Assembly: GCA_025062295.1 (NCBI GenBank) | Contig: JANXAJ010000009.1 | Location: 1 to 60,654, forward strand | DNA from: Bacteroidia bacterium | GTDB taxonomy: Bacteria > Bacteroidota > Bacteroidia > SpSt-205 | Length of the DNA stretch: 60,654 bases | Reading direction: 5' to 3' | In this document: one piece after another, positions 1 to 60,654 of the stretch | How positions within the stretch are numbered: the stretch's first letter is position 1 | How the letters are laid out: the number at the start of each line of letters is the position of its first letter | The notes under the pieces: generated by a model | Told to the model about the DNA's origin: nothing | Database searches by the model: none | The model's input: only the letters and a program-made list of their open reading frames with translations | Made by a program: the position numbers and the translations under genes

Positions 1-2
1 TG

Positions 3-170
3 GCTGCCGCCGCCCAAAAACTACCTCCCACACTCCTCACCTCTTCTCCTCTCAACTACCACCCCTTGCTTCGCACCCTCCATTCACCCCCTAAGCCTTT
101 AGGAAGAGAGCATAACTCCATCTTACCTTTTCAAAGTCTTACAAGGCTTCATCCACTCCATTCTCCTTAT
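3..170 (+). other. Possible 3' end of a gene cut by the window edge
   Basis: One plus-strand frame stays open from the window edge to a TAG at 168-170 and reads as about 55 residues, rich in Pro, Leu and Ser with several His. I recognise no domain, and the C-rich strand could simply be non-coding. The rest of 1-291 shows only a promoter-like box before the next gene. Little can be said without upstream sequence. Confidence 0.15.
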
Positions 171-264
171 TAGGGGAAATCCAGGAGTAGAGAGGGGTCT
201 CCCAAGTAAGAACTTCTCTATTCCTCCCTAAAGAAGCTGCGGAAAACCGTATCAGTCCATAGAA

Positions 265-272
265 TACATTTG
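265..272 (+). promoter_or_regulatory. Bacteroidota -7 box (TACATTTG)
   Basis: An exact TAnnTTTG match lies 19 bp before the GTG start of the glycosyltransferase at 292. This is the -7 element of the Bacteroidota primary sigma factor. The predicted 5' leader would be only about 13-15 nt, with no Shine-Dalgarno sequence visible in it. Confidence 0.5.
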
Positions 273-291
273 TTCTTACAATCTCGCTCAA

Positions 292-1467
292 GTGAGACGA
301 ATTCTTCAGCTGACTACGAAACCCCCTTATCCTCTCAAGGATGGAGGAGCTTTAGCCACGGCTCATACTTTAGAGGCTATTCATGAGCTGGGGTGGGCAG
401 CATGGGGACTGACAATGAATACATACAAGCATCGCTTTGAACTGCCCCCCAATCTACCCATACCTATCACGGTAGTGGAAATGAACACTCGCCCTACCCT
501 CTATGGAGCCTTTATGAATCTCTTCTCTTCTCTTCCTTATCACTTGGTCCGATTTCAGAGCCGTGCCTATGCTCATACTCTTGAGGAGCTAATACAAGCT
601 TTCCGTCCAGATTTGGTACAGGTGGAGAGTCTTTACCTGACCCCATACGTTGAAAAACTGCCTGTGCGGCGGGTATATCGGATGCACAATATTGAGTCTC
701 AAATTTGGCATCGCTATGCCCAAGAGCAGTCTTGGTATTTGCGTTCTTACTTCCGCCTTCAAGCTCAGCGAATAGAGCGATACGAACTTCAGGCTTTGCC
801 GACATATGATGGGATCCTCGCTATCTCTGAAAAAGAGGCACAGTGGAGTCAAGCTAAGCATCCCAAGGGACGCGTAATGGTTTTCCCTTTTGGATTGGAG
901 ATTGAAAGGTACAATGCCCCCCCTCTAGAGCGAGAGCCACCAAGAATTGGATTTATCGGGGGATTGGACTGGCTCCCGAATTTGGAAGGGCTCGTTTGGT
1001 TCTTAGAAAAAGTATGGATTCCTTTTCGTCGGAAACATCCTAAAGCCATCCTTTCCATTGCGGGTAGGAATACCCCCTCTTGGCTGTCTCGTTATGCGGA
1101 CAGTCATACGCATATCTTGGGAGAAATTACGGAAGCGAGAGAATTTTTCTACTCTAATGACATATTTGTTGTCCCTCTTTTCTCTGGAAGTGGGATTCGG
1201 ATCAAGCTCATAGAAGCCTTTGCGACGGGACGCGCAGTCGTAGCGACTCCTATAGCTGCTGAAGGTCTTACATGCAAAGCTGGACACCACCTTCTCATCG
1301 CTGAAACACCCCATCAATTCATAGAAGCCTTGTCTCTCTTATACACGGATGCTTCTCTAAGAGCCCGACTGGGAGAGGCCGCTCGTAGTCTAGCCGAGCG
1401 CGTATACGACCGAAAATCTTTTCTCCCTCACCTACGTGAGTTCTATGAGTCTCTTCTTTCCTTGTAG
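292..1467 (+). CDS. Glycosyltransferase, GT4/GT1-like
   Basis: This 391-residue protein has the two Rossmann-like halves of GT-B glycosyltransferases. The N-terminal half opens with a glycine-containing loop after the first strand (PPYPLKDGGA). The C-terminal half carries the donor-site pattern: GFIGGLDWLPN begins the second fold, and the segment around VPLFSGSGIRIKLIEAFATG matches the Glycos_transf_1 nucleotide-sugar region with its E-x7-E-type loop. It probably moves a sugar from an NDP-sugar to a polysaccharide or glycan at the inner membrane; acceptor unknown. The start is GTG at 292. The gene overlaps anmK by 23 bases, so the two are probably co-transcribed, although they have no obvious functional link. 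Confidence 0.85.
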   Translation: MRRILQLTTKPPYPLKDGGALATAHTLEAIHELGWAAWGLTMNTYKHRFELPPNLPIPITVVEMNTRPTLYGAFMNLFSSLPYHLVRFQSRAYAHTLEELIQAFRPDLVQVESLYLTPYVEKLPVRRVYRMHNIESQIWHRYAQEQSWYLRSYFRLQAQRIERYELQALPTYDGILAISEKEAQWSQAKHPKGRVMVFPFGLEIERYNAPPLEREPPRIGFIGGLDWLPNLEGLVWFLEKVWIPFRRKHPKAILSIAGRNTPSWLSRYADSHTHILGEITEAREFFYSNDIFVVPLFSGSGIRIKLIEAFATGRAVVATPIAAEGLTCKAGHHLLIAETPHQFIEALSLLYTDASLRARLGEAARSLAERVYDRKSFLPHLREFYESLLSL

Positions 1468-2518
1468 TTATCGGGTACTTTCTCTAATGGCGGGAAGTTC
1501 AGCGGATGGAGTTACAGCCGCTCTTCTCCGATATGAGAGGCGCCCCTCCGGCTGGGTTTATGCTGTACTGGAGGGCAGAATTTTTGAGTACCCCTCTGAA
1601 TGGAGTCAGATTTTACTTCAGTCCCCTACTCTCTCTGCTCGGCATTTGTTAGAGCTTAGCATTGCCTACACGGACTGGACAGCCGAGATTATCTTTCGGA
1701 ACTTCAGAGAGCGAGTATACGAGCTTATTGCTTGGCATCCGCATACAGTCTTTCATGTACCAGCTATTGGACTCACATGGAGCCTCGGAGATTCTGAACG
1801 GCTGCGAGTGAAAGTAGGATGCCCAGTAGTGACCCATTTTCGGGCCAGGGATATAGCTTGCGGAGGCACAGGAGCCCCTCTCATCCCCAACGCAGATGCA
1901 CTCCTTTTGAGCGAATATGAAACTTTGCTCAACTTAGGGGGGATTGCGAATCTCACCCATCTGCCTACAGGAATTGGGTATGACATAGCCCCTTGCAATC
2001 AGCTTTTAAACGCCCTTGCCGCTCAGGCAGATCCAAGGCTCTCCTATGACCCTGAAGGAACTCTCGCTCGTCAGGGTCATTTTCTTCCCTCTTTAGCAGA
2101 GCAAATCCGAGAACATCCTTTCTTCCGTCAGTCTGCCCCGAAAGCCTTGGACAATGAGAGAGTTCAAAAAGAGTTCATCCAGCCTTTTCTTCAGTACCCC
2201 GCCCCTCCCATCGATAAACTCCACACAGCAACGCAGCTCATTGTTGAGCTACTCCTTCAAGCTTTGAGCGAAGTAGGAGCACAACGCTTCAGTTGTACAG
2301 GAGGTGGAGTGTATAATCGCTTTCTCATGGAGCTTCTAATAAGCAAGGCTGCTGAGCAGAACATTCTGTATATGCCATCGCCTCCAGAGCTTGTGGATTA
2401 TCGTGAAAGCATTGGGTTCGGTTTGCTAGGGCTCTTGCGCTGGTTAGGGGAGACAAATACATACGGAGGATGGACAGGAGCCCGAGGCGCTCAAAGTAGT
2501 GGCTTACTCTCCTTGTAG
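1445..2518 (+). CDS. anmK: Anhydro-N-acetylmuramic acid kinase
   Basis: AnmK phosphorylates and hydrates 1,6-anhydro-MurNAc released during peptidoglycan turnover, giving MurNAc-6-phosphate in the cytoplasm. The family N-terminal signature is recognisable though altered: LMAGSSADGV replaces the usual LMSGTSxDGxD. The sequence continues with LNLGGIANLTHLP, YDIAPCNQLLNAL and the C-terminal GGGVYNRFLMELL, all in the right order. At 357 residues the length is typical. An upstream GTG at 1436 is in frame, but the ATG at 1445 places the signature at the usual distance from the start. The start lies inside the glycosyltransferase gene and the end overlaps the convergent universal stress gene by 15 bases. 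With mpl near 55 kb it points to muropeptide recycling. Confidence 0.9.
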   Translation: MSLFFPCSYRVLSLMAGSSADGVTAALLRYERRPSGWVYAVLEGRIFEYPSEWSQILLQSPTLSARHLLELSIAYTDWTAEIIFRNFRERVYELIAWHPHTVFHVPAIGLTWSLGDSERLRVKVGCPVVTHFRARDIACGGTGAPLIPNADALLLSEYETLLNLGGIANLTHLPTGIGYDIAPCNQLLNALAAQADPRLSYDPEGTLARQGHFLPSLAEQIREHPFFRQSAPKALDNERVQKEFIQPFLQYPAPPIDKLHTATQLIVELLLQALSEVGAQRFSCTGGGVYNRFLMELLISKAAEQNILYMPSPPELVDYRESIGFGLLGLLRWLGETNTYGGWTGARGAQSSGLLSL

Positions 2519-3358
2519 AGGAAAAGTCAGTAGAGGATACTCCAGATGCTGAGCCACATTCTCTGTAATGCTTCCAAATAGAAGCTGAGCCAATCCTTTC
2601 CGTCCATGAGTACCCATCACCAGGAGGTCTGCCTTTTCTGCTTCCATGGCTTGCCTGAGCCCTTCCTCAACAGAAATGTCATTATATACTCTCAGTTCCA
2701 GCGGCTCATATCGTATAGTGCCTTTCACTTGCCCCAAAAACTTATCTATAGAAGGGGTATCATAAAACACGTAGGGTGTATTGATAACTACAAGGGTTAG
2801 CTTGAGCCCACTCCACGGCTGCAAGAAATTCACAACAGCTTGAACCAGATTAAGCGTGTTTTCTTCAAAGATGTCCACAGGCAAGAGGACTTTCTCGTAT
2901 GGTTTATAGCTATTTTTGGGATGGATGGCAAGCACAGGCAGAGGGCTATGGCGAATCAAACGCGCAGTATTAGTGCCAAAGAGTCCTCCATGCCAAATGC
3001 TCGTAGCCCCACGAGTGCCCATTACAATCAAGCCAGCCTCTGGGACTTTATGAAGGTACTCTTCTGGCCGCCAGATGGTCTGGTCTCCCCATAGATGAAG
3101 AAGCACACGCACCCCATCTGTTGCTACGGAAGTAGCATACGCCTCCAAATGCTTGAGAAGTTCGCTCCGAATTTTTGCATCCATCTCTGCATCTATGATA
3201 GCGGAGAGCCCGCCCTGGTAGGCAATGCTAGCATATGGACGGTCATAAATGTGAGCAATGTGCAGTTCAGCTCCAAACTTCTTAGCGATATCTATTGCAT
3301 ACGCATAGGCATTACGCGCAGTCTCAGAGAAGTCTGTCAGGTGGAGAATTGCTTTCAT
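2504..3358 (-). CDS. Tandem universal stress protein (two UspA domains)
   Basis: Two UspA domains lie head to tail, roughly residues 1-145 and 150-284. Each starts with a hydrophobic strand (AILHLTDFS; KVLLPVDIF) and ends in an ATP-binding loop. The second domain has the exact G-x2-G-x9-G-S motif (GTHGRKGLAQLLFGS). In the first, GTRGATSIWHGGLFGT has one extra residue between the second and third glycines, so nucleotide binding may differ. The product is a cytoplasmic stress protein that probably binds ATP or AMP. It has its own promoter box 5 bp before the ATG, so the transcript is predicted to be leaderless. Confidence 0.9.
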   Translation of the reverse strand: MKAILHLTDFSETARNAYAYAIDIAKKFGAELHIAHIYDRPYASIAYQGGLSAIIDAEMDAKIRSELLKHLEAYATSVATDGVRVLLHLWGDQTIWRPEEYLHKVPEAGLIVMGTRGATSIWHGGLFGTNTARLIRHSPLPVLAIHPKNSYKPYEKVLLPVDIFEENTLNLVQAVVNFLQPWSGLKLTLVVINTPYVFYDTPSIDKFLGQVKGTIRYEPLELRVYNDISVEEGLRQAMEAEKADLLVMGTHGRKGLAQLLFGSITENVAQHLEYPLLTFPLQGE

Positions 3359-3363
3359 CAGAA

Positions 3364-3393
3364 CAAAGGTAATAACTTAAGCTCTACTGCCAA
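3364..3393 (-). promoter_or_regulatory. Bacteroidota promoter of the usp gene (TTG, 19 bp, TACCTTTG)
   Basis: On the minus strand a TTG (3393-3391) is followed by 19 bp and then TACCTTTG (3371-3364), a full -33/-7 pair. The ATG of the stress protein is 5 bp beyond the box, so transcription should start at or within a base or two of the start codon. Confidence 0.6.
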
Positions 3394-5681
3394 GGACGCT
3401 CCAGAAAGCGGGTATATCCTAAGTGAAGGAATACTCGGATAGGCTGAGGCTGTCTATCATAATAGGAGATGAAGGCACCTAGGGGTCCTATGAATGTGCG
3501 ATAAAAAGCACCTAGCATGATGTAACGAGAGAGAGGGGGAAGACTTAGAGGAGCTGCTGGAAGCGTCAGGGCTCCCTCCGGTTGAAGCGCACTCGGAAAT
3601 CGCATGCGAAGCAGACCCTGATGAAGGTATCCCTCCGCCCTCAGAAAGACTTTGCGAAGAACTCTAATCGTTACATGTCCCCCTACCGCCGCAAATCCCC
3701 TTTGATAAAACTCAGGGATGAAAAGAACCGGGCTTTCTGGGAAAGGATAAAAAGCTGGAGAGGCCATGATCGCAGCAATAGAATCGGCATATGGTATTTG
3801 TAAGGAAAGACCGCCCTCTATTCGCAGGCCGATGCTGAGCGACCGCAGAAGAGGGAGACTTTGGCGATATCGTACTACCGCTTGTGGCCAGAAGTGCTCT
3901 GCTAAGGCATAGGGTGCCTGGGTGAAGAGGGGACGCTCCACCGCCCGACTGAGGTAGAGCGCCGCATAAAGTCTGCCCCCTTGCGTAGGGTACTGCCGGT
4001 CATCTTCTGTATCTACTAAGAGACGAAGGTAACCTGTCATAGCCCGCACATCTGTCCGAACCTCTGGCGTACTATGGAGGTCCGAAATCACATATCGGAG
4101 AACCCCCGTCTGCGCCTCAAATCTTTTGAGAGCAAACTGAAATCCACCCCCCACCTGCTCAACCGTGGTAAATATATCTGCCTGACGAGGGAGAGGAAGC
4201 CAATAGAGCCCGAGTCGCTGGTAAATAAAGCGATTAAACTGCGTCTCGCCAATAAGTCGGAGATCTAAGGGGAAGGGCGGACGGACTCTTAGCCGAAACT
4301 CAGCACCTTGAGCAAAAGAACTCTGAGTCAGAAGGGCTTCTGTCTCCCAGCCAGCCCACCAGATCTTTTCTATTCTGCTACCCACTTGAATGACATACCC
4401 AGAGGGAGAAAATACGCCTAAGCCTACTCTGAGGAACACCTCACCCCGAGGACGCACTAAAACCGTAAGGCGAGCTCGTCCAGAGTTGTTTGAGTCAGGT
4501 ACAAACTCTGGAAATAAGCTATAGAAAGAAGCTGCTCGACGAAGCCGAAACAGACGGCTTCGCAGCCCTTCAGGTGTCAGGACATCCCCTGACCGAATAC
4601 CCAACACCTGACGGTAGAAAAATCGCTGGGATAGAGTAGCAGGGAAAAAGTCTACCTCGCTAACCGAAATAGGTTGATCTCGATATTGGCGAAAGCGCTG
4701 CCGCTTCTCAGCTAACCCAGCAGAATCCGCCCTCCACGGTCCAAGCTGCTCTCGCAGCTCCTCTACGCAAGCAGCCGCTGCCTCATATCCCCGACGAACC
4801 GCAAAAGACAAGCCAGCCGTAGAAAAATCCGTCCCACTCATCTCCCCTAAGTCAGGCTGGATAAAAAAGCTCCGTTCAGGAAGTTTCTGCCAAGTGAGTT
4901 GGTCAGATAAATGAGAGAAAAGACGCCAATAATATCCTTTTTGCCTAAACTCTTCTAAACTCATCGGAGGAGAGCCGACATGTACTCCAATGATAAAATC
5001 TGGGGCAAATTCTCGCTGCATAGGCTCCACAGGGAAATTATCATAGATACCTCCATCTACGAGGTTTGTGTATTCTCGGGTAGTAAGAGGAGAGAAAAAA
5101 ATAGGCACAGAAATAGAGACGCGCACTGCCAGCGGTAGACTCCCTCTCTTGAAAATAACGGGTTTTCGGCGATATAAATCCGCCCCAATCGCACGATAGG
5201 GAACGAGAAGACTATCAAAGTTACCTCCAGTAGCAAGATTGATGGCAGCTAATTTGGTATTGAGTCCTAAATTAATCTCAAAATCCGACACAATCTGCTC
5301 TGGAAGGGGAAGATCACCCCTTGAGAGAAATTCCAAGGGAATCTCCCAAGTGGTAATGTCATGAGGTCGGGTCAGAGTGTAGTACGAAAACTCTCTGTAA
5401 AAAAGCCCTGGGCCAAGCCATAGACGATTCTCCCGGCGCATGATGAGGAACATTTCTGCGGGAGAATAGCCTGCAGCGTAGAAGCCCCCTACCATCGCTC
5501 CCATAGAAGTGCCAGTGATATAGTCAATCGGAATACCGGCTTCCTCCAGAGCCTGAATGACTCCCACATGAGCCGCCCCTCGGGCTCCTCCTCCCGAAAG
5601 AACTAGACCAATCCGAGGACGAGTAATCGTATCTTGAGCAAAGAGACTTGCCCCTATTCCAATCCACCACAACCACCGCAT
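3384..5681 (-). CDS. Patatin-like phospholipase with C-terminal outer-membrane beta-barrel
   Basis: The 765-residue protein starts with a signal peptide (residues 1-16, ending ASLFAQ). The patatin domain has the oxyanion loop GGGARG (30-35), the nucleophile elbow GTSMG with Ser59, and the catalytic Asp209 in DGG. A POTRA-like segment follows (about 340-410) and then a long beta-strand-rich region with a surface-antigen/BamA-like stretch (DTEDDRQYPTQGGRLYAALY). This layout is that of PlpD/RssA-type type Vd autotransporters and related Bacteroidota proteins: a barrel anchors a lipid acyl hydrolase at the outer membrane. It is the last gene of rbfA-permease-patatin, beginning 1 base after the permease stop. 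Its substrate and whether the lipase is released are unknown. Confidence 0.88.
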   Translation of the reverse strand: MRWLWWIGIGASLFAQDTITRPRIGLVLSGGGARGAAHVGVIQALEEAGIPIDYITGTSMGAMVGGFYAAGYSPAEMFLIMRRENRLWLGPGLFYREFSYYTLTRPHDITTWEIPLEFLSRGDLPLPEQIVSDFEINLGLNTKLAAINLATGGNFDSLLVPYRAIGADLYRRKPVIFKRGSLPLAVRVSISVPIFFSPLTTREYTNLVDGGIYDNFPVEPMQREFAPDFIIGVHVGSPPMSLEEFRQKGYYWRLFSHLSDQLTWQKLPERSFFIQPDLGEMSGTDFSTAGLSFAVRRGYEAAAACVEELREQLGPWRADSAGLAEKRQRFRQYRDQPISVSEVDFFPATLSQRFFYRQVLGIRSGDVLTPEGLRSRLFRLRRAASFYSLFPEFVPDSNNSGRARLTVLVRPRGEVFLRVGLGVFSPSGYVIQVGSRIEKIWWAGWETEALLTQSSFAQGAEFRLRVRPPFPLDLRLIGETQFNRFIYQRLGLYWLPLPRQADIFTTVEQVGGGFQFALKRFEAQTGVLRYVISDLHSTPEVRTDVRAMTGYLRLLVDTEDDRQYPTQGGRLYAALYLSRAVERPLFTQAPYALAEHFWPQAVVRYRQSLPLLRSLSIGLRIEGGLSLQIPYADSIAAIMASPAFYPFPESPVLFIPEFYQRGFAAVGGHVTIRVLRKVFLRAEGYLHQGLLRMRFPSALQPEGALTLPAAPLSLPPLSRYIMLGAFYRTFIGPLGAFISYYDRQPQPIRVFLHLGYTRFLERPWQ

Positions 5682-5682
5682 A

Positions 5683-6876
5683 TTAGTCTCCTTGAAGTGC
5701 TGATCGCAAATCTACCTTCTCAAGGTGATGATAGGCATAAAGAGCAAGTCCCCCTCCAACCAGAATCAGCAGTCCGAAGAGCCATAAGTAATCCTCTGAT
5801 AAGAGCTTAACAGGAAAGTGTTGAATTAGAAGCCCCTCACCACCTCGCAGTTTGACCACTTGAAACTCCTGCTGTATCAGCACCGTGAGAGTACCTAACA
5901 GTAAGCCACTACCACTGCCTCCAATCAGTAGCGCTGCGCTCATTCGTCCTACCAGTCGCCGAGTCCACTTGGGAGAGGCACCCAGCGCTTGATAAAGAGC
6001 CCAGTCTCGCCGCCCCAAAAGGAGAAAAGCAGACAAAGTGCTAATCACACCGCTCACTGTCAGCAAAAGAAGGAGAGTCAGCCCCACCCGACCCAGCGCC
6101 TTCTCTTGGGATAAGACGCGAAAAATACCTTCATGCTGTCGTCGTATATCCTGAGCTTCTACGAAAGGAGGAAGACTCTCCTGAAGAGATTTCAGAAAAA
6201 TAGATACATTAACACCTTCCCTGAGGCGAATCTCTATAGCATCGTAGAAAACCCCCTTCAGGCTTGGCCAATCTTGCTGACGAGCCAGAACCCAACTCTC
6301 ATCATATTCTTTATGGACACTAAAGACGCCTTGAACAATTGCCCTTCGCCGAAGAAGGGCTTCCATCCCCATCAGAGCAACCTGCCTACCTGATGGAACG
6401 ACATAGATCCATAGAGGCTCTTCTTCTGAAGCAGAAAAAGCAAGGCGGGCAGCGACGCCCGCTCCTATGAAAATAGCGCCTTGACGAAGGGGGAAACCCT
6501 CTCCCACCAGCATCTGCGAGCCAAGGCGAGTCACACGGGCATACGCCTCATCTATAAGGCGAAACTTCACCACCGCCTGCCGACTTCCGTATCGCAAAAG
6601 GGCAACCCTCTCATAGAGCCCACCCACTGCTTCTACCTCAGAAAGGGACTCTATTTGAGTCCGAAGAGAATTAGAAAGACCCCTCCCAACCAGACGAATA
6701 TCTGGGTCAGCTCTACTGAAAACTTCCTCCAAAAATGCCGAGAATCCATTGAAGACAGAAGCCACTACTATCCACGCCCACGCCGAGAGAAGCAGCCCTA
6801 CAAAGCTCAGACGCAAAAGCCAGCGCACGATGGGGCGAGGACTTCGCCAGAGATATCGCCAGACTAGCCCCCACAT
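5683..6876 (-). CDS. FtsX/LolC-E-family ABC transporter permease
   Basis: Its 397 residues have the layout of MacB/LolCDE permeases: one N-terminal membrane helix (about 20-45), a periplasmic domain of roughly 200 residues, then three helices in the C-terminal third (around 265-290, 310-335 and 360-380). The closest role is the lipoprotein-releasing LolC/E permease, which needs an ATPase (LolD) not encoded here. It starts 3 bases after the rbfA stop and ends 1 base before the patatin gene. An FtsX-like permease next to rbfA is, from memory, a common Bacteroidota arrangement. Lipoprotein release is inferred from the family only. Confidence 0.82.
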   Translation of the reverse strand: MWGLVWRYLWRSPRPIVRWLLRLSFVGLLLSAWAWIVVASVFNGFSAFLEEVFSRADPDIRLVGRGLSNSLRTQIESLSEVEAVGGLYERVALLRYGSRQAVVKFRLIDEAYARVTRLGSQMLVGEGFPLRQGAIFIGAGVAARLAFSASEEEPLWIYVVPSGRQVALMGMEALLRRRAIVQGVFSVHKEYDESWVLARQQDWPSLKGVFYDAIEIRLREGVNVSIFLKSLQESLPPFVEAQDIRRQHEGIFRVLSQEKALGRVGLTLLLLLTVSGVISTLSAFLLLGRRDWALYQALGASPKWTRRLVGRMSAALLIGGSGSGLLLGTLTVLIQQEFQVVKLRGGEGLLIQHFPVKLLSEDYLWLFGLLILVGGGLALYAYHHLEKVDLRSALQGD

Positions 6877-6879
6877 GCT

Positions 6880-7269
6880 CTACTCCTGTGAGGGAGTATC
6901 TCTGCCAGGAGGAGGGAGGTTTTTCAAGATCTCCTCTACGCGTCGGGCTCTCATCTCTACCTCATCAGCATAAAACTGAACCGTAGGCATGATTCGTACC
7001 TGATTCTTGATTCTTTGGGCAAGCAGGTACCGAATAGTTCGCTGATGCTGATTCAAGAGACGCACCACAAATTCCTGTTTTTCCGCAGGTGAGACTAAAA
7101 GATAGACGCGGATGTGCTGAAGGTCAGAGGTTACTCGGAGATCGCTCAGTTCAACTAAGCAACCGCTCAGTTCAGGAAGCTGATCCCCCGCCTCTCGCAC
7201 GATATCTGAAAGAATCCGTTTCATCTCAGCAGCGAAGCGCTGCTGCCTAAGGTTAGGCGGACGAGCCAT
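6880..7269 (-). CDS. rbfA: 30S ribosome-binding factor A
   Basis: RbfA is a KH-fold protein that binds immature 30S subunits and assists 16S rRNA 5'-end maturation. The 129-residue sequence has the family pattern: R-x-RF-x-EMKRILSDIV near the start, a central LSDLRVTSDLQHIRVYLLVS strand region, and the late RIMPTVQFYADE segment. A TTG two codons upstream keeps the frame open, but the ATG at 7269 is preferred because an exact TACTTTTG box lies only 3 bp before it. It heads a three-gene operon with the permease and patatin genes and is divergent from the PLP enzyme at 7306. Confidence 0.92.
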   Translation of the reverse strand: MARPPNLRQQRFAAEMKRILSDIVREAGDQLPELSGCLVELSDLRVTSDLQHIRVYLLVSPAEKQEFVVRLLNQHQRTIRYLLAQRIKNQVRIMPTVQFYADEVEMRARRVEEILKNLPPPGRDTPSQE

Positions 7270-7272
7270 GAC

Positions 7273-7280
7273 CAAAAGTA
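7273..7280 (-). promoter_or_regulatory. -7 box (TACTTTTG) of rbfA
   Basis: An exact TAnnTTTG on the minus strand lies 3 bp before the rbfA ATG, predicting a leaderless transcript. It sits back to back with a near-match (TACTTTCG, 7291-7298) facing the other way. Confidence 0.55.
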
Positions 7281-7290
7281 GAGATTTTCG

Positions 7291-7298
7291 TACTTTCG
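7291..7298 (+). promoter_or_regulatory. Near-match -7 box (TACTTTCG)
   Basis: This box matches TAnnTTTG at all but one position and lies 7 bp before the ATG of the lyase-like gene at 7306. Its position matches the exact boxes elsewhere in the window. The same T-to-C variant (TACCTTCG) occurs before the gene at 31038. Confidence 0.35.
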
Positions 7299-7305
7299 GC
7301 TTTCC

Positions 7306-8745
7306 ATGTCAGGCCTTCCGTCTGTAGGGCGCTCTGCCGAAGACGTTCTTCGGGACTTAGAACAGCGCAAAGCGCGCGACACCGACAGCACCGCAAGTCG
7401 ACTCTGGAGCTTAGTGTATTATCACAGTCCCCAGGTGTTAGAAGTGGCTCAGCGGGCCTATGCTCTGTATATCTCAGAGAATGCTCTCAATCCTCTCGCA
7501 TTTCCGAGCCTGCGACAAATGGAAAATGAAATCGTAGGGATCGTCAAAGCCCTTCTCCACGCCCCTCCTCAGGCTGCTGGCACAATGACCACCGGTGGAA
7601 CAGAAAGCATCTTTTTGGCCCTCAAAGCTGCTCGGGATTACGCCTTCTTCCACAAGCCCCACATTGCTCATCCAGAAGTGATAGCTCCCCTCTCTGCTCA
7701 CCCTGCTTTTGACAAAGCTGCTCACTATCTGGGGCTGAAACTCATTCACACCCCCTTAGACCCCTCTGGAAAAGCGGATGTAAGGGCAATGGAAGCCGCC
7801 ATCTCAGAATCTACAATTTTACTTGTAGGTTCTGCTCCAGCTTATCCTCATGGAGTAATAGATCCTATCTCAGAAATTGCCGATCTGGCTCAGAAGTATG
7901 GACTTCTATGTCACGTCGATGCTTGCGTTGGCGGGCTCATCTTACCCTTTTTAGAAAAAAGTGGTATTGCTTTTCCCCCTTATGATTTTCGTGTAGAGGG
8001 GGTAACCAGCATATCAGCCGACCTTCACAAGTATGGATACACGCCTAAAGGAGCTTCCGTGGTGCTCTATCGGCAAAGGGAGCTTCGGCGTCATCAATTC
8101 TTTATCTACGGCAGCTGGCCAGGGGGGATTTATGCTTCTGCTAGTTTCTCGGGCACACGCTCAGCAGGAGCGATAGCAGCTGCTTGGGCAGTCCTCCAGT
8201 TTCTAGGGGAATCAGGATACATAGAAGCAGCTAAAGCGGCATGGCAGGCAACTCAGGCGATTCGCACCGCTATCAAGGAAATACCTGAGCTATACATCGT
8301 AGGAGAACCAAATGCAACGATTTTGGCGCTTGCTGCTCACCCACCTTTAGATATTTACAGAATCGGGGATGGTCTAGCTCAACGGGGATGGTTCTTAGAT
8401 CGGCAGCAGCACCCAGCAAGTTTACATCTTACCGTGACAGCAGGACATAACCGAGTTGTCAAGCGCTTCTTAGAAGATTTACGGGCAGTTGTTAGCGAAG
8501 AGAAACACCGCTCAACTCAGAGAAAGTGGCGCCGTCAAGCAGGCAAAGCTCTTCTTCGGACAGGTTTAGCCATTCTACCTGAGCGATGGGTACGCAATAT
8601 GGCTCGTCTCATCACCCGGACGGCTCAAGCCCAAGAGCCTCCGCGACGCACCGCCGCCCTATACGGTATGATGGCAGCCCTCCCCACCCAAGGCTCCTTG
8701 GAAAAAATAGTCGAGGACTTCCTGGATAAAGCCTTAGAAAATTGA
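7306..8745 (+). CDS. PLP-dependent lyase, sphingosine-1-phosphate-lyase-like
   Basis: This 479-residue fold-type I PLP enzyme belongs to the group II decarboxylase / S1P-lyase family. The cofactor lysine is Lys242 in ADLHKYGYTPKGAS, very close to the eukaryotic and Symbiobacterium S1P-lyase signature. Other hallmarks are TTGGTESIFLALKAAR (phosphate/PLP cup), HVDACVGG (Asp paired with the pyridine nitrogen) and GSWPGGIYASASFSGTRSAG. S1P lyase cleaves phosphorylated sphingoid bases to a fatty aldehyde and phosphoethanolamine. Bacteroidota often make sphingolipids, and a fatty-acid hydroxylase gene lies 10 kb away, so the role is plausible. No long N-terminal membrane anchor is seen. A tyrosine- or glutamate-type decarboxylase activity cannot be excluded. 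Confidence 0.82.
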   Translation: MSGLPSVGRSAEDVLRDLEQRKARDTDSTASRLWSLVYYHSPQVLEVAQRAYALYISENALNPLAFPSLRQMENEIVGIVKALLHAPPQAAGTMTTGGTESIFLALKAARDYAFFHKPHIAHPEVIAPLSAHPAFDKAAHYLGLKLIHTPLDPSGKADVRAMEAAISESTILLVGSAPAYPHGVIDPISEIADLAQKYGLLCHVDACVGGLILPFLEKSGIAFPPYDFRVEGVTSISADLHKYGYTPKGASVVLYRQRELRRHQFFIYGSWPGGIYASASFSGTRSAGAIAAAWAVLQFLGESGYIEAAKAAWQATQAIRTAIKEIPELYIVGEPNATILALAAHPPLDIYRIGDGLAQRGWFLDRQQHPASLHLTVTAGHNRVVKRFLEDLRAVVSEEKHRSTQRKWRRQAGKALLRTGLAILPERWVRNMARLITRTAQAQEPPRRTAALYGMMAALPTQGSLEKIVEDFLDKALEN

Positions 8746-8905
8746 CGCTTTCTTCTATAGATGAGCTCAAGCTAAGTCCCTATATGTCCTCTGAGAGTGT
8801 CAGGCATAGCACACATTTTTTCTTCCTTATATGAGAAAAGAGCTAGCAATCGCACATCCTAAGCGAGGAGCTACTCGGGCTGAAGTAGGCGAAGAAGAAG
8901 GTATT

Positions 8906-9184
8906 CTATTCCCTCTCAGTCCTCGCTTCCTGCGGAGAAATCAAATGAACTTCATATATCTCGACCACGGGGTTATGTAGAAGCTGTTGCGCCAACCGAT
9001 CTGCAATCTGGAGAGCAGCGTGTGCTGTGGATGCCTCTATTTCCATAGCAAATATGCGGCCTGCTCGTACGGAACGCACTTCCTCGTATCCCATACGCTG
9101 AGCAGCATTACTGATGGTCTCACCCTCTGGATCAAGAAGGATAGGACGAGGCAAGACATTCACTTGAACTTGATAAATCGGCAT
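8906..9184 (-). CDS. purS: Phosphoribosylformylglycinamidine synthase subunit PurS
   Basis: PurS is the small dimeric bridge of the multi-subunit FGAM synthase (PurS-PurQ-PurL) in purine synthesis. The 92-residue product opens with YQVQVNVLPRPILLDPEGET, the typical PurS first strand and turn, followed by the helix containing AAQRMGYEEVRSVRAG and a closing strand VVEIYEVHL. The frame is open further upstream, but the start is set by the TAATG overlap with the infB stop (1 base shared), which indicates translational coupling. Its placement as the last gene of rimP-nusA-infB is unusual; no purQ or purL is nearby. About 160 bases of convergent intergenic sequence follow, with only a weak hairpin plus T-run on the plus strand near 8796-8822. 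Confidence 0.87.
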   Translation of the reverse strand: MPIYQVQVNVLPRPILLDPEGETISNAAQRMGYEEVRSVRAGRIFAMEIEASTAHAALQIADRLAQQLLHNPVVEIYEVHLISPQEARTERE

Positions 9185-11781
9185 TACAGCGTGCGTCGGA
9201 TCTGTACCTCTTGGAAACATTCAATCACATCGCCTTCCTTAATGTCCTGAAAGCCTTCTACCGTCAACCCGCATTCAAAGCCCTCAACCACTTCCTTGAC
9301 ATCTTCTTTGAACCGTTTCAAGCTACCGATAGAAGAGGTATAGAGCACAACCCCCTCCCTAATTACATGAGCTTTAGCACCTCGGACAATTTTGCCTTCT
9401 ATTACCTTACAGCCAGCAACTGTACCTACTTTGGGTATCTTGAAGATTTGACGCACTTCTGCACTGCCAATCGTCTCTTCCTGAATCACCGGAGCCAACA
9501 TGCCAGAAAGCGCACTTTTGACTTCATCTATGATGTCATAGATCACATTGTACAATCGGATCTCTACTCCATTCTGCTTGGCTAATTGACGAGCGGTGTG
9601 GCTAGGACGTACCTGAAACCCCACAATAAGCGCATTGGAAGCCTTCGCCAAAAGGACATCGCTATCAGTAATCTGCCCCACGCCCCGATGGATAACATTC
9701 ACTTGAACCTCAGAGGAAGAGAGTCTAACTAAAGAGTCAGTCAGGGCTTCAAGAGAACCGCTGACGTCAGTTTTAACTATAAGATTGAGCTGTTTGGCTT
9801 GACCACTGGCGATACCTTCCAGCAGACTGCCCGAAAGACGACGGCGTTCCCGTTCCTTCAGAAGCTCGGCGCGACGATGAGCCATCTCTCGTGCAGTACT
9901 TTCCTCTTCAAGGACATACAATTTTTCTCCCACCTCCGGCACACCACCCAGCCCAAGAACCTGAACTGGCTGAGAAGGTCCTGCACTTTCTATGCGTCTG
10001 CCCCGCTCATCTAAGAGAGCTCGCACGCGCCCAAAGTACTGCCCAGCTAAAATAATATCGCCTATCCGCAAAGTTCCCGTTTGAACCAAGACGGTGGCGA
10101 TGGGTCCCCGAGCCTTATCTAACTGAGCCTCTATAATCGTGCCTTTTGCAGGACGATTGGGATTAGCCTTGAGCTCCATCAATTCAGCCAAAATGAGTAC
10201 TTTCTCTAAAAGTTCATTCACACCTATCCCTTTTTTGGCAGAGATACGCTGAACAGGATGCGGCCCCCCCCAATCTTCTACCAAAAAGCCCGCCTCCGCC
10301 AATTCCTGACAAATCCGATCGGGATTAGCGGTGTCCTTATCTATCTTATTGATAGCAAAGATGATTGGGACATTAGCGGCCTGAGCATGACTGAGAGCCT
10401 CTAAGGTCTGAGGTCGTACGTGATCATCAGCTGCCACGACGATAATCGCAATATCAGTAACTTGAGCTCCACGCGCCCGCATCGCCGTGAAAGCTTCATG
10501 GCCTGGAGTATCTAAAAAGGTGATTCGCTGGCCAGAGGGAAGTACAACTTCATATGCCCCAATGTGCTGGGTAATCCCCCCTGCTTCACCAGCAACCACA
10601 TTGGTATGCCGAATGTAGTCTAAGAGAGTAGTCTTACCATGATCAACATGCCCCATCACCGTTACAATAGGCGGGCGAGGCACAAGATCAGCAGGTGATT
10701 CATCAACCGCTGTAAGCTGTTCAAGAGTCTCTTCCAAGGTTATAAACTCTACCTTGAATCCAAACTCCTCAGCTACAATCGCTGCTAAATCTCGGTCCAG
10801 ACGTTGATTGATAGAGGTGGGATAGCCCAGTTCCATGCACTTCGCAATCACTTGATTGACAGGGACATTTAGAGCTTTCGCCAGCTCAGCTGCAGTGATA
10901 TACTCTGCGATTCGGATAGTAGAAGCAGCTGCCTGAGCTTCAAGCTCTTCCAGTTCTCGTTTGCGCTCCCGTTGCTTATACTTCTCCTGCCGAAAGCGGC
11001 GCCTCGTTGCCACATCCCCTGAAGCCTTAATCTGAGACTTAACAGGACGCCGAGCTTCAGGGAGGGAAGCCTTTGATTTGAGGAGAGGGGGAGGAGTAGG
11101 TTCAATTTCTTTCCTCTTCTTTCGCGTGCGTTTGCGCTTGCGTTTATGAGGGACTTCCTCACCTTCTTCTGCTTGGGGCTGAAGAACTGGCGGAGTAGCT
11201 GGCGGCGAAGACACAAGGGGCTCTACTGGCTTCAAGGGTGAAGGAGGCTCCTTCTCTGATTTATCAGACCTCTCACTCTTTTCAAGAGGTTTGGGAACCT
11301 CAGGAAGAGGAAGCGAGCGAGAGCGCGACGAAGGAGGCTTAAGCTCTATTTTCCCTAAGATATTCAGCTTGGGCAATGAGGCTTCAGACGAAGGAGGAGG
11401 TTCTGAAGGAGGGGAAGGAGAAGGTGGCAGAGAAGAAGGCTCGGAAACAGGAGAAGGTGGCGGCACTGGTGGCGCCTTCGGACGCAAAGAAGCTCTCAAA
11501 CGCCCCGGCGGCAGCTCTATTTTGCCCCGAATCTCCAAAGTCGGTTCAACCCTCTCAGAAGGCTTTTCTAAGGGCGGAGGTGGTGGCACTGAGACCGAGC
11601 GCTCCTCAGGCACACTCCGCCCATAATGACGCAAAAGCTTATGATACACCTCCTCTGAAAGCCGAGCGTATCGGGGATTCTCTATCTCATGGCCGAGCTT
11701 GCGAAGCTCCTCCGCAAGCGTATAAGGTGAAACATTCAATTCAGTTGCAACCTGAGCTAACTTATACGTCCTCTCGCTCAT
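9184..11781 (-). CDS. infB: Translation initiation factor IF-2
   Basis: IF-2 is the GTPase that places initiator tRNA on the 30S subunit and drives subunit joining. The N-terminal IF2_N-type helical module (residues about 1-55) is followed by a long Pro/Ser/Lys/Arg-rich linker (about 60-280), a second IF2_N module, and the G domain from about residue 375, with GHVDHGKTT (G1), DTPGHEAF (G3) and NKID (G4). The C-terminal domains are complete and total length (865) is typical. The ATG at 11781 is preferred over a TTG two codons upstream; it overlaps the nusA end by 20 bases. Its low-complexity linker creates long false open frames on the other strand. Confidence 0.97.
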   Translation of the reverse strand: MSERTYKLAQVATELNVSPYTLAEELRKLGHEIENPRYARLSEEVYHKLLRHYGRSVPEERSVSVPPPPPLEKPSERVEPTLEIRGKIELPPGRLRASLRPKAPPVPPPSPVSEPSSLPPSPSPPSEPPPSSEASLPKLNILGKIELKPPSSRSRSLPLPEVPKPLEKSERSDKSEKEPPSPLKPVEPLVSSPPATPPVLQPQAEEGEEVPHKRKRKRTRKKRKEIEPTPPPLLKSKASLPEARRPVKSQIKASGDVATRRRFRQEKYKQRERKRELEELEAQAAASTIRIAEYITAAELAKALNVPVNQVIAKCMELGYPTSINQRLDRDLAAIVAEEFGFKVEFITLEETLEQLTAVDESPADLVPRPPIVTVMGHVDHGKTTLLDYIRHTNVVAGEAGGITQHIGAYEVVLPSGQRITFLDTPGHEAFTAMRARGAQVTDIAIIVVAADDHVRPQTLEALSHAQAANVPIIFAINKIDKDTANPDRICQELAEAGFLVEDWGGPHPVQRISAKKGIGVNELLEKVLILAELMELKANPNRPAKGTIIEAQLDKARGPIATVLVQTGTLRIGDIILAGQYFGRVRALLDERGRRIESAGPSQPVQVLGLGGVPEVGEKLYVLEEESTAREMAHRRAELLKERERRRLSGSLLEGIASGQAKQLNLIVKTDVSGSLEALTDSLVRLSSSEVQVNVIHRGVGQITDSDVLLAKASNALIVGFQVRPSHTARQLAKQNGVEIRLYNVIYDIIDEVKSALSGMLAPVIQEETIGSAEVRQIFKIPKVGTVAGCKVIEGKIVRGAKAHVIREGVVLYTSSIGSLKRFKEDVKEVVEGFECGLTVEGFQDIKEGDVIECFQEVQIRRTL

Positions 11782-13120
11782 CCTCAAACTCAGCCTGTAA
11801 AATTTCGTACACCTTTTGTAGAGTAGGAAGATCTATCTGCGTTCTTTTCTGAAGCTCATCAATAGGGAATTGTAAGACAGACTGAGCCGTCTGAAAGCCC
11901 TCTCGCTGTAGGGCTTTTAGGATAGCTTCTGGGATTTCATCGCTAAATTCGGAGAGTTCTATATCCTCTTCTTCGCCGTATTCAGCAGCTTCCCGAATGT
12001 CTAACTCATATCCCAGCAGCTCCTGAGCCAGACGAACATTGATTCCCTCTCGTCCGACCGCTTTCGCATACTCTTCTGGAGCTACAAAGACCCGAGCATA
12101 TCGGCGAGTAGGGTATAAATTCACATACATGACTGTTGCCGGAGCTAGTGCCCGAGAGATCATGCGCCTCACATCTGGATTATAAGGAATGATGTCAATA
12201 TATTCCCCTCGGAGCTCTTCCACCACGGGGCGAATCCGAGTGCCTTTGACGCCGACACAGGCACCGACAGGATCTATGCGATCATCGTAACTTTCCACTA
12301 AGACTTTCGCACGCTCGCCCGGGATGCGTACAACCTTCTTGATACGGATAATCCCATCATAAATCTCAGGAATCTCTAACTTGAGTAGCGCTTCAAGGAA
12401 AGCAGGAGAGGTACGAGATAAAATGACAATCGGACGGTGAGGAGACACCCGCTGAGGATCTAGCACTTGATGAACCACCGCTTTAACGACACTTGAGACA
12501 CCCCGGCCCCGACGCCCTGCTTGCATGCTATCTTTAGGAATGAATTCATCCGTCGGAATGAGTTCGCGCCGGGGCAAGGATAATTCATTCCCCTCATGGA
12601 GGACGATCAGCTCGTCCCGTGTAGCCTTGAGGACTTCCCCTGTGATGATCTCGCCAAGCATATGAATATAGCGGTGATAGAGGGCGCGTCGCTCAAGATC
12701 CCGCAGCTGCTGCTTGAGCCGAGTCTTGAGCTTATCTACTTGGATCCGCGTGAGCGTAGAAAGGGATACCTCCTCGTATAAATCTTCGCCAACAATCGCC
12801 GTAGGATCCTCCTCCAACGCCTCACTGAGTGAGACTTGCCAGGATTCATCTTCCAGTTCATCATCAGGAACGATCCGACGACGGCGGAGTATTTGAAGAT
12901 CAGCGGTATCTGGATTCACAATCACAGAATATACATTTTTCCCTTCCCCACCCTTTTCAGAAGCCCCAAGGACGTCTAAAAAAGCTTCACGCATGACCTC
13001 AGTAAAGCGGTCTTTGTCTATGCCATGCTGCTGGATAAATTCCTGCATGGATGTATAGAGACGCTGTCGAAAGAGCTTTTCTTTTTCAGAGATTTTGGAT
13101 GAGGCTTTAGTGCGTGCCAT
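11762..13120 (-). CDS. nusA: Transcription termination/antitermination factor NusA
   Basis: NusA binds RNA polymerase and nascent RNA and controls pausing, termination and antitermination. The 452-residue protein has the N-terminal polymerase-binding domain (about 1-135), an S1 domain (about 140-210), and two KH domains, with GACVGVKGTRIRPVVEELRG in the first and a VAPEEYAKAVGREGINVRLA segment in the second. A short helix-hairpin-helix-like tail ends in acidic residues, with no long acidic repeat. It begins 2 bases after the rimP stop and overlaps infB, the classic rimP-nusA-infB order. Confidence 0.96.
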   Translation of the reverse strand: MARTKASSKISEKEKLFRQRLYTSMQEFIQQHGIDKDRFTEVMREAFLDVLGASEKGGEGKNVYSVIVNPDTADLQILRRRRIVPDDELEDESWQVSLSEALEEDPTAIVGEDLYEEVSLSTLTRIQVDKLKTRLKQQLRDLERRALYHRYIHMLGEIITGEVLKATRDELIVLHEGNELSLPRRELIPTDEFIPKDSMQAGRRGRGVSSVVKAVVHQVLDPQRVSPHRPIVILSRTSPAFLEALLKLEIPEIYDGIIRIKKVVRIPGERAKVLVESYDDRIDPVGACVGVKGTRIRPVVEELRGEYIDIIPYNPDVRRMISRALAPATVMYVNLYPTRRYARVFVAPEEYAKAVGREGINVRLAQELLGYELDIREAAEYGEEEDIELSEFSDEIPEAILKALQREGFQTAQSVLQFPIDELQKRTQIDLPTLQKVYEILQAEFEDEREDV

Positions 13121-13122
13121 CT

Positions 13123-13608
13123 CTATCGGGATTTAGATCGGATGGGACGACGAGAGTTAGGCAGCTCCACCCGAGCCGTATGAATCTCATTCCACGGGAT
13201 GAAGCGAGAGCGCTGAGAATGACGCAGCTGAATCCCCTCCTCCGTCACATTCAAAAGGCGACCCCGTAGCGTCCCAGATTTCGTGCGAACTGCCAACATG
13301 CGACCGATGTTCTGCACATATTGACGGCGCAAACGCAAAGGAGACCCAATCCCCGGCGAACTGACGCTTAGCCCAAAATTCTCTGGAAGCCACTCTAACC
13401 CCTCCATCTTCCCTCGTAAAAAGAGATGAATCTTGACACATTCATCCAGTGTAATCCCTTTGTCTGTATCTACTCGTAAGCAAACCTCAGGCTGGGGCCC
13501 ATGCACACGAAGCCGAGCCTCCACAAGAAAAACTTGTGGAAAAGCTTCCGTAAGATGAGCAGAGACCCACTTTGTCAGCTTTTCTTCAATCTCCCGAAGG
13601 GCCTGCAT
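13123..13608 (-). CDS. rimP: Ribosome maturation factor RimP
   Basis: RimP assists late assembly of the 30S subunit. The 161-residue protein has the N-terminal alpha/beta domain with VCLRVDTDKGITLDECVKI and the C-terminal SH3-like domain with LSVSSPGIGSPLRLRRQY followed by the LRGRLLNVTEEGIQL strands. Start and length fit the family. It is the first gene of rimP-nusA-infB-purS and has an exact TACCTTTG box 6 bp before its ATG, so the operon transcript is predicted to be nearly leaderless. Confidence 0.93.
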   Translation of the reverse strand: MQALREIEEKLTKWVSAHLTEAFPQVFLVEARLRVHGPQPEVCLRVDTDKGITLDECVKIHLFLRGKMEGLEWLPENFGLSVSSPGIGSPLRLRRQYVQNIGRMLAVRTKSGTLRGRLLNVTEEGIQLRHSQRSRFIPWNEIHTARVELPNSRRPIRSKSR

Positions 13609-13614
13609 CTATTG

Positions 13615-13622
13615 CAAAGGTA
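13615..13622 (-). promoter_or_regulatory. -7 box (TACCTTTG) of the rimP-nusA-infB-purS operon
   Basis: An exact TAnnTTTG lies on the minus strand 6 bp before the rimP ATG. No clear TTG sits 19-21 bp upstream, so the -33 element is weak. Confidence 0.5.
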
Positions 13623-13657
13623 AAGATTTTTAGCCACTGATGTGTTCTGGTGTGGAA

Positions 13658-13693
13658 AATCGCTTTCCTTTTGAGAATCGCCTTTCTTCTCCG
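13658..13693 (+). repeat. Imperfect 18-bp tandem duplication before a lipoprotein start
   Basis: Two adjacent 18-base units, 13658-13675 and 13676-13693, begin AATCG and differ at a few positions. In the lipoprotein frame they read IAFLLR twice. The repeat ends 13 bases before the preferred ATG, so it probably lies in the promoter/leader rather than the coding region. Confidence 0.4.
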
Positions 13694-13706
13694 AATTTTG
13701 CTATCA

Positions 13707-15116
13707 ATGCGAGGAATAGGGTGGGGACTGATAGGTCTAATCCTGCTAAGTAGCTGCCGTCGGGAAGTTTTTGAGCCTCAAGCAGGTCAATTGCGCTTCT
13801 CTCGCGAGATAGTCCTATTTGACTCTCTTTTTTCTACTCTTCTATCCCCCACCCAGCGATTATGGGTATATAACCCTCACCCCTATCCGATAGAGATTTT
13901 GTCGGTTCGGCTGGAGAAAGGGACATCCAGTCCCTTTCGATTCTGGTTTGATGGACAGGAAGGCCCCATTCAACGCCCTTACATCTTAGGAAGAGGCGAC
14001 AGCGTTCAAGCTTTTCTGAATTTGCGCGATACAAGCTTCATAGATGCGAGTCGCGAGGATAGGCTTCTCTTTGAGACTCGTCAAGGGGTACAAAGTGTGC
14101 TTCTGAAAGCCACCCTCATAGCAGCTTATGTATATCGCGATTTTGGCTTTGATAGTGCGCTAATCTCGCTTCCCTCTGATAAGCCGATAGTAATAGATGG
14201 ATACTTCTATGTAGGAGCAGCAGGGATCCTTCGGATTTCGCCAGGCACTCGTCTTTACTTTTCTGGACGAAGATGGGAGTCAGGACCCCTGCGAGGAGAA
14301 TTGTCCTCAGGCATTTATGTTGCAGGTTCTCTGGAAGCCTTAGGAACTCCCGAGGCACCTATCTTTATGCAAGCCTGGCGACTTGAGCCGTATTACGCCA
14401 CTGCTGCGGGTCAGTGGCAAGGACTTTGGTTCTTTCCTTCCAGTCAAAACAACCGCCTTTCTTATCTTCGCCTTACACAAAGTAGCATTGGGATTCGGAT
14501 AGACTCAGCGGGGGGGCCTACCGCCCCGAAAGTGCATATGGAAGGATGCATTATTACGGATGCGGCTAACTTTGGGATACTGGCTCAGGGATTTAGCCCG
14601 ACCCTTCCCTCTCAGCCCATTCTACAGGCTGTAAATACTCTTATTTACCGATGTGGTCAAGCATGCGCGGCATTCTTAGGTGGGGGAAAGTATCGTCTCA
14701 TCCACTGTAGCTTTTTGTACGACCAGGGGGACCTTCGCCGAGGTCTTACCAGCCTTGTCCTCACTGACTTCCTTCGTACGGAAACAGAGGTTCGGACCTA
14801 TCCATTAGACTTCTCAGCCCTGAATACACTTCTCTGGAGCACGAAAGCCGATGCAGTCACCGCAGACCTCCGAGGCTCAGGAAGCCAGTTATATACCTAC
14901 TGTGCCCTTCGTCAGCAAGAAGCCCTTCCTGGCGAGCATAATCTCTACCTCGCAGACCCTGGTTTAGGCAGGGCGACCGACCGCTATCCCCTCCTTGAGG
15001 GCAGTCCTCTGATTGACGCCGGTCATTACTTCCCCCTCTGGTCACCTTCAAAGGACCTCCTTGGCAGACCCAGGGACGAAAAACCAGATATTGGAGCCTA
15101 TGAATACGTTCGGTAG
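13707..15116 (+). CDS. Lipoprotein with right-handed parallel beta-helix
   Basis: From the ATG at 13707 the product has a lipoprotein signal peptide ending in the lipobox LLSSC (Cys about residue 17), so it is predicted to be lipidated. An N-terminal beta-rich region (about 20-150) is followed by a repetitive segment rich in short strands (SSGIYVAGSLEALG, LSYLRLTQSSIGIRI, GCIITDAANFGI), typical of a parallel beta-helix. The C-terminal PDIGAYEY tail is common in Bacteroidota beta-helix surface proteins. Function is unknown; such folds often bind or cleave polysaccharides, but I see no catalytic signature. An in-frame GTG at 13650 would add 19 residues ahead of the signal peptide and is less likely. 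The end overlaps aroC by 17 bases. Confidence 0.78.
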   Translation: MRGIGWGLIGLILLSSCRREVFEPQAGQLRFSREIVLFDSLFSTLLSPTQRLWVYNPHPYPIEILSVRLEKGTSSPFRFWFDGQEGPIQRPYILGRGDSVQAFLNLRDTSFIDASREDRLLFETRQGVQSVLLKATLIAAYVYRDFGFDSALISLPSDKPIVIDGYFYVGAAGILRISPGTRLYFSGRRWESGPLRGELSSGIYVAGSLEALGTPEAPIFMQAWRLEPYYATAAGQWQGLWFFPSSQNNRLSYLRLTQSSIGIRIDSAGGPTAPKVHMEGCIITDAANFGILAQGFSPTLPSQPILQAVNTLIYRCGQACAAFLGGGKYRLIHCSFLYDQGDLRRGLTSLVLTDFLRTETEVRTYPLDFSALNTLLWSTKADAVTADLRGSGSQLYTYCALRQQEALPGEHNLYLADPGLGRATDRYPLLEGSPLIDAGHYFPLWSPSKDLLGRPRDEKPDIGAYEYVR

Positions 15117-16200
15117 GCTCTTTCGGATAACGACATTTGGGGAGTCTCATGGACCCGGTATCGGTGTGGTGATTGACGGGATTCCTGCGGGACTTCCGAT
15201 TGACTTGGAAGCAGTACAGGGTGAGTTAGCGCGTCGCCGCCCTGGTCAGTCCCCCTATACCACGCCTCGGCAGGAACCCGACGCCTTAGAAGTCCTTAGC
15301 GGATTGTATGAGGGAAAGACTACAGGCGCCCCTCTTGCCCTCTGGATTCCTAATCGCGACGCTCAGTCAGAAGCGTATGAGGAGATAAAAGAGGTTTTCC
15401 GCCCCTCTCATGCAGACTTCACTTACTTCTTGAAGTACAGACACACTGATCCTCGCGGAGGCGGACGCAGTTCGGCCCGAGAAACCGCCGCTCGGGTAGC
15501 TGCAGGAGCCATCGCTCTACAACTGCTTCAATATTTCTACCCAAAGCTCCAAATCCTCTCTTGGACTTCGGCAATCGGCCCTTATGAGACTCTTTATATC
15601 CCTTCAAGTCGTGAGGAAATAGAGGCTTCGCCTGTGCGCTGCCCTGATAAAGAAATGAGCAAACAAATGCAAGCCTACATTGAGCAGCTTCAATCAGAAG
15701 GAGATACTACTGGCGGCATCATCACCACTCAGGTGGAAGGGATGCCAGCTGGACTTGGAGAACCCCTCTACGATAAGCTCTCAGCTCGTTTAGCTTATGC
15801 CATGCTGAGTATCAACGCAACTAAAGGTTTTGAAGTCGGAGAAGGCTTCCGAGCAGCGCGCCTGCGCGGGTCCGAACATAATGACTCATTCACTCAAACG
15901 CCCGAGGGTCGCATACGCCCCGCTACGAACCATGCAGGAGGACTATTAGGAGGAATATCTACGGGAGAAGCCCTCAGATTTCGGGTAGCATTCAAGCCTA
16001 TTTCTTCCCTTCAGCAGCCTCAAGTTACCATGACCCGATTCGGCAAACCTACCGTAATAAAGATAAAAGGCAGACACGATCCCTGCCCCATCCCCCGAGC
16101 AGTCCCCGTGGTAGAAGCAATGACAGCTATTGTTTTAGCAGATTTCCTCCTCCTCTCTCAAAGCGGCGGCTATATTCAGAAAAGAAAAGAAGCATCTTGA
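15100..16200 (+). CDS. aroC: Chorismate synthase
   Basis: AroC converts 5-enolpyruvylshikimate-3-phosphate to chorismate, using reduced FMN, at the end of the shikimate pathway. The 366-residue protein has the signatures GESHGPGIG near the start, RRRPGQSPYTTPRQEPD, the FMN-binding run HTDPRGGGRSSARETAARVA, and the late segment GGISTGEALRFRVAFKP. The ATG at 15100 gives the standard N-terminus NTFGRLFRITTFGESHG and lies inside the lipoprotein gene, so the two are probably co-transcribed. Confidence 0.97.
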   Translation: MNTFGRLFRITTFGESHGPGIGVVIDGIPAGLPIDLEAVQGELARRRPGQSPYTTPRQEPDALEVLSGLYEGKTTGAPLALWIPNRDAQSEAYEEIKEVFRPSHADFTYFLKYRHTDPRGGGRSSARETAARVAAGAIALQLLQYFYPKLQILSWTSAIGPYETLYIPSSREEIEASPVRCPDKEMSKQMQAYIEQLQSEGDTTGGIITTQVEGMPAGLGEPLYDKLSARLAYAMLSINATKGFEVGEGFRAARLRGSEHNDSFTQTPEGRIRPATNHAGGLLGGISTGEALRFRVAFKPISSLQQPQVTMTRFGKPTVIKIKGRHDPCPIPRAVPVVEAMTAIVLADFLLLSQSGGYIQKRKEAS

Positions 16201-16237
16201 GAAATAAGGGACTCAGAAGCATTTGCAGAGAAGTCTT

Positions 16238-16348
16238 TTAAGTCAGGAATGCTTTCATCAACACTGTCAAAGATCTACCACCCCCAACATATAAGACAGA
16301 TAAAGAATGCCCTGTAATAAACTCAGCCCCTCTCGGGTCTTGCCTAAC
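16238..16348 (-). pseudogene. Possible C-terminal remnant of a short-chain dehydrogenase
   Basis: Directly after the TGA of the ABC1 kinase gene, and in the same frame, 36 codons stay open to a TAA. They read VRQDPRGAEFITGHSLSV, then a GGGRS turn and a short tail. The A-E-F-I-T-G-x2-L-x-V...GG-x-S pattern resembles the last strand and turn of short-chain dehydrogenases (usually FITGxxLxVDGGxS), but the DGG aspartate is missing and two residues are inserted. There is no start codon or other part of such a protein nearby. It may be the decayed end of a deleted gene or a chance match. Confidence 0.35.
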
Positions 16349-17683
16349 TCATGCCCCCGCCTTCAAATAGCTATAATCATAATAGGGCAAATATTCGCAT
16401 CGCGTGTCAAGCTCCACCCCTAGCTGGTGAAACAGATTGAAGAGCCCTAAAAAGGTGCGATTTAGGAAAAGGAAGTCTTTCAGGCCTCTAAGTTCTCTGG
16501 TTCGAGCAATCTCCTCACCGATTTGATTCAGAGACTCAAAGAATTCCATTTGCCTAAAGTCCATCCGCCCCAGCCGATAAGGTGTAGCAAGGATTTGAGC
16601 GAACCGACTAAAAAGGTCCTTGACATATTCTCGTTGCTCAGGAGTATCAGTTGGGCGATAAAGAGCAAGCTTCTCAAAAAGAATGTCTAATTTCTTACGA
16701 TTCTTTGGTTCATAGATCTTTGGATCCCCTAAGGCAAAATAGGCTTCATACAAGTCCTTGGGAATGACTTTTGTGCAGCCAAAATCTATCACTCCAATCG
16801 TCCCATCACTGCGAAAAAGAAAATTACCTGGATGAGGGTCAGCATTCACTTGACGAAGCTTGTGGAGTTGAAAATTGTAAAAATCCCAGATAATTTGTCC
16901 GAAACGCTGCCTCTCCTCGTAAGGAGGGTGAGTCGCAAGATACTCTCGCAGATGCAGCCCGTCCAGCCATTCCATCGTGAGAACCTTGTCACTGCAGAGC
17001 TCAGGATAATACTCAGGAAAGCGTAAGCCTGGAAAACCTTTGCATAGCTCCTTGAACGCCAGAGAGTTTGCCAGTTCTTTCTTGTAGTCAGCTTCTTCCA
17101 GAAACTTCTCCTCCATTTCTTGAAGGTAAGGCTCTAATTCTTCTAATGGAATACGAGTGATGCGGGGAGCAAAAGTTCGGAATATCTTCATGTCGGATTG
17201 AATAGATTCAGCCACGCCAGGGTATTGAATTTTTACAGCCAGTCTCTTTCCGTCTTTCCATGCTTCATGAACCTGTCCTAAAGAAGCCGCTCGGACAGCA
17301 TGAATGTTGAATTTATCAAATACTTTCTCAGGAGGTTGCCCTATGCTCCGCTTGAAAACCTGTACTACCATGGGCCCACTCATTGGTGGAACACTGTATT
17401 GGGCATTCTGCATGACTTCAACGAAAGACTTAGAGAAATTTATTGTATCCAGAGAGATGGTCTGTGCAACCTTTAGAGCTGAACCTCTAAGCTGAGTAAA
17501 TGTTTTTAGGAGTTCCTCTGCATTTTCTCTGTCCAGCTCCTCTTGGGACACTTCTTGTCCCAAAAGTTTTTTAGCTTGATGTTTGACAACATTAGCCCCG
17601 ACTCGAAGTCCCCCCTTGAGAAATTGTGAGGCTCTCGCAATTTTTCCAGTTGGAAGTTTTTCCTGCTCATGAGACTTAGCCAT
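16349..17683 (-). CDS. ABC1/UbiB-family atypical kinase
   Basis: This is an AarF/UbiB/ADCK-type protein-kinase-like ATPase of 444 residues. Recognisable parts are the family N-terminal extension (RGSALKVAQTISLD), the nucleotide loop AASLGQVHEA, the lysine strand KRLAVKIQYPGV, the catalytic loop NADPHPGNFLF and the metal-binding IDFGCTK. The KxGQ motif that defines the family reads KVAQ here. UbiB-like proteins support quinone biosynthesis or lipid metabolism; no quinone gene is next door. The start is the ATG at 17683, 7 bp after an exact promoter box. An in-frame TTG upstream lies beyond that box and can be dismissed. Confidence 0.88.
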   Translation of the reverse strand: MAKSHEQEKLPTGKIARASQFLKGGLRVGANVVKHQAKKLLGQEVSQEELDRENAEELLKTFTQLRGSALKVAQTISLDTINFSKSFVEVMQNAQYSVPPMSGPMVVQVFKRSIGQPPEKVFDKFNIHAVRAASLGQVHEAWKDGKRLAVKIQYPGVAESIQSDMKIFRTFAPRITRIPLEELEPYLQEMEEKFLEEADYKKELANSLAFKELCKGFPGLRFPEYYPELCSDKVLTMEWLDGLHLREYLATHPPYEERQRFGQIIWDFYNFQLHKLRQVNADPHPGNFLFRSDGTIGVIDFGCTKVIPKDLYEAYFALGDPKIYEPKNRKKLDILFEKLALYRPTDTPEQREYVKDLFSRFAQILATPYRLGRMDFRQMEFFESLNQIGEEIARTRELRGLKDFLFLNRTFLGLFNLFHQLGVELDTRCEYLPYYDYSYLKAGA

Positions 17684-17690
17684 GGTGCCG

Positions 17691-17721
17691 CAAAGGTACA
17701 ACTCAGACTTTATGCTTCCAA
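17691..17721 (-). promoter_or_regulatory. Bacteroidota promoter (TTG, 20 bp, TACCTTTG) of the ABC1 kinase gene
   Basis: On the minus strand TTG (17721-17719) is followed by 20 bp and TACCTTTG (17698-17691). The ATG is 7 bp beyond the box, so the predicted leader is zero or a few bases. Confidence 0.6.
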
Positions 17722-17760
17722 TTCTGACCTATGCTCCTCTAAGAACTTCTGCCCTTCTAC

Positions 17761-18402
17761 TCAAGATCTCGGCTCCTCTTCAGCTTGATAAGTCCCAAAT
17801 ACTCGGTCCCAGAGGGTAGTAGTTACGCCGAACCGTTTCTCAGGTACCTTGAAGTGGTGAAGATTATGATTCCGCCACAGACCCCTCAGGAAGGGGAGGG
17901 GAGGATGAGGATAGCGATGAATAGCATAATGGAGATATTCATACAGTACATATCCCATCCCGAACCCTGCATAAAAAGCCCATACCCACTTGAAACCCAG
18001 CAGAAGCCAAAAAAGAATCCAAAAGGCAATCGCTATAGGAAATGTAATCAGGGGTGAAGCTGTCACAAACCGCAAGTCACGCGGCACGTCATGATGAGCT
18101 CCATGCATAAAATTATGCCATCGCTGAATAAGCGGATGATCCTCTACATAATGGAGAACAAACCGATGAAGACAATACTCAGCCAAGGTCCAGGTAAGCA
18201 CCCCTGCTCCAAATAGCAGTCCCACCTGCCACCAAGGAAGCTGCTGAACACTGAGGGCATACAGAAGCATGCCAAAAGAGATGCCTCCATATAGCCCCAT
18301 CACAATGTAAGTATTGATGTCCCGATAACGGCTAAGCCATTCCCATGGCTGAGTAAAAAATACTTGAGGGTAGATAAAGCTCTTTTTAGGTTTGCCCGCC
18401 AT
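17761..18402 (-). CDS. Fatty acid hydroxylase (sterol desaturase superfamily)
   Basis: The 213-residue membrane protein has four predicted hydrophobic spans and the di-iron histidine clusters of FA2H/Scs7-type hydroxylases: EYCLHRFVLH, HNFMHGAHHD, YEYLHYAIH and NHNLHHF. These enzymes hydroxylate fatty acids or the acyl chain of ceramides at carbon 2; some relatives act on carotenoids. In a Bacteroidota with an S1P-lyase-like gene in the same region, sphingolipid 2-hydroxylation is an attractive role. An exact TATATTTG box ends 4 bp before the ATG, so it has its own promoter. Specificity cannot be read from the sequence. Confidence 0.85.
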   Translation of the reverse strand: MAGKPKKSFIYPQVFFTQPWEWLSRYRDINTYIVMGLYGGISFGMLLYALSVQQLPWWQVGLLFGAGVLTWTLAEYCLHRFVLHYVEDHPLIQRWHNFMHGAHHDVPRDLRFVTASPLITFPIAIAFWILFWLLLGFKWVWAFYAGFGMGYVLYEYLHYAIHRYPHPPLPFLRGLWRNHNLHHFKVPEKRFGVTTTLWDRVFGTYQAEEEPRS

Positions 18403-18406
18403 AATG

Positions 18407-18414
18407 CAAATATA
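18407..18414 (-). promoter_or_regulatory. -7 box (TATATTTG) of the fatty acid hydroxylase gene
   Basis: An exact TAnnTTTG match ends 4 bp before the ATG at 18402; the transcript is predicted to be leaderless. No TTG at the expected upstream distance. Confidence 0.5.
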
Positions 18415-18483
18415 TAAAGAAGGCCTGACATTAGAAGGTATCTTCCTCTTTTGATGAGCCAGAGTGCTCTCCGAGAAAGCTAT

Positions 18484-19833
18484 TCAGAAAGAGTCTCGGC
18501 GCTTGAGTACAACCACATTCTCTATGCTGGTGGTGTGAGGAAAAAAGTCAAAAGGCTGAACCTCTACTACTTCATAGACAGGCAGAAGGTCTGCTACGTC
18601 TCGAGCTTGAGTAGCTGGATGACAACTGACGTAGAAGAGCCAGTCAAAACCTACTTTATTCAGAAACCGACGCAAGCGCGGATGAATCCCTTCCCTTGGA
18701 GGGTCTAAAATAGCCACGGAACCAGAAGGGAGCTTAATAGATTCCCGCTCAAGGATTTGCTCAACACTCCCAGTTTCTACTCGCCACTTAGTCTGAGGAA
18801 ATGCAGATTGATTTTGTTTGAAGTTCTGCTCAGCTGAGACGACTGCTTCCGGCAGCTTTTCCACCAAACAGACATAATCTGCTTTGTCAGCCAAGGCTAC
18901 CCCAAAAAATCCCACCCCTCCGTACAAGTCATATAAGAGAGGAATGCGTCCTTCTATTCTTTCCCGAATCCACTCAACTAAACGGCCAGCTTGACTCAGA
19001 TTGACTTGAAAAAAGTCCTTTGGTCCTACTGAGTATCGTCGCCCTGCCACCTCATACTCCAGGGTAAGAGTGCCATAGAGAGTGTGGGGCACAAGGTCAT
19101 GGATGCTTTCATTACGCTTTGGATTGTAGAAGTAACCATATCCCTTTAGAGCGCCTCTGAGAGGCGCAAACAAAGTTTCTACTATTTCTGGTCGGTCCTC
19201 TGACAAGCTAAGAATTGCAACAAGCTGATTCGGCGTCCCTCGCAAAAGAAGAGTTCGCAGTAGCCCCTTATGATGACGAGGATCGTAGGGCATGAGGCCG
19301 AGACGTTGAGCTTCATTCTTCACTATCATTCGCACCTTCTCAAAAATCTCAGGCACGATCTGACAGTTCTGAATCGGAAGAATCGTAGCAAAGTCCCCTC
19401 GGGGATGAAATCCTAATGCGAGCGTCCCATCCAGCCCCTTCCCAAATGCATACTCCACTTTGTTTCGGTAACGCCAAATACAGGGTGAAGGCACTGGAAG
19501 CGGGACCTGTATAGGAAGATGGGCAATACGCCGAAAGGACTCTTCCACAAACCGCCGCTTGTAAGAAAGCTGATAGAAATATGACATCATCTGCCAGCGA
19601 CATCCCCCGCATCGTCCAAAGTCAAGACAAAGCGGAGAAACCCTCGCCGGCGAAGTACTATGCCAAGCAATCGCCTCACCGTACCAGAACTGCCTTTTCC
19701 GCTTAGTGATCTGAACATCAATAACCTCCCCTTCTATCGTGAAAGGCACAAAGACAACTGGTCCCTGATTAGGATGTAGCACCCCAAATCCTTCACTTGC
19801 AAGATCCAAGACAACCTGTCTCTCCAATATCAT
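18484..19833 (-). CDS. rlmD: 23S rRNA (uracil-5-)-methyltransferase, RlmD/RumA type
   Basis: A TRAM domain (about residues 1-55) precedes the iron-sulfur motif C-x5-C-x2-C (CLDFGRCGGC), with a fourth Cys in PIQNCQIV. The C-terminal Rossmann methyltransferase has LYDLYGGVGFFGVALA for SAM binding, ILDPPREG, and the catalytic cysteine in FYVSCHPATQARD. The enzyme methylates U to m5U in 23S rRNA (U1939 in E. coli) or, in related members, tRNA U54, so the exact target is uncertain. Length (449) is normal. About 150 bases without a recognisable gene separate it from the polysaccharide genes; no box is evident near its ATG. Confidence 0.9.
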   Translation of the reverse strand: MILERQVVLDLASEGFGVLHPNQGPVVFVPFTIEGEVIDVQITKRKRQFWYGEAIAWHSTSPARVSPLCLDFGRCGGCRWQMMSYFYQLSYKRRFVEESFRRIAHLPIQVPLPVPSPCIWRYRNKVEYAFGKGLDGTLALGFHPRGDFATILPIQNCQIVPEIFEKVRMIVKNEAQRLGLMPYDPRHHKGLLRTLLLRGTPNQLVAILSLSEDRPEIVETLFAPLRGALKGYGYFYNPKRNESIHDLVPHTLYGTLTLEYEVAGRRYSVGPKDFFQVNLSQAGRLVEWIRERIEGRIPLLYDLYGGVGFFGVALADKADYVCLVEKLPEAVVSAEQNFKQNQSAFPQTKWRVETGSVEQILERESIKLPSGSVAILDPPREGIHPRLRRFLNKVGFDWLFYVSCHPATQARDVADLLPVYEVVEVQPFDFFPHTTSIENVVVLKRRDSF

Positions 19834-19980
19834 CTACAACCTCAATGAGCGTCCTCCCATAAATTAGAAGCTCAGGATAAAGTTGAGGCCCCTTCCTGTA
19901 AAGGCAAAGGAAAGAAAACTAAGCACTGAGAGAAAGGCAAGAGCCACTAGACAGTTAGAGATGCAGGACCGCAGAAGCAA

Positions 19981-21336
19981 CTATACAAGTGGAACTTCTG
20001 CTGCTGTAGGGATTATTCCATTGCCAAGCGGGATGTACTCAAGGCTTGCCTGTCGAGCCAAATGGGAAAGATACCGCCAGCAGTCTATCACCTTTCGCCG
20101 TCTTCCACCCCTTTCCCATACCTCCATGCCTATGCTTCTGAATTCAGGCCAAGCCGTGCAAACTACCACCACTGAGGCTTGCTCTATGCAGGCTTCCGCT
20201 GAGTCTGCCCACCAGACGCTCTCCCCGAAAATACGCCGCGCATTGAGCTGAGCAGCAGGATCATAAGCAATAACCTTTGCCCCCTTCTCAAGTAGGTGGT
20301 GAATAAGATAAATACTTGGAGACTCTTCCACCACATCAGAACCAGCTTTGTAGGCAAGCCCTAAAATGCCTACGGTCTCTTCAGGCATAAGATGTCCATA
20401 TACAAACTCCCCAAGCCACCGATTCTGTTGGCGATTAAACGCATCCGTTGTCTCCGCTACACTGGCATTTATACCGAATCGACGAGCAATCGCTATAAGG
20501 GCAAGATTATCTCGGGGAAAACAGGGTCCTCCATAGCTTATCGCCCCCTTCAGGTATTTGGGCCCTATACGAGAATCCCTTCCAAGAGCATCAGACACTA
20601 TATCTACATTCGCTCCCGGCAAACGCTCACATAACCGGGCAATCATATTAGCAAAGCTAATCTTGGTCGTTACATAGGTATTGATAGCAAGCTTCGTAAT
20701 CTCTGCATTGACAAAGTTCATCCTCGCAAAACTAGGCCTACTTTCTAAAATTCTCCTGTAAAAATCCTCCAGTAGATTCCCAGTCCATTCGTCAGACTCC
20801 CCTATCAAAACAAGATCAGGATTGAGAAAATCTCGAATAACAGTACCCAGGGCAATAAATTCCGGATTGTAAGCCAGACCAAAATCAACCCCCATCCTCT
20901 TCCCACTCACTTCTTCCAAAAATGGACGAATACGCTCGTCCATAGAAAGGGGAGAGACCGTGCTGGTAATAATCACAATATGTTTCTCATCCTTCAGTCG
21001 GAGAGCCTCTCCTAAAGCCTGACACACAGTCAAAACATACTCTAAGGAAAAGTGTCCATCCGATTGACTCGGAGTAGCTACGACAATAAAAGTAGCTTGA
21101 GTCTCTAAAACCGCCTGTTGAAGATCAGTAGTTGCCTTCAGTCGTCCCGCCGCTCTTTTGAGAGTCTCTTCAAGACCAGGCTCATAAACAGGCGGCTCAA
21201 GCTGGTTGATAAGAGATACTTTCCGCTCGTCGGTATCTACCCCGATCACATAAACCCCTTTTGCCGCTACTGCAGCCGCCATCGGTGCTCCTAACTTCCC
21301 AAGCCCAACAATGCTAATTCGTTCAAGAGACTTCAT
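19981..21336 (-). CDS. UDP-glucose/GDP-mannose dehydrogenase family protein
   Basis: This is an NAD-dependent nucleotide-sugar 6-dehydrogenase that oxidises the sugar C6 to a uronic acid for surface polysaccharide. The dinucleotide loop is ISIVGLGKLGAPMA near the N-terminus; the active-site cysteine is Cys272 in GGPCFPRDN; the C-terminal UDP-binding domain has GLAYKAGSDVVEESPS. The ATG at 21336 puts the Rossmann loop at the normal place. It overlaps the upstream glycosyltransferase-like gene by 14 bases. UDP-glucose is the likeliest substrate, but UDP-ManNAc or GDP-mannose is possible. It fits a local cluster for cell-surface glycans with the GDP-mannose-3,5-epimerase-like gene at 53 kb. Confidence 0.88.
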   Translation of the reverse strand: MKSLERISIVGLGKLGAPMAAAVAAKGVYVIGVDTDERKVSLINQLEPPVYEPGLEETLKRAAGRLKATTDLQQAVLETQATFIVVATPSQSDGHFSLEYVLTVCQALGEALRLKDEKHIVIITSTVSPLSMDERIRPFLEEVSGKRMGVDFGLAYNPEFIALGTVIRDFLNPDLVLIGESDEWTGNLLEDFYRRILESRPSFARMNFVNAEITKLAINTYVTTKISFANMIARLCERLPGANVDIVSDALGRDSRIGPKYLKGAISYGGPCFPRDNLALIAIARRFGINASVAETTDAFNRQQNRWLGEFVYGHLMPEETVGILGLAYKAGSDVVEESPSIYLIHHLLEKGAKVIAYDPAAQLNARRIFGESVWWADSAEACIEQASVVVVCTAWPEFRSIGMEVWERGGRRRKVIDCWRYLSHLARQASLEYIPLGNGIIPTAAEVPLV

Positions 21337-22294
21337 ATTTCTGAACAAAGGTATGAGAGTCTCTCTGATTTCTACGCTGTCTGATTTGTTCTCGCCATGG
21401 AGCTGACTTCCACCAGCGATAGAGGCCAAGACTATACCGCCAAGAAGCCGTTTGATCTAACAACCTCTTCATATGCTGACGCACCCAGGCTTCCCACCTA
21501 CCGCCTGCATTGCGTTTAGCTATCCGACCGTCTCTCGTAAGATAATAAGAAAGCTCAGTACGCGATATCTCATGACCTACATCAAAAAGGCTCACATTAT
21601 ATGCTGACTCTTCCTTATGATGTGGTTTGTATGCATAAAACGCATCTACATTCTTTGATGCATGGGTGCTTCGCTTATCTAAAGGGTGAAAAGTGAGCGC
21701 ATATTCACTTCCATCTATGCAAGGGATACCTCTCAAAACTGCTTCCGCCATAAGCCAGAAATCCCAAAATAACCGACCGACAATAAAAGGAGGCATAGAG
21801 ACATACACTTTATCATACACAAGCTTTGAGAATATAAAAAGGTCAGCCCCAGAAGGGGTAGGAGAAGAGACAAGCTGGTTTAGAGCTTCTTCTTCAAAGC
21901 CTGCCCTTATCTCCAGCTTTTCATAAGGTACAACATGAGGAGACGAAACAAGCAGAAAGTGAGGCCATTTTTTCTCAGCTACTTTTATGGCTTCATATAT
22001 CCTTTTCCCAATGCAAATGTCAGCATTCACATAGGCAAGATATTTATGTTTTGCCTGAGTCCTTGCTATTCTAAATATATCGCTAAGGATTGGTGTGCCG
22101 TGGGCAGTAAGCTGAACCTCTGGAATGTGCTCAAGAGCATATTGCTGAGCGATCTCTCTCACGCCTGGCTCATCTCCGAAAAGGATGATCTGAGGACGAG
22201 GCTGGAGAAGAAGCCAACTTTGAATCGCTTTCACCTGAGCAAGGGCAGTCTCAGGGTCGGTGAATCCCCTTGGGCAAGCAAATAAGGTTATCAT
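21323..22294 (-). CDS. Glycosyltransferase-like protein, paralogue A
   Basis: This 323-residue protein starts MITLFACPRGFTDP and carries ILFGDEPGVREIAQQYAL and LAYVNADICIG, the layout of a GT-A-like nucleotide-sugar domain where the N-A-D-I tract sits at the usual DxD place. I know this N-terminal pattern from proteins annotated only as glycosyltransferase or hypothetical. A paralogue with the same start and the same C-terminal LGLYRWW lies upstream at 22644-23549. It has its own full promoter 6 bp before the ATG and overlaps the nucleotide-sugar dehydrogenase by 14 bases, so both are probably expressed together in surface-glycan assembly. Acceptor and donor are unknown. Confidence 0.65.
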   Translation of the reverse strand: MITLFACPRGFTDPETALAQVKAIQSWLLLQPRPQIILFGDEPGVREIAQQYALEHIPEVQLTAHGTPILSDIFRIARTQAKHKYLAYVNADICIGKRIYEAIKVAEKKWPHFLLVSSPHVVPYEKLEIRAGFEEEALNQLVSSPTPSGADLFIFSKLVYDKVYVSMPPFIVGRLFWDFWLMAEAVLRGIPCIDGSEYALTFHPLDKRSTHASKNVDAFYAYKPHHKEESAYNVSLFDVGHEISRTELSYYLTRDGRIAKRNAGGRWEAWVRQHMKRLLDQTASWRYSLGLYRWWKSAPWREQIRQRRNQRDSHTFVQKYEVS

Positions 22295-22300
22295 GGAGTA

Positions 22301-22330
22301 CAAATATAGGAGCATATTCGCTTTCCCCAA
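22301..22330 (-). promoter_or_regulatory. Bacteroidota promoter (TTG, 19 bp, TATATTTG)
   Basis: On the minus strand TTG (22330-22328) is followed by 19 bp and TATATTTG (22308-22301). The ATG of paralogue A is 6 bp downstream. This is one of the clearest -33/-7 pairs in the window. Confidence 0.65.
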
Positions 22331-22643
22331 GAGAAAAGCATTGGTTTGGTCTGCCTTATAGGTACAGACACCACTTGAGTCGGAAACTCTCCTAATCTTT
22401 CTAAGCCCTCCTAGCCGAAGGACAAAGAAACCCTACCAACCGAATGCATTTTTCATTCTATCCATAAAAGCAGCCAGCGTTTGAGAAGATACGCCTGCAG
22501 AGACCTGAATGCTTTACGAGTTAGCATCATGCAACGCTAAGTGATGCATAGCTGTCCCATTTCATAGAGGTCTTCTTAATCCAAAAAGTGAAGTCGTTAG
22601 CTTAAAACAAACCATCCTTCCTCATCAAGATAAGAAGAATAGC
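22331..22643. other. Intergenic stretch between the two glycosyltransferase-like paralogues
   Basis: About 310 bases without a convincing gene separate the paralogues. Only short open frames of about 25 codons occur on the minus strand (for example near 22450-22535), rich in Leu/Trp/Lys, and I recognise none. It could be the debris of a further copy lost between the two, but no residue pattern proves that. Confidence 0.3.
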
Positions 22644-23549
22644 TCAGTGTCTCCACCAGCGATACAACCCTAACTTTCTTCTTATGCGGAACGTTCGCTC
22701 TAAAACATAAGTCTTCCAAAGTTGAACTACAGGATGATCCCAATATGAGTTGAATCTAGAGTGTATGACTCCATTCTCATCAATATAGTAGGGTAGTAGT
22801 ACACGAGATATACTATACCAATCTTTCATTATACTTTGGTTTATCTTGATCTCATCTAGATAGTGATGAGGAAATAATTCAGATTGCCATAATTTAAGTA
22901 TCGAATCATGATCAAGTTTATCATGAACATGTGAGCTGCTAATGTCATTCGGATGAAATGTGAGGAGAAAACGAGTAGCGTCTATTGCTGGAATCCCCCG
23001 AAATGTAGCATACCCCATCAGCCATACATCCCATAGACGCCTTCCTATTCTAAAGGATGGTATTTTTGGATAAATTCCTTTAGAGAAAATAAACAAGTCA
23101 GCCCCACAAAGTGTGGGCTCTTGTACTATAAAGAAAAGAGCATTTTTTGCTATATCATTTGGTTCCGTTATTTTGTCATATTCTACTATGTAAGGCGAAG
23201 ATACAATCAGAAACTTTTTCCACCTCCGAGCTACGGTCTGGACGGCAGGGAGGAGGTTTTTGCTTATAATGATGTCAGCATTGACATAAGCAAGGATTTT
23301 ATGCTTAGCAACCGCTTCAGCTTGGCAGATGAGACTGGAAAGAAGAGGTGTGCGAAAAGGACTATAGGATATATCAGGAATATGCCGAAGCCCAAACTCT
23401 CTGCAGACTTCAGAGATGCCTTCTTCCTCCCCCATCAGAAGAATTTCTATGCTCGGGTCAATCTGAAGCCAGCTGATTATTGCTTTACGCTGAATGCTTG
23501 TAATCAGTGGATCTTTGAATGGCTTTGGACAAGCAAACAGGGTAATCAT
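22644..23549 (-). CDS. Glycosyltransferase-like protein, paralogue B
   Basis: The 301-residue product shares with paralogue A the opening MITLFACPKPFKDP, the ILLMGEEEGISEV strand-turn, the LAYVNADIIIS tract, the GADLFIFSK segment, the RRLWDVWLM run and the LGLYRWW ending. The ATG at 23549 is chosen because it aligns exactly with paralogue A. A TTG 26 codons upstream is in frame but falls inside the promoter box. There is no Shine-Dalgarno before the ATG. Instead a 24-codon ORF ends in an ATGA overlap with it, suggesting coupled translation. By eye the gene is more A+T-rich than its neighbours, which could mean recent transfer. Confidence 0.65.
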   Translation of the reverse strand: MITLFACPKPFKDPLITSIQRKAIISWLQIDPSIEILLMGEEEGISEVCREFGLRHIPDISYSPFRTPLLSSLICQAEAVAKHKILAYVNADIIISKNLLPAVQTVARRWKKFLIVSSPYIVEYDKITEPNDIAKNALFFIVQEPTLCGADLFIFSKGIYPKIPSFRIGRRLWDVWLMGYATFRGIPAIDATRFLLTFHPNDISSSHVHDKLDHDSILKLWQSELFPHHYLDEIKINQSIMKDWYSISRVLLPYYIDENGVIHSRFNSYWDHPVVQLWKTYVLERTFRIRRKLGLYRWWRH

Positions 23550-23620
23550 ATGAAGTAAGGTTTGACCAGAGAGAAATGGAACCCCGCTTGAAGTTGAATC
23601 AAGGGAGGTAGGAATTCCAT
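23546..23620 (-). CDS. 24-codon leader ORF coupled to a glycosyltransferase-like gene
   Basis: An ATG at 23620 opens 24 codons (starting MEFLPPLIQLQAGF) that end in a TGA at 23548-23546. That TGA overlaps the ATG of the next gene (23549) as ATGA. An exact TAACTTTG box ends 4 bp before the leader ATG, so the leader start would be at the very 5' end of the mRNA. The peptide has no recognisable motif. It may serve only to deliver ribosomes to the downstream start. Existence as a translated ORF is inferred from position only. Confidence 0.4.
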   Translation of the reverse strand: MEFLPPLIQLQAGFHFSLVKPYFI

Positions 23621-23624
23621 GGGT

Positions 23625-23632
23625 CAAAGTTA
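23625..23632 (-). promoter_or_regulatory. -7 box (TAACTTTG) before the leader ORF
   Basis: An exact TAnnTTTG lies on the minus strand, 4 bp before the ATG of the 24-codon leader ORF and 75 bp before the glycosyltransferase-like start. It is back to back with a near-match box facing glmM (23651-23658). Confidence 0.5.
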
Positions 23633-23650
23633 CAAAAAGAGAGAAGCTCC

Positions 23651-23658
23651 TACCTTTA
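23651..23658 (+). promoter_or_regulatory. Near-match -7 box (TACCTTTA) of glmM
   Basis: It matches TAnnTTTG except for the last base and lies 6 bp before the glmM ATG at 23665, the spacing seen at exact boxes elsewhere. Confidence 0.35.
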
Positions 23659-23664
23659 CGATAG

Positions 23665-25044
23665 ATGGCATTGATTGTCTCTGTCTCAGGGATAAGAGGA
23701 ACGGTAGAGGAGAGAGCGGGAGAGGGTCTTACGCCAGTAGAGGTAGTGAGTTGGGTAGGAGCGTGGGCACTCTGGCTCAGAGAGCGCTACGGTCAGACAC
23801 AAGTGGTGGTCGGGCAGGATGCTAGACCTAGCGGCGAGGTTTTGCGTCCAATTGCTATTCAGGTCTTGAGAGCCGTCGGACACACAGTCTACGATATAGG
23901 TCTGACTATGACCCCCACTTTAGCGATGGCGGTCTCTTTCTTCAAGGCAAAGGGCGGCCTTATGCTGACCGCTTCCCATAATCCCCTCCAGTGGAATGCT
24001 CTCAAATTTCTCAATGAGAAAGGGGAGTTTTTCCCTCCTCATTTTATTCAGGAGATAGCGGGTTATCGGGATCGGCTTGCTTTTCCCGCTGCTAATCATC
24101 CAGGGTCTCTAGAGAGGGCTGAGGGTGCTTTTGAATATCACCTAAGCACAATTCTTCGTCATCCTTGGATAGATGTAGAAGCTATCCGACGATGCCATTT
24201 TCGGGTCGTTGTAGATGCATGCAATAGCGGAGGGGGCATTTACCTTCCCCTTCTCTTGGAAGCGCTGGGAGTTGATGAAGTGATTCTACTTCACGAGCAG
24301 CCGACAGGGGTATTTGCGCGACCTCCTGAGCCCCTTCCTGAAAATCTCACAGAACTGGCCCAAGCGGTTCAGCGCGTTCGCGCTGACCTCGGCATAGCTG
24401 TGGATCCTGACGTAGATAGAGTGGCTTTTTTCCTCCCTAACGGTCATCCATTCGGAGAAGAATATACACTGGTTGCCTCAGCTGATTATGTTCTTCGTCA
24501 TGAGCGAGGTCCCTTAGTTACAAATCAATCCACTACCATGGCAGTTGAGTGGATCGCCCGCCAGTACCAAGTTCCGTTTTATGAGAGCCGAGTAGGAGAA
24601 TATTATGTAGTGGAAAAGATGAAAGCAGTAGGGGCTGTATTTGGGGGTGAAGGGAACGGGGGGGTTATTTGGCCTGCACTTCATTATGGAAGGGATGCTC
24701 TGGCAGGTATTAGTCTCTTTTTATCGCATCTGGCGCATGAGGGCGGAAATGCAGCCCTTCTACGAAAGCGCTATCCTGATTTTGTCATGATGAAGGCAAA
24801 ACTTGAACTGCCAAAGGGATGGACCCCTAAACCAGAGCTATGGATGCGCTTACAAGAGAAAGCACCTGAGGCTCAAGCATCCTTAGAAGACGGGCTCAAA
24901 TTGAGATGGACCGATGCCTGGATTCACATTCGTCTCTCAGGCACAGAACCTCTGATTCGGATTATTGCAGAGGCTCCCTCAGCCGAAAAAGCTAAAGAGC
25001 TTGTTGCTGAGTGGCAGAAGCTTCTTCTCGCTTTTTTGTCATGA
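23665..25044 (+). CDS. glmM: Phosphoglucosamine mutase / phosphohexomutase
   Basis: This is an alpha-D-phosphohexomutase of 459 residues. The phosphoserine is Ser104 in MLTASHNPLQWN; the Mg site is DPDVDRVAF; the sugar-specificity loop is GGEGNGGVIWP; and the phosphate-binding loop near the C-terminus is RLSGTEPLIRI. GlmM turns glucosamine-6-phosphate into glucosamine-1-phosphate for UDP-GlcNAc, feeding peptidoglycan and surface glycans. In Bacteroidota this family is usually annotated GlmM, but phosphomannomutase activity cannot be ruled out. It shares ATGA with the following glycosyltransferase, so the two form an operon. Confidence 0.85.
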   Translation: MALIVSVSGIRGTVEERAGEGLTPVEVVSWVGAWALWLRERYGQTQVVVGQDARPSGEVLRPIAIQVLRAVGHTVYDIGLTMTPTLAMAVSFFKAKGGLMLTASHNPLQWNALKFLNEKGEFFPPHFIQEIAGYRDRLAFPAANHPGSLERAEGAFEYHLSTILRHPWIDVEAIRRCHFRVVVDACNSGGGIYLPLLLEALGVDEVILLHEQPTGVFARPPEPLPENLTELAQAVQRVRADLGIAVDPDVDRVAFFLPNGHPFGEEYTLVASADYVLRHERGPLVTNQSTTMAVEWIARQYQVPFYESRVGEYYVVEKMKAVGAVFGGEGNGGVIWPALHYGRDALAGISLFLSHLAHEGGNAALLRKRYPDFVMMKAKLELPKGWTPKPELWMRLQEKAPEAQASLEDGLKLRWTDAWIHIRLSGTEPLIRIIAEAPSAEKAKELVAEWQKLLLAFLS

Positions 25045-26300
25045 GAGTACTTTACCTTACCTATGACGGGCTCTTAGACCCCTTAGGCCGTTCCCAAATC
25101 CTTCCCTACTTATATGGCATTCAAGATCGTATAGGCATAGAGTATCACATCATTAGCTTTGAGAAAGCATTTCGTCGGAATGAAGAACCTGCCCTTCGAA
25201 AGGAGCTTCAGCAACGAGGCATAAAATGGTATCCTTACTCTTTTACAAGCCAACCTCCTCTACTGGCAAAAGCTTATGATAACTGGCGATTTCACTGGGC
25301 TGCTCATCAGCTTTACAGAAGGCAGCTTATTCACCTTGTTCATGCTCGCAGCTATGTAGGAGGATGGGTGGCCCATCAGCTTCATAAGAAGTATGGAGTG
25401 CCATGGATTTTTGATATGCGAGGCTTCTGGCCGGATGAGCGGCGCGAGATGGGACGCTGGCCTCCTCAAAACCCCTTTTTTGAGTGGCTTTATAGAAGGT
25501 GGAAACGATATGAGCGACTCATGCTTGAGTCTGCTGCCCATGTGATTGTTCTGACAGAAGCCGCAAAAGAGGTGCTTTTGGAATGGGGACTCAGAGATTC
25601 CAAAATCACCGTTATTCCTTGTGTGGCTGACTATGCGCACTTTGTTCCTCAACCTTCCCATACCTCCCAAGAGAAAAGAGCCGAACTGGGCATCCCTCAG
25701 GATACCTTTGTCTTAGGTTATGTAGGCTCCATCGGACCAATTTATGCCTTGGAGGAGATGTTGCGCCTTTTCAAGGTCTTGTTGGAGATGCTTCCCCAGA
25801 GCTATATGGTATTTCTGACGCCAGCTCCAGAAGCAGATATCCTGCACGCTGCCTCTCAACTCGGTCTCCCTTTAGAGCGTCTCAGGATAAGATTTTTCCC
25901 CCGAGCTCAGCTCCCTCAGTGGATGGGGATATTAGATGCCTCTGTTATGTTTCGCAAGCCTGGCTTTAGTACGAAAGGATGCTCTCCTACCCGCATACCT
26001 GAACTCTTGGCAATGAATATCCCCATTATCACGCAGAGGGAATTAGGCGATAACGAGCGATTCAAGGACCGACTAGAGGGTCTTTTTTTATGCGAGAACT
26101 TTTCTGAAACCGCCTATCGCAAAGCCATCCAAGCACTCCTTGCTGCAAAGGCACAAGGGCGATTCTGTTCCATTCGGGCTCAGAGCGAAAGCTTCCTTTC
26201 TCTGCCAGTAGGACTTAGGCACTACGAAGAGGCTTACCGGCGCCTTATGAGGACTCCGATGCTCGCTTCAAACTCACAAATTGAATTACAAACGCAATAA
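25041..26300 (+). CDS. Glycosyltransferase, GT4/GT1-like
   Basis: The 419-residue protein begins MRVLYLTYDGLLDPLGRSQ, a common start in GT4 enzymes from Bacteroidota glycan loci. The C-terminal donor domain has LGYVGSIGPIYALEEMLRLF and a late CSPTRIPELLAMNIPIITQ loop. Start choice is fixed by the ATGA overlap with glmM. It probably adds a sugar to a lipid-linked or surface glycan; specificity is unknown. Its last 56 bases overlap the convergent cytochrome c gene. Confidence 0.83.
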   Translation: MRVLYLTYDGLLDPLGRSQILPYLYGIQDRIGIEYHIISFEKAFRRNEEPALRKELQQRGIKWYPYSFTSQPPLLAKAYDNWRFHWAAHQLYRRQLIHLVHARSYVGGWVAHQLHKKYGVPWIFDMRGFWPDERREMGRWPPQNPFFEWLYRRWKRYERLMLESAAHVIVLTEAAKEVLLEWGLRDSKITVIPCVADYAHFVPQPSHTSQEKRAELGIPQDTFVLGYVGSIGPIYALEEMLRLFKVLLEMLPQSYMVFLTPAPEADILHAASQLGLPLERLRIRFFPRAQLPQWMGILDASVMFRKPGFSTKGCSPTRIPELLAMNIPIITQRELGDNERFKDRLEGLFLCENFSETAYRKAIQALLAAKAQGRFCSIRAQSESFLSLPVGLRHYEEAYRRLMRTPMLASNSQIELQTQ

Positions 26301-26766
26301 GAAGCGCTACCAGAAGGAAAGCAGCTGTAACAATCCAATATATAGTCCGAAGAAATTGAAATTCTTCTGATTTCATGGGGCGCGTCTCACCAGGGTAGAT
26401 GGTCTGCTGGGGCGATGAGGAAGCAGCCACATTGGGAGGGGGAGCAGCGACGCTATTGACGTAAGTCCATATTGCCTTAAGGTCTGCTTCACTCAAGTCA
26501 GGAAAGGGAGGCATGACCTGCTGATTGTACTCCTTATAGACAGCTACCGCTTGAGGGTCGCCCGATTGAATAAGTGCTTGGGAGTTAGAGACAAACTTGA
26601 TAAACCACTCTTCCGATCGGCGCTCACTAATGCGAGCAAGCGGCGGTCCTATTAACTTTTGCTCCAGCTTATGGCAAGCAGCACAGCGCTGATTGAAGAG
26701 AGTTTTACCCTGGTCTGAGGCTGATTGCCCCCATGCAAGTCCTATGAGGAGGAATCTGTACCACAT
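26245..26766 (-). CDS. Membrane-anchored class I cytochrome c
   Basis: An N-terminal hydrophobic signal (WYRFLLIGLAW) is followed by one heme-attachment motif CAACH (about residues 32-36). A likely axial methionine lies in VMPPFPDLSEADLKAIWTYV. The protein ends with a membrane helix (about 145-165). The order heme domain, then C-terminal anchor suggests a tethered electron donor on the periplasmic face. It is the last gene of the ba3 oxidase operon and overlaps the sco gene by 25 bases, so it is probably the direct donor to the CuA subunit. Confidence 0.88.
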   Translation of the reverse strand: MWYRFLLIGLAWGQSASDQGKTLFNQRCAACHKLEQKLIGPPLARISERRSEEWFIKFVSNSQALIQSGDPQAVAVYKEYNQQVMPPFPDLSEADLKAIWTYVNSVAAPPPNVAASSSPQQTIYPGETRPMKSEEFQFLRTIYWIVTAAFLLVALLIAFVIQFVSLKRASESS

Positions 26767-27353
26767 AATTCTAAGAGTTTTTCAGTATGTTTCAAGATTC
26801 GGTCATCTTCAGAGGAGTAAAGCCCTCTCACCCGCCCCTCACAATCTATGAGGAGAAGGGCATCTGCGTGAAGGATCTCCGTCTCACTGATAGGTGCAGC
26901 CATCAGCCCAAAAACCGAACGAGCCAACTGGATAGCCCATGATTGGGAAAGAGGACGCCAAAAGAACCAGAGGTGCCCCGGTACACCATAGCTTTTTGCA
27001 TACACTCGCAAATGCTGGGGAGTATCATGTTCAGGGTCCAAAGAGATAGAGACGGCTGCCAAGTGTGGCGTAGGTTGAAAGCTCTGAAGAACATGTCTCA
27101 TGCGGTTCTGCAGCCTCGGGCAGACAGAAGGACACCGAGTGTAAATGAAATTGAGCAGAACTACTTTGCCACTCAATGCAGAAAGGTCAGGAGGCGTAGA
27201 ATCCACATCGGTCAGAGGATAGGCTTGGAGACGGGACCAGACTGACTCTGAAGAAAGGGGGGGAGGGAGATGCTCACGCTCATACCACCACCACCCTCCT
27301 GCTACGAGAGCCGCAATCGCCATCCCCCCTACCAAGAGAAAGGTACGGTTCAT
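26742..27353 (-). CDS. SCO1/SenC/PrrC-family copper chaperone
   Basis: An N-terminal membrane helix (about 5-24) anchors a thioredoxin-like domain. Copper ligands are Cys74 and Cys78 in TRCPSVCP and a histidine in ILHADALLLID near the C-terminus, the standard Sco set. Sco proteins deliver or reduce copper at the CuA site of subunit II. The ATGA overlap with the subunit I gene couples its synthesis to the oxidase. Confidence 0.92.
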   Translation of the reverse strand: MNRTFLLVGGMAIAALVAGGWWWYEREHLPPPLSSESVWSRLQAYPLTDVDSTPPDLSALSGKVVLLNFIYTRCPSVCPRLQNRMRHVLQSFQPTPHLAAVSISLDPEHDTPQHLRVYAKSYGVPGHLWFFWRPLSQSWAIQLARSVFGLMAAPISETEILHADALLLIDCEGRVRGLYSSEDDRILKHTEKLLELCGTDSSS

Positions 27354-29062
27354 TTTTTCACCTGAATCGCTGGAGTGGGATTATCAGGAGCGTAAGGTGG
27401 GGCATTCTCAGGGGTTCGCATGGCCTGGCGCAGAGGCGCCCAATAGGAGACAATAATCAAAAGTACCGCTATAGCTAACCATGGTCGCAGCTTCGCCATT
27501 ATGGATGTAGTAGGCACATCGGAATGAAGGCTCTCTGCTGTCGACAAATACAATAACCCCGCTGGTTTCTCAGCTGGAGCCGCTATCGTCGCAATCCACA
27601 CCCCTACATAAATCAGAAAAGCCAAAAACATGATGGCCCCTCCTATCGCCGCAATGTAGCTGGTTACTACCCAATCTAAGCGAAAGTGAGGCGAAGAAGG
27701 ATCTAAATAAGAAAGCCCCATGTTTGTTCGCCGAGGCTGCCCTAAAAGACCCCCGATCATCATCGCAGGAGAGAAAATGTAGAGTCCAAGAGCCCACAGA
27801 TAGGGCACAGCGATATTCCATCCTCTTCCACGCACAGGTTTCCCCGTAAGTTGAGAGAAAAGCTCTAATGACAGACCTAAAATAATCAAGAATACAGGAC
27901 CACCCACCGTCATGTGAAAGTGGCCTGAGATAAAGCCCGTATTATGAATAGTCTGATTCAGGTTATAGGAAGCATTCACTAAACCTGTCAATCCCCCCAA
28001 GATAAAGATGAGAAGACCAGCAAGACTGTAGGCTACAATTGGGCGATTTGCATCAAACCAAGGAAGCTTCCATATCCACCCAAAAAGTCCTGTGGCCCCT
28101 CGCTGTACCCCCGCATGTTCTAAGGAGGCCGCCACTGTAAAAGCTGTAATAAAACTCGGTATCGCTACCCCAAAAGTAAGCAAAGCATGAAGCCCTTTCC
28201 AGAACCGTTCAAATCCAGGCTCAGTGTACTGATGATGAAGTCCCACAGGAATACTCAAAACTAAAAATAGCAGAAATACCAGACGAGCAGCTGGAGCAGA
28301 GTAAAGTTTGCCTCCTGCTTCCTTCGGCAGCATGACATAATACACTACGTATGTGGGCAAAAGCCAAAAATAAACCAGCGGATGACCGAAGAACCAGAAA
28401 AGCGTACGAGCTAAAGGGATATTGATTGTATCTATCCATCCCAGAGACCATGGTATAAGCATAAATAGCACCTCTATAGCGAGGGGGATAGTACAGGCAA
28501 ACCAAATGATGAAAGCAGTCAGCATCCCTAAGACAGCGAGCGGAATGGGCTGACCTGGATGCTCACGCATCCATCGGCGTATCAAGGGTATCCACCCAAA
28601 GAAGGCAATCCATGAACCCACTACCAACAGGGTGGCCCCGATATAGAAGGCAGGGTGAGCCTTGAGTGGAGGGTAAAAGGTATAGAGTACGTCCGCAAGT
28701 CCTAAAAGCATAGGAACAGCTGCGATAAGCGTCCCAATTCCCATTAGTCCTGTGGAGAGAAGATGCACCGTCGGAAACAGCGGCTGGCGAAGGTAGTATT
28801 GCATGACTGCATTCCCGAAGGCCACCCCAAAGAAGGTAGTCAGAACTACCGCATTAATCACCCCATGTAGAGTCAGTCCTTGATAATACCCAAGCCCTGC
28901 AAAGCTGCTGCTTTGGATGATTCCCGCTCGGTAAAGGGTCTGCACAAAGCCATGGTATATTCCCAGCACAAGAAGAAGGATCGGTAAAGCTACCTCTACA
29001 ATCATTAGCACCCGAGAAAGGGGGGCCACCTGAAAGTTTGCCCTGACTGTGCTCATAGACAT
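27350..29062 (-). CDS. ba3-type cytochrome c oxidase subunit I
   Basis: The 570-residue protein has about 13 membrane helices and all heme-copper ligands: the low-spin heme histidine in LTLHGVINAVV, the CuB/His-Tyr site FWFFGHPLVYFWLLP, the pair in GLHHQYTEPG, and GHFHMTVGG near the end, where two histidines bind the hemes. The sequence style and missing D-channel residues match B-type (ba3) oxidases as in Thermus rather than A-type. Such enzymes work at low oxygen. It is the core gene of the IIa-II-I-sco-cytochrome c operon. There is no subunit III. Confidence 0.93.
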   Translation of the reverse strand: MSMSTVRANFQVAPLSRVLMIVEVALPILLLVLGIYHGFVQTLYRAGIIQSSSFAGLGYYQGLTLHGVINAVVLTTFFGVAFGNAVMQYYLRQPLFPTVHLLSTGLMGIGTLIAAVPMLLGLADVLYTFYPPLKAHPAFYIGATLLVVGSWIAFFGWIPLIRRWMREHPGQPIPLAVLGMLTAFIIWFACTIPLAIEVLFMLIPWSLGWIDTINIPLARTLFWFFGHPLVYFWLLPTYVVYYVMLPKEAGGKLYSAPAARLVFLLFLVLSIPVGLHHQYTEPGFERFWKGLHALLTFGVAIPSFITAFTVAASLEHAGVQRGATGLFGWIWKLPWFDANRPIVAYSLAGLLIFILGGLTGLVNASYNLNQTIHNTGFISGHFHMTVGGPVFLIILGLSLELFSQLTGKPVRGRGWNIAVPYLWALGLYIFSPAMMIGGLLGQPRRTNMGLSYLDPSSPHFRLDWVVTSYIAAIGGAIMFLAFLIYVGVWIATIAAPAEKPAGLLYLSTAESLHSDVPTTSIMAKLRPWLAIAVLLIIVSYWAPLRQAMRTPENAPPYAPDNPTPAIQVKK

Positions 29063-29069
29063 ATAAGTT

Positions 29070-29510
29070 TTATTTCGCTACAAGGTAAGCCACCATATTC
29101 TGGTGGGCAGAGCCACAATATTCATGACAGATGATGGGATAGACCCCGGGCTTTTCCAGCCTAAAGGTATAGGCATTGACAGCACCTGGGATAGCCATGA
29201 GATTGACATTGGTCCAACTGACATAGAGTCCGTGGGTTACATCTGCTGCACTCAGAAAGACATCTATTGGCTTTCCGACAGGGACCTCTACCACCTCCGG
29301 TTCAAATCGCCACATGCGAGCCACGTAGAAAACTTGACGCCTGCCATCAGGGAGAGTATCCACTCGCCCCTCACTGAAAGGTTTGACCTCTGGTGGCAAG
29401 CATGGCGGCACATTTATGCCTTGCAAACGAGCTGCCGCCAGCAGAGCCAGAAAAAATAGCCCCAATAGCCCAGACGCAAGCATGAGAGCAATCCGTTCCA
29501 TGCGGTCCAT
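29070..29510 (-). CDS. ba3-type cytochrome c oxidase subunit II (CuA)
   Basis: One N-terminal membrane helix (about 8-27) precedes a cupredoxin domain. The CuA ligands are visible: a histidine in VTHGLYVS, then Cys128 and Cys132 in CHEYCGSAHQNM with the following His and Met. The short length (146) and single helix match ba3-type subunit II. The domain faces the periplasm and receives electrons from cytochrome c. It begins 3 bases after the subunit IIa stop. Confidence 0.92.
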   Translation of the reverse strand: MDRMERIALMLASGLLGLFFLALLAAARLQGINVPPCLPPEVKPFSEGRVDTLPDGRRQVFYVARMWRFEPEVVEVPVGKPIDVFLSAADVTHGLYVSWTNVNLMAIPGAVNAYTFRLEKPGVYPIICHEYCGSAHQNMVAYLVAK

Positions 29511-29513
29511 AAG

Positions 29514-29636
29514 CTACCCCCTTTTAAGCATTAAAATGTAGCTGCCAAGCCATACCAAAATCGTCAAGAGAATAATAAGCCCAAATAGGGCTAAACTGCC
29601 GTAGGGCACAAATTCTCTTTCATCCAGGCGTTCCAT
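29514..29636 (-). CDS. Small single-helix oxidase subunit (IIa-like), 40 residues
   Basis: The ATG at 29636 opens 40 codons starting MERLDEREFVPYGS, followed by one membrane helix (about 15-36) and a short KRG tail. Thermus ba3 oxidase has a 34-residue single-helix subunit IIa at the same operon position, directly before subunit II, and many B-type oxidases have it too. A GGAGGAGGA Shine-Dalgarno lies 5 bp before the ATG, rare in this window and deciding the start. The longer frame upstream crosses the promoter and is not used. Confidence 0.75.
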   Translation of the reverse strand: MERLDEREFVPYGSLALFGLIILLTILVWLGSYILMLKRG

Positions 29637-29650
29637 ACCGTCCTCCTCCG

Positions 29651-29658
29651 CAAATATA
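29651..29658 (-). promoter_or_regulatory. -7 box (TATATTTG) of the oxidase operon
   Basis: An exact TAnnTTTG match lies 14 bp before the subunit IIa ATG. Unlike most genes here, a strong GGAGGAGGA ribosome-binding site sits between them, suggesting a short but real leader and high expression. An upstream TTTG lies about 17 bp away. Confidence 0.55.
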
Positions 29659-29793
29659 CGAAAGATTATGAATTTCAAAATGAAGTGAAGATGAAAGATG
29701 TGGTGAGCTTTCATGAGCAAAGACTGGACGCAGAGGAGCGAGAGTAAGATAGACCAGCCTCAAAAGCGATGCTAGAGCGCAAAGTAGAGGACT

Positions 29794-31038
29794 TCAGTGA
29801 GGTGCAGGAGTAGAATGAACTCTTTTATTCCACAGGAAAGTGCCTAATCGTGGTAAAAGCACCTCTAATAAAGACAGAGTCTCGGTAGTCGGCTTATTTG
29901 CTAAGAGAAGCTCTGCTATAGCCACCACCTCTCCCGTTACTTCTGAATAAAGGGGAAGGTAGAGAAGGGCATCTGCTTTAGGCGAGGCTAAAGCACTATA
30001 CGGCATCTGAGTACCTTCAGGAACAGGACAAACTGTGTAGGGCTTCTTGAGAATTGCCGCAGTCTGAAGAATGCCTCCTTCTACGACCTTATTGATTTTA
30101 TCTGGAAAGGCTTGGGTGGAGATCACTTGCCAGCCCTTCTCACCTTTTTGATAGAAGAGACTGCCTAAAATCTGGAGTTTTGAAGCCAATTCATCTAAGA
30201 CCTTCTGGGCAAAAAGAGGGAGCGACAGTTCATATCCTGTGCGCATCAGCGTCTCATATCGCATCAGGAAAGACTCTCGGTCAGCCCGCTGGCGCTCCTC
30301 CTCTCGGAGTCGTGCTAACTCTTTCAGAGCAGCCTCTAACTCTTGCTGACGCTTTTCGGCTAAATCTTTTTGCTGAAGCGCCTCTTGGGCTGACTGCCAT
30401 TGAGCCTCCAAGGCCTGCCGAAAGTCATCAGCAAATCGCACCGCATCACCCATAACCCTTTGATAGTACCTGAATACCAGATAAGAAGCTACACCGACCG
30501 CAACTGTAATCAAGACAAAGCGGGGCATACCATGGGTGATGGAGTTTGGAGGGATAAAGCTCACGAAAGGATGAAGGATAAGTCCCGCAGTCCCCAGGAT
30601 GAATGTGCCTCCAAGGCTCGCATAAACCCACCGATATTCCTTTATGCTATCAAATGCTATAAGGCTCCCCATAGCCCCCGCAAAAATCACCCATGAAAAA
30701 GCCCATCCAGAAAGAGGTTGCGTTACAGTAATCTCTACAGCAATGACTGAAATCACACTCCATAAGAGAAGAAACCTAAGCAAAGCAGAGACCGAGGATG
30801 AAAATTGAATGAGGAGAACGACAATCAAATTGAGAAGAAGATCTGGTACTCGTATCCACAAAAAGGCGGTCTGGACAGATGGAGGAGCTTCGCTGGCTGC
30901 TACAGCACTTGCTAAACTCAGAACCTTGGAAAAGAAGACAAGCCACGCCACGATTCGGGTGTTTCTGAGACGCACTGCAGCTATGTAGCCTTTTACATCT
31001 TCAGAAGGGTAGGAGGGAGAGACGGAGCGATCCTTCAT
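29794..31038 (-). CDS. Membrane protein with coiled coil and GAF-like domain
   Basis: The 414-residue product (ATG at 31038) has about six membrane helices in its first 200 residues, a charged coiled coil (about 205-265, rich in Gln/Glu/Arg/Leu), and a C-terminal alpha/beta domain of about 140 residues that resembles a GAF domain (SALASPKADALLYLPLYS, GEVVAIAELLLAN). There is no kinase, cyclase or response-regulator motif. The layout suggests a membrane sensor whose output domain is missing or supplied by a partner. It is monocistronic, with a near-match box before it and a strong terminator upstream. Confidence 0.6.
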   Translation of the reverse strand: MKDRSVSPSYPSEDVKGYIAAVRLRNTRIVAWLVFFSKVLSLASAVAASEAPPSVQTAFLWIRVPDLLLNLIVVLLIQFSSSVSALLRFLLLWSVISVIAVEITVTQPLSGWAFSWVIFAGAMGSLIAFDSIKEYRWVYASLGGTFILGTAGLILHPFVSFIPPNSITHGMPRFVLITVAVGVASYLVFRYYQRVMGDAVRFADDFRQALEAQWQSAQEALQQKDLAEKRQQELEAALKELARLREEERQRADRESFLMRYETLMRTGYELSLPLFAQKVLDELASKLQILGSLFYQKGEKGWQVISTQAFPDKINKVVEGGILQTAAILKKPYTVCPVPEGTQMPYSALASPKADALLYLPLYSEVTGEVVAIAELLLANKPTTETLSLLEVLLPRLGTFLWNKRVHSTPAPH

Positions 31039-31048
31039 ATAGTCTTTA

Positions 31049-31056
31049 CGAAGGTA
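31049..31056 (-). promoter_or_regulatory. Near-match -7 box (TACCTTCG)
   Basis: One mismatch to TAnnTTTG; it lies 10 bp before the ATG at 31038 and just after the terminator at 31064-31112, as expected for a new transcription unit. Confidence 0.35.
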
Positions 31057-31063
31057 GCATCCT

Positions 31064-31112
31064 AAAAATAAAAACAGGCGGGAGCTCAACCCGAGGGGAG
31101 CTCTACCGCCTG
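31064..31112 (-). terminator. Rho-independent terminator
   Basis: On the minus strand CAGGCGG (31112-31106) pairs with CCGCCTG (31081-31075), and inside it GAGCTC (31103-31098) pairs with GAGCTC (31087-31082), with a two-base TA bulge and a ten-base loop. The stem totals 13 bp and is followed at once by TTTTTATTTTT (31074-31064). It ends whatever is transcribed from 31113 upwards on this strand. Confidence 0.85.
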
Positions 31113-31358
31113 GGCTTGCTTCGTGTGGGCGGCTACTCTTAGAGCTAAAATGCAATAGATAGAGCCCCGATAACCTTCTCTCCTCCTGAGGTGCTCAGAT
31201 TCGCATCTGAGTAGAGTAAAAAGCCTCATAAGATGTTAGAGACCCCAGAAGCCACATGATTTCGCTCCTTCCCTCAGAGGGCTTTGTAGTCCTGTTTTAC
31301 CTTCTCCACTTACTTGAGGAATCGGTCTGCGAAGCTCTAACGAACCAAGAAAAACAGG
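31064..31358 (-). ncRNA. Candidate structured RNA or long structured 3' UTR
   Basis: Between the stop of the membrane protein gene (31391) and the terminator lie about 280 bases without an open frame but with clear hairpins on the minus strand. CCTGTTTT (31358-31351) pairs exactly with AAAACAGG (31298-31291). CTCAGAT and ATCTGAG (31211-31194) form a 7-bp stem closed by a GCGA tetraloop of the GNRA class. The terminator hairpin ends the region. The GNRA loop is on the same strand as the terminator. I see no motifs of tmRNA, RNase P RNA, SRP RNA or tRNA. The 5' end is unknown. Confidence 0.4.
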
Positions 31359-31390
31359 CCTCTCCGAATGTGGAAGTTTAGCCTTTCTCT

Positions 31391-33274
31391 CTAATCCACT
31401 ATCAGCTTTATCCGCCTTCCAGAGGGAATAAATCCATGCTTGCGAGAAAGAAACCCAAACTGCACCTCATACACCCCTGACTTTCCGGGATGAGAAATAA
31501 ACACCCCCTGTACATACTGGGGTGGAAGGTCTCTCTCCCAATTGTTGAAAGGGTGAAACTCGCTCTTTTTTCGCCCCTCTGAGTCGTATATCTCATAACT
31601 TACTCCCACAGCTACCGAATCCGTCGGTAAGCACGGAAGGCGAGAGCCGTACTGCTGAGAAATAACCACCTCAGCAATAAGGTAGCCACTGCTGTAGCCT
31701 GAATACCGCAGGAAGCGAAGAAGGGTATCTTTAGGCTGAAGCTGAATCTGTCCTTTCTCGAGGGCTTCATATACTCTTTGATCCTGCAAATGAGTAATGA
31801 TGCGATATGGGCTGGGAGGCACGCTAAAGTATTGGGGGTTGAGCTGATCAAAACGGGTCTCTAACCAGTGCCAAAAAGGCCCCAGAATAAATTCATGCCG
31901 AGTAGTTCGGGCGAGGGAGTCTAAGAAGGAAAGGTCTCCCCACATAGTGATCACGACGCTGCTATCTCTACTCAAGCTCCCAGAGTACAGAAGGGTAGCC
32001 ATGGGTAAGGCATAAGCTGTCCAGACGTAGTAGGAAACCTCTGGAGTCACACTGTTAGGATGTACAAGAGACTTGAATTCGCCTTCACGACGGCAGCTCT
32101 CTACCAGCCGACGAGTGTGCCCCAGACTCATCTTCAAGGTCCGAGAAGCAGCCCAGATGTGGTGTCCGTTTTCAATGAGAATAATCCCCATGAGCCCTGT
32201 AGCCCCGATTCTCTCATAGTTTTTCTGAAGAAATGAAACGCCAATCATGAAGCCAGAAACTACTGTGACAGGAAGAATCAAGCCATAAAACTCCATTGCA
32301 GCGGGATGTTCGCCTTTCCAGAGATAGATCACCAGATAGATTGCTACAGCAATTCCTACTCCCCCTTGAGAAAGAAGCAGAAGAGCCCCTCTCCACCTGT
32401 ACCAGATTAAGGCGTATAAAGAAAAAAGTATCACACATCCCAGAGTCAAGAGGTGATGCTGAGGATAAAATCCTAATATGTAGGCACCCATGCGGGAAGA
32501 GCGGATGCCTCCTTTGAGTAAAAGGGCAAAATGAGCTAAAAGGTCTGAAAGAGGCACAGCTTTAGACTTCTCGTACTCAGTAAGAAAGACAAAGTACTTG
32601 AGAGCTACTAATGAAGGAGCTAAGAAGAGAGGAATCAAAGCAATCAGCAATCCTCTTCTGCTTATGTGGCTCAAGTTAGCTATAGCCCCTGCCATGAGCA
32701 GGAAACCGCTGATAGGATGTCCCATAAAGAGAGCTAAGGAGGCGAGGAGAAAACCCACTCCTAAAAGCCCTATATGCCTCCGCTCTGTGTGAAGTGCTAT
32801 AAGCCACAGAGCAATCGCACTCCCCGCAGCGCTCAGAGCAAGGGTGACGGAATTGAGGCTATAGAAGACTTCCCGAGAGAGCAGATAAGGCAAAGCTGGA
32901 AGAAAAGCAAGCCAGCCTCCACCCACTTGCCGCCCCACCGCCCACACGAGGACAGAGCCTAAAAACCCAGGTAAAAGGTAACCTACAGAACAGAGTAGAA
33001 GGACGCCCTTGAATGAAGCCCCTAACTTGACGCCCAACCATGCCAAACCATGTGGCAGGATGTGGATGTACCGCCAATGGTCAATCCCTACATCTCCTAA
33101 CCCAGCTATCCTGTAGAAAAAATAAGCCCAGTCATACCAGAGGATTCGCTCTGAAGCAAAAAGAATAGACAGAATGATAAAGTACAGCCAGATGGAAAGA
33201 ATCGCATAAAAAGCCAGCCTATGCCGAAGCAAAGACCATATGCCTCGCCCTACCGAAAGCCGAGAGAACCGCAT
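31391..33274 (-). CDS. Polytopic membrane protein of unknown function
   Basis: This 627-residue protein has about ten hydrophobic spans in the first 370 residues, then a soluble C-terminal region of about 250 residues. The first periplasmic loop contains a DHWRYIHILPHG segment, which recalls the acidic/His loop of GT-C glycosyltransferases, but I cannot confirm the family. The C-terminal part has short beta-strand-like repeats ending in a region with VSYEIYDSEGRKKSEF. No neighbour suggests a role. The sequence before the ATG shows neither an exact promoter box nor a ribosome-binding site. Confidence 0.6.
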   Translation of the reverse strand: MRFSRLSVGRGIWSLLRHRLAFYAILSIWLYFIILSILFASERILWYDWAYFFYRIAGLGDVGIDHWRYIHILPHGLAWLGVKLGASFKGVLLLCSVGYLLPGFLGSVLVWAVGRQVGGGWLAFLPALPYLLSREVFYSLNSVTLALSAAGSAIALWLIALHTERRHIGLLGVGFLLASLALFMGHPISGFLLMAGAIANLSHISRRGLLIALIPLFLAPSLVALKYFVFLTEYEKSKAVPLSDLLAHFALLLKGGIRSSRMGAYILGFYPQHHLLTLGCVILFSLYALIWYRWRGALLLLSQGGVGIAVAIYLVIYLWKGEHPAAMEFYGLILPVTVVSGFMIGVSFLQKNYERIGATGLMGIILIENGHHIWAASRTLKMSLGHTRRLVESCRREGEFKSLVHPNSVTPEVSYYVWTAYALPMATLLYSGSLSRDSSVVITMWGDLSFLDSLARTTRHEFILGPFWHWLETRFDQLNPQYFSVPPSPYRIITHLQDQRVYEALEKGQIQLQPKDTLLRFLRYSGYSSGYLIAEVVISQQYGSRLPCLPTDSVAVGVSYEIYDSEGRKKSEFHPFNNWERDLPPQYVQGVFISHPGKSGVYEVQFGFLSRKHGFIPSGRRIKLIVD

Positions 33275-33329
33275 AGGAGGGACTACTAATCAAAGTCTTT
33301 TCTCCCTTTTCCTGCAAGAGAAAGTGATT

Positions 33330-34601
33330 CTACTCAGGAAGCTGGTGGGCTTTTTGCTGCAGCTCTATTGTCCCGGCATATTCTGCTTCATTGACTCCTT
33401 CCTTACGAGCGAGTTCAATTGCTTTATCCAGAGCGGCAAGGGCTTCTCCCTTTCGTTTGAGCTTGTAGTATAGGGCACCGAGGGTATCCCAAATGTACCA
33501 GGCAGTCGGTTCAAATGTGAGCGCCTGCTTGGCTAAGATGACAGCTACCCAAAGCTTCTCTGGATCCTCTATCTGTTCGTAGAAGTTCCATGCCAGCGAA
33601 TTATAGACCTGTGCAAGCGAGGCGCGTTCCTCTGCATCAGGCATTTCTAAAGGCCAATCCAGGGCTATCGCTTGCAGCGCCAGAGAAGCAGCTTGCTGGC
33701 GAACCTCAGGGTTAGAGGATTTGAGCCCACTCTTCCACAGCATTTCCATGACAAGCCGCTCTACAAATGGGAAACGCTGCCGATGAGCTCGGATAAACTG
33801 CTCCCCCGTCTCTATTAGCTTCGTCCACCTATTCAGACCCTTTGTTCGTTTAGTAAAATCAGCCAATAAAATCCCTTCATATACCTCCTCATATAAGTCT
33901 GGGGGAAGCTCGGCTCGGAGAGTATCAGCAATAGAAAGGGCGTACTCTTTTTGCCGCTCGCTCCACAGTCCAATTGAGGAAAGGTAGATTACAAAGCCGG
34001 GCTCGCCCAGCCACGCAACTCGGACCGAGCCAGCCGCTTTGAGATAGGCCTCAAGGACTTTCTCCCCTTCTGCTTTCTGTTCAAGTTCAACAAGCTGCCT
34101 TAGGTACGACCTAAGAAACTCTAATGACCGCTCTCCCTTCTGAAAGCGGCGACGAAACTCAGGCAACTCCTTCCGAGCTTTTTTTGCGCTTTCTAAGCTG
34201 GAAATGAAGTTCTCTACAAGTCCTTCTTCTGCAGACGGAAGGCCCACCTGACGATAGAAAGCCTCACCTGAAGGCTCCACACAGAGAAAAGTCGGAAATC
34301 CTTGAACAGCGTAGATCTCCGCTAAAGAATCCCCCCCAGGTGTACTCTCCTCTCCACTGGCAGCATAAACCTTGAGGGGAATAAACTCACGTAAGACAGC
34401 CTGTTGAAACCGAGCATCGGGCAAGACTTTCGTTTCCACCAGCTTGCAAGGGCCGCACCAAGTAGCAGAAAACATAATCCATAAGGGTTTCTTTTGTTTC
34501 TTTGCTTGAGCAAAAGCAGCAGAAATATCCCTTTGGTAGAGAGTCTGAGCCCCCAGTCCACTTCCAATGAGGAGAGCGATGCTCGCAGCTATGAAGCGCA
34601 T
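33330..34601 (-). CDS. Secreted thioredoxin-fold protein with TPR-like C-terminus
   Basis: From the ATG at 34601 the protein has a signal peptide (residues 1-18, ending SGLGAQ) and a thioredoxin domain with the active site CGPC (Cys49, Cys52) and the cis-proline in VQGFPTFL. A long helical region follows, with tetratricopeptide-like repeats near the C-terminus (WYIWDTLGALYYKLKRKGEA). It probably reduces or isomerises disulfides in the periplasm, or protects partner proteins bound by the repeats. The start is fixed by an exact TACCTTTG box only 3 bp upstream; a longer frame starting at 34658 would cross the box. Confidence 0.85.
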   Translation of the reverse strand: MRFIAASIALLIGSGLGAQTLYQRDISAAFAQAKKQKKPLWIMFSATWCGPCKLVETKVLPDARFQQAVLREFIPLKVYAASGEESTPGGDSLAEIYAVQGFPTFLCVEPSGEAFYRQVGLPSAEEGLVENFISSLESAKKARKELPEFRRRFQKGERSLEFLRSYLRQLVELEQKAEGEKVLEAYLKAAGSVRVAWLGEPGFVIYLSSIGLWSERQKEYALSIADTLRAELPPDLYEEVYEGILLADFTKRTKGLNRWTKLIETGEQFIRAHRQRFPFVERLVMEMLWKSGLKSSNPEVRQQAASLALQAIALDWPLEMPDAEERASLAQVYNSLAWNFYEQIEDPEKLWVAVILAKQALTFEPTAWYIWDTLGALYYKLKRKGEALAALDKAIELARKEGVNEAEYAGTIELQQKAHQLPE

Positions 34602-34604
34602 AGG

Positions 34605-34612
34605 CAAAGGTA
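34605..34612 (-). promoter_or_regulatory. -7 box (TACCTTTG) of the thioredoxin gene
   Basis: An exact match with only CCT between it and the ATG, so transcription must begin at or inside the start codon region. A TTG lies about 22 bp upstream. Confidence 0.55.
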
Positions 34613-34695
34613 AGCGATTCAGCCAGAAGAAAGACAAGCGCTCAGAATGAGTAGGCAAGGGTACAAATTTGCCCTTTAATCCGAACCTCAGAGAG

Positions 34696-34703
34696 TAGGT
34701 TTG
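34696..34703 (+). promoter_or_regulatory. -7 box (TAGGTTTG) of ruvC
   Basis: An exact TAnnTTTG match lies 14 bp before the GTG of ruvC. No ribosome-binding site is evident in the short leader. Confidence 0.4.
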
Positions 34704-34717
34704 CTTTTATTTACAAG

Positions 34718-35233
34718 GTGCGCTGGATAGGGATAGACTTAGGCACCCAAGCAGTGGGCTTTGCTGTAGTGGAAGGAACGCAGCAAAACTATGTCCTGAC
34801 CCACTGGGATGTTCTTCGGGTAGCTAGAGCGCCGCTACCCCACCGCATGAACGCCATATACACTTGGCTCAGTCAGAAGGTGGAAAAGTGGACCCCTTTT
34901 CAAGCCGTAGGGATAGAAGAGCCCTTCGTCGGACGAAATGTCCGAAGCGCTCTACTTCTGGGAACGGTCAAAGGTCTTGTGTGGGCTCTTCTTCTTCAGC
35001 GAGGCTTTGAAGCACCCGTAACCCTTTCTCCGAGCGAGGTGAAAAGAGCTATCACAGGGCGAGCCCACGCCTCTAAGGAACAGGTCAGTGGTATGCTCAG
35101 TCATCACCTTCACCTGCCTCCCTCCCCTCCTGCTGATCCTGACGCTGTAGATGCGGCTGCTATCGCTCTGGCAGTGGCTTATGCTCAAAACTCTCCAATG
35201 ATTCTAAGATTGACTAAGCGAGCGGATAAGTAG
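34718..35233 (+). CDS. ruvC: Holliday junction endonuclease RuvC
   Basis: RuvC resolves Holliday junctions with RuvAB. The 171-residue protein starts at GTG (MRWIGIDLGTQ). Catalytic acidic residues are visible: Asp7 in GIDLGT, Glu67/68 in VGIEEPF, and Asp142 and Asp145 in PDAVDAAAIALA. The middle has GRNVRSALLLGTVKGLVWALL and the DNA-binding PSEVKRAITGRAHASKEQV segment. The first motif reads DLGT where DPGT is usual, but the pattern and length are those of RuvC rather than RuvX. The end overlaps the convergent TonB receptor gene by 49 bases. Confidence 0.88.
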   Translation: MRWIGIDLGTQAVGFAVVEGTQQNYVLTHWDVLRVARAPLPHRMNAIYTWLSQKVEKWTPFQAVGIEEPFVGRNVRSALLLGTVKGLVWALLLQRGFEAPVTLSPSEVKRAITGRAHASKEQVSGMLSHHLHLPPSPPADPDAVDAAAIALAVAYAQNSPMILRLTKRADK

Positions 35234-37620
35234 TTAGGCACAGCCCACTGAATACCAAATACATCCGACACCCACTGATAGCTGACTACATTGTATCGTT
35301 GGAAAAGGTTGAAGACATCTATGCCCACCCAAAGGGAGCGAAGATAAGGTTTATCTATGGGAAAGAAGCGGCTCAAGCCAAGATCAGCCCGACCATAGGC
35401 TGGCATTTGGAAAATCGTTCGGGCAGAAAGCCTACGAGGCACTCCAAAGGGAGCTCCACTCATCCATACAAGCTGAAGGGTAACTTTATAAAGGGGATTC
35501 GTGGGCAGCTCGTCCTGAAGATACAGAGCAAAAGCCACCCGCTGATCGCTAGGGCGGCGCATCCATCCTACCTCTGCGACTTTCTCCCGAGTAGAGAGAA
35601 GCCCAATCCATACCCATGAATCAACACCCCTAAGAAACTCGCCGTTCAGACGCATATCCACACCATATGCATAGCCCTTCGCCCTGTTAGTTCCATAATA
35701 TCGCAGCCTCACATTTTCTATCTCATAAGGCACGAGATCCCACAAATGTTTGTAATATACCTCAATGAAGTATTTGAAAGGGCGCTCCCATACAGTGAAA
35801 GTATAATCCATCCCCCCTACCAGTTGGAGGCTTTGTTGAGCGCGGACGGAAGGAATGAGTTGATAATCTATTGCCCGCAGTTCGCGGTAAAGGGGCGGCT
35901 GAGCATAATGTCCTATCCCAAGCCTATATTGCAAGCTGGCTTTTGGCTGGAAAAGGAGCTGGATCCTCGGACTGAGAATGAGCTGTTGATTCACTTGGCT
36001 ATAATGAAAGCGAATGCCTGACTCTAAACGCCAAACTCCCCATCGCCACCCCTGCTGGAGAAAGCCTAAGAGTCGTCTATTCCGAAGTCCCTGATTCCAA
36101 GCGTAAAACTCATCCATTCGTATGTAATCCGCTGAGTCCAGGGCACTCCACTCATAGACCCGATCGGCTATGCTTTCGGCTTGCAGCCGCACTCCCCAGA
36201 GAAGCCGATGGCGGAGAGATTTGTCCCAAAACCATTCGCCTCGGTGCTCGCCATAGAGCGCATGAATATCTAAGTAATTCCGAATGCGACGAATCTGACT
36301 CCCTGCCCCCCGCAGCACCACAATCTCATTGTAGAGCTGACTGCCTATCCCCGTTTGTACCTCTCCGAGAAGGTAAGCACCTTCTACATCCACTATCTCA
36401 TCTTCTAAGCTCCCGAAGTAGCTCAAGTGATGGCTCAATCGCAGGTAAGGAGAGGGACGCCAAGTGAAGGAAATCGCATGCTGAGCTGTCCGATACTGAA
36501 GCTCCTCTGCCCCCTGAAAAAAAAGCCGCACACGCAAAGCCGCATTGATAAGTCCAAATGTCGCTTCCCCTGTCCGAGGAAAGAACCGATACCGATTAAG
36601 CAGTCCTACACTCAGTCCTTCTATGCGAAAGGTTTCTCGTCCGCTGGTATCCTTCCTACTCCAGCAGAGATAAGCTTGCCCGTCGTAGAAAATGGGGCGA
36701 TACTCTCCTTGAACGGGCAGGGTCTGCAGAAGATAGCCGATAGCGAAGCGCCGAAGCCCTACTGTATAGTAAAGGCTTTTCCACTTACCGCTGGTAGCCA
36801 AGCTCTGAGTCATAAGTCCTACTTCTACCAGCATCTCTCGCCGGTCGCGTCGCTTGTAGGATACCTGCAGCACCGAGGATAGCCGATCCCCATACCGGGC
36901 TTCAAAACCTCCTGTACTGAAATATACCTCCTCCAAGAGCAGAGGATTAGTAAAGCCTAAGCCCTCTTGCTGTCCGCTGCGAGCAGAAAAGGGGCGATAT
37001 ATCTCAATTTCACCCGCATACACTAGGTTCTCATCAAAGTTGCCCCCTCGCACACGATACTGGGAGGAGAGCTCGCTAGAGGTCATCGCTCCCATGAGGC
37101 TGAGACGACTCTCTATATCTGGCTTAGGCGAAGGCATGAAGCGCAGAAATTCGGTCCGAAGAGGAATCGGCTGAAGAAAAGGGGCGGAAGGCAGGTCCGT
37201 CGGCATAGGCCGCTGAGCTTGGACCCTTACAGAATCTACAGCTATCTCACGCAGCGGGAGGGCTATTGTAAATGGAAGCGTTGCCCCCATCTGAATAACA
37301 ATCTCCGTCTCTATAGGATAGGCACTGACATGAGACACTTTGAGCCGATAGCGTCCAGCTGGTAGCCTCACTCGGAGAAGCCCTAAGGAATCTGTCATAT
37401 AGCTCCTCTCCCCTGGAGCCAGAAAAACCTGCGCATAGGGTAATGGACGATTCTCTGAGGAGACGACCCGAAGAGAGAGCTGACCTTCTTGCGCTGGCAC
37501 CTGACCTGCCATCACGCCGAAAAAGAGCAGAAATAAGAAGAAAAGGCTACCCCTCAGAAAAGAGCAAAACTCAGACAGTTCATAGAAGACAAAATCTATC
37601 TTTTCATGGATATTTTCCAC
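35185..37620 (-). CDS. TonB-dependent receptor with carboxypeptidase-regulatory-like N-terminus
   Basis: After a hydrophobic secretion signal (RGSLFFLFLLFFGVMAGQ, about 23-41) comes a beta-sandwich of the carboxypeptidase-D-regulatory type (about 45-130). A plug domain follows (about 150-260, with SSQYRVRGGNFDENLVYAGE), then a long beta-barrel to the C-terminus. Such outer-membrane receptors import siderophores, glycans or peptides using TonB energy; no SusD partner is adjacent, so a glycan role is not indicated. The start is uncertain: the GTG at 37620 sits directly against an AGGAGG ribosome-binding site with no spacing and follows the stop of a 28-codon leader ORF by 4 bases. No ATG in frame lies nearby. 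Confidence 0.82.
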   Translation of the reverse strand: MENIHEKIDFVFYELSEFCSFLRGSLFFLFLLFFGVMAGQVPAQEGQLSLRVVSSENRPLPYAQVFLAPGERSYMTDSLGLLRVRLPAGRYRLKVSHVSAYPIETEIVIQMGATLPFTIALPLREIAVDSVRVQAQRPMPTDLPSAPFLQPIPLRTEFLRFMPSPKPDIESRLSLMGAMTSSELSSQYRVRGGNFDENLVYAGEIEIYRPFSARSGQQEGLGFTNPLLLEEVYFSTGGFEARYGDRLSSVLQVSYKRRDRREMLVEVGLMTQSLATSGKWKSLYYTVGLRRFAIGYLLQTLPVQGEYRPIFYDGQAYLCWSRKDTSGRETFRIEGLSVGLLNRYRFFPRTGEATFGLINAALRVRLFFQGAEELQYRTAQHAISFTWRPSPYLRLSHHLSYFGSLEDEIVDVEGAYLLGEVQTGIGSQLYNEIVVLRGAGSQIRRIRNYLDIHALYGEHRGEWFWDKSLRHRLLWGVRLQAESIADRVYEWSALDSADYIRMDEFYAWNQGLRNRRLLGFLQQGWRWGVWRLESGIRFHYSQVNQQLILSPRIQLLFQPKASLQYRLGIGHYAQPPLYRELRAIDYQLIPSVRAQQSLQLVGGMDYTFTVWERPFKYFIEVYYKHLWDLVPYEIENVRLRYYGTNRAKGYAYGVDMRLNGEFLRGVDSWVWIGLLSTREKVAEVGWMRRPSDQRVAFALYLQDELPTNPLYKVTLQLVWMSGAPFGVPRRLSARTIFQMPAYGRADLGLSRFFPIDKPYLRSLWVGIDVFNLFQRYNVVSYQWVSDVFGIQWAVPNYLSARLVNLRIIGEF

Positions 37621-37624
37621 CTCC

Positions 37625-37711
37625 TTAGAAGATTTTTATTATGATGTCAGTCATAAATCGTCCGTGTTTTCGCAGGAGAAGGGCATAGGGGCGGTAAAGC
37701 CATTTCATCAT
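37625..37711 (-). CDS. 28-codon leader ORF before the TonB receptor gene
   Basis: Two consecutive ATGs (37711, 37708) open 28 codons reading MMKWLYRPYALLLRKHGR and onward to a TAA at 37627-37625. The product is basic and hydrophobic. An exact TACTTTTG box ends only 2 bp before the first ATG. The TAA overlaps an AGGAGG ribosome-binding site, and the receptor GTG follows 4 bases later, so terminating ribosomes could re-initiate there. Translation is inferred from position only. Confidence 0.4.
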   Translation of the reverse strand: MMKWLYRPYALLLRKHGRFMTDIIIKIF

Positions 37712-37713
37712 AA

Positions 37714-37721
37714 CAAAAGTA
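37714..37721 (-). promoter_or_regulatory. -7 box (TACTTTTG) of the TonB receptor transcript
   Basis: An exact TAnnTTTG lies 2 bp before the leader ORF and about 93 bp before the receptor start. The mRNA would begin at the leader ORF. Confidence 0.5.
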
Positions 37722-37797
37722 AATGCTGGAGTACTTTAGATTCTCACCTAATCAGAGAGCAGATGAGCTTTGTCTGGAAAGACTCTTTGCACGCTTA

Positions 37798-38157
37798 TCA
37801 ACTCCTAATCGGAGTGGAGAGGCTTGAAGAGAGAGGAAAAGAGTCCAGCCATGCAAAGAGGAAGGACTTGCGAGAAGAGAAAGAGCTCAACTTTGAGAAG
37901 CAGAACAAAAGCGAAAGTGAGGGAGATTCGCTGTCAGTTCGCAGCTGAGCCGATAAAGTAGGGACCCCCTCTTCAGGCAAACTCCAAGAGGGCATTTCAG
38001 CTGATGCGAAGGGCACCAACAGACAAAGTGAATAGATAAGGGGATTACCTGCACAAAAAATTTGGAGGAGCCTCCCGAAAGAGAACCTTCTGCAATAGAG
38101 GAAAGGAAGAAGCGAGATGGGAAAGCTAATACTCAGAAGTGTCTTGAGAGACGGCAT
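37798..38157 (-). other. Doubtful 119-codon ORF in the gap 37722-38172
   Basis: This frame starts 15 bases after the barrel-protein stop and reads as a Leu/Ser/Phe-rich protein with two hydrophobic stretches (LLSISFPISLLPFLY; NPLIYSLCLLVPFASA). It could be a small secreted protein, but the Ser/Phe/Leu-rich tail looks like the antisense of a Lys/Glu-rich frame on the plus strand (37664-37948), and no family is recognised. Otherwise this 450-base gap holds only the receptor promoter. Confidence 0.2.
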
Positions 38158-38172
38158 TCAAAGCGAGTTTTC

Positions 38173-38715
38173 TTATTGTAGGTTGCGTCGGCTCCATCGT
38201 CTAGAAGCAAAGCCCACCTGAAAGCCTACCTGCAAGAATTGAAGGTTTCCTCTCAAAGGTACCTCTACCCAGAAATAAGGCTCAATGGCAAGCCCATAGG
38301 CCTGACGAAAGATATGTTGGTAGCCCACCGCTATGCCTGAGGTAAGGGGAAACTCTCTTTGTTCTTGACGGTTTGTCCAAAATCCCCCACCCACGTGAAT
38401 CCCGCTCCACATACCCTCTAGGGCTCTTTTAGGATTAAGGAAATAGTAGCGCACGCCAGGACGAGCTATCAGTCCCCACCAAGGGAGCCTCCGATAGAAG
38501 CTCAATTGGACAGTGGCAGCCAAGCCTTCCCAGCGAGGACGCTCAACCGAAGCAATAAAAGGAGGCGCCCATCGCCCAAGCCGATACTCCCCCATCAGAC
38601 GCTGTTCATGCCAAAGAAAACTCCACACATCCGCTTTCAGCACATATCGGACAGGAAGTTGAGCTACTCCCAGACCTAAGGCACCGAGGCTACTCCAAAG
38701 AGAACTTAGTCGCAT
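38173..38715 (-). CDS. Outer-membrane beta-barrel-like protein
   Basis: A 180-residue protein with a weak signal peptide (residues about 1-18) and alternating hydrophobic/polar segments typical of small outer-membrane barrels (LAATVQLSFYRRLPWWGLIARPG; FLQVGFQVGFASR at the end). It resembles the conserved barrel family often labelled DUF3575, without certainty. Its start overlaps the end of the ureohydrolase gene by 26 bases, so the two are co-transcribed, but no functional link is apparent. Confidence 0.6.
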   Translation of the reverse strand: MRLSSLWSSLGALGLGVAQLPVRYVLKADVWSFLWHEQRLMGEYRLGRWAPPFIASVERPRWEGLAATVQLSFYRRLPWWGLIARPGVRYYFLNPKRALEGMWSGIHVGGGFWTNRQEQREFPLTSGIAVGYQHIFRQAYGLAIEPYFWVEVPLRGNLQFLQVGFQVGFASRRWSRRNLQ

Positions 38716-39628
38716 CTACTGACCCTTCTATAAAGGGGCGTACGGTCCCATAGGCGAAAAGAGCCGTCTGATTATCACGGTCAAGAAGTGGATTAATTTC
38801 AGTTACCTCTACAAAACGCACTTTTTCCCAGAGAAATGCCTCCTTGAGGAAGGTTCTCACTTGACCGATGCTGAGTCCGCCTGGAGCGGGAGCTCCTGTA
38901 CCTCTGGCGAAAGCAGGGTCCCACACATCCACATCTAAGCTAAGATAGAGTACATCGCAGCGCTGCACGATGGCTTCAGCAGCTTGAAGGGGAGCTTCCA
39001 TGCCCTCCTTTATTATCATCTCAGCAGTAAAATAGGGTATGCCATGACGCTGAATCAGCTCCATCTCTGGCGGCTCATAGCTACGCAATCCTATGTAGAG
39101 AATATCTGAGGGCTGGATTAGGGGTTGAACGATCTGCTCCCAGAGGCTCCAAGTGAAGGAGGGTACAGGATGGAAGCGTTCCTCATTGATGCCTGTAGCC
39201 ATGGCTAAGGGCATGCCATGTAGATGACCCGAAGGCGAAGTGGCAGGGTTATGAAGGTCTGCATGGGCATCCATCCAAATCACCCCTACGCGTCCGATTC
39301 GCCTCGCTAAAAAGGGCAAAATCCGACCCGACCAACTATGATCCCCCGTCAGAAAAAGGGTACGAACTTCTAAGGAGATGCCTTGGAGCTTCTCTTCAAT
39401 CACTTGAGCAAAAGACCACCATGGCTCTAGTCGTCGGGCATACACATGAGGACCTGCCTCCGTCCACACAGGCTTCTCATAACCAGGAGAAAGCCACAAG
39501 TGCTGGGCTTCTATCCATGCCAAATGCTTATAGTGAAGTCCCAAAGCATACCACGCTTGCACGCCCGCCACACCACCAGGTTGAGACCCCCCCCAATCAC
39601 AGGCTATAGCTACCACCTGAAGACCCAT
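38690..39628 (-). CDS. Ureohydrolase, arginase-like
   Basis: The binuclear manganese ligands of the ureohydrolase family are present: LTGDHSWSGR, WMDAHADLH and YLSLDVDVWDPAF. The segment SGHLHGMPLA resembles the arginase-specific SGNxHGMP rather than the agmatinase HGT/M form, and GTGAPAPGGLSIGQV follows the DVD motif as in arginases. It would split arginine to ornithine and urea, or, given the divergent arginine decarboxylase next door, act on agmatine. The ATG at 39628 follows a short GAAAAGGA ribosome-binding site; a 7-codon mini-ORF precedes it. Confidence 0.82.
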   Translation of the reverse strand: MGLQVVAIACDWGGSQPGGVAGVQAWYALGLHYKHLAWIEAQHLWLSPGYEKPVWTEAGPHVYARRLEPWWSFAQVIEEKLQGISLEVRTLFLTGDHSWSGRILPFLARRIGRVGVIWMDAHADLHNPATSPSGHLHGMPLAMATGINEERFHPVPSFTWSLWEQIVQPLIQPSDILYIGLRSYEPPEMELIQRHGIPYFTAEMIIKEGMEAPLQAAEAIVQRCDVLYLSLDVDVWDPAFARGTGAPAPGGLSIGQVRTFLKEAFLWEKVRFVEVTEINPLLDRDNQTALFAYGTVRPFIEGSVDATKFSLE

Positions 39629-39637
39629 ATCCTTTTC

Positions 39638-39661
39638 TCACTTTTCCCGTTTTCGTCTCAT
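39638..39661 (-). other. 7-codon mini-ORF in the ureohydrolase leader
   Basis: ATG at 39661 reads MRRKREK and stops with TGA at 39640-39638, nine bases before the ureohydrolase ATG and in the same frame. Its ATG is 12 bp after the -7 box. Five of its seven codons encode Arg or Lys, which is notable in front of an arginine-degrading gene, although so short a run can occur by chance. Confidence 0.3.
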
Positions 39662-39666
39662 ATTTG
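39659..39666 (+). promoter_or_regulatory. Near-match -7 box (CATATTTG) of speA
   Basis: It matches TAnnTTTG except for the first base and ends 4 bp before the GTG of speA. The predicted start of transcription nearly coincides with that of the opposing ureohydrolase promoter. Confidence 0.35.
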
Positions 39667-39670
39667 CTGC

Positions 39671-41059
39671 GTGCAAAGTTATGCGGAGTTCCTAGACCTG
39701 AGTGTGGATTTTCCCCAAGAGCCCTTTGAAGTAATTGACGATGAACTCTACTTTCATGGTATTAATCTCATTGAGCTGGTAGAAACTTTCGGCACACCTC
39801 TCAGACTGACTTATCTTCCCCTCATAGGTAAAAAGATTCGCCAGGCACGACTCTACTTCCAAGAGGCTTTCCTAAAAAATGATTACCGAGGTCAATACAT
39901 ATATGCCTACTGTACAAAAAGTTCTCATTTTCGGCATGTTTTAGAGGAAGTCCTCAAGCATGGAGTCCATATTGAGACCTCCTCTGCTTTTGACATGGAG
40001 ATTGTAGAAGTATTAGAGCGACGCAATCTTATATCAAAAAAGGACACAATGATCCTTTGCAATGGATATAAAACTCCTACCTATGCTCAGCGCATCGTTG
40101 ATTTTCTACATGACGGATTTGAAAATCTCATTCCAATCTTAGATACTCGGCGAGAGATAAACTTCTATGCAAGTGAGTTAGATGTGCCAGCTAAGCTTGG
40201 CATCCGAGTCTCTATTGAAGAGAGACCCGACTTTCCCATTTACACGAGCCGGCTGGGGATTCGTCCAGATGATGTGATTGATTTATATATTGAGAAAATC
40301 AAGCCTAATCCTAACTTTCAACTTATCATGCTTCATTCATTTATCAGCTCGGGCATACGAGACACCCCTTACTATTGGAATGAGCTAGACAAGATGATTC
40401 AGCTTTACTGTGAGCTGAAAAAAGAGGCGCCAACCCTTCGCTACTTCAATATTGGTGGGGGGCTCCCTTTCCGAAATTCTTTAGATTTTGACTTTGATTA
40501 TCAGTACGTGATAGGTGAGATCATCCGCCGCCTCAAGGTAGCATGTATGCAGCACGGAGTAGAAGAGCCAGACATTGTGTCAGAATTTGGGAGTTATACG
40601 GTAGCAGAGTCAGGGGCGGTCTTGTTCAGAGTGCTGGAACGCAAGCGGCAAAATGACCGAGAGAGCTGGCTCATATTAGATGGGAGTCTCATGACGATTC
40701 TTCCCGACATTTGGGCACTCAAACAGCGCTACATTATTCTCCCCCTGAATAACTGGAGCTCAGAATATGAGCGTGTCATCTTGGGAGGAATCACTTGTGA
40801 TGAATTGGACTTTTATCATACAGACGCTCATACCAATGTCCTTTTCCTGCCCAAAACAAGAAAAGAACTCTACATTGGGTTCTTTCATACGGGAGCTTAT
40901 CAGGAAGCCCTCAGCGGGGTAGGAGGGATTCATCACTGTCTGATTCCTACTCCTCGGCACATTTTGATTCGGCGAGACCGAGATGGTCAGCCTCAGTTTG
41001 AAGTGCTTTACGAGGAGCAAAATAGCAAACAGGTTCTCAAAATCCTCGGCTATATATGA
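39671..41059 (+). CDS. speA: Arginine decarboxylase (short Bacteroidota type)
   Basis: This fold-type III PLP decarboxylase makes agmatine from arginine, the first step of polyamine synthesis. The cofactor lysine is Lys83 in YAYCTKSSHF; the phosphate-binding glycines are in FNIGGGLPF; DGSLMTILPD and LGGITCDELDFY are close to sequences I know from roughly 460-residue Bacteroidota arginine decarboxylases, shorter than the 630-residue E. coli enzyme. The longest frame starts 75 codons upstream inside the ureohydrolase gene and has no family similarity. The GTG at 39671, beginning VQSYAEFLDLSVDFPQ, is the expected N-terminus. It overlaps folD by ATGA. Confidence 0.88.
   Translation: MQSYAEFLDLSVDFPQEPFEVIDDELYFHGINLIELVETFGTPLRLTYLPLIGKKIRQARLYFQEAFLKNDYRGQYIYAYCTKSSHFRHVLEEVLKHGVHIETSSAFDMEIVEVLERRNLISKKDTMILCNGYKTPTYAQRIVDFLHDGFENLIPILDTRREINFYASELDVPAKLGIRVSIEERPDFPIYTSRLGIRPDDVIDLYIEKIKPNPNFQLIMLHSFISSGIRDTPYYWNELDKMIQLYCELKKEAPTLRYFNIGGGLPFRNSLDFDFDYQYVIGEIIRRLKVACMQHGVEEPDIVSEFGSYTVAESGAVLFRVLERKRQNDRESWLILDGSLMTILPDIWALKQRYIILPLNNWSSEYERVILGGITCDELDFYHTDAHTNVLFLPKTRKELYIGFFHTGAYQEALSGVGGIHHCLIPTPRHILIRRDRDGQPQFEVLYEEQNSKQVLKILGYI
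39674..39681 (-). promoter_or_regulatory. -7 box (TAACTTTG) of the ureohydrolase gene
   Basis: An exact TAnnTTTG on the minus strand lies inside the first codons of speA, 45 bp before the ureohydrolase ATG. It faces the speA box at 39659-39666. Confidence 0.45.
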
Positions 41060-41901
41060 GTATTCTCCTTCGTGGCGCTCCTGTCGCTCAGAAGATTCTA
41101 TCTGAGGTAGCGAGCTATGCTCGGCAACATGTCCTTCGGCTGGACATTATCTTAGTGGGACGACATGAAGCAAGTGAGATTTATGTTGCTCACAAGCTGC
41201 GTCAGGCAGAGAAAGTCGGTATTCGGGCTGTGCTTCACCACCTCCCTGAACGGACGACGACTCATGAAGTGGTGGACCTAATTCATCATCTCAATCAAAC
41301 GCCCGAAGTAACGGGGATGATTGTCCAGCTACCCCTTCCCGGGCATATTTCAGAGGAAAGGGTATTAGATGCGATTCTTCCAGAGAAAGATGCGGATGCC
41401 CTTCACCCTCAGAATTTGGGTCTTTTAGCCCAAGGTCGTGCGCGATGGGCTCCTGCTACGCCCTGGGGTATCATTGAACTGCTTCTGCATTATGAGCTCC
41501 CTCCTGAAGGCAAACATGTAGTGATTGTGGGGCGCGGTCGCTTAGTGGGAACGCCCTTAGCTCTACTGCTCTCTCGTCCCCTTCCCTATGGAAACGCTAC
41601 TGTAACCTTATGCCACACGCGCACTCATGGGCTTCTGAACTACACCCGTCAAGCAGACATCCTTGTGGTAGCAGTGGGTCGCCCCCACTGGTTTCCCGCC
41701 GAAGGAATCAAGCCAGGAGCTATTGTGATAGATGTAGGAATCCACCGAGAAGAGGGACGGCTGATTGGGGACATAAAGCCTGAAGCTCTAACGCAGGCAT
41801 ACGCTTACACACCTGTTCCCGGGGGAGTGGGTCCCTTGACAGTGGCTTGCTTATTAGATAACCTTTGTCGCCTTCACCGTGCACAGAGTGAAAACCAGTA
41901 A
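41056..41901 (+). CDS. folD: Bifunctional methylenetetrahydrofolate dehydrogenase/cyclohydrolase
   Basis: FolD interconverts 5,10-methylene-THF, methenyl-THF and 10-formyl-THF in the cytoplasm. The 281-residue sequence has the substrate-site signature VGRHEASEIYVAHKLRQAEK with the catalytic Lys, the MIVQLPLPGHI loop, the NADP loop VIVGRGRLVGTPLA, and the C-terminal PVPGGVGPLTVA. It starts in an ATGA overlap with speA, so the two are one operon, and its end overlaps the convergent lamin-tail gene by 28 bases. The NADP loop reads GRGRLVG where GRSxxVG is common. Confidence 0.94.
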   Translation: MSILLRGAPVAQKILSEVASYARQHVLRLDIILVGRHEASEIYVAHKLRQAEKVGIRAVLHHLPERTTTHEVVDLIHHLNQTPEVTGMIVQLPLPGHISEERVLDAILPEKDADALHPQNLGLLAQGRARWAPATPWGIIELLLHYELPPEGKHVVIVGRGRLVGTPLALLLSRPLPYGNATVTLCHTRTHGLLNYTRQADILVVAVGRPHWFPAEGIKPGAIVIDVGIHREEGRLIGDIKPEALTQAYAYTPVPGGVGPLTVACLLDNLCRLHRAQSENQ

Positions 41902-43025
41902 CGCCGTCCCGGAGTCCAGATAACGAGCCAACATCCATCAGGTACTCGCTGTGTATCCCACACAAATACATTTTCTACTCCTTCATTAAGCCAGCCATCA
42001 TAAATGCGCAAACGCTCGGCAAAGTGAGCATCTAAGAGCCGAATCTTGAGAGGCTGACGCTGAGCCAGCCGAAGCCTTAGGTAGCCCGGCTGAGCTGCGA
42101 TTTGGAGGGGGGGGTGAGCTTTTATGCATTTGACCTCTGCCGTGACAGACTCCATCCGGAGGGCGGGCGGACTTTCGTAGAGTAGCCTGTAGCGATAAGT
42201 GCTTCCTTCACGAGCCGTGGGATCGTAGTACTCCATGCGTACCCGATTTGGGCCGGGGTAAGGGCAAGGAAAGCGCGCAATTCTCACCCACATTCTGTCT
42301 TCACCCTGACGCTGAAGCTCATATCCCATGCAGGGCTCACGACCCTCCACTTCCCAAGTCAAATGAACGACCCCTCTCTCATATGCAGCAATAAGCAGAA
42401 GAAAACGAACAGGTGCATACAATCGGGCTTCCTTTTTTGCATCCGCAACTGTATAGCGCCAAACCCCTCCCATTTTGACGACCCCTGTGATAGGGTCAGG
42501 CTCCCATTGGACATACTCCCAAATAGGGGCTGTTTCAGAAGGTACATAAAAGGGAATTCGCTTGCCCTCTTGAGTGATATTGACCCCTGAATCTGGGAGG
42601 AAAAGGACCTGAGGTAAAGGAGCTAAATACAAGCCTCGCCGCGCCCTTCCCCTTTCATCAAGAAGCACAACATAGGCCCCTCCTTGATCTTCCGGAAACC
42701 GAATCAAAAAATCCGGGTATTTCTCTAAGCGAAAATCCCCTATAGTTTTGCCAATACGAAGCTGCTGGCCAGGCTGCAGTACGAGCCCAGAGGGAAGCCG
42801 AACAGAATATTCCCTCGTCACCAGAAGCCAACCGCTAAGCTCCAGCGGCATTGAATGGGGATTATACAAATCTATTTGATGGAGGTTGTCTTCTCTATAG
42901 CGTCCAGGTATAAAACGGAGGATATCAGGTGCTTGCGCTAAGAGGAAGGTCGTACTTAGGAAGCCGCTTCTTAGGAAGCCTCTACAAGCATATGCAAAAG
43001 GTCGGAACGAGTAATAATATCCCAT
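41874..43025 (-). CDS. Lamin-tail-domain protein with possible T9SS-type tail
   Basis: A probable secretion signal (GFLSTTFLLAQAPD, about residues 20-33) is followed by a lamin-tail-like immunoglobulin fold (HQIDLYNPHSMPLELSGWLL). A central region has fibronectin-like strands. The C-terminal segment with LRIYDGWLNEGVENVFVWD and PDGCWLVIW resembles the FlgD/sorting-type tail used by the type IX system. It is probably a secreted or surface protein. The start overlaps the end of the cystathionine beta-synthase gene by 55 bases and is not certain. Confidence 0.6.
   Translation of the reverse strand: MGYYYSFRPFAYACRGFLRSGFLSTTFLLAQAPDILRFIPGRYREDNLHQIDLYNPHSMPLELSGWLLVTREYSVRLPSGLVLQPGQQLRIGKTIGDFRLEKYPDFLIRFPEDQGGAYVVLLDERGRARRGLYLAPLPQVLFLPDSGVNITQEGKRIPFYVPSETAPIWEYVQWEPDPITGVVKMGGVWRYTVADAKKEARLYAPVRFLLLIAAYERGVVHLTWEVEGREPCMGYELQRQGEDRMWVRIARFPCPYPGPNRVRMEYYDPTAREGSTYRYRLLYESPPALRMESVTAEVKCIKAHPPLQIAAQPGYLRLRLAQRQPLKIRLLDAHFAERLRIYDGWLNEGVENVFVWDTQRVPDGCWLVIWTPGRRYWFSLCAR
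42955..42980. repeat. 11-bp direct repeat with 15-bp period
   Basis: CTTAGGAAGCC occurs at 42955-42965 and 42970-42980. It spans the cystathionine beta-synthase stop and the signal-peptide codons of the lamin-tail gene, giving the repeated GFLRS/GFLST in that protein. A small slippage event may have lengthened the signal region. Confidence 0.5.
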
Positions 43026-44347
43026 CCCCCTTCTTCTAATTGAACAAGAACAGCTGGCATCTCCCGACTCAACATCTTAGAAACAATATCCACTGGAGTA
43101 GAGGGAAGAACAATCACAGGCGGGTCTGCCATGTACCGTTCTACAGGATGATCTTTGGCAAATGGATCATCCATCAGCACTTCTATCAATCGCGACTCAG
43201 TGAGAATACCATATATCCGCTCTCCATCTAAGATAGGGAGTTGAGAGATCTCATACCTTTGCATAAGCTGCACCGCTTTTCGGAGTGGATCGGTGGGGGA
43301 TACGGTTGCAAGCCCGGGCGTCTTTCGGGTCTTCATCCGAAGCACATCTCGCACGGTTAGCTCAGAAGTCGGCTCTAAGAATCCCTGTATTCTCATCCAC
43401 GCATCATTGTAGATTTTATTTAGGTAGCGGGTCCCGTGATCAGGAAGGAGCACCACTACCACTTCGCGGGGGGAGAGTTCCCTTGCTACCTGAAGGGCAG
43501 CCCACACAGCCGAACCGCTGGACCAGCCCACAAAGAGGCCCTCGTAACGAGCCAGCTTCCGCGCCATTAGGGCTCCGTTTCGGTCGGTTACTTTGATGAT
43601 GCGGTCTATCAGCGAAAGATCTAAATTGGCTGGAACAATATCTTCCCCTATTCCTTCAGTAAGGTAGGGATAAATTTCTTTCGGATCTATTTTTCCAGTC
43701 TCATGGAGCTTTTGGAAGAGGGACCCATACGTATCTACTCCGATCACCTGAATGTGGGGGTTTCGCTCTTTGAGATATTGGGCAATGCCACAGATAGTTC
43801 CTGTCGTCCCCATACCTGCAACGAAGTGAGTAACCCGTCCCTCAGTCTGCTCCCAAATCTCTGGACCTGTGGTTTCGTAGTGGGCTTGGCGATTGTGAAG
43901 ATTATCATACTGATTTGGGTAGAAAGCTCCTGGAATCTCCTGAGCCAGTCGGCGAGCTACGCTATAGTATGAGCGAGGGTCATCAGGTGGCACTTGAGTT
44001 GGAGTTACAATCACCTCAGCCCCGAGCGCCCGAAGAGCATCTATTTTTTCTTTGGATTGCTTATCTGGTACGGTGAAAATGCACCTATAGCCCTTAATAG
44101 CTGCCACGAGGGCAAGGCCCATACCCGTATTTCCTGAGGTGGCCTCTACAATTGTCCCCCCAGGTCTAAGAAGACCAGCTCGCTCTGCTTCTTCTATCAT
44201 TCTAAGGGCAATTCGGTCCTTGACACTATTGCCCGGGTTGAAGTATTCCACCTTAGCCAGTACAATAGGGGGGATACCTCGTGTGACAGCGTTGAGCTGG
44301 ACAAGGGGAGTGCGGCCGATTAGCTCCAAAAGGTTTTTGTACCACAT
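42971..44347 (-). CDS. cbs: Cystathionine beta-synthase with C-terminal CBS domains
   Basis: A fold-type II PLP enzyme (about residues 1-320) carries Lys43 in NSVKDRIALRMI, the TSGNTGMGLALVAA loop and the phosphate cup GMGTTGTICGIA, all very close to eukaryotic cystathionine beta-synthase. Two CBS domains (about 335-458) follow and may sense adenosyl ligands. It condenses serine and homocysteine to cystathionine; cysteine synthase activity is an alternative. There is no N-terminal heme domain. It begins 3 bases after the stop of the W/Y/G-rich lipoprotein gene and precedes the lamin-tail gene. Confidence 0.88.
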   Translation of the reverse strand: MWYKNLLELIGRTPLVQLNAVTRGIPPIVLAKVEYFNPGNSVKDRIALRMIEEAERAGLLRPGGTIVEATSGNTGMGLALVAAIKGYRCIFTVPDKQSKEKIDALRALGAEVIVTPTQVPPDDPRSYYSVARRLAQEIPGAFYPNQYDNLHNRQAHYETTGPEIWEQTEGRVTHFVAGMGTTGTICGIAQYLKERNPHIQVIGVDTYGSLFQKLHETGKIDPKEIYPYLTEGIGEDIVPANLDLSLIDRIIKVTDRNGALMARKLARYEGLFVGWSSGSAVWAALQVARELSPREVVVVLLPDHGTRYLNKIYNDAWMRIQGFLEPTSELTVRDVLRMKTRKTPGLATVSPTDPLRKAVQLMQRYEISQLPILDGERIYGILTESRLIEVLMDDPFAKDHPVERYMADPPVIVLPSTPVDIVSKMLSREMPAVLVQLEEGGWDIITRSDLLHMLVEAS

Positions 44348-44350
44348 ACC

Positions 44351-45073
44351 TTAGCGGGGGCGAGAGACACCGCTGGAGGTTCGGATTCCGCCCGTACTCC
44401 CGCTCGGCATACCTGGACGGGCACCCGTAGAGGGGCTGACAGCCGGTGAAGAGAGCGATCGCCCACCACCTGAAGAAGGGGCAGCCGTCCGTCGGGAAGG
44501 CGTAGAAGAAGTAGGAACAGGGCTGCGGGGAGGTGTGTAAATCGTGCTTCCTCGAGGAGTGGTATAAGTGCGAGGCATATAGGTCGGACGCCGAGTAGGA
44601 GCAGGGACTCCCCAGCCGTAATCATACCACCCTGGTCCCGCAAAGTAGGTAGGCCCCCACCAGTATCCTCCATAATAGGTCCATCCCCAGCCCGGGGTGT
44701 AATACCAACCCGGTGCTGCCATCCACCCTGGACCCCACCAAGCACTGCGCCATCCCCACGGCTGCCATCCATTCCAGCAGGGGTCATAATACCATACTCC
44801 TGCAGAATATCGCCGAATCCGGCAGGAATAGCAGTAGTCATCATCCTCCCAGTTCTCCCGGCGAGAAGGACGCTCCTCAGATTCGTAGTTATCAGAACGA
44901 CTGTCTACTTCGCTTGAAGTGGAAGGGGATTGAGACTGTCTCTTGAGATTCGTTCGGTCTTGGGCAGAGAAATAGGTATCATTTTTCGTGACCGAGGCGG
45001 TACTTCCACATCCCACCATCAGCAGAAAGGCAATCGTTCCTATGCTCAACGGTACTACCTTTTTCATAGTCAT
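44351..45073 (-). CDS. Lipoprotein with W/Y/G/P-rich core
   Basis: From MTMKK the signal peptide ends in the lipobox LLMVGC, so it is predicted to be lipidated. An acidic/Arg-rich section with three clustered cysteines (CYSC and a later DPCW) is followed by a stretch of about 70 residues built from Trp, Tyr, Gly and Pro (for example GPGWMAAPGWYYTPGWGWT), then a Ser/Pro/Thr/Arg-rich tail. I know no function; such aromatic-glycine cores may bind surfaces or glycans. The longer reading frame upstream crosses a promoter box. It precedes the cystathionine beta-synthase gene by 3 bases. Confidence 0.68.
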   Translation of the reverse strand: MTMKKVVPLSIGTIAFLLMVGCGSTASVTKNDTYFSAQDRTNLKRQSQSPSTSSEVDSRSDNYESEERPSRRENWEDDDYCYSCRIRRYSAGVWYYDPCWNGWQPWGWRSAWWGPGWMAAPGWYYTPGWGWTYYGGYWWGPTYFAGPGWYDYGWGVPAPTRRPTYMPRTYTTPRGSTIYTPPRSPVPTSSTPSRRTAAPSSGGGRSLSSPAVSPSTGARPGMPSGSTGGIRTSSGVSRPR

Positions 45074-45075
45074 GA

Positions 45076-45083
45076 TACTTTTG
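45076..45083 (+). promoter_or_regulatory. -7 box (TACTTTTG) of proS
   Basis: An exact TAnnTTTG lies 27 bp before the proS ATG, giving a leader of roughly 20 nt. It faces the opposing box at 45095-45102. Confidence 0.5.
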
Positions 45084-45094
45084 CTTACTCCAAC

Positions 45095-45102
45095 CAAATA
45101 TA
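45095..45102 (-). promoter_or_regulatory. -7 box (TATATTTG) of the W/Y/G-rich lipoprotein gene
   Basis: An exact TAnnTTTG on the minus strand lies 21 bp before the ATG at 45073. The two opposing promoters predict nearly coincident transcription starts, so they may exclude each other. Confidence 0.5.
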
Positions 45103-45110
45103 CGGAATTC

Positions 45111-46574
45111 ATGCCAATCTCGATGCAAGCTGTGAGCGATTGGTACAATGAGATTGTAGAACGGGCGGGTCTGGCTGAACATGCTCCAGTTCGGGGATGT
45201 ATGATCATCAAGCCTTATGGATGGGCTCTCTGGGAGCAAATCCAACGCCCCTTAGATGAGGCATTTAGGGCTACAGGTCATCAGAATGCTTATTTTCCCC
45301 TATTTATTCCGCTTAGTTTTTTAGCAAGAGAAGCTCAACATGTGGAAGGCTTCGCTCAGGAGTGTGCCATCGTAACCCATTATCGCATTAAGACAGACCC
45401 CGACACTCGTCAAGTTGCCCCAGATCCTGAGGCTGAGTTAGAAGAACCCTTGGTAGTACGCCCTACTTCTGAGACAATCATCTGGCATGCTTTCAGGAAC
45501 TGGATAAAGTCCTACCGAGACCTACCCCTTCTCATCAATCAATGGGCAAATGTAGTCCGATGGGAGAAGCGTCCTCGCCTTTTCCTCCGAACAGCAGAAT
45601 TTCTATGGCAGGAAGGTCATACCGCCCATGCCACTGCTGAAGAAGCTCTCCAAGAAGCCCTACGCATCTTAGATATCTATGAGCGTTTTGTTCAAGAGTA
45701 CCTCGCTATACCTGTAGTCAAAGGGCGCAAAACACCAAGCGAACGATTTGCAGGGGCAGTAGAGACTTTTACCATTGAGACCCTCCTCATAGATGGTAAG
45801 GCTCTTCAAGCTGGTACGTCTCATTTTCTCGGACAGAACTTTGCTAAGGCCTTTGATGTGAAGTTTCTCAATCCGAAAAACGAGCTGGAGTATGTATGGG
45901 CTACCTCTTGGGGGGTCTCTACTCGGCTTATTGGGGCGCTGATTCTCTCCCATGGGGATGAAAAGGGGATTATCCTTCCTCCTCGCGTAGCACCCATTCA
46001 GGTAGTGATAGTACCTATCTGGCGCACAGAAGAAGAGCGCCTTAGTGTCGGACAGAAGGCCCAGGAAATAGGAGATAGGCTTCAGCGCCAGGGCATCCGT
46101 GTAAAAGTAGATGATGACCCCCAGCACCGCCCAGGATGGAAATTCAATGAATGGGAGCTGAGAGGCGTACCTTTGCGTTTAGCTATTGGGCCAAAAGACC
46201 TCCAAACAGAGAGCGTAGAAGTAGCTTGGAGACATACAGGTGAGAAACAGACCTACCCCCTTTCCGCAGCTATTGAGCAACTTCCACATTGGCTGGAAAC
46301 CATCCAGAAGGGACTCTTTGAGCGGGCTCAGAAACGCATTCAGCGCCAGACTCACTACACAGATGTGTATTCTGAAATGCAGACTCTTCTGGAAGAGCAG
46401 GGGGGATTTATCATGGCTCATTGGGATGGTACTCCAGAAACGGAGCTGGCTATCAAGCAGGAGACAGGCGCTACCATTCGCTGTATTCCTCTTGAACCTT
46501 CTGAAGAAAAGGGACGATGCATTTACACGGGTCGTCCTTCTTCTTGTAGGGTCCTCTTTGCTAAAGCCTATTGA
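45111..46574 (+). CDS. proS: Prolyl-tRNA synthetase, archaeal/eukaryotic type (type 3)
   Basis: This class II aminoacyl-tRNA synthetase of 487 residues lacks the bacterial editing insertion. Class II motifs are visible: motif 2 in RWEKRPRLFLRTAEFLWQEG, the proline-pocket TSHFLGQNFAKAFD, and motif 3 in SWGVSTRLIGALILSHGD. The anticodon-binding domain and the C-terminal zinc-like module follow, ending CIYTGRPSSCRVLFAKAY with the terminal Tyr typical of this type. This short form is usual in Bacteroidota. The longest frame starts upstream inside the divergent lipoprotein; the ATG at 45111 gives the family N-terminus, with ATG 45123 as an alternative. Confidence 0.95.
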   Translation: MPISMQAVSDWYNEIVERAGLAEHAPVRGCMIIKPYGWALWEQIQRPLDEAFRATGHQNAYFPLFIPLSFLAREAQHVEGFAQECAIVTHYRIKTDPDTRQVAPDPEAELEEPLVVRPTSETIIWHAFRNWIKSYRDLPLLINQWANVVRWEKRPRLFLRTAEFLWQEGHTAHATAEEALQEALRILDIYERFVQEYLAIPVVKGRKTPSERFAGAVETFTIETLLIDGKALQAGTSHFLGQNFAKAFDVKFLNPKNELEYVWATSWGVSTRLIGALILSHGDEKGIILPPRVAPIQVVIVPIWRTEEERLSVGQKAQEIGDRLQRQGIRVKVDDDPQHRPGWKFNEWELRGVPLRLAIGPKDLQTESVEVAWRHTGEKQTYPLSAAIEQLPHWLETIQKGLFERAQKRIQRQTHYTDVYSEMQTLLEEQGGFIMAHWDGTPETELAIKQETGATIRCIPLEPSEEKGRCIYTGRPSSCRVLFAKAY

Positions 46575-46593
46575 CTTTTTGTTGAAGAGAGAT

Positions 46594-47349
46594 ATGCGTC
46601 GCTTTAGTTTGGTATGGATGATGATACCTCTCTTCTCTCTCATAGCCTTGAAGGAATCAAATTCGTATCAGCCTCCTACTGGACGCACGGGAGCGCCTGG
46701 TGAAGGCACTTGTGCCGGCTGTCATGGAGGAGGTTCGCCCGCCCCCACCATCACGCTTACACACAATGGACAACCCTTGAGCACATATATACCAGGCGGC
46801 AGTCCGATCCAGATCAGCCTCAGTGTCTCTCACCCCACTCTCTCTAAGTATGGATTTCAGCTTACAGTCCTGAGCAGTCAATCGGGACAAGAAGAAACTC
46901 CAAATCAAGGGCTTGCGGTAGGCAGTGGAGTAGGCATTACCCTTCAGAGTAGAGGAGCGCGTCAATATGTTGCTCATCAAGGGGTCTCTTCTACAGGGGT
47001 ATGGACATTTGAATGGAGGCCACCCCTCACAAATATAGGCCCTCTCACATGGTATATCGCAGCGAATGCCGTCAACGGGAATGGAAGTCCAAATGGGGAT
47101 GCCCCTGCAACCGCCACAGTTACTGTCCAGCCGGATCAGAATGCTTCATTAGACATTCAGCTCAGCGCTGAGCGAATCCACCTGCCCTCTGAGACTATAG
47201 AAGCGAGTTTCTACACTTTAGAGGGCAGGGAAGTTGCTCGCTTCATACAGGGAGGGAGCTATGAATGGCGGTTTCCTCCAGGTCCTTATCTCTTCCGGTG
47301 GAGGAACGCCCATACTCAAGTGGTTCGCAAGGTGTGGATCGGACCCTAA
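46594..47349 (+). CDS. Secreted Reelin-like CxxCH protein with T9SS-type tail
   Basis: A signal peptide (about residues 1-23) is followed by TGRTGAPGEGTCAGCHGG, the conserved start of a Bacteroidota family of secreted proteins with one CxxCH and a Reelin/choice-of-anchor-like domain. That domain ends NAVNGNGSPNGDAPATA, the matching C-terminal pattern. The last 70 residues (SFYTLEGREVARFIQGG, then PPGPYLFRW) look like a type A sorting domain of the type IX system. Whether the CxxCH binds heme is unknown. The true start is the ATG at 46594, 20 bases after the proS stop; the longer frame lies within proS. Confidence 0.78.
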   Translation: MRRFSLVWMMIPLFSLIALKESNSYQPPTGRTGAPGEGTCAGCHGGGSPAPTITLTHNGQPLSTYIPGGSPIQISLSVSHPTLSKYGFQLTVLSSQSGQEETPNQGLAVGSGVGITLQSRGARQYVAHQGVSSTGVWTFEWRPPLTNIGPLTWYIAANAVNGNGSPNGDAPATATVTVQPDQNASLDIQLSAERIHLPSETIEASFYTLEGREVARFIQGGSYEWRFPPGPYLFRWRNAHTQVVRKVWIGP

Positions 47350-47403
47350 AGAAGAAGAAAAAGAGATTCGGTAAGAGCTGAAAGCAAACCTCTTAGCATA
47401 CTT

Positions 47404-47411
47404 TATCTTTG
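47404..47411 (+). promoter_or_regulatory. -7 box (TATCTTTG) of the cysteine desulfurase operon
   Basis: An exact TAnnTTTG ends 4 bp before the GTG start at 47416, predicting a leaderless mRNA that starts with GTG for the four-gene chain. Confidence 0.55.
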
Positions 47412-47415
47412 TAGG

Positions 47416-48555
47416 GTGCGAGAGAGTATTTACTTGGATTATGCTGCTTCCACGCCTTTAGATCCCGAAGTAGAGGCCCACATGCTTCCGTACCTGCGAG
47501 CGGTGGGCAATCCCTCCTCCATTCATGCATTAGGACGATATTTACGAGCTGCTATTGAAGAATCGCGCGCGATTATCGCCGAACTGATAGGAGCTGAACC
47601 CGGACAAATCATCTTCACGAGTGGAGGCACTGAAGCCGATAATCATGCCCTCTGGGGAAGCGTAGAGACTTGGAGCATTCAACATATTTTGTATAATCCT
47701 ACGGAACATCATGCAGTCCTACACACTATAGAGAGCTTATGTCGGCTTCGTGGAGTGCAAGCCCATCCCATCGCCGTGGATGCTCTTGGACGGGTTGATT
47801 TAGATCACTTAGAAGAGCTTCTTAGGCGCTATCCCCGTAGCCTTGTGAGCGTGATGTATGCAAATAATGAAATAGGCACGCTTCAACCCGTTCAAGAGAT
47901 TGCTTCGCTGGTGCAATCCTATGAAGGATACTATCACTGCGACACAGTTCAAGTGATGGGGTTAGGATGGGTGGAAGTGCGAAACTGGGCAGTGGATTTT
48001 ATTGCGGCCTCGGCTCATAAGTTCTACGGACCGAAGGGCATTGGCTTTCTCTATAGACGCCGCCCTATTCGGAGTTTTATCACAGGGGGCTCTCAAGAGA
48101 GAAACCAACGAGCTGGCACAGAGAATGTAGCAGGGATCGTCGGTATGGCATATGCGCTCAAAAAAGCCTACACGAATTCTGAATCCTACGTCTCCCATCT
48201 TCTCTCTATCAAATCTTACTTGATTGAGCAGCTTACGCATGCTTTCTCTGAGATTGTATTTCATGGGGATATTACAGCGAGAGGCGGACACCCAGGGATT
48301 TTGAATTTTAGAATTCCTTCTAATCAACTCGGTAATTTAGTGCTGATCCACTTAGACATAGAGGGCATTTGCGCCTCAGGCACATCAGCTTGCGCTTCGG
48401 GGAGTGAGCATCCTTCCCATGTGCTTGAGGCTATCGGCATACCATCCGAGTATGCCCAAGAAGCTATCCGCTTTTCCTGGGGGATAGGGATTGAAAAAGA
48501 GCATATAGACCGAGCCCTCAGAGCCTTGCGCAGCATCAGCTACGAGCCTGCATGA
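47416..48555 (+). CDS. Cysteine desulfurase (NifS/IscS family)
   Basis: A fold-type I PLP enzyme of 379 residues that takes sulfur from cysteine for Fe-S clusters or thio-modified tRNA. It begins with SIYLDYAASTPLDPEV. Other hallmarks are TSGGTEADNHAL, the PLP lysine Lys202 in AASAHKFYGPKG, and the sulfur-carrying Cys326 in ASGTSACASGSEHPSH. The C-terminus is full length. There is no iscU next to it. It starts with GTG directly after a promoter box and shares ATGA with the following kinase gene. Confidence 0.92.
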   Translation: MRESIYLDYAASTPLDPEVEAHMLPYLRAVGNPSSIHALGRYLRAAIEESRAIIAELIGAEPGQIIFTSGGTEADNHALWGSVETWSIQHILYNPTEHHAVLHTIESLCRLRGVQAHPIAVDALGRVDLDHLEELLRRYPRSLVSVMYANNEIGTLQPVQEIASLVQSYEGYYHCDTVQVMGLGWVEVRNWAVDFIAASAHKFYGPKGIGFLYRRRPIRSFITGGSQERNQRAGTENVAGIVGMAYALKKAYTNSESYVSHLLSIKSYLIEQLTHAFSEIVFHGDITARGGHPGILNFRIPSNQLGNLVLIHLDIEGICASGTSACASGSEHPSHVLEAIGIPSEYAQEAIRFSWGIGIEKEHIDRALRALRSISYEPA

Positions 48556-50087
48556 CACTTCCAGGACTGCACGATAAATACGAGGTCATCCGTCCTCTTG
48601 GAGAGGGCGGCATGGGGGTTGTGTATTTAGCCCTGCATAAGCGATTGGATAGAAAAGTAGCTATCAAGGCTATTGCCCCTTATTTGGCCCGAGACCCTGC
48701 TATTAGAGAGCGATTTACGGCAGAGGCGGCTGTCCTTGCCCGCCTTAATCACCCTCATATTGTTACACTCTATGACTACATAGAGGAGGAGAATGCCCTT
48801 TACCTCATTATGGAATACGTGGAGGGCCAGCCTCTCTCTGAAATACTACAGACGGGAGCCCTTTCTCCAACGCTTGTTCATAAATACTTTTCTCAGGTTT
48901 TAGATGCTTTTGCCTATGCTCATGAACAGGGGGTGGTTCATCGCGATATCAAGCCCTCCAACATTATGATTACAGCAGATGGACGTGTGAAGATTTTAGA
49001 TTTTGGGGTGGCTCGGCTTCTTCAGACAGACCACTCTCTGACCCGGACGGGAATGCGCTTAGGCACTCTTCTTTATATGAGTCCCGAGCAAATCAAAGGA
49101 GAGAAAACCATTGATCACCGCTCAGACATCTACTCCCTTGGCGTAGTTCTGTATGAAATGCTTACGGGACATCCCCCTTACTCAGCAGACATGAGCGAAT
49201 TCACTCTCAGTCTCAAAATCGTGCAAGAACCTCTTTTTGATTTGAGTCGTCCGCCAGAAAAAATTCCCCCGCAATTACTGGAGGTAATTCTCCGAGCAAC
49301 GGAAAAAATACCTGAATATCGCTACAAAGATTGCAAGGAATTTAGGGAGGATTTTGATCAGGCATTTGGAAGTGAAGGGGTACCCCCCTTCTCCGGGCCT
49401 AGGAAGGAGCAAGTAAGTTTATCTCGGTACAGACAGAGTGTAGAAACCCATTCAGAGGGAGAAGCTAAAGGGCAGCGATCTTTACTCGGGCGTCAGGCCT
49501 TCTGGTGGATAGCCGCTACTGGGGGAATCAGTCTTTTGGCGGCGATTGTGGGGTGGAAGCTTTGGCAGCGGCATTCTATACGTCCCTCCTCATCTATTCT
49601 GACAGACACTCTATCCCCTCCTCTCAAAGATACGGCTGTGGCTGCTGTCCCATTTCAAAGGGAGTCGCTTCTTGCAACTCCTTCTAATCAGGTTTCTACC
49701 TCGCCTCTACCCTCGCCTAAGAGGTCTTCAGCGAAACCTCCTGTGCCTAAACCTATACCACCTTCAAAAAATCCATCTCCTCCAAAAGACACAGTTACTC
49801 CCCCTCCTAAGCCTGTAATTCAGACCGAAATACAGAATTTCAAGCCCAGCTCTCTCGTTCAAGCTAAAGCAAAAGGCACGCTTCTCATTCGCAACGTGGG
49901 GGAAGGCGAAGCTAATACAGTTCAGGTGATACTCTTCTTTCTCAACAAGAAAGGAGAAATAGCCGACACTGATACCCTTCGTTTTACGGGTATAAAGGCT
50001 GGGGAGGAGGTGAATTATCCCTTTCAGGCTCGCATAGGAGGGATAAAGTCTGTTCGAGTAGAGCTTCTTACTCCCTCTCCTCCATGA
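48552..50087 (+). CDS. Membrane Ser/Thr protein kinase (Hanks type)
   Basis: The N-terminal kinase domain (about 8-280) has LGEGGMGVVYLA, Lys39 in VAIKAI, the HRDIKPSN loop with Asp132, and DFGVARL with Asp150, so it should be active. One membrane helix (about 316-337) follows. The outer part has a Pro/Ser/Lys-rich linker and a terminal beta-sandwich of about 85 residues that looks like a CARDB-like domain. There is no PASTA repeat. It is probably a surface or wall sensor. It overlaps both neighbours by 4 bases in the chain cysteine desulfurase-kinase-CPBP-murF/alr. Confidence 0.9.
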   Translation: MTLPGLHDKYEVIRPLGEGGMGVVYLALHKRLDRKVAIKAIAPYLARDPAIRERFTAEAAVLARLNHPHIVTLYDYIEEENALYLIMEYVEGQPLSEILQTGALSPTLVHKYFSQVLDAFAYAHEQGVVHRDIKPSNIMITADGRVKILDFGVARLLQTDHSLTRTGMRLGTLLYMSPEQIKGEKTIDHRSDIYSLGVVLYEMLTGHPPYSADMSEFTLSLKIVQEPLFDLSRPPEKIPPQLLEVILRATEKIPEYRYKDCKEFREDFDQAFGSEGVPPFSGPRKEQVSLSRYRQSVETHSEGEAKGQRSLLGRQAFWWIAATGGISLLAAIVGWKLWQRHSIRPSSSILTDTLSPPLKDTAVAAVPFQRESLLATPSNQVSTSPLPSPKRSSAKPPVPKPIPPSKNPSPPKDTVTPPPKPVIQTEIQNFKPSSLVQAKAKGTLLIRNVGEGEANTVQVILFFLNKKGEIADTDTLRFTGIKAGEEVNYPFQARIGGIKSVRVELLTPSPP

Positions 50088-50785
50088 TCCGAGCTTACTG
50101 GAAAGCCTCTCTTAGTCCCGCCTACAATTTTTTCCTCTCATTAGTACTCCTTATTGGATATGAGGGGATTTTTCGTCTCACAGGCGGTAGCCTTTCAGAG
50201 AGAAATCTGATTGACCAGTGGCTTAGCCGACTTGTAGGATGGGCAGCCCCTCATGAATGGGTCATTTCGCTAAGTGTGATTTTACTGGGATTGGCGTATG
50301 TGTATGGAATTCGGCGAGAGCGAATTGAAATGACTGAATGGGTTTTTCTCATAATGATAGGAGAAGCGGCAGCATGGGCTCTCCTTCTATACCAAGGGCT
50401 TCCTCTTCTGACGACTCGTCTCGGCGGTTCTCCCCCTTTTACCCAGCTGGATTGGCTGTCCTCTGATCTATGGCGCAGTATTGCCCAGTGCATGGGAGCA
50501 GGCTTTTATGAAGAGCTATTCTTTAGGGTTCTTTTAGTGGAAGCACTTCTTCTTCTCGTGACGGGTTTTCGTCCAAGGACCGCTACAGCTTTTCAACAGA
50601 TGGCTGTATGGATCTTCTCTGCCGCTCTTTTTTCTGCTGCCCATTTCATATATGAGAGTCCTTCCACATATGCGTTTCTGTATAGATTTATTTTTGGTCT
50701 TTTTATGAGTGGATTATATATCTTGAGAGGATTTGGCATCAGTGCATGGACGCATGCTCTCTATGATATATATGTGCTTCTGTGA
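50084..50785 (+). CDS. CPBP-family intramembrane protease
   Basis: The 233-residue protein has about six membrane helices and the CPBP/Abi motifs: the paired glutamates Glu143-Glu144 in GFYEELFFRVLL, the histidine in SAAHFIYE, and a final ISAWTHALYD. Bacterial members resemble the prenyl-protein protease Rce1 and can process membrane peptides or regulators. It starts in ATGA with the kinase gene and ends in GTGA with murF-alr, so it is made in step with both. Confidence 0.85.
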   Translation: MIRAYWKASLSPAYNFFLSLVLLIGYEGIFRLTGGSLSERNLIDQWLSRLVGWAAPHEWVISLSVILLGLAYVYGIRRERIEMTEWVFLIMIGEAAAWALLLYQGLPLLTTRLGGSPPFTQLDWLSSDLWRSIAQCMGAGFYEELFFRVLLVEALLLLVTGFRPRTATAFQQMAVWIFSAALFSAAHFIYESPSTYAFLYRFIFGLFMSGLYILRGFGISAWTHALYDIYVLL

Positions 50786-53148
50786 GACTGGGGAAAGTCT
50801 GGAACGGTGAGGAGATAGCAAAGGCGGTCAACGGCACACCCCTTTTTGAAGCAGAGAAGGTAAAGATATCTCACATAAGCTGGGATACAAGACAGCTAGA
50901 TAGAGGGAATGTCCTATTTATCGCTCTGCGAGCTCAGCGGGATGGACACACCTATGTAGAGGAAGCTTTTTCCCGTGGAGCCAAAATGGCTCTCGTGGAG
51001 CGAGCCCCTCTGTCTCCTCTCCCCTGTATTGTAGTCTCTGATACATGGAAAGCCTTGCATCAATGGGCAAGCAAGTGGCGTGCCTGCCTATCATATCCTA
51101 TACTTGCTCTGACTGGCTCTGTCGGAAAAACATGGATAAAGGAATGGCTAGCTTACCTTCTTGAAGGAAAAAAGCAAGTTCATCGCAGCCCTGGCAGCTT
51201 CAATAGCCGTTTAGGCATTCCAGTGAGCTTGTTGAGCTTCCCGGCGGAGGGAGACCTCGCTCTAATAGAAGTAGGCATCTCAGCACCAGGAGAAATGGAA
51301 CCCCTCGCTCGCTTGATTCGCCCGACATACGGTATGCTCACTCCGATGGGGAAAGCCCACGATGAAGCCTTTCCCAACTTTGACACTAAACTTCGGGAAA
51401 AACTCCTTCTTTTTGAAGAGGTAAAGTGGCTCTTAGCTCTTTTCCAGCCAGAGACCGTAGATGTTCTGAGGAAGGTGAAGGTGCCCCTTTATCTGATTGG
51501 CGAAAATGAATCTTTCTACTGGTGCCGCCAAGCTCCGAAGCGAGGCGAATGGTACATAGCCGACAAGGGCGGTATTCCGATAGCCCTGCCCGAAGACAGC
51601 CTCGTCGCCTGGCAGAATGCCATTTTAGCGGCTTCAGCTGCTTACCTTTTAGGGGTATCGGCTGAGCATCTTCAGGAGAAACTTGTCTCTCTTCCTGTTC
51701 TTGCGCATCGCCTCCAGTGGATACAGGATGAGAATGGACGGCTCTGGCTCAATGACACCTATCATGCAGATGCTTCTTCCGTAAGCGTAGCCATTGAGGA
51801 GCTGCGCCAGACTCCACTTGAACCCAAGGTAGCTATCCTTACAGATTTCTCGCCTTACACGAAGGAAAGCCACGAAGCGGCGATAGGAATGCTGCGGGAG
51901 TTCCTTCCGCCATCGCAGATTCACCTCATTGGCTCAGTTTTTTCAGAGGTAGAGGGAGAGGAGTGGCGATATGCTTCAGTAGAGAGTTTCCTGCGGGAAG
52001 CGGTTCTGCCGCCGAAGGGAGTGATTCTCCTCAAGGGTAGTCGGCGATTTCGGTTAGAAGAGGCTTTCAGCCGGCTGACAGGATATGGACCGGGGCCTCG
52101 GCTCCAGATAGATTGGGAGAAGGTGTATCGCAATTTAGCCGCTTTGCGTCGCCACCTGCCTCCCCACACTCGTTTGATGGGAGTCCTCAAGGCGGAAGCG
52201 TATGGTGGAGGGGACCTCTTGATGGCCAGCTTTCTACAGCGACAGGGCATAGACTCAATCGGAGTAGCTTATACGCAGGAGGCTCTTCGCTTGCGGGAAG
52301 CGGGGATTCGTTTGCCGATTTTAGTTTTTTATCCCGGCGAGGCGCCCCATCGTCTCTACAAAGACTATAGCTTAGAAGCAGCTGTAGGCACTTGGCAGGC
52401 AATGGACTACTGGGCGGGAGCAGTGCCTCTCCATATAGAATTTGATACAGGGATGGGACGAATGGGACTCCCAGCTCAAGACTTGGAGAAAATTCTCTCT
52501 TTTTTGCAGGAAAGAAAAGCTGAAGTAAGAGGGGTATTTAGTCATCTAGCTAGCGCCGAAACGCCTACACATCCCTTCACAATCAAGCAGCTGGAGCGAT
52601 TTGATAAGATTTACAATACTTTCCGCCAAGCTTTCCCTGGGGTCATAGGGCATATTCTCAATACAGCTGGGATTCTCTGTATTGGAGAAAGAGCTGCTTA
52701 CGACATGGTGAGGGTAGGAATTGGACTTTATGGGATAGGGCCAGGATTAGAAGAGGTTACCCGCCTCACTGCACCTATCCTTCGGGTAGAGGCTTATCCA
52801 ACGGATATCCCTTTTAATTACGGCTTCCGAAGCACCCTTCCTTCTGATAGAGAGATTGTTACTGTGGGAATTGGGTATGGAGATGGGCTTCCACGAATAT
52901 GGGCGGAGAACGGCGCATACGTCTATCTCCATGGAGTGCCCTGTGCTGTCCTACCCCCTCTAAATATGGACCTGATGCTCATCGCAGCCCCAAAAGGATT
53001 GGCTCATGTAGGGGAGCAGGTAGAGATTTGGGGATCTCATCGGAGCCTCTCTACTTTGGCTAAAGAGGCAAAGACCATTCCGTATGAGCTGCTTGTACGG
53101 CTTTCTAAACGAGTGAGAAGGGTTTACTCTTGGGGAAACGTGGGGTAA
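50782..53148 (+). CDS. murF-alr: Fused UDP-MurNAc-tripeptide-D-Ala-D-Ala ligase and alanine racemase
   Basis: MurF occupies about residues 1-435: the P-loop ALTGSVGKT (Lys116), HRSPGSFNSRLGIPVSLL, and NDTYHADASSVSVAIEEL for the UDP-MurNAc tripeptide. An alanine racemase follows (about 445-788): LQIDWEKVYRNLAALRR, cofactor Lys470 in GVLKAEAYGGG, GIGYGDGLPR and NMDLMLI. One chain can therefore make D-Ala and its partner step adds D-Ala-D-Ala to the wall precursor; no ddl is here. This fusion is characteristic of Bacteroidota. The racemase motif has EAYG where NAYG is common. It starts with GTG overlapping the CPBP stop. Confidence 0.92.
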   Translation: MRLGKVWNGEEIAKAVNGTPLFEAEKVKISHISWDTRQLDRGNVLFIALRAQRDGHTYVEEAFSRGAKMALVERAPLSPLPCIVVSDTWKALHQWASKWRACLSYPILALTGSVGKTWIKEWLAYLLEGKKQVHRSPGSFNSRLGIPVSLLSFPAEGDLALIEVGISAPGEMEPLARLIRPTYGMLTPMGKAHDEAFPNFDTKLREKLLLFEEVKWLLALFQPETVDVLRKVKVPLYLIGENESFYWCRQAPKRGEWYIADKGGIPIALPEDSLVAWQNAILAASAAYLLGVSAEHLQEKLVSLPVLAHRLQWIQDENGRLWLNDTYHADASSVSVAIEELRQTPLEPKVAILTDFSPYTKESHEAAIGMLREFLPPSQIHLIGSVFSEVEGEEWRYASVESFLREAVLPPKGVILLKGSRRFRLEEAFSRLTGYGPGPRLQIDWEKVYRNLAALRRHLPPHTRLMGVLKAEAYGGGDLLMASFLQRQGIDSIGVAYTQEALRLREAGIRLPILVFYPGEAPHRLYKDYSLEAAVGTWQAMDYWAGAVPLHIEFDTGMGRMGLPAQDLEKILSFLQERKAEVRGVFSHLASAETPTHPFTIKQLERFDKIYNTFRQAFPGVIGHILNTAGILCIGERAAYDMVRVGIGLYGIGPGLEEVTRLTAPILRVEAYPTDIPFNYGFRSTLPSDREIVTVGIGYGDGLPRIWAENGAYVYLHGVPCAVLPPLNMDLMLIAAPKGLAHVGEQVEIWGSHRSLSTLAKEAKTIPYELLVRLSKRVRRVYSWGNVG

Positions 53149-53348
53149 AAACTGAATCTCAGTCTTAGAGGGAATCAGGTAAAGTCCAAGAGACCTTACC
53201 TTATCCCGAGGCTATATCCTCAATAGCAGAACAGCCCTTACCCCTGGCGCTAGCTACCTTCTCCCCTTCTTTATTTGAACTGGGACGAAGCTGGCAGGAC
53301 ATTCGTATCTCTTACTGGGAGGCCTATCTTTCCTAAGAGATGCGTTAG
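53149..53348. other. Convergent gap with an unexplained 56-codon open frame
   Basis: Between murF-alr and the epimerase gene a plus-strand frame from 53169 to a TAA at 53334-53336 is open for 55 codons but has no ATG or GTG near its start. It contains PLPLALATFSPSLFELG, which looks protein-like but matches nothing I know. It may be a fragment of a lost gene. No terminator hairpin is apparent. Confidence 0.2.
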
Positions 53349-54335
53349 CTATATCTTTCCAGCCTCTATTGCTTTTTGGACCTGAGCTTCTATCCACTTA
53401 TAGGTTACTTCCATACCTTTCCGAAGCGGCTCAGAAGGCTTCCAGCCCAACTTCTCATAGATGAGGGTATTGTCGGAGTTTCTTCCTCGCACACCGACAG
53501 GACCAGGTACAGACCGAACCTCCAATTCAACCCCTGCAATCTCCATAATCAGCTCCACAAGCTGTCTAATAGTTACCATTTCTTCAGAGCCGATATTTAC
53601 AGGGCCTGTAAAGTCTGATCGCATTAGCCGAATAGTTCCCTCTATGCATTCATCTATGTAGAGAAAAGAACGGGTCTGCCGTCCATCGCCCCATATTTCT
53701 ACATAAGGGATGTTTTTCAGCTTTGCAACTGCCACTTTGCGGCTGAGTGCAGCTGGTGCCTTTTCCCTTCCTCCTATCCATGTACCCTCGGGTCCAAAGA
53801 TGTTATGATAGCGAGCGATTCGCACCTGCATGCCATAGTTACGATGGTAGGCAAGGTAGAGCCGCTCACTGAAGAGCTTTTCCCATCCATATTCACTATC
53901 AGGATCAGCTGGATAAGCGGTATGCTCGGCAGTCTTTGGATTTTCGGGGTCCATTTGATTATAGGCAGGATACATACAAGCGGAAGAAGAGTAAAAGATG
54001 CGGCGCACATTCCGCTTATAGCACGCATCCAGCATATTCAGGTTAATCATCGCCGAATTGTGCATGATATCGGCGTCATGTTCGCCTGTGAAGACATACC
54101 CTGCGCCCCCCATATCGGCAGCGAGCTGATAAACTTCATCAAAGGGACCATCCACTACCATCCTGCAGAAGGCAGGGTCTCGTAAGTCCCCAATGATAAA
54201 ATCGTCAGCTGCAGTAGGGGCGAACTCTGGATATTTGAGGTCTACGCCCCGTACCCAGTAACCTTCTGCCTTGAGTCGCTTGACTAGGTGACTCCCAATG
54301 AATCCCCCGGCTCCACACACCAGTGCTTTTTTCAT
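53349..54335 (-). CDS. GDP-mannose 3,5-epimerase-like NAD-dependent epimerase
   Basis: This 328-residue extended short-chain dehydrogenase has the NAD loop GAGGFIGSHLVKRL. Segments closely match plant GDP-mannose 3,5-epimerase: AADMGGAGYVF with the diagnostic M-G-G, SSACMYPAYNQ, EYGWEKLFSERLY (catalytic Tyr and Lys), ARYHNIFGPEGTWIGGREKA, and GDGRQTRSFLYIDECIEG. It would give GDP-L-galactose or GDP-L-gulose for surface sugars; other GDP-sugar epimerases are possible. The ATG at 54335 is 4 bp after an exact promoter box. It is divergent from a barrel protein gene. Confidence 0.85.
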   Translation of the reverse strand: MKKALVCGAGGFIGSHLVKRLKAEGYWVRGVDLKYPEFAPTAADDFIIGDLRDPAFCRMVVDGPFDEVYQLAADMGGAGYVFTGEHDADIMHNSAMINLNMLDACYKRNVRRIFYSSSACMYPAYNQMDPENPKTAEHTAYPADPDSEYGWEKLFSERLYLAYHRNYGMQVRIARYHNIFGPEGTWIGGREKAPAALSRKVAVAKLKNIPYVEIWGDGRQTRSFLYIDECIEGTIRLMRSDFTGPVNIGSEEMVTIRQLVELIMEIAGVELEVRSVPGPVGVRGRNSDNTLIYEKLGWKPSEPLRKGMEVTYKWIEAQVQKAIEAGKI

Positions 54336-54339
54336 GGGG

Positions 54340-54347
54340 CAAAAGTA
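54340..54347 (-). promoter_or_regulatory. -7 box (TACTTTTG) of the epimerase gene
   Basis: An exact TAnnTTTG with only CCCC between it and the ATG. It lies 17 bp from a second exact box (54365-54372) facing the opposite way: a compact divergent promoter. Confidence 0.6.
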
Positions 54348-54364
54348 GCTAAACAGCTGGTGTT

Positions 54365-54372
54365 TATATTTG
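54365..54372 (+). promoter_or_regulatory. -7 box (TATATTTG) of the barrel protein gene
   Basis: An exact TAnnTTTG ends 5 bp before the ATG at 54378. Confidence 0.6.
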
Positions 54373-54377
54373 ACCAA

Positions 54378-55151
54378 ATGCGGTGGATTGGATACCTTCC
54401 CCTTTGGATATGGGCTCAGTATCAAGCTCCTCGCCTGATGGGAGTGGGAGACCTCCAAGCTGTACTCATAGGAGAGATACTGAGCGCTAATCCAGCTTGT
54501 GCGCTGCCTGTGAATCGCCTCGTGGTCCAGGCTGCCTCTGCCTTTTACCTTCCCGCCCCAGAATTGAATATGCGTCTGGGTGGAGTCGCCTACCGATGGG
54601 ATACTTTACAGGGCTTCAGCTTACTTATCCAACAGTGGAATTTTGATAAAATCACGCAGGGAGAAGGGGGACTAACCTATGCTCTTCGCCTACTTCAGCA
54701 GCGATTGACTTTAGCTGTCAGAGGGCGAGTCCTAAGCACAAACTTCTCTGAATATGGTCGCCTCTACAGAGGAACTCCCGATATTGGATTTACTTTTCAG
54801 ATTAGTTCTCGCTTCTTGATAGGCGGATATGGATACAACTTACTTGCTCAGGGGTGGGGGTTTCTGCCTGGATCTACACAATATGGGGTCGGAGTAGCTT
54901 ATATTCCTTCTCCTTCAGCTCAGTTGCTGACTGAAATTTCTCAGCGAGAGGGAGCCATGCCCGAGATTCGCACAGCTTTTCTCTATACTCCTCACCCTGC
55001 TCTTGCTTTGCGGGGGGGCGTAGGACTTCCTCTCCTGAGTGTAGGAGGTGGGGCTTCCCTGAGCTATAAGAGAATAGCTTTGGACATAGGTTATCGATAC
55101 CACCCTGCAGTAGGGAGTTGGATCTCTGCAGGTCTTAGTTACGCTAAATAA
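54378..55151 (+). CDS. Outer-membrane beta-barrel-like protein
   Basis: A 257-residue protein with a short N-terminal hydrophobic signal (WIGYLPLWIWAQ) and regular beta-strand alternation to the end (LRGGVGLPLLSVGGGASLSY, closing WISAGLSYAK). It recalls the PorV/PorQ-like barrel families of the T9SS but lacks anything decisive. It is divergent from the epimerase gene, with exact promoter boxes for both. A 60-base gap separates it from mpl, which has its own box. Confidence 0.55.
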   Translation: MRWIGYLPLWIWAQYQAPRLMGVGDLQAVLIGEILSANPACALPVNRLVVQAASAFYLPAPELNMRLGGVAYRWDTLQGFSLLIQQWNFDKITQGEGGLTYALRLLQQRLTLAVRGRVLSTNFSEYGRLYRGTPDIGFTFQISSRFLIGGYGYNLLAQGWGFLPGSTQYGVGVAYIPSPSAQLLTEISQREGAMPEIRTAFLYTPHPALALRGGVGLPLLSVGGGASLSYKRIALDIGYRYHPAVGSWISAGLSYAK

Positions 55152-55201
55152 GAGGCTTCTTTATTCAAGCGATTCTAATCGCTGCTTGGCAGGCTTCCCT
55201 C

Positions 55202-55209
55202 TACCTTTG
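55202..55209 (+). promoter_or_regulatory. -7 box (TACCTTTG) of mpl
   Basis: An exact TAnnTTTG lies 5 bp before the GTG at 55215 (2 bp before a TTG at 55212). This spacing favours the GTG as the start. Confidence 0.55.
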
Positions 55210-55214
55210 TTTTG

Positions 55215-56558
55215 GTGAAGCGAGTACATCTGATAGGTATCGGTGGGAGCGTCATGCATGCATTAGCAATTCACCTATGGGAGGCAGGGTATGAAGTCTC
55301 AGGGTCTGATAATCGGATAGAGGAACCCGCTCGCAGCCGCTTAGAAGCAGTGGGGCTTCTCCCCCCTGCGGAGGGGTGGTATCCTGAGAAAATCACGCCT
55401 TCTATTGATTTAGTGATTGTAGGCATGCATGCCAGTGCAGATAATCCAGAGTTGAGGCGAGCTCAAGCATTAGGACTTTCCCTTCGGGATATGGCAGACT
55501 TTGCAGCAAGAGCAGCCCAGCACAAGCACCGCATCGTCGTAGCAGGGAGCCATGGCAAAACCACCGCAACAGCTCTTCTCATTCATGCCTTTCAAAAGCT
55601 CGGCATCCCCATAGATTGGCTCATTGGGGCTTATACAGGCTCAATCCCAACTACTTTTCGGCTCAGTGATGCCTCTACCTTTATATTTGAGGGAGATGAA
55701 TATCCAGCCTCAGTGCTCAACGCTCAGCCAAAGGCAGCTGTCTATCGTCCTCACTGGCTTGTCTTGACAGGAATTGCATGGGATCATGTGAATATCTACC
55801 CTACCCCAGAACGGTATCTCCAGGCTTTTGAGCATATTTTACAAACGCTTCCTAAGGCAGGTCTCTGTCTATACAATGCCACCGATCCTACTGTCAAGAT
55901 GCTCATTGAGAAGCACTTACACCCAGGCTGGCATATACCCATTCCTTATCAACCTCTTCCTTTCCTCAAGAAACAGGGACAGTGGTTCGTCCGTGTGGGA
56001 CGCCGAGTGGTAGCCGTTCGTTTCTGGGGTCGCCATAATATCCTGAATGCCTCAGCGGTCTGGAGACTCCTTCAAGAATTTTTCGTAGAAGATAAAGACT
56101 TTGCCGAAATCCTAAGCACGTTTGAGCTGCCAGAGCGTCGGCAGACCATCTGGCACCGAGAGAAAAATCGTCTCGTAGTGCGAGACTTTGCCCATTCCCC
56201 CAGTAAAGTACAAGCCACCATCCAAGCCCTTCGTGAGACTTTTCCCGAACTGCCGCTGATAGCTGTACTTGAACTGCATACCTATAGTAGCCTCCAGCCA
56301 TTTTATGCGAGACAATATCAAAAAGCTCTCCGAGGAGCCCAGAAAAAATGGATATACGTAAATGAAAAGATTGCATGGGAGAAAGGAGCAAATGTAGAGG
56401 AGCTCCGAATGGCACTTGGAAAGGATGTGCGATGGTTCTCCAACCGAGAGAAGCTGACTGAGGCGCTTCAAGAAGCGCTCCACCACCCCCCTGTGGCCCT
56501 CCTTCTTATGTCTTCAGGCAGCTTTGATGGACTGACCCCCAATCATATTTTATTATGA
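55215..56558 (+). CDS. mpl: UDP-N-acetylmuramate:L-Ala-gamma-D-Glu-meso-DAP ligase (Mpl type)
   Basis: A Mur-ligase of 447 residues. The N-terminal Rossmann-like domain is HLIGIGGSVMHALAIHLWEAG. The P-loop is VVAGSHGKTTATAL, followed by FEGDEYPASVLN and the central HWLVLTGIAWDHVNIYP with the metal histidine. The C-terminal domain has VVRDFAHSPSKVQATIQALR and ends SSGSFDGL. Mpl attaches recycled tripeptide to UDP-MurNAc; MurC (adding L-Ala only) is the alternative, but the DEYP and SGSFDGL segments fit Mpl. Together with anmK it supports muropeptide recycling. It shares ATGA with the radical SAM gene. Confidence 0.87.
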   Translation: MKRVHLIGIGGSVMHALAIHLWEAGYEVSGSDNRIEEPARSRLEAVGLLPPAEGWYPEKITPSIDLVIVGMHASADNPELRRAQALGLSLRDMADFAARAAQHKHRIVVAGSHGKTTATALLIHAFQKLGIPIDWLIGAYTGSIPTTFRLSDASTFIFEGDEYPASVLNAQPKAAVYRPHWLVLTGIAWDHVNIYPTPERYLQAFEHILQTLPKAGLCLYNATDPTVKMLIEKHLHPGWHIPIPYQPLPFLKKQGQWFVRVGRRVVAVRFWGRHNILNASAVWRLLQEFFVEDKDFAEILSTFELPERRQTIWHREKNRLVVRDFAHSPSKVQATIQALRETFPELPLIAVLELHTYSSLQPFYARQYQKALRGAQKKWIYVNEKIAWEKGANVEELRMALGKDVRWFSNREKLTEALQEALHHPPVALLLMSSGSFDGLTPNHILL

Positions 56559-57637
56559 GGCTGGTAGCTCGTCCTGTCTTGTGCAACTACTACCTTACCT
56601 ATCGCTGTAATGCTTCCTGCAGCTTCTGCGACATTTGGGAGAAGCCTTCTCCCTATGCAACAGTAGAGAATGTTGCTCATAATCTTCGGGACTTGCGGCG
56701 CTTGGGTGTAAGAATTATTGATTTTACGGGGGGAGAACCCCTCCTTCACCGAGACCTACCCTTATTTCTTGAAATGGCTCGGCGGCTTGGCTTCCTCACG
56801 ACTGTAACTACAAATGGACTTCTTTATCCTAAACGCGCCCGAGAGCTTGCTGGCAAAATAGATATGCTTCACTTCTCATTAGATGCGGCCACAGCTGAGA
56901 CCCATGACCGCCTCCGAGGAGGCGTACCTTGCTTTCGTTTCGTCCAAGAGAGTCTCAAAATAGCTCTAAGCCTCGGGGAGAAGCCAGACATTCTCTTCAC
57001 TGTAACTCAAGAAAACTGGCGGGACATAGAAGAAGTTTATGTTAGGTTTGTAGAGCCCTATAATCTGATTCTTATTCTCAATCCAATTTTCGCCTATAAC
57101 CAGGTAGGTGAATCTTCCCTTGCTCCAGAAATAATCTCGGAGCTGCGTCAATGGGCTCATCGAAAAAATGTATATCTAAATGAAGCCTTTCTTCAATTGA
57201 GGGAGCAAGGCGGCAACTCTTCCTATGCTCCTGTGTGCCGAGCCTCTTCTGCTGTCGTCGTCATTTCTCCAGATAATCAGCTCCTTCTCCCTTGTTACCA
57301 TGCCCATGAAGCTGGATATAGCTTTCCGATTAAGGGTCGTCTCTATGAGCTTTATCACTCGGCACCTATTCAACATCTCCGTCAGCTTGAAGGGAGGTTT
57401 TCCTTTTGTGAGGGATGTGTGATAAACTGCTACATGGAGCCGAGCTTTGCTGTAGAAGTGTCTTCGTATTTCTGGTCGTCCTTGCCCAGCACGCTACGAT
57501 ATATCTATCAGAAATGGGGAATATGGGGGATAGTTCGTTTGTGGGGACGCACACTGTATTATCGCTCTTTTGGATGGCAAGCGAGAAAAGACCCCTTCAC
57601 TCGCCCTACTCAAGCCCTAGCGATGAGGTCTATTTAG
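56555..57637 (+). CDS. Radical SAM/SPASM-type protein
   Basis: The radical SAM cluster is C18, C22 and C25 in CNASCSFCDIW. DFTGGEPLLH binds SAM. The C-terminal part has a SPASM/twitch-like set of cysteines (VCRASSA, LLPCYHAHE, CEGCVINCY) that can hold further Fe-S clusters. Such proteins modify peptides, cofactors or sugars. The translational overlap with mpl hints at a wall-related or co-regulated step, but the substrate is unknown. A tail of about 60 residues rich in aromatic residues follows. Confidence 0.82.
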   Translation: MRLVARPVLCNYYLTYRCNASCSFCDIWEKPSPYATVENVAHNLRDLRRLGVRIIDFTGGEPLLHRDLPLFLEMARRLGFLTTVTTNGLLYPKRARELAGKIDMLHFSLDAATAETHDRLRGGVPCFRFVQESLKIALSLGEKPDILFTVTQENWRDIEEVYVRFVEPYNLILILNPIFAYNQVGESSLAPEIISELRQWAHRKNVYLNEAFLQLREQGGNSSYAPVCRASSAVVVISPDNQLLLPCYHAHEAGYSFPIKGRLYELYHSAPIQHLRQLEGRFSFCEGCVINCYMEPSFAVEVSSYFWSSLPSTLRYIYQKWGIWGIVRLWGRTLYYRSFGWQARKDPFTRPTQALAMRSI

Positions 57638-57793
57638 CTTCCCATGCCCTCCTTAGCGTGACAGAAGGATGAATACCCCGAGCCCTAATAAGCAATAGTT
57701 TGAGGAAGACGAAGCACACCAGCAAGGCAAAGCATGGTTAGGGGGGGCTTATACCCAAGATAAATACCTCCACTTGTAGCTTCTGCAATAAAG

Positions 57794-60076
57794 TTACCAG
57801 CTATATCGCACAGTCAGAGTAGCCATGCGCCCCATAATAGGAGCCCAAATGAGGGAAGCATCAAACTGAGGAGAAAAAGGCTGGTCTGCCGCCAAGACAG
57901 GACGAGCTTGACGAAAGCCATTCAAGTTTTCTCCTGCTATTTGGATTTCCCACTGGTCTATGCGGTGGGTAACTTGTAAGGTTAGGATAGCATAGGCAGG
58001 TGTTGAAAGAGGGAGTCTGTACAAAGGGTCATTCTCAGCAGTGGAGGGGAGACGCTGCCTTCCGTACCAGGAAAGAATACCATCTACCTGCCATCGCTGA
58101 GAAAGGGTGACCCATGTAAGCCATCCTACGAAACGATGCCGAGGGAGAAGCGGACGAAAGACCCACTGCCCCTGCAGGTACCACCACACTTCTTGGAGCT
58201 TGTATCCCAGCATGAGCCGAAATTCCTCTGCCACTTCGTAGGTTGCCTCAGCATATAAGCTTTGGTAAAGGGCAGGCTTTGAGCTTGAAAAAAGGTGGAT
58301 CCGCCACGGCTGTTCAATATCCCATACAAATGGCTGTAGAAGGTGGGCTCGCACTCCATCTATGCTGCAGCGGAGCCGCTTCTCTCCGAGAAAAAAGGAG
58401 TGATTCCAAAAGAATCCATAACTCCAAGCTCTCTCCACAGCAGGCCATTTACCAAAGTGCAGCTGCCACAAGCGGGCGCTCATTAGAAACGAGGTAGCTT
58501 CAGCTACTGGATCAGGTATACGCCATGTGCGTCCAGCTGAGAGACGAAGAGCACCAGCCGTTGTATATTGCCATTTGAGATGAAGGCGAGGGATGGGTTG
58601 CCATCCCCAGTAGGAGTGCCAATCCATCCTTCCCCCAATCACCCCTGAAAAACGAGGACTGGGAGTCCATACCAGCTCAGCGAAGGTACCTGTAATCCCT
58701 TCCAGACGATACCAGCTTGTATCATAGCCGTGCCATGTAGAAAGGGTCTCTGCATACCAAGCAAAGCGCCCAGCAACCCCCAGATGGATTCTCCATAGGG
58801 GATCACCCCCTAACGGCTGACTATAGAGAAGCTGAAACCACCCTATCGGCTGCCACGCCTCATACCGATTGAAGCCAGCTTGTAGCTTTTGCCAGAAGGA
58901 GCGTCCTTGTATCAGCACACTCACTCCTCGTCCTTGGCTCAATATCCATCCCCGACGGAGAGAAGATTGGAGCATACCCAAGCCTTGATAACTCCCCCAT
59001 GCTTTCATCTCTTCTAAGCTTTCTTTTGACCGAAAGGATACCTGCCCCCCCCAACGATATTCATAGAGCCCTTCTACATCTACTTCACTCATGCCGCCTG
59101 ATGAGTCTCGGCGAAGCCGCCGAACAAGAAGATGCCCATGACGAAAAAGGGGGATATCCAAAAATCCATCCGCATTGTGATCCTGAAGTGCATGCGACTG
59201 AAAAGGAGTCCATCCGACGTTTCCAAGAAGAAGATACCGATCCCCTCTTCTTGATAACCTTTCAAGCCTCGTAGCAAGAAAAAACTCCCCTGTACTTCGG
59301 GCAAAGGCTTCTACTTGCCGAGGAAAGCTTGATTCTTGAGAAGAGAGGTACTGAACTTGAATGTGTCCTGCTGTACCCTCATGACCACTAAGAACACTCC
59401 CCACACCTTTAGCGATGGAGAGGCTCTGAACCCATAGAGTAGGTAGAAACTGAGCTGCCCAGGGACGATATAGTCCCACCGCCAAGGGCTTATTCTCATA
59501 AAGGATAGAACTGTGAGCGGGCTCAAATCCAAACAGACGGAATTGCCGCACTCCCATAGCCCCATCGGAGAATACCGCATCTACCAGAGCTGTCCCCTCA
59601 AATGCCTCCGAAAGATTGCAACAAGGAGCAGAGGTTAGAGTAGTCCGATTCCATGATACCACAGGAATACTTTGAGGGGATTGAAGGTCTTCTACCTCAG
59701 CACTGATAGTCTGAGAGGCAAGCTGAAAAGTAGGCAGATTTATTTCCCATACCAAGAATGTATCAGGAAGACTCTCTACTTGAAGACTCTCCGCACTGAG
59801 CTCACACCGAAGCCAAGCAGGAAAACGAGGAGGTACCTGGAGGATAAACCGCCCCCCTGTGTCAGAAATAGTTCCTATCGTTGTACCCTCCCACCATATC
59901 CGCACCCCTGGAGCTGCTGTGCCCCCTTGAAAAAGAAAGCCAATTACCTGCAGCCATATCCCCACTAAAGCGAATTTAAAGCAAGAAGAGAATGAATGGG
60001 CCTGCAGATAGCGCAAATGCAGATTAATAGACGGAATAGGAAGGAATTTCAGTTCTCCTGCAAAATACCTCAGCAA
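57794..60076 (-). CDS. TonB-dependent receptor with CCNLSE plug
   Basis: After a hydrophobic segment (ALVGIWLQVIGFLFQ) comes a short carboxypeptidase-regulatory-like beta-domain (GVRIWWEGTTIGTISDTGG). The plug carries CCNLSEAFEGTALVDAVF, GVRQFRLFGFEP and the typical VLSGHEGTAGHIQV. A barrel of about 500 residues ends in a terminal Trp (TVRYSW). The CCNLSE motif is, from memory, shared by a Bacteroidota receptor group often linked to metals; I cannot confirm the ligand. The start is uncertain: only a TTG (60076) and a later GTG are in frame. It is divergent from the DUF2752 gene. About 155 bases downstream hold nothing I recognise. Confidence 0.8.
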   Translation of the reverse strand: MLRYFAGELKFLPIPSINLHLRYLQAHSFSSCFKFALVGIWLQVIGFLFQGGTAAPGVRIWWEGTTIGTISDTGGRFILQVPPRFPAWLRCELSAESLQVESLPDTFLVWEINLPTFQLASQTISAEVEDLQSPQSIPVVSWNRTTLTSAPCCNLSEAFEGTALVDAVFSDGAMGVRQFRLFGFEPAHSSILYENKPLAVGLYRPWAAQFLPTLWVQSLSIAKGVGSVLSGHEGTAGHIQVQYLSSQESSFPRQVEAFARSTGEFFLATRLERLSRRGDRYLLLGNVGWTPFQSHALQDHNADGFLDIPLFRHGHLLVRRLRRDSSGGMSEVDVEGLYEYRWGGQVSFRSKESLEEMKAWGSYQGLGMLQSSLRRGWILSQGRGVSVLIQGRSFWQKLQAGFNRYEAWQPIGWFQLLYSQPLGGDPLWRIHLGVAGRFAWYAETLSTWHGYDTSWYRLEGITGTFAELVWTPSPRFSGVIGGRMDWHSYWGWQPIPRLHLKWQYTTAGALRLSAGRTWRIPDPVAEATSFLMSARLWQLHFGKWPAVERAWSYGFFWNHSFFLGEKRLRCSIDGVRAHLLQPFVWDIEQPWRIHLFSSSKPALYQSLYAEATYEVAEEFRLMLGYKLQEVWWYLQGQWVFRPLLPRHRFVGWLTWVTLSQRWQVDGILSWYGRQRLPSTAENDPLYRLPLSTPAYAILTLQVTHRIDQWEIQIAGENLNGFRQARPVLAADQPFSPQFDASLIWAPIMGRMATLTVRYSW

Positions 60077-60122
60077 GCAGCTGGCTCAACACAATACTCA
60101 GCCATGTGAGCCCTTAGAGAGC

Positions 60123-60130
60123 TACCTTTG
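60123..60130 (+). promoter_or_regulatory. -7 box (TACCTTTG) of the DUF2752 gene
   Basis: An exact TAnnTTTG. Eight bases later an ATG (60139) begins a 4-codon ORF (MERG) whose TGA overlaps the main ATG (60150) as ATGA. A GGAAAGAGG stretch could also act as a ribosome-binding site for the main start. Confidence 0.5.
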
Positions 60131-60149
60131 TGCAGGACATGGAAAGAGG

Positions 60150-60521
60150 ATGAGGCTTTCCGCTTTTATGCACTTTTGGCGAGCACATTCGCTTCGAGAG
60201 AAGATAGTAGGAGCTTTGCGTCTCGTTATAGCGATAGTGCCATTGGGACTTTTGGCTCTACCTGCTGATTTTTTTGATAAAGGCCCTTCAATCTGTCCTT
60301 CAGTGCTTCTCCTTCAGGTAGAATGCCCAGGCTGTGGGCTGACCCGAGCCACTCAGCACTTACTCCACCTTGAGTGGCAAACAGCAATAGACTATAACCC
60401 TCTTGTTCTAATTTCAACACCTATCTTGGCATGGCTCTGGCTACAAAACCTTTTCATTCTTTTCAAAGGACTTTTGCAATTCTCTAAGGATAAAAAGATA
60501 CTTCAGTCAAATAACCCCTAA
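60150..60521 (+). CDS. DUF2752 membrane protein
   Basis: The 123-residue protein has three likely membrane spans (about 20-40, 55-75 and 85-108) and the DUF2752 signature VECPGCGLTRATQHLLHL. The family function is unknown; the conserved cysteines could bind a metal or take part in redox. The start ATG is in an ATGA overlap with a 4-codon mini-ORF. The remaining 130 bases of the window hold nothing I can recognise. Confidence 0.82.
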   Translation: MRLSAFMHFWRAHSLREKIVGALRLVIAIVPLGLLALPADFFDKGPSICPSVLLLQVECPGCGLTRATQHLLHLEWQTAIDYNPLVLISTPILAWLWLQNLFILFKGLLQFSKDKKILQSNNP

Positions 60522-60654
60522 TCCTATTTCACAAAGCTTACTAATGCGAGTGGGGCTAATCCTATCTGAGCCTGAGTCACACAGCGCAGAAAGCTGGTAA
60601 TCACTGGAGAAAGGTTCTTAAGAATGAGTAGGATATCAAGGCTGGCTTTAAGTT

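Follow-up and report, generated by a model that had tools for sequence, protein, structure and literature searches.

The 60,654-nt stretch of a Bacteroidia bacterium contig analyzed here (JANXAJ010000009.1; hereafter the window) carries on its minus strand a likely non-coding RNA gene of ~77 nt. Our preferred account, held with somewhat more confidence than doubt, is that it encodes a LytTR-activated small RNA (sRNA) whose hairpin unit binds a putative partner and, where strung into arrays, titrates it. A conserved core, a -7 promoter box, an operator repeat and a terminator lie together here, so we interpret the locus as an sRNA gene with its own operator, promoter and terminator, and its transcription is predicted from these signals. 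The features are as follows.

31064..31140, minus strand: small RNA gene, ~77 nt (ends inferred from the promoter box and the T tract; model R1)
31113..31140, minus strand: 5' part and linker, AAGAGTAGCCGCCCACACGAAGCAAGCC
31075..31112, minus strand: conserved bulged hairpin and intrinsic terminator
31112-31106/31081-31075, minus strand: hairpin stem P1
31105-31104, minus strand: UA bulge of the hairpin
31103-31098/31087-31082, minus strand: hairpin stem P2, GAGCUC, 6 bp
31089-31088, minus strand: UU bulge of the hairpin (the cap has 2 bp)
31064..31074, minus strand: T tract of the terminator
31145..31152, minus strand: -7 promoter box CATTTTAG, weak, 4/6 to TAnnTTTG
31185..31194, minus strand: proximal half-site GCACCTCAGG, starting 42 bp before the -7 box
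31206..31215, minus strand: distal half-site of the 21-bp direct repeat, TCTACTCAGA (EM motif search, 21 upstream regions of the family)
31194..31211, minus strand: hairpin with GCGA loop from the sequence-only reading, CTCAGATGCGAATCTGAG, overlapping the operator and outside the conserved RNA

A sequence-only reading had described ~280 nt after a gene stop as a candidate structured RNA comprising an 8-bp pairing, a GCGA stem-loop and a 13-bp terminator with a T tract. The gene upstream, of 627 aa and on the minus strand, has its stop at 31391. All three elements were found, all on the minus strand: the 8-bp pairing, taken as 31358-31351 with 31298-31291 (CCTGTTTT/AAAACAGG), the 7-bp stem CTCAGAT GCGA ATCTGAG at 31211-31194, and a terminator at 31112-31075 composed of 7 bp (CAGGCGG/CCGCCTG) and 6 bp (GAGCTC/GAGCTC), with bulges of UA on one side and UU on the other, followed by TTTTTATTTTT. 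The reading had also noted that there is no open frame; the conserved last part holds neither ATG nor GTG and a single TTG, on which grounds we rejected a protein-coding interpretation. Rfam 15 yielded no match at gathering score in the window. An E-value search of the region returned a chance microRNA as its sole match, and equivalent searches of relatives gave none at 8 loci and, at 20 loci, 10 weak matches away from the elements; tRNA and tmRNA genes were absent from the window.

Folding gave no support to the assertion that the stretch is too structured for an ordinary tail. Its 331 nt fold at -105.8 kcal/mol, compared to -103.9 +/- 5.5 kcal/mol for 100 shuffles (z -0.34), and 31 of those 100 fold at least as well. 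Conservation of the RNA is confined to its last ~77 nt (31140-31064). The promoter box comes after the GCGA hairpin, and the 8-bp pairing lacks conservation; neither element is visible in the 12-row alignment, and the 11 relatives conserve nothing upstream of ~31150 except operator-like repeats. The stems can be drawn, but we give hardly any credence to a single structured RNA reaching from 31390 to 31064, which we rejected on fold statistics and missing conservation. For the GCGA hairpin, membership of a direct-repeat DNA operator is the better explanation. The structured-RNA reading thus stands as to the likely presence of a non-coding RNA gene, not as to its proposed extent and parts.

A DNA search of 21 genomes recovered the core in all 12 genomes of the window's family (f1; 11 from one genus and one from another), once per genome, and in none of the 9 others. 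Repeat searches with the core covered the genus again and the order (12 of 13 in the order search). Matches in relatives spanned at most positions 241-336 of the 351-nt query, corresponding to 31150-31055 of the window. The 12-row core alignment contains 52 invariant columns, which include the hairpin except for one bulge base and the loop, and the linker is invariant within the family. In 12 of 12 members the core folds modestly better than its own shuffles (z -1.15 to -4.56). An exact-pattern search of named genomes returned 13 matches, consisting of 11 metagenome-assembled genomes (ten labeled Bacteroidia bacterium and one Sphingobacterium sp.) and two Pseudomonas records (L024 and L029), which were rejected as the remainder of the core is missing from them. 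The Sphingobacterium sp. bin (JAPYWM010000116.1; L025/L013) carries an A-type RNA, as we call the window's type; its name is probably wrong, because the matching genome G011 was placed in the window's family. Genome names containing SKYB, SKYG, SKW or KatS3mg presumably denote hot-spring samples. Spread of the RNA by viruses was considered and rejected, as three exact patterns gave no match in viral contigs.

Directly before the core lies the promoter-like box. We take TAnnTTTG to be the Bacteroidota promoter consensus, to which the window's box conforms weakly; the A copies of relatives mostly have CAnCTTTG at this place, and in most A copies the box ends 2-6 nt before the aligned start. Together with a second, B-type copy described below, at least 5 of the 6 consensus positions are matched in 19 of 22 copies, compared to 5.6% of random stretches, and all 6 in 10 of 22, compared to 0.24% (one counted locus, L008, sits near a contig end). 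The genes around the core are far less constant. Upstream, a divergent mnmA-like frame is present in 9 of 11 informative family genomes and not in the window; downstream, 6 of 12 have an FKBP-like gene, the window, G009 and G011 have other genes in the same direction, and G002, G003 and G005 have convergent genes. (The names mnmA, FKBP-like, scpA-like and priA-like were assigned by eye from translations; Pfam checks in relatives concerned kinase and regulator domains only.) Surroundings differ between genomes, and therefore the RNA unit is not the leader or tail of a fixed gene.

These observations bear on two cis-acting interpretations. We judge it very improbable that the element is merely a conserved intrinsic terminator of the upstream gene with no separate RNA. 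The strong terminator at its end would suit such a role, as would the fact that four weaker model matches outside the class (L101, L102, L104 and L105) look like plain terminators. However, the upstream gene is divergent in those 9 of 11 genomes, so that nothing upstream reads into the RNA there, the promoter box and operator stand at a fixed distance, and the linker does not vary in the family; read-through from the upstream gene is likewise at odds with a promoter-like box directly before the core and with neighbors that change. Also very unlikely, in our estimation, is a cis-acting attenuator, in which CCGCC of the 5' part would pair with GGCGG of the hairpin as an antiterminator controlling the gene whose first ATG, at 31038 on the minus strand, follows ~25 nt past the RNA end. 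Withholding the 3' arm brings out such pairing in 9 of 12 A members, and a same-direction gene follows in the window and 8 relatives. Against it, no relationship links the genes found downstream in the different genomes, those of G002, G003 and G005 are convergent, and there is no Rfam riboswitch and, upstream, no conserved domain.

The frame that follows the sRNA in the window (29794-31038, minus strand) encodes 414 aa with apparent membrane segments, a coiled coil and a GAF-like end. Further downstream on the same strand (26245-29720), translations show an apparent cytochrome oxidase operon with oxidase subunits, an SCO-like protein and cytochrome c. Pfam at 0.01 assigned no family to either of the proteins neighboring the sRNA in the window.

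The sRNA gene has a paralogue. A covariance model built from the 12 core (A) sequences alone (R1), run over 395 genomes of the class, found a second, weaker B copy in 9 of 12 family genomes; that of the window's genome (G000:C3:17799-17869) has the same plan and a 6/6 promoter box. A separate single R1 match (L060, G073:C25:3374-3447) has an outer stem AGGCGG/CCGCCU without the bulge motif and is either a terminator or a distant relative. Conversely, a model trained on nine B copies and two distant matches, with no A copy included (R2), recovered the A copy of all 12 family genomes at E values of 4e-6 to 0.0097 and the B copy of 10 of them, and also matched further families. Each genome of the window's family has one A-type and one B-type match, with two paralogues in 10 of 12, and the linker differs between the A and B copies of one genome.

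A broad model (R3) matched 25 of 395 class genomes at 1e-3, distributed over f1 (10), f3 (8), f41 (3), f65 (2), f49 (1) and f71 (1). The window's own copy is a weak match to R3 (22.6 bits, E 0.0041 in 72.7 kb), and no A copy was listed at 1e-3 in whole genomes. The class motif consists of an outer stem, a 5' bulge U[UCA], an inner stem GA[U/C]UC with GA[G/A]UC (6 bp, GAGCUC with GAGCUC, in A copies), a 3' bulge that is mostly UU, a variable cap and a T tract after the hairpin, with AGCAAGG or a relative of it before. R2 searches of 296 genomes of the phylum gave weak further matches only, in 4 besides its own genome. The weak matches in G372, G024, G583 and G446 (L101, L102, L104 and L105) were rejected because they look like plain GC-rich terminators; others outside the class fell in G088, G473 and G419 (L100, L103 and L106) and in G023, G282 and G342. 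Among these, L100 (G088:C15:26923-27000) contains GGUGAUUC ... UUUGAGUCCCCGCG and may be a distant member from a further family.

The hairpin structure is supported by covariation in relatives. In five further families of the class, covariance models pick up this hairpin together with covarying pairs. Among 72 matches fitted to the model (alignment A4, with a few plain terminators among them), 98.5% of cells are paired, compared to 83.8% in shuffles. A plain MAFFT alignment of 41 members, with the structure derived from those same members, has 97.9% of 612 cells paired (82.9% shuffled) and 92 double-change cells (23.0 in shuffles), and when the partner columns are shifted by 1 to 3 positions only 25-58% of cells pair (maximum 58.2%); 8 pairs show double changes, a number reached by 109 of 500 shuffles. 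A third, anchored set comprised 63 distinct hairpins, 43 of them from f3, selected by a search pattern that already dictates the first pair of the outer stem and the greater part of P2. Here, outer-stem pairs 4-7 are formed in 248 of 252 cells and the cap has at least 3 pairs in 90%, compared to 27% in shuffles. The third inner-stem pair is U-G in 49, U-A in 7, C-G in 7 and never C-A, yet its pairing in 63 of 63 carries no information, since the mean for shuffles is already 62.2 of 63. Taken by itself, the A type of the window has no demonstrable covariation because its hairpin hardly varies. The covariation that the sequence-only reading had proposed to look for is present among class members elsewhere and does not show within the window's own type.

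In f3 all 13 genomes analyzed match, with 1 to 27 matches each, and some of the loci are tandem arrays. G328 carries 18 units of 52 nt (L167, G328:C1:3467500-3472000) and G213 carries 40 units of 56 nt (L168, G213:C1:6189500-6194500), all on one strand within each array; shorter arrays have 7 units in G095 (L132, missed by the array search pattern, counted by eye and then recounted), 3 in G365 and, where a contig of G127 ends, ~2.8. Within an array the caps vary from unit to unit, mostly so that pairing is kept. Both long arrays have a promoter-like box and a site pair with period 21 and a gap of 41 to the box. In the two long arrays every stem is followed by a run of 5 T, apart from 6 in the last unit of one, and the run is 4-5 in the 7-unit array, whose last unit has 8, while 30 of 35 f3 single copies counted have a run of at least 6; runs inside arrays are short, and read-through along an array is therefore plausible. 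No arrays were seen in the window's family. Repetition up to forty times suggests that the RNA soaks up a partner molecule. Multiple copies and tandem arrays in f3 would also befit a REP-like repetitive DNA element that is not a gene, a reading to which we attach very little weight: the window's family has one A and one B match per genome, the promoter box and T tract are on one strand, covariation in the MAFFT set includes G-U pairs, and the position before a kinase gene is conserved in two families. A distinct f3 subfamily in four genomes (L110, L134, L116 and L119) has the linker GAAGCUAGGGG and the inner stem GACUC/GAGUC, lies downstream of scpA-like genes, and is apparently without a clear direct-repeat site.

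A direct repeat with a period of 21 bp lies upstream of the promoters. When the 135-bp stretches before each copy were compared to themselves (9-bp self-match, offsets 12-40), offset 21 gave the best self-match in all five groups tested, scoring 6.91 for f1 A copies, 6.70 for f1 B copies, 8.44 for f41, 6.67 for f49/65/71 and 6.26 for f3, compared to shuffle means of 5.2-5.6, with every shuffle lower, and to 5.35 for 20 f1 control stretches. An EM search for two sites 21 bp apart gave aCcACTCAGG as the half-site motif of f1, ACCGTTCATG as that of f41 and similar motifs in the remaining groups, with each group scoring above its 6 shuffles (run with 10 starts, compared to 25-40 for the real data; L008, whose upstream DNA is too short, and the f3 copies L108:1488 and L139 were left out). 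The distance from the start of a half-site to the -7 box in f1 is mostly 42-43 or 52-53 bp, or longer by 21 bp, and phase falls at multiples of 10.5 bp in 18 of 21 cases in f1 (with a gap of 42 for the window, which a script confirmed), 9 of 9 in f41 and 8 of 9 in f49/65/71. The f3 copies were omitted from this test because their boxes are poorly called; 11 of 34 entries have gaps of 40-41 or 61-63, such that about a third of copies have a well-phased site pair.

In the window, the pair reads TCTACTCAGA-N11-GCACCTCAGG (31215-31185, gap 42), and the GCGA hairpin spans it. A profile from 17 site pairs in 16 family sequences (excluding the window, L004, L011, L065 and L069, and including a second pair from L013) ranked the window's pair first of 121,248 positions in the 60-kb window, with a score of 17.16; the second-best site (16.54, at 8227 on the plus strand) lies inside a coding frame and is probably due to chance. 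The direct repeat resembles LytTR response-regulator sites: its 10-bp half-sites, period of 21 and gap of 42 upstream of a promoter have the layout of such a site. Matching to what we take to be the LytTR consensus gave 15 strict forward half-sites in 9 f41 regions, 4 in 9 f49/65/71 regions, 6 in 34 f3 regions and none in the 21 upstream regions of the window's family, whose half-site aCcACTCAGG is without the GTT of that consensus. Canonical LytTR sites are pairs of 9-bp direct repeats 10-13 bp apart (PMC11347149).

Gene neighborhoods in relatives also point to a LytTR-type regulator. One or two RNA copies, or a short array, stand directly upstream of a LytS-type kinase gene in 7 of 8 f3 genomes (called by Pfam in five, by eye in G328 and from the N-terminus only in G365; the eighth, G382, was not seen), and a LytTR regulator comes next after the kinase in the three genomes followed that far (G213, G013 and G328). 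The order RNA-kinase-regulator is the same in f65, and the f3 and f65 kinases are 32% identical. The kinase (L173, L174, L175, L176, L177, L208 and L209, in f3 and f65) is a multi-pass membrane protein of LytS type with a DWV-containing N-terminal region. Of the 12 family genomes, 10 have exactly one LytTR gene apiece. The search found none in the other two, G001 (81% complete) and G011 (66% complete), although both have the sRNA. That of the window's genome, on G000:C26 near a contig end, encodes a receiver and a LytTR domain and is 39% identical to an f3 protein. In the window's genus the LytTR gene is not beside the sRNA, and the complete genome G006 has no kinase beside its LytTR gene in the 3.3 kb seen. 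From site, phase and these neighborhoods we infer activation by LytTR.

Parallels exist in a different phylum. Direct repeats ahead of the RNAIII promoter are bound by AgrA (PMC4227749), an sRNA is generally part of Agr-type regulons, and SpoZ of C. difficile, whose regulator RgaR is a VirR orthologue, has critical G residues at -51 and -72 (both PMC10602386). As in RNAIII (AgrA), VR-RNA (VirR) and SpoZ (RgaR), the sRNA gene here lies behind two direct repeats, bound by the regulator there and predicted to be bound here; the 21-bp spacing is equal to that of SpoZ, and the place of the repeats is roughly equal by the start site estimated here. In contrast, phylum, RNA sequence and structure are different, and the half-site of the window's family is without such a G.

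We propose that a sensor kinase would activate a LytTR-type response regulator, which would bind the two half-sites 21 bp apart and switch on the sRNA gene from the adjacent Bacteroidota promoter. Transcription would stop at the sRNA's own terminator hairpin, which may also be the conserved functional part, its plan comprising the outer stem, a bulge of two bases, a GA(n)nUC stem, an opposite-strand bulge and a variable cap, with an AGCAAG linker before. Hairpin and linker together may form a unit that binds a putative partner, most likely a protein. This reading derives from the near-invariant bulges and inner stem beside a freely covarying outer stem and cap: a terminator needs no bulges, no near-invariant inner stem and no conserved linker, so these most likely contact something. 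The strings of 3 to 40 units in f3, in two cases behind the same type of operator and promoter, would fit titration of that partner, and the window's copy would be the one-unit version of a titrating RNA.

The main rival is a base-pairing sRNA in which the linker (AAGCAAGCCC here, AGAGCAAGGG in relatives) would be a seed for mRNA start regions and the arrays would serve for dosage or as an RNA sponge. We regard this as possible though doubtful. It draws on the strong conservation of the linker within lineages and on the precedent of FopS, a multicopy family of 65-70-nt sRNAs with their own promoters in Bacteroidaceae, which act with the RRM protein RbpB and pair through a 5' seed with mRNA start regions (PMC11697453). 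However, the bulges and the inner stem vary as little as the linker although a terminator would not call for them, and the A and B linkers differ within one genome.

Described in such terms, FopS and GibS of Bacteroides thetaiotaomicron are alike to the RNA studied here in being short multicopy Bacteroidota sRNAs with their own promoters and a conserved sequence part. On paralogy and a canonical promoter, the marks of the FopS type, we found two paralogues in 10 of 12 genomes and promoters in 19 of 22 copies, at 4/6 for the window copy. They differ, as compared by description, in partner: RbpB there, whereas the RRM family (PF00076) was found in 0 of 12 genomes of the window's family. LytTR control and tandem arrays are also not mentioned for FopS in the available text (PMC11697453). 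An RbpB-like partner was consequently rejected for the window's family, having no RRM gene found there. Among the 19 genomes tested, four have RRM proteins (G013, G213, G264 and G287, of f3, f65 and f71), all of them among the 7 outside the family, and the exclusion of an RRM partner therefore extends only to genomes in which no such protein turned up.

Both sRNAs under two-component control and multivalent RNAs that titrate a partner are known. RNAs of the CsrB/RsmZ type titrate a protein through many repeated hairpins, CsrB titrating CsrA. The class is similar in its many hairpins per locus (18 and 40 units in two f3 genomes) under apparent two-component control. It differs in that the window has one unit, that class units checked by eye are without GGA in the loop, and that CsrA (PF02599) was found in 0 of 19 genomes, with positive controls in E. 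coli, B. subtilis and T. maritima. For Hfq (PF17209), none of the 19 scored above the cut-off, and G059 gave a single sub-threshold match. The partners known from such systems are thus a poor fit for the window's family. In a bolder reading, which we hold to be less likely than not, the class would be the output of a LytS/LytTR system and would control a possibly dimeric RNA-binding protein by titration, as a Bacteroidota counterpart of Gac/Rsm that arose without CsrA or Hfq and uses 1 to 40 hairpins per transcript.

The literature, among the matches listed, contained no description of this RNA class; sRNAs of Flavobacterium psychrophilum are described in PMC9723704. Among earlier motifs, a single candidate for identity with this RNA stands out, GUCCY-hairpin, a motif of Bacteroidetes and Proteobacteria without an Rfam number in the table that lists it (Weinberg 2010). 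As compared by that table row only, it too is a hairpin motif of Bacteroidetes, and its name would fit the conserved GAGUCCC strand. The RNA family appears to be new, as do its array forms and its link to LytTR regulators in Bacteroidota.

Since Bacteroidota lack the usual RNA chaperones, little is known of how they exert global control after transcription. With one LytTR regulator and two copies of the RNA, the genomes of the window's family are small and simple in this respect, and the arrays of f3 would be ready-made bait for the partner and a direct route to it. If the titration reading is true, these bacteria would have arrived at the logic of Csr/Rsm by independent invention.
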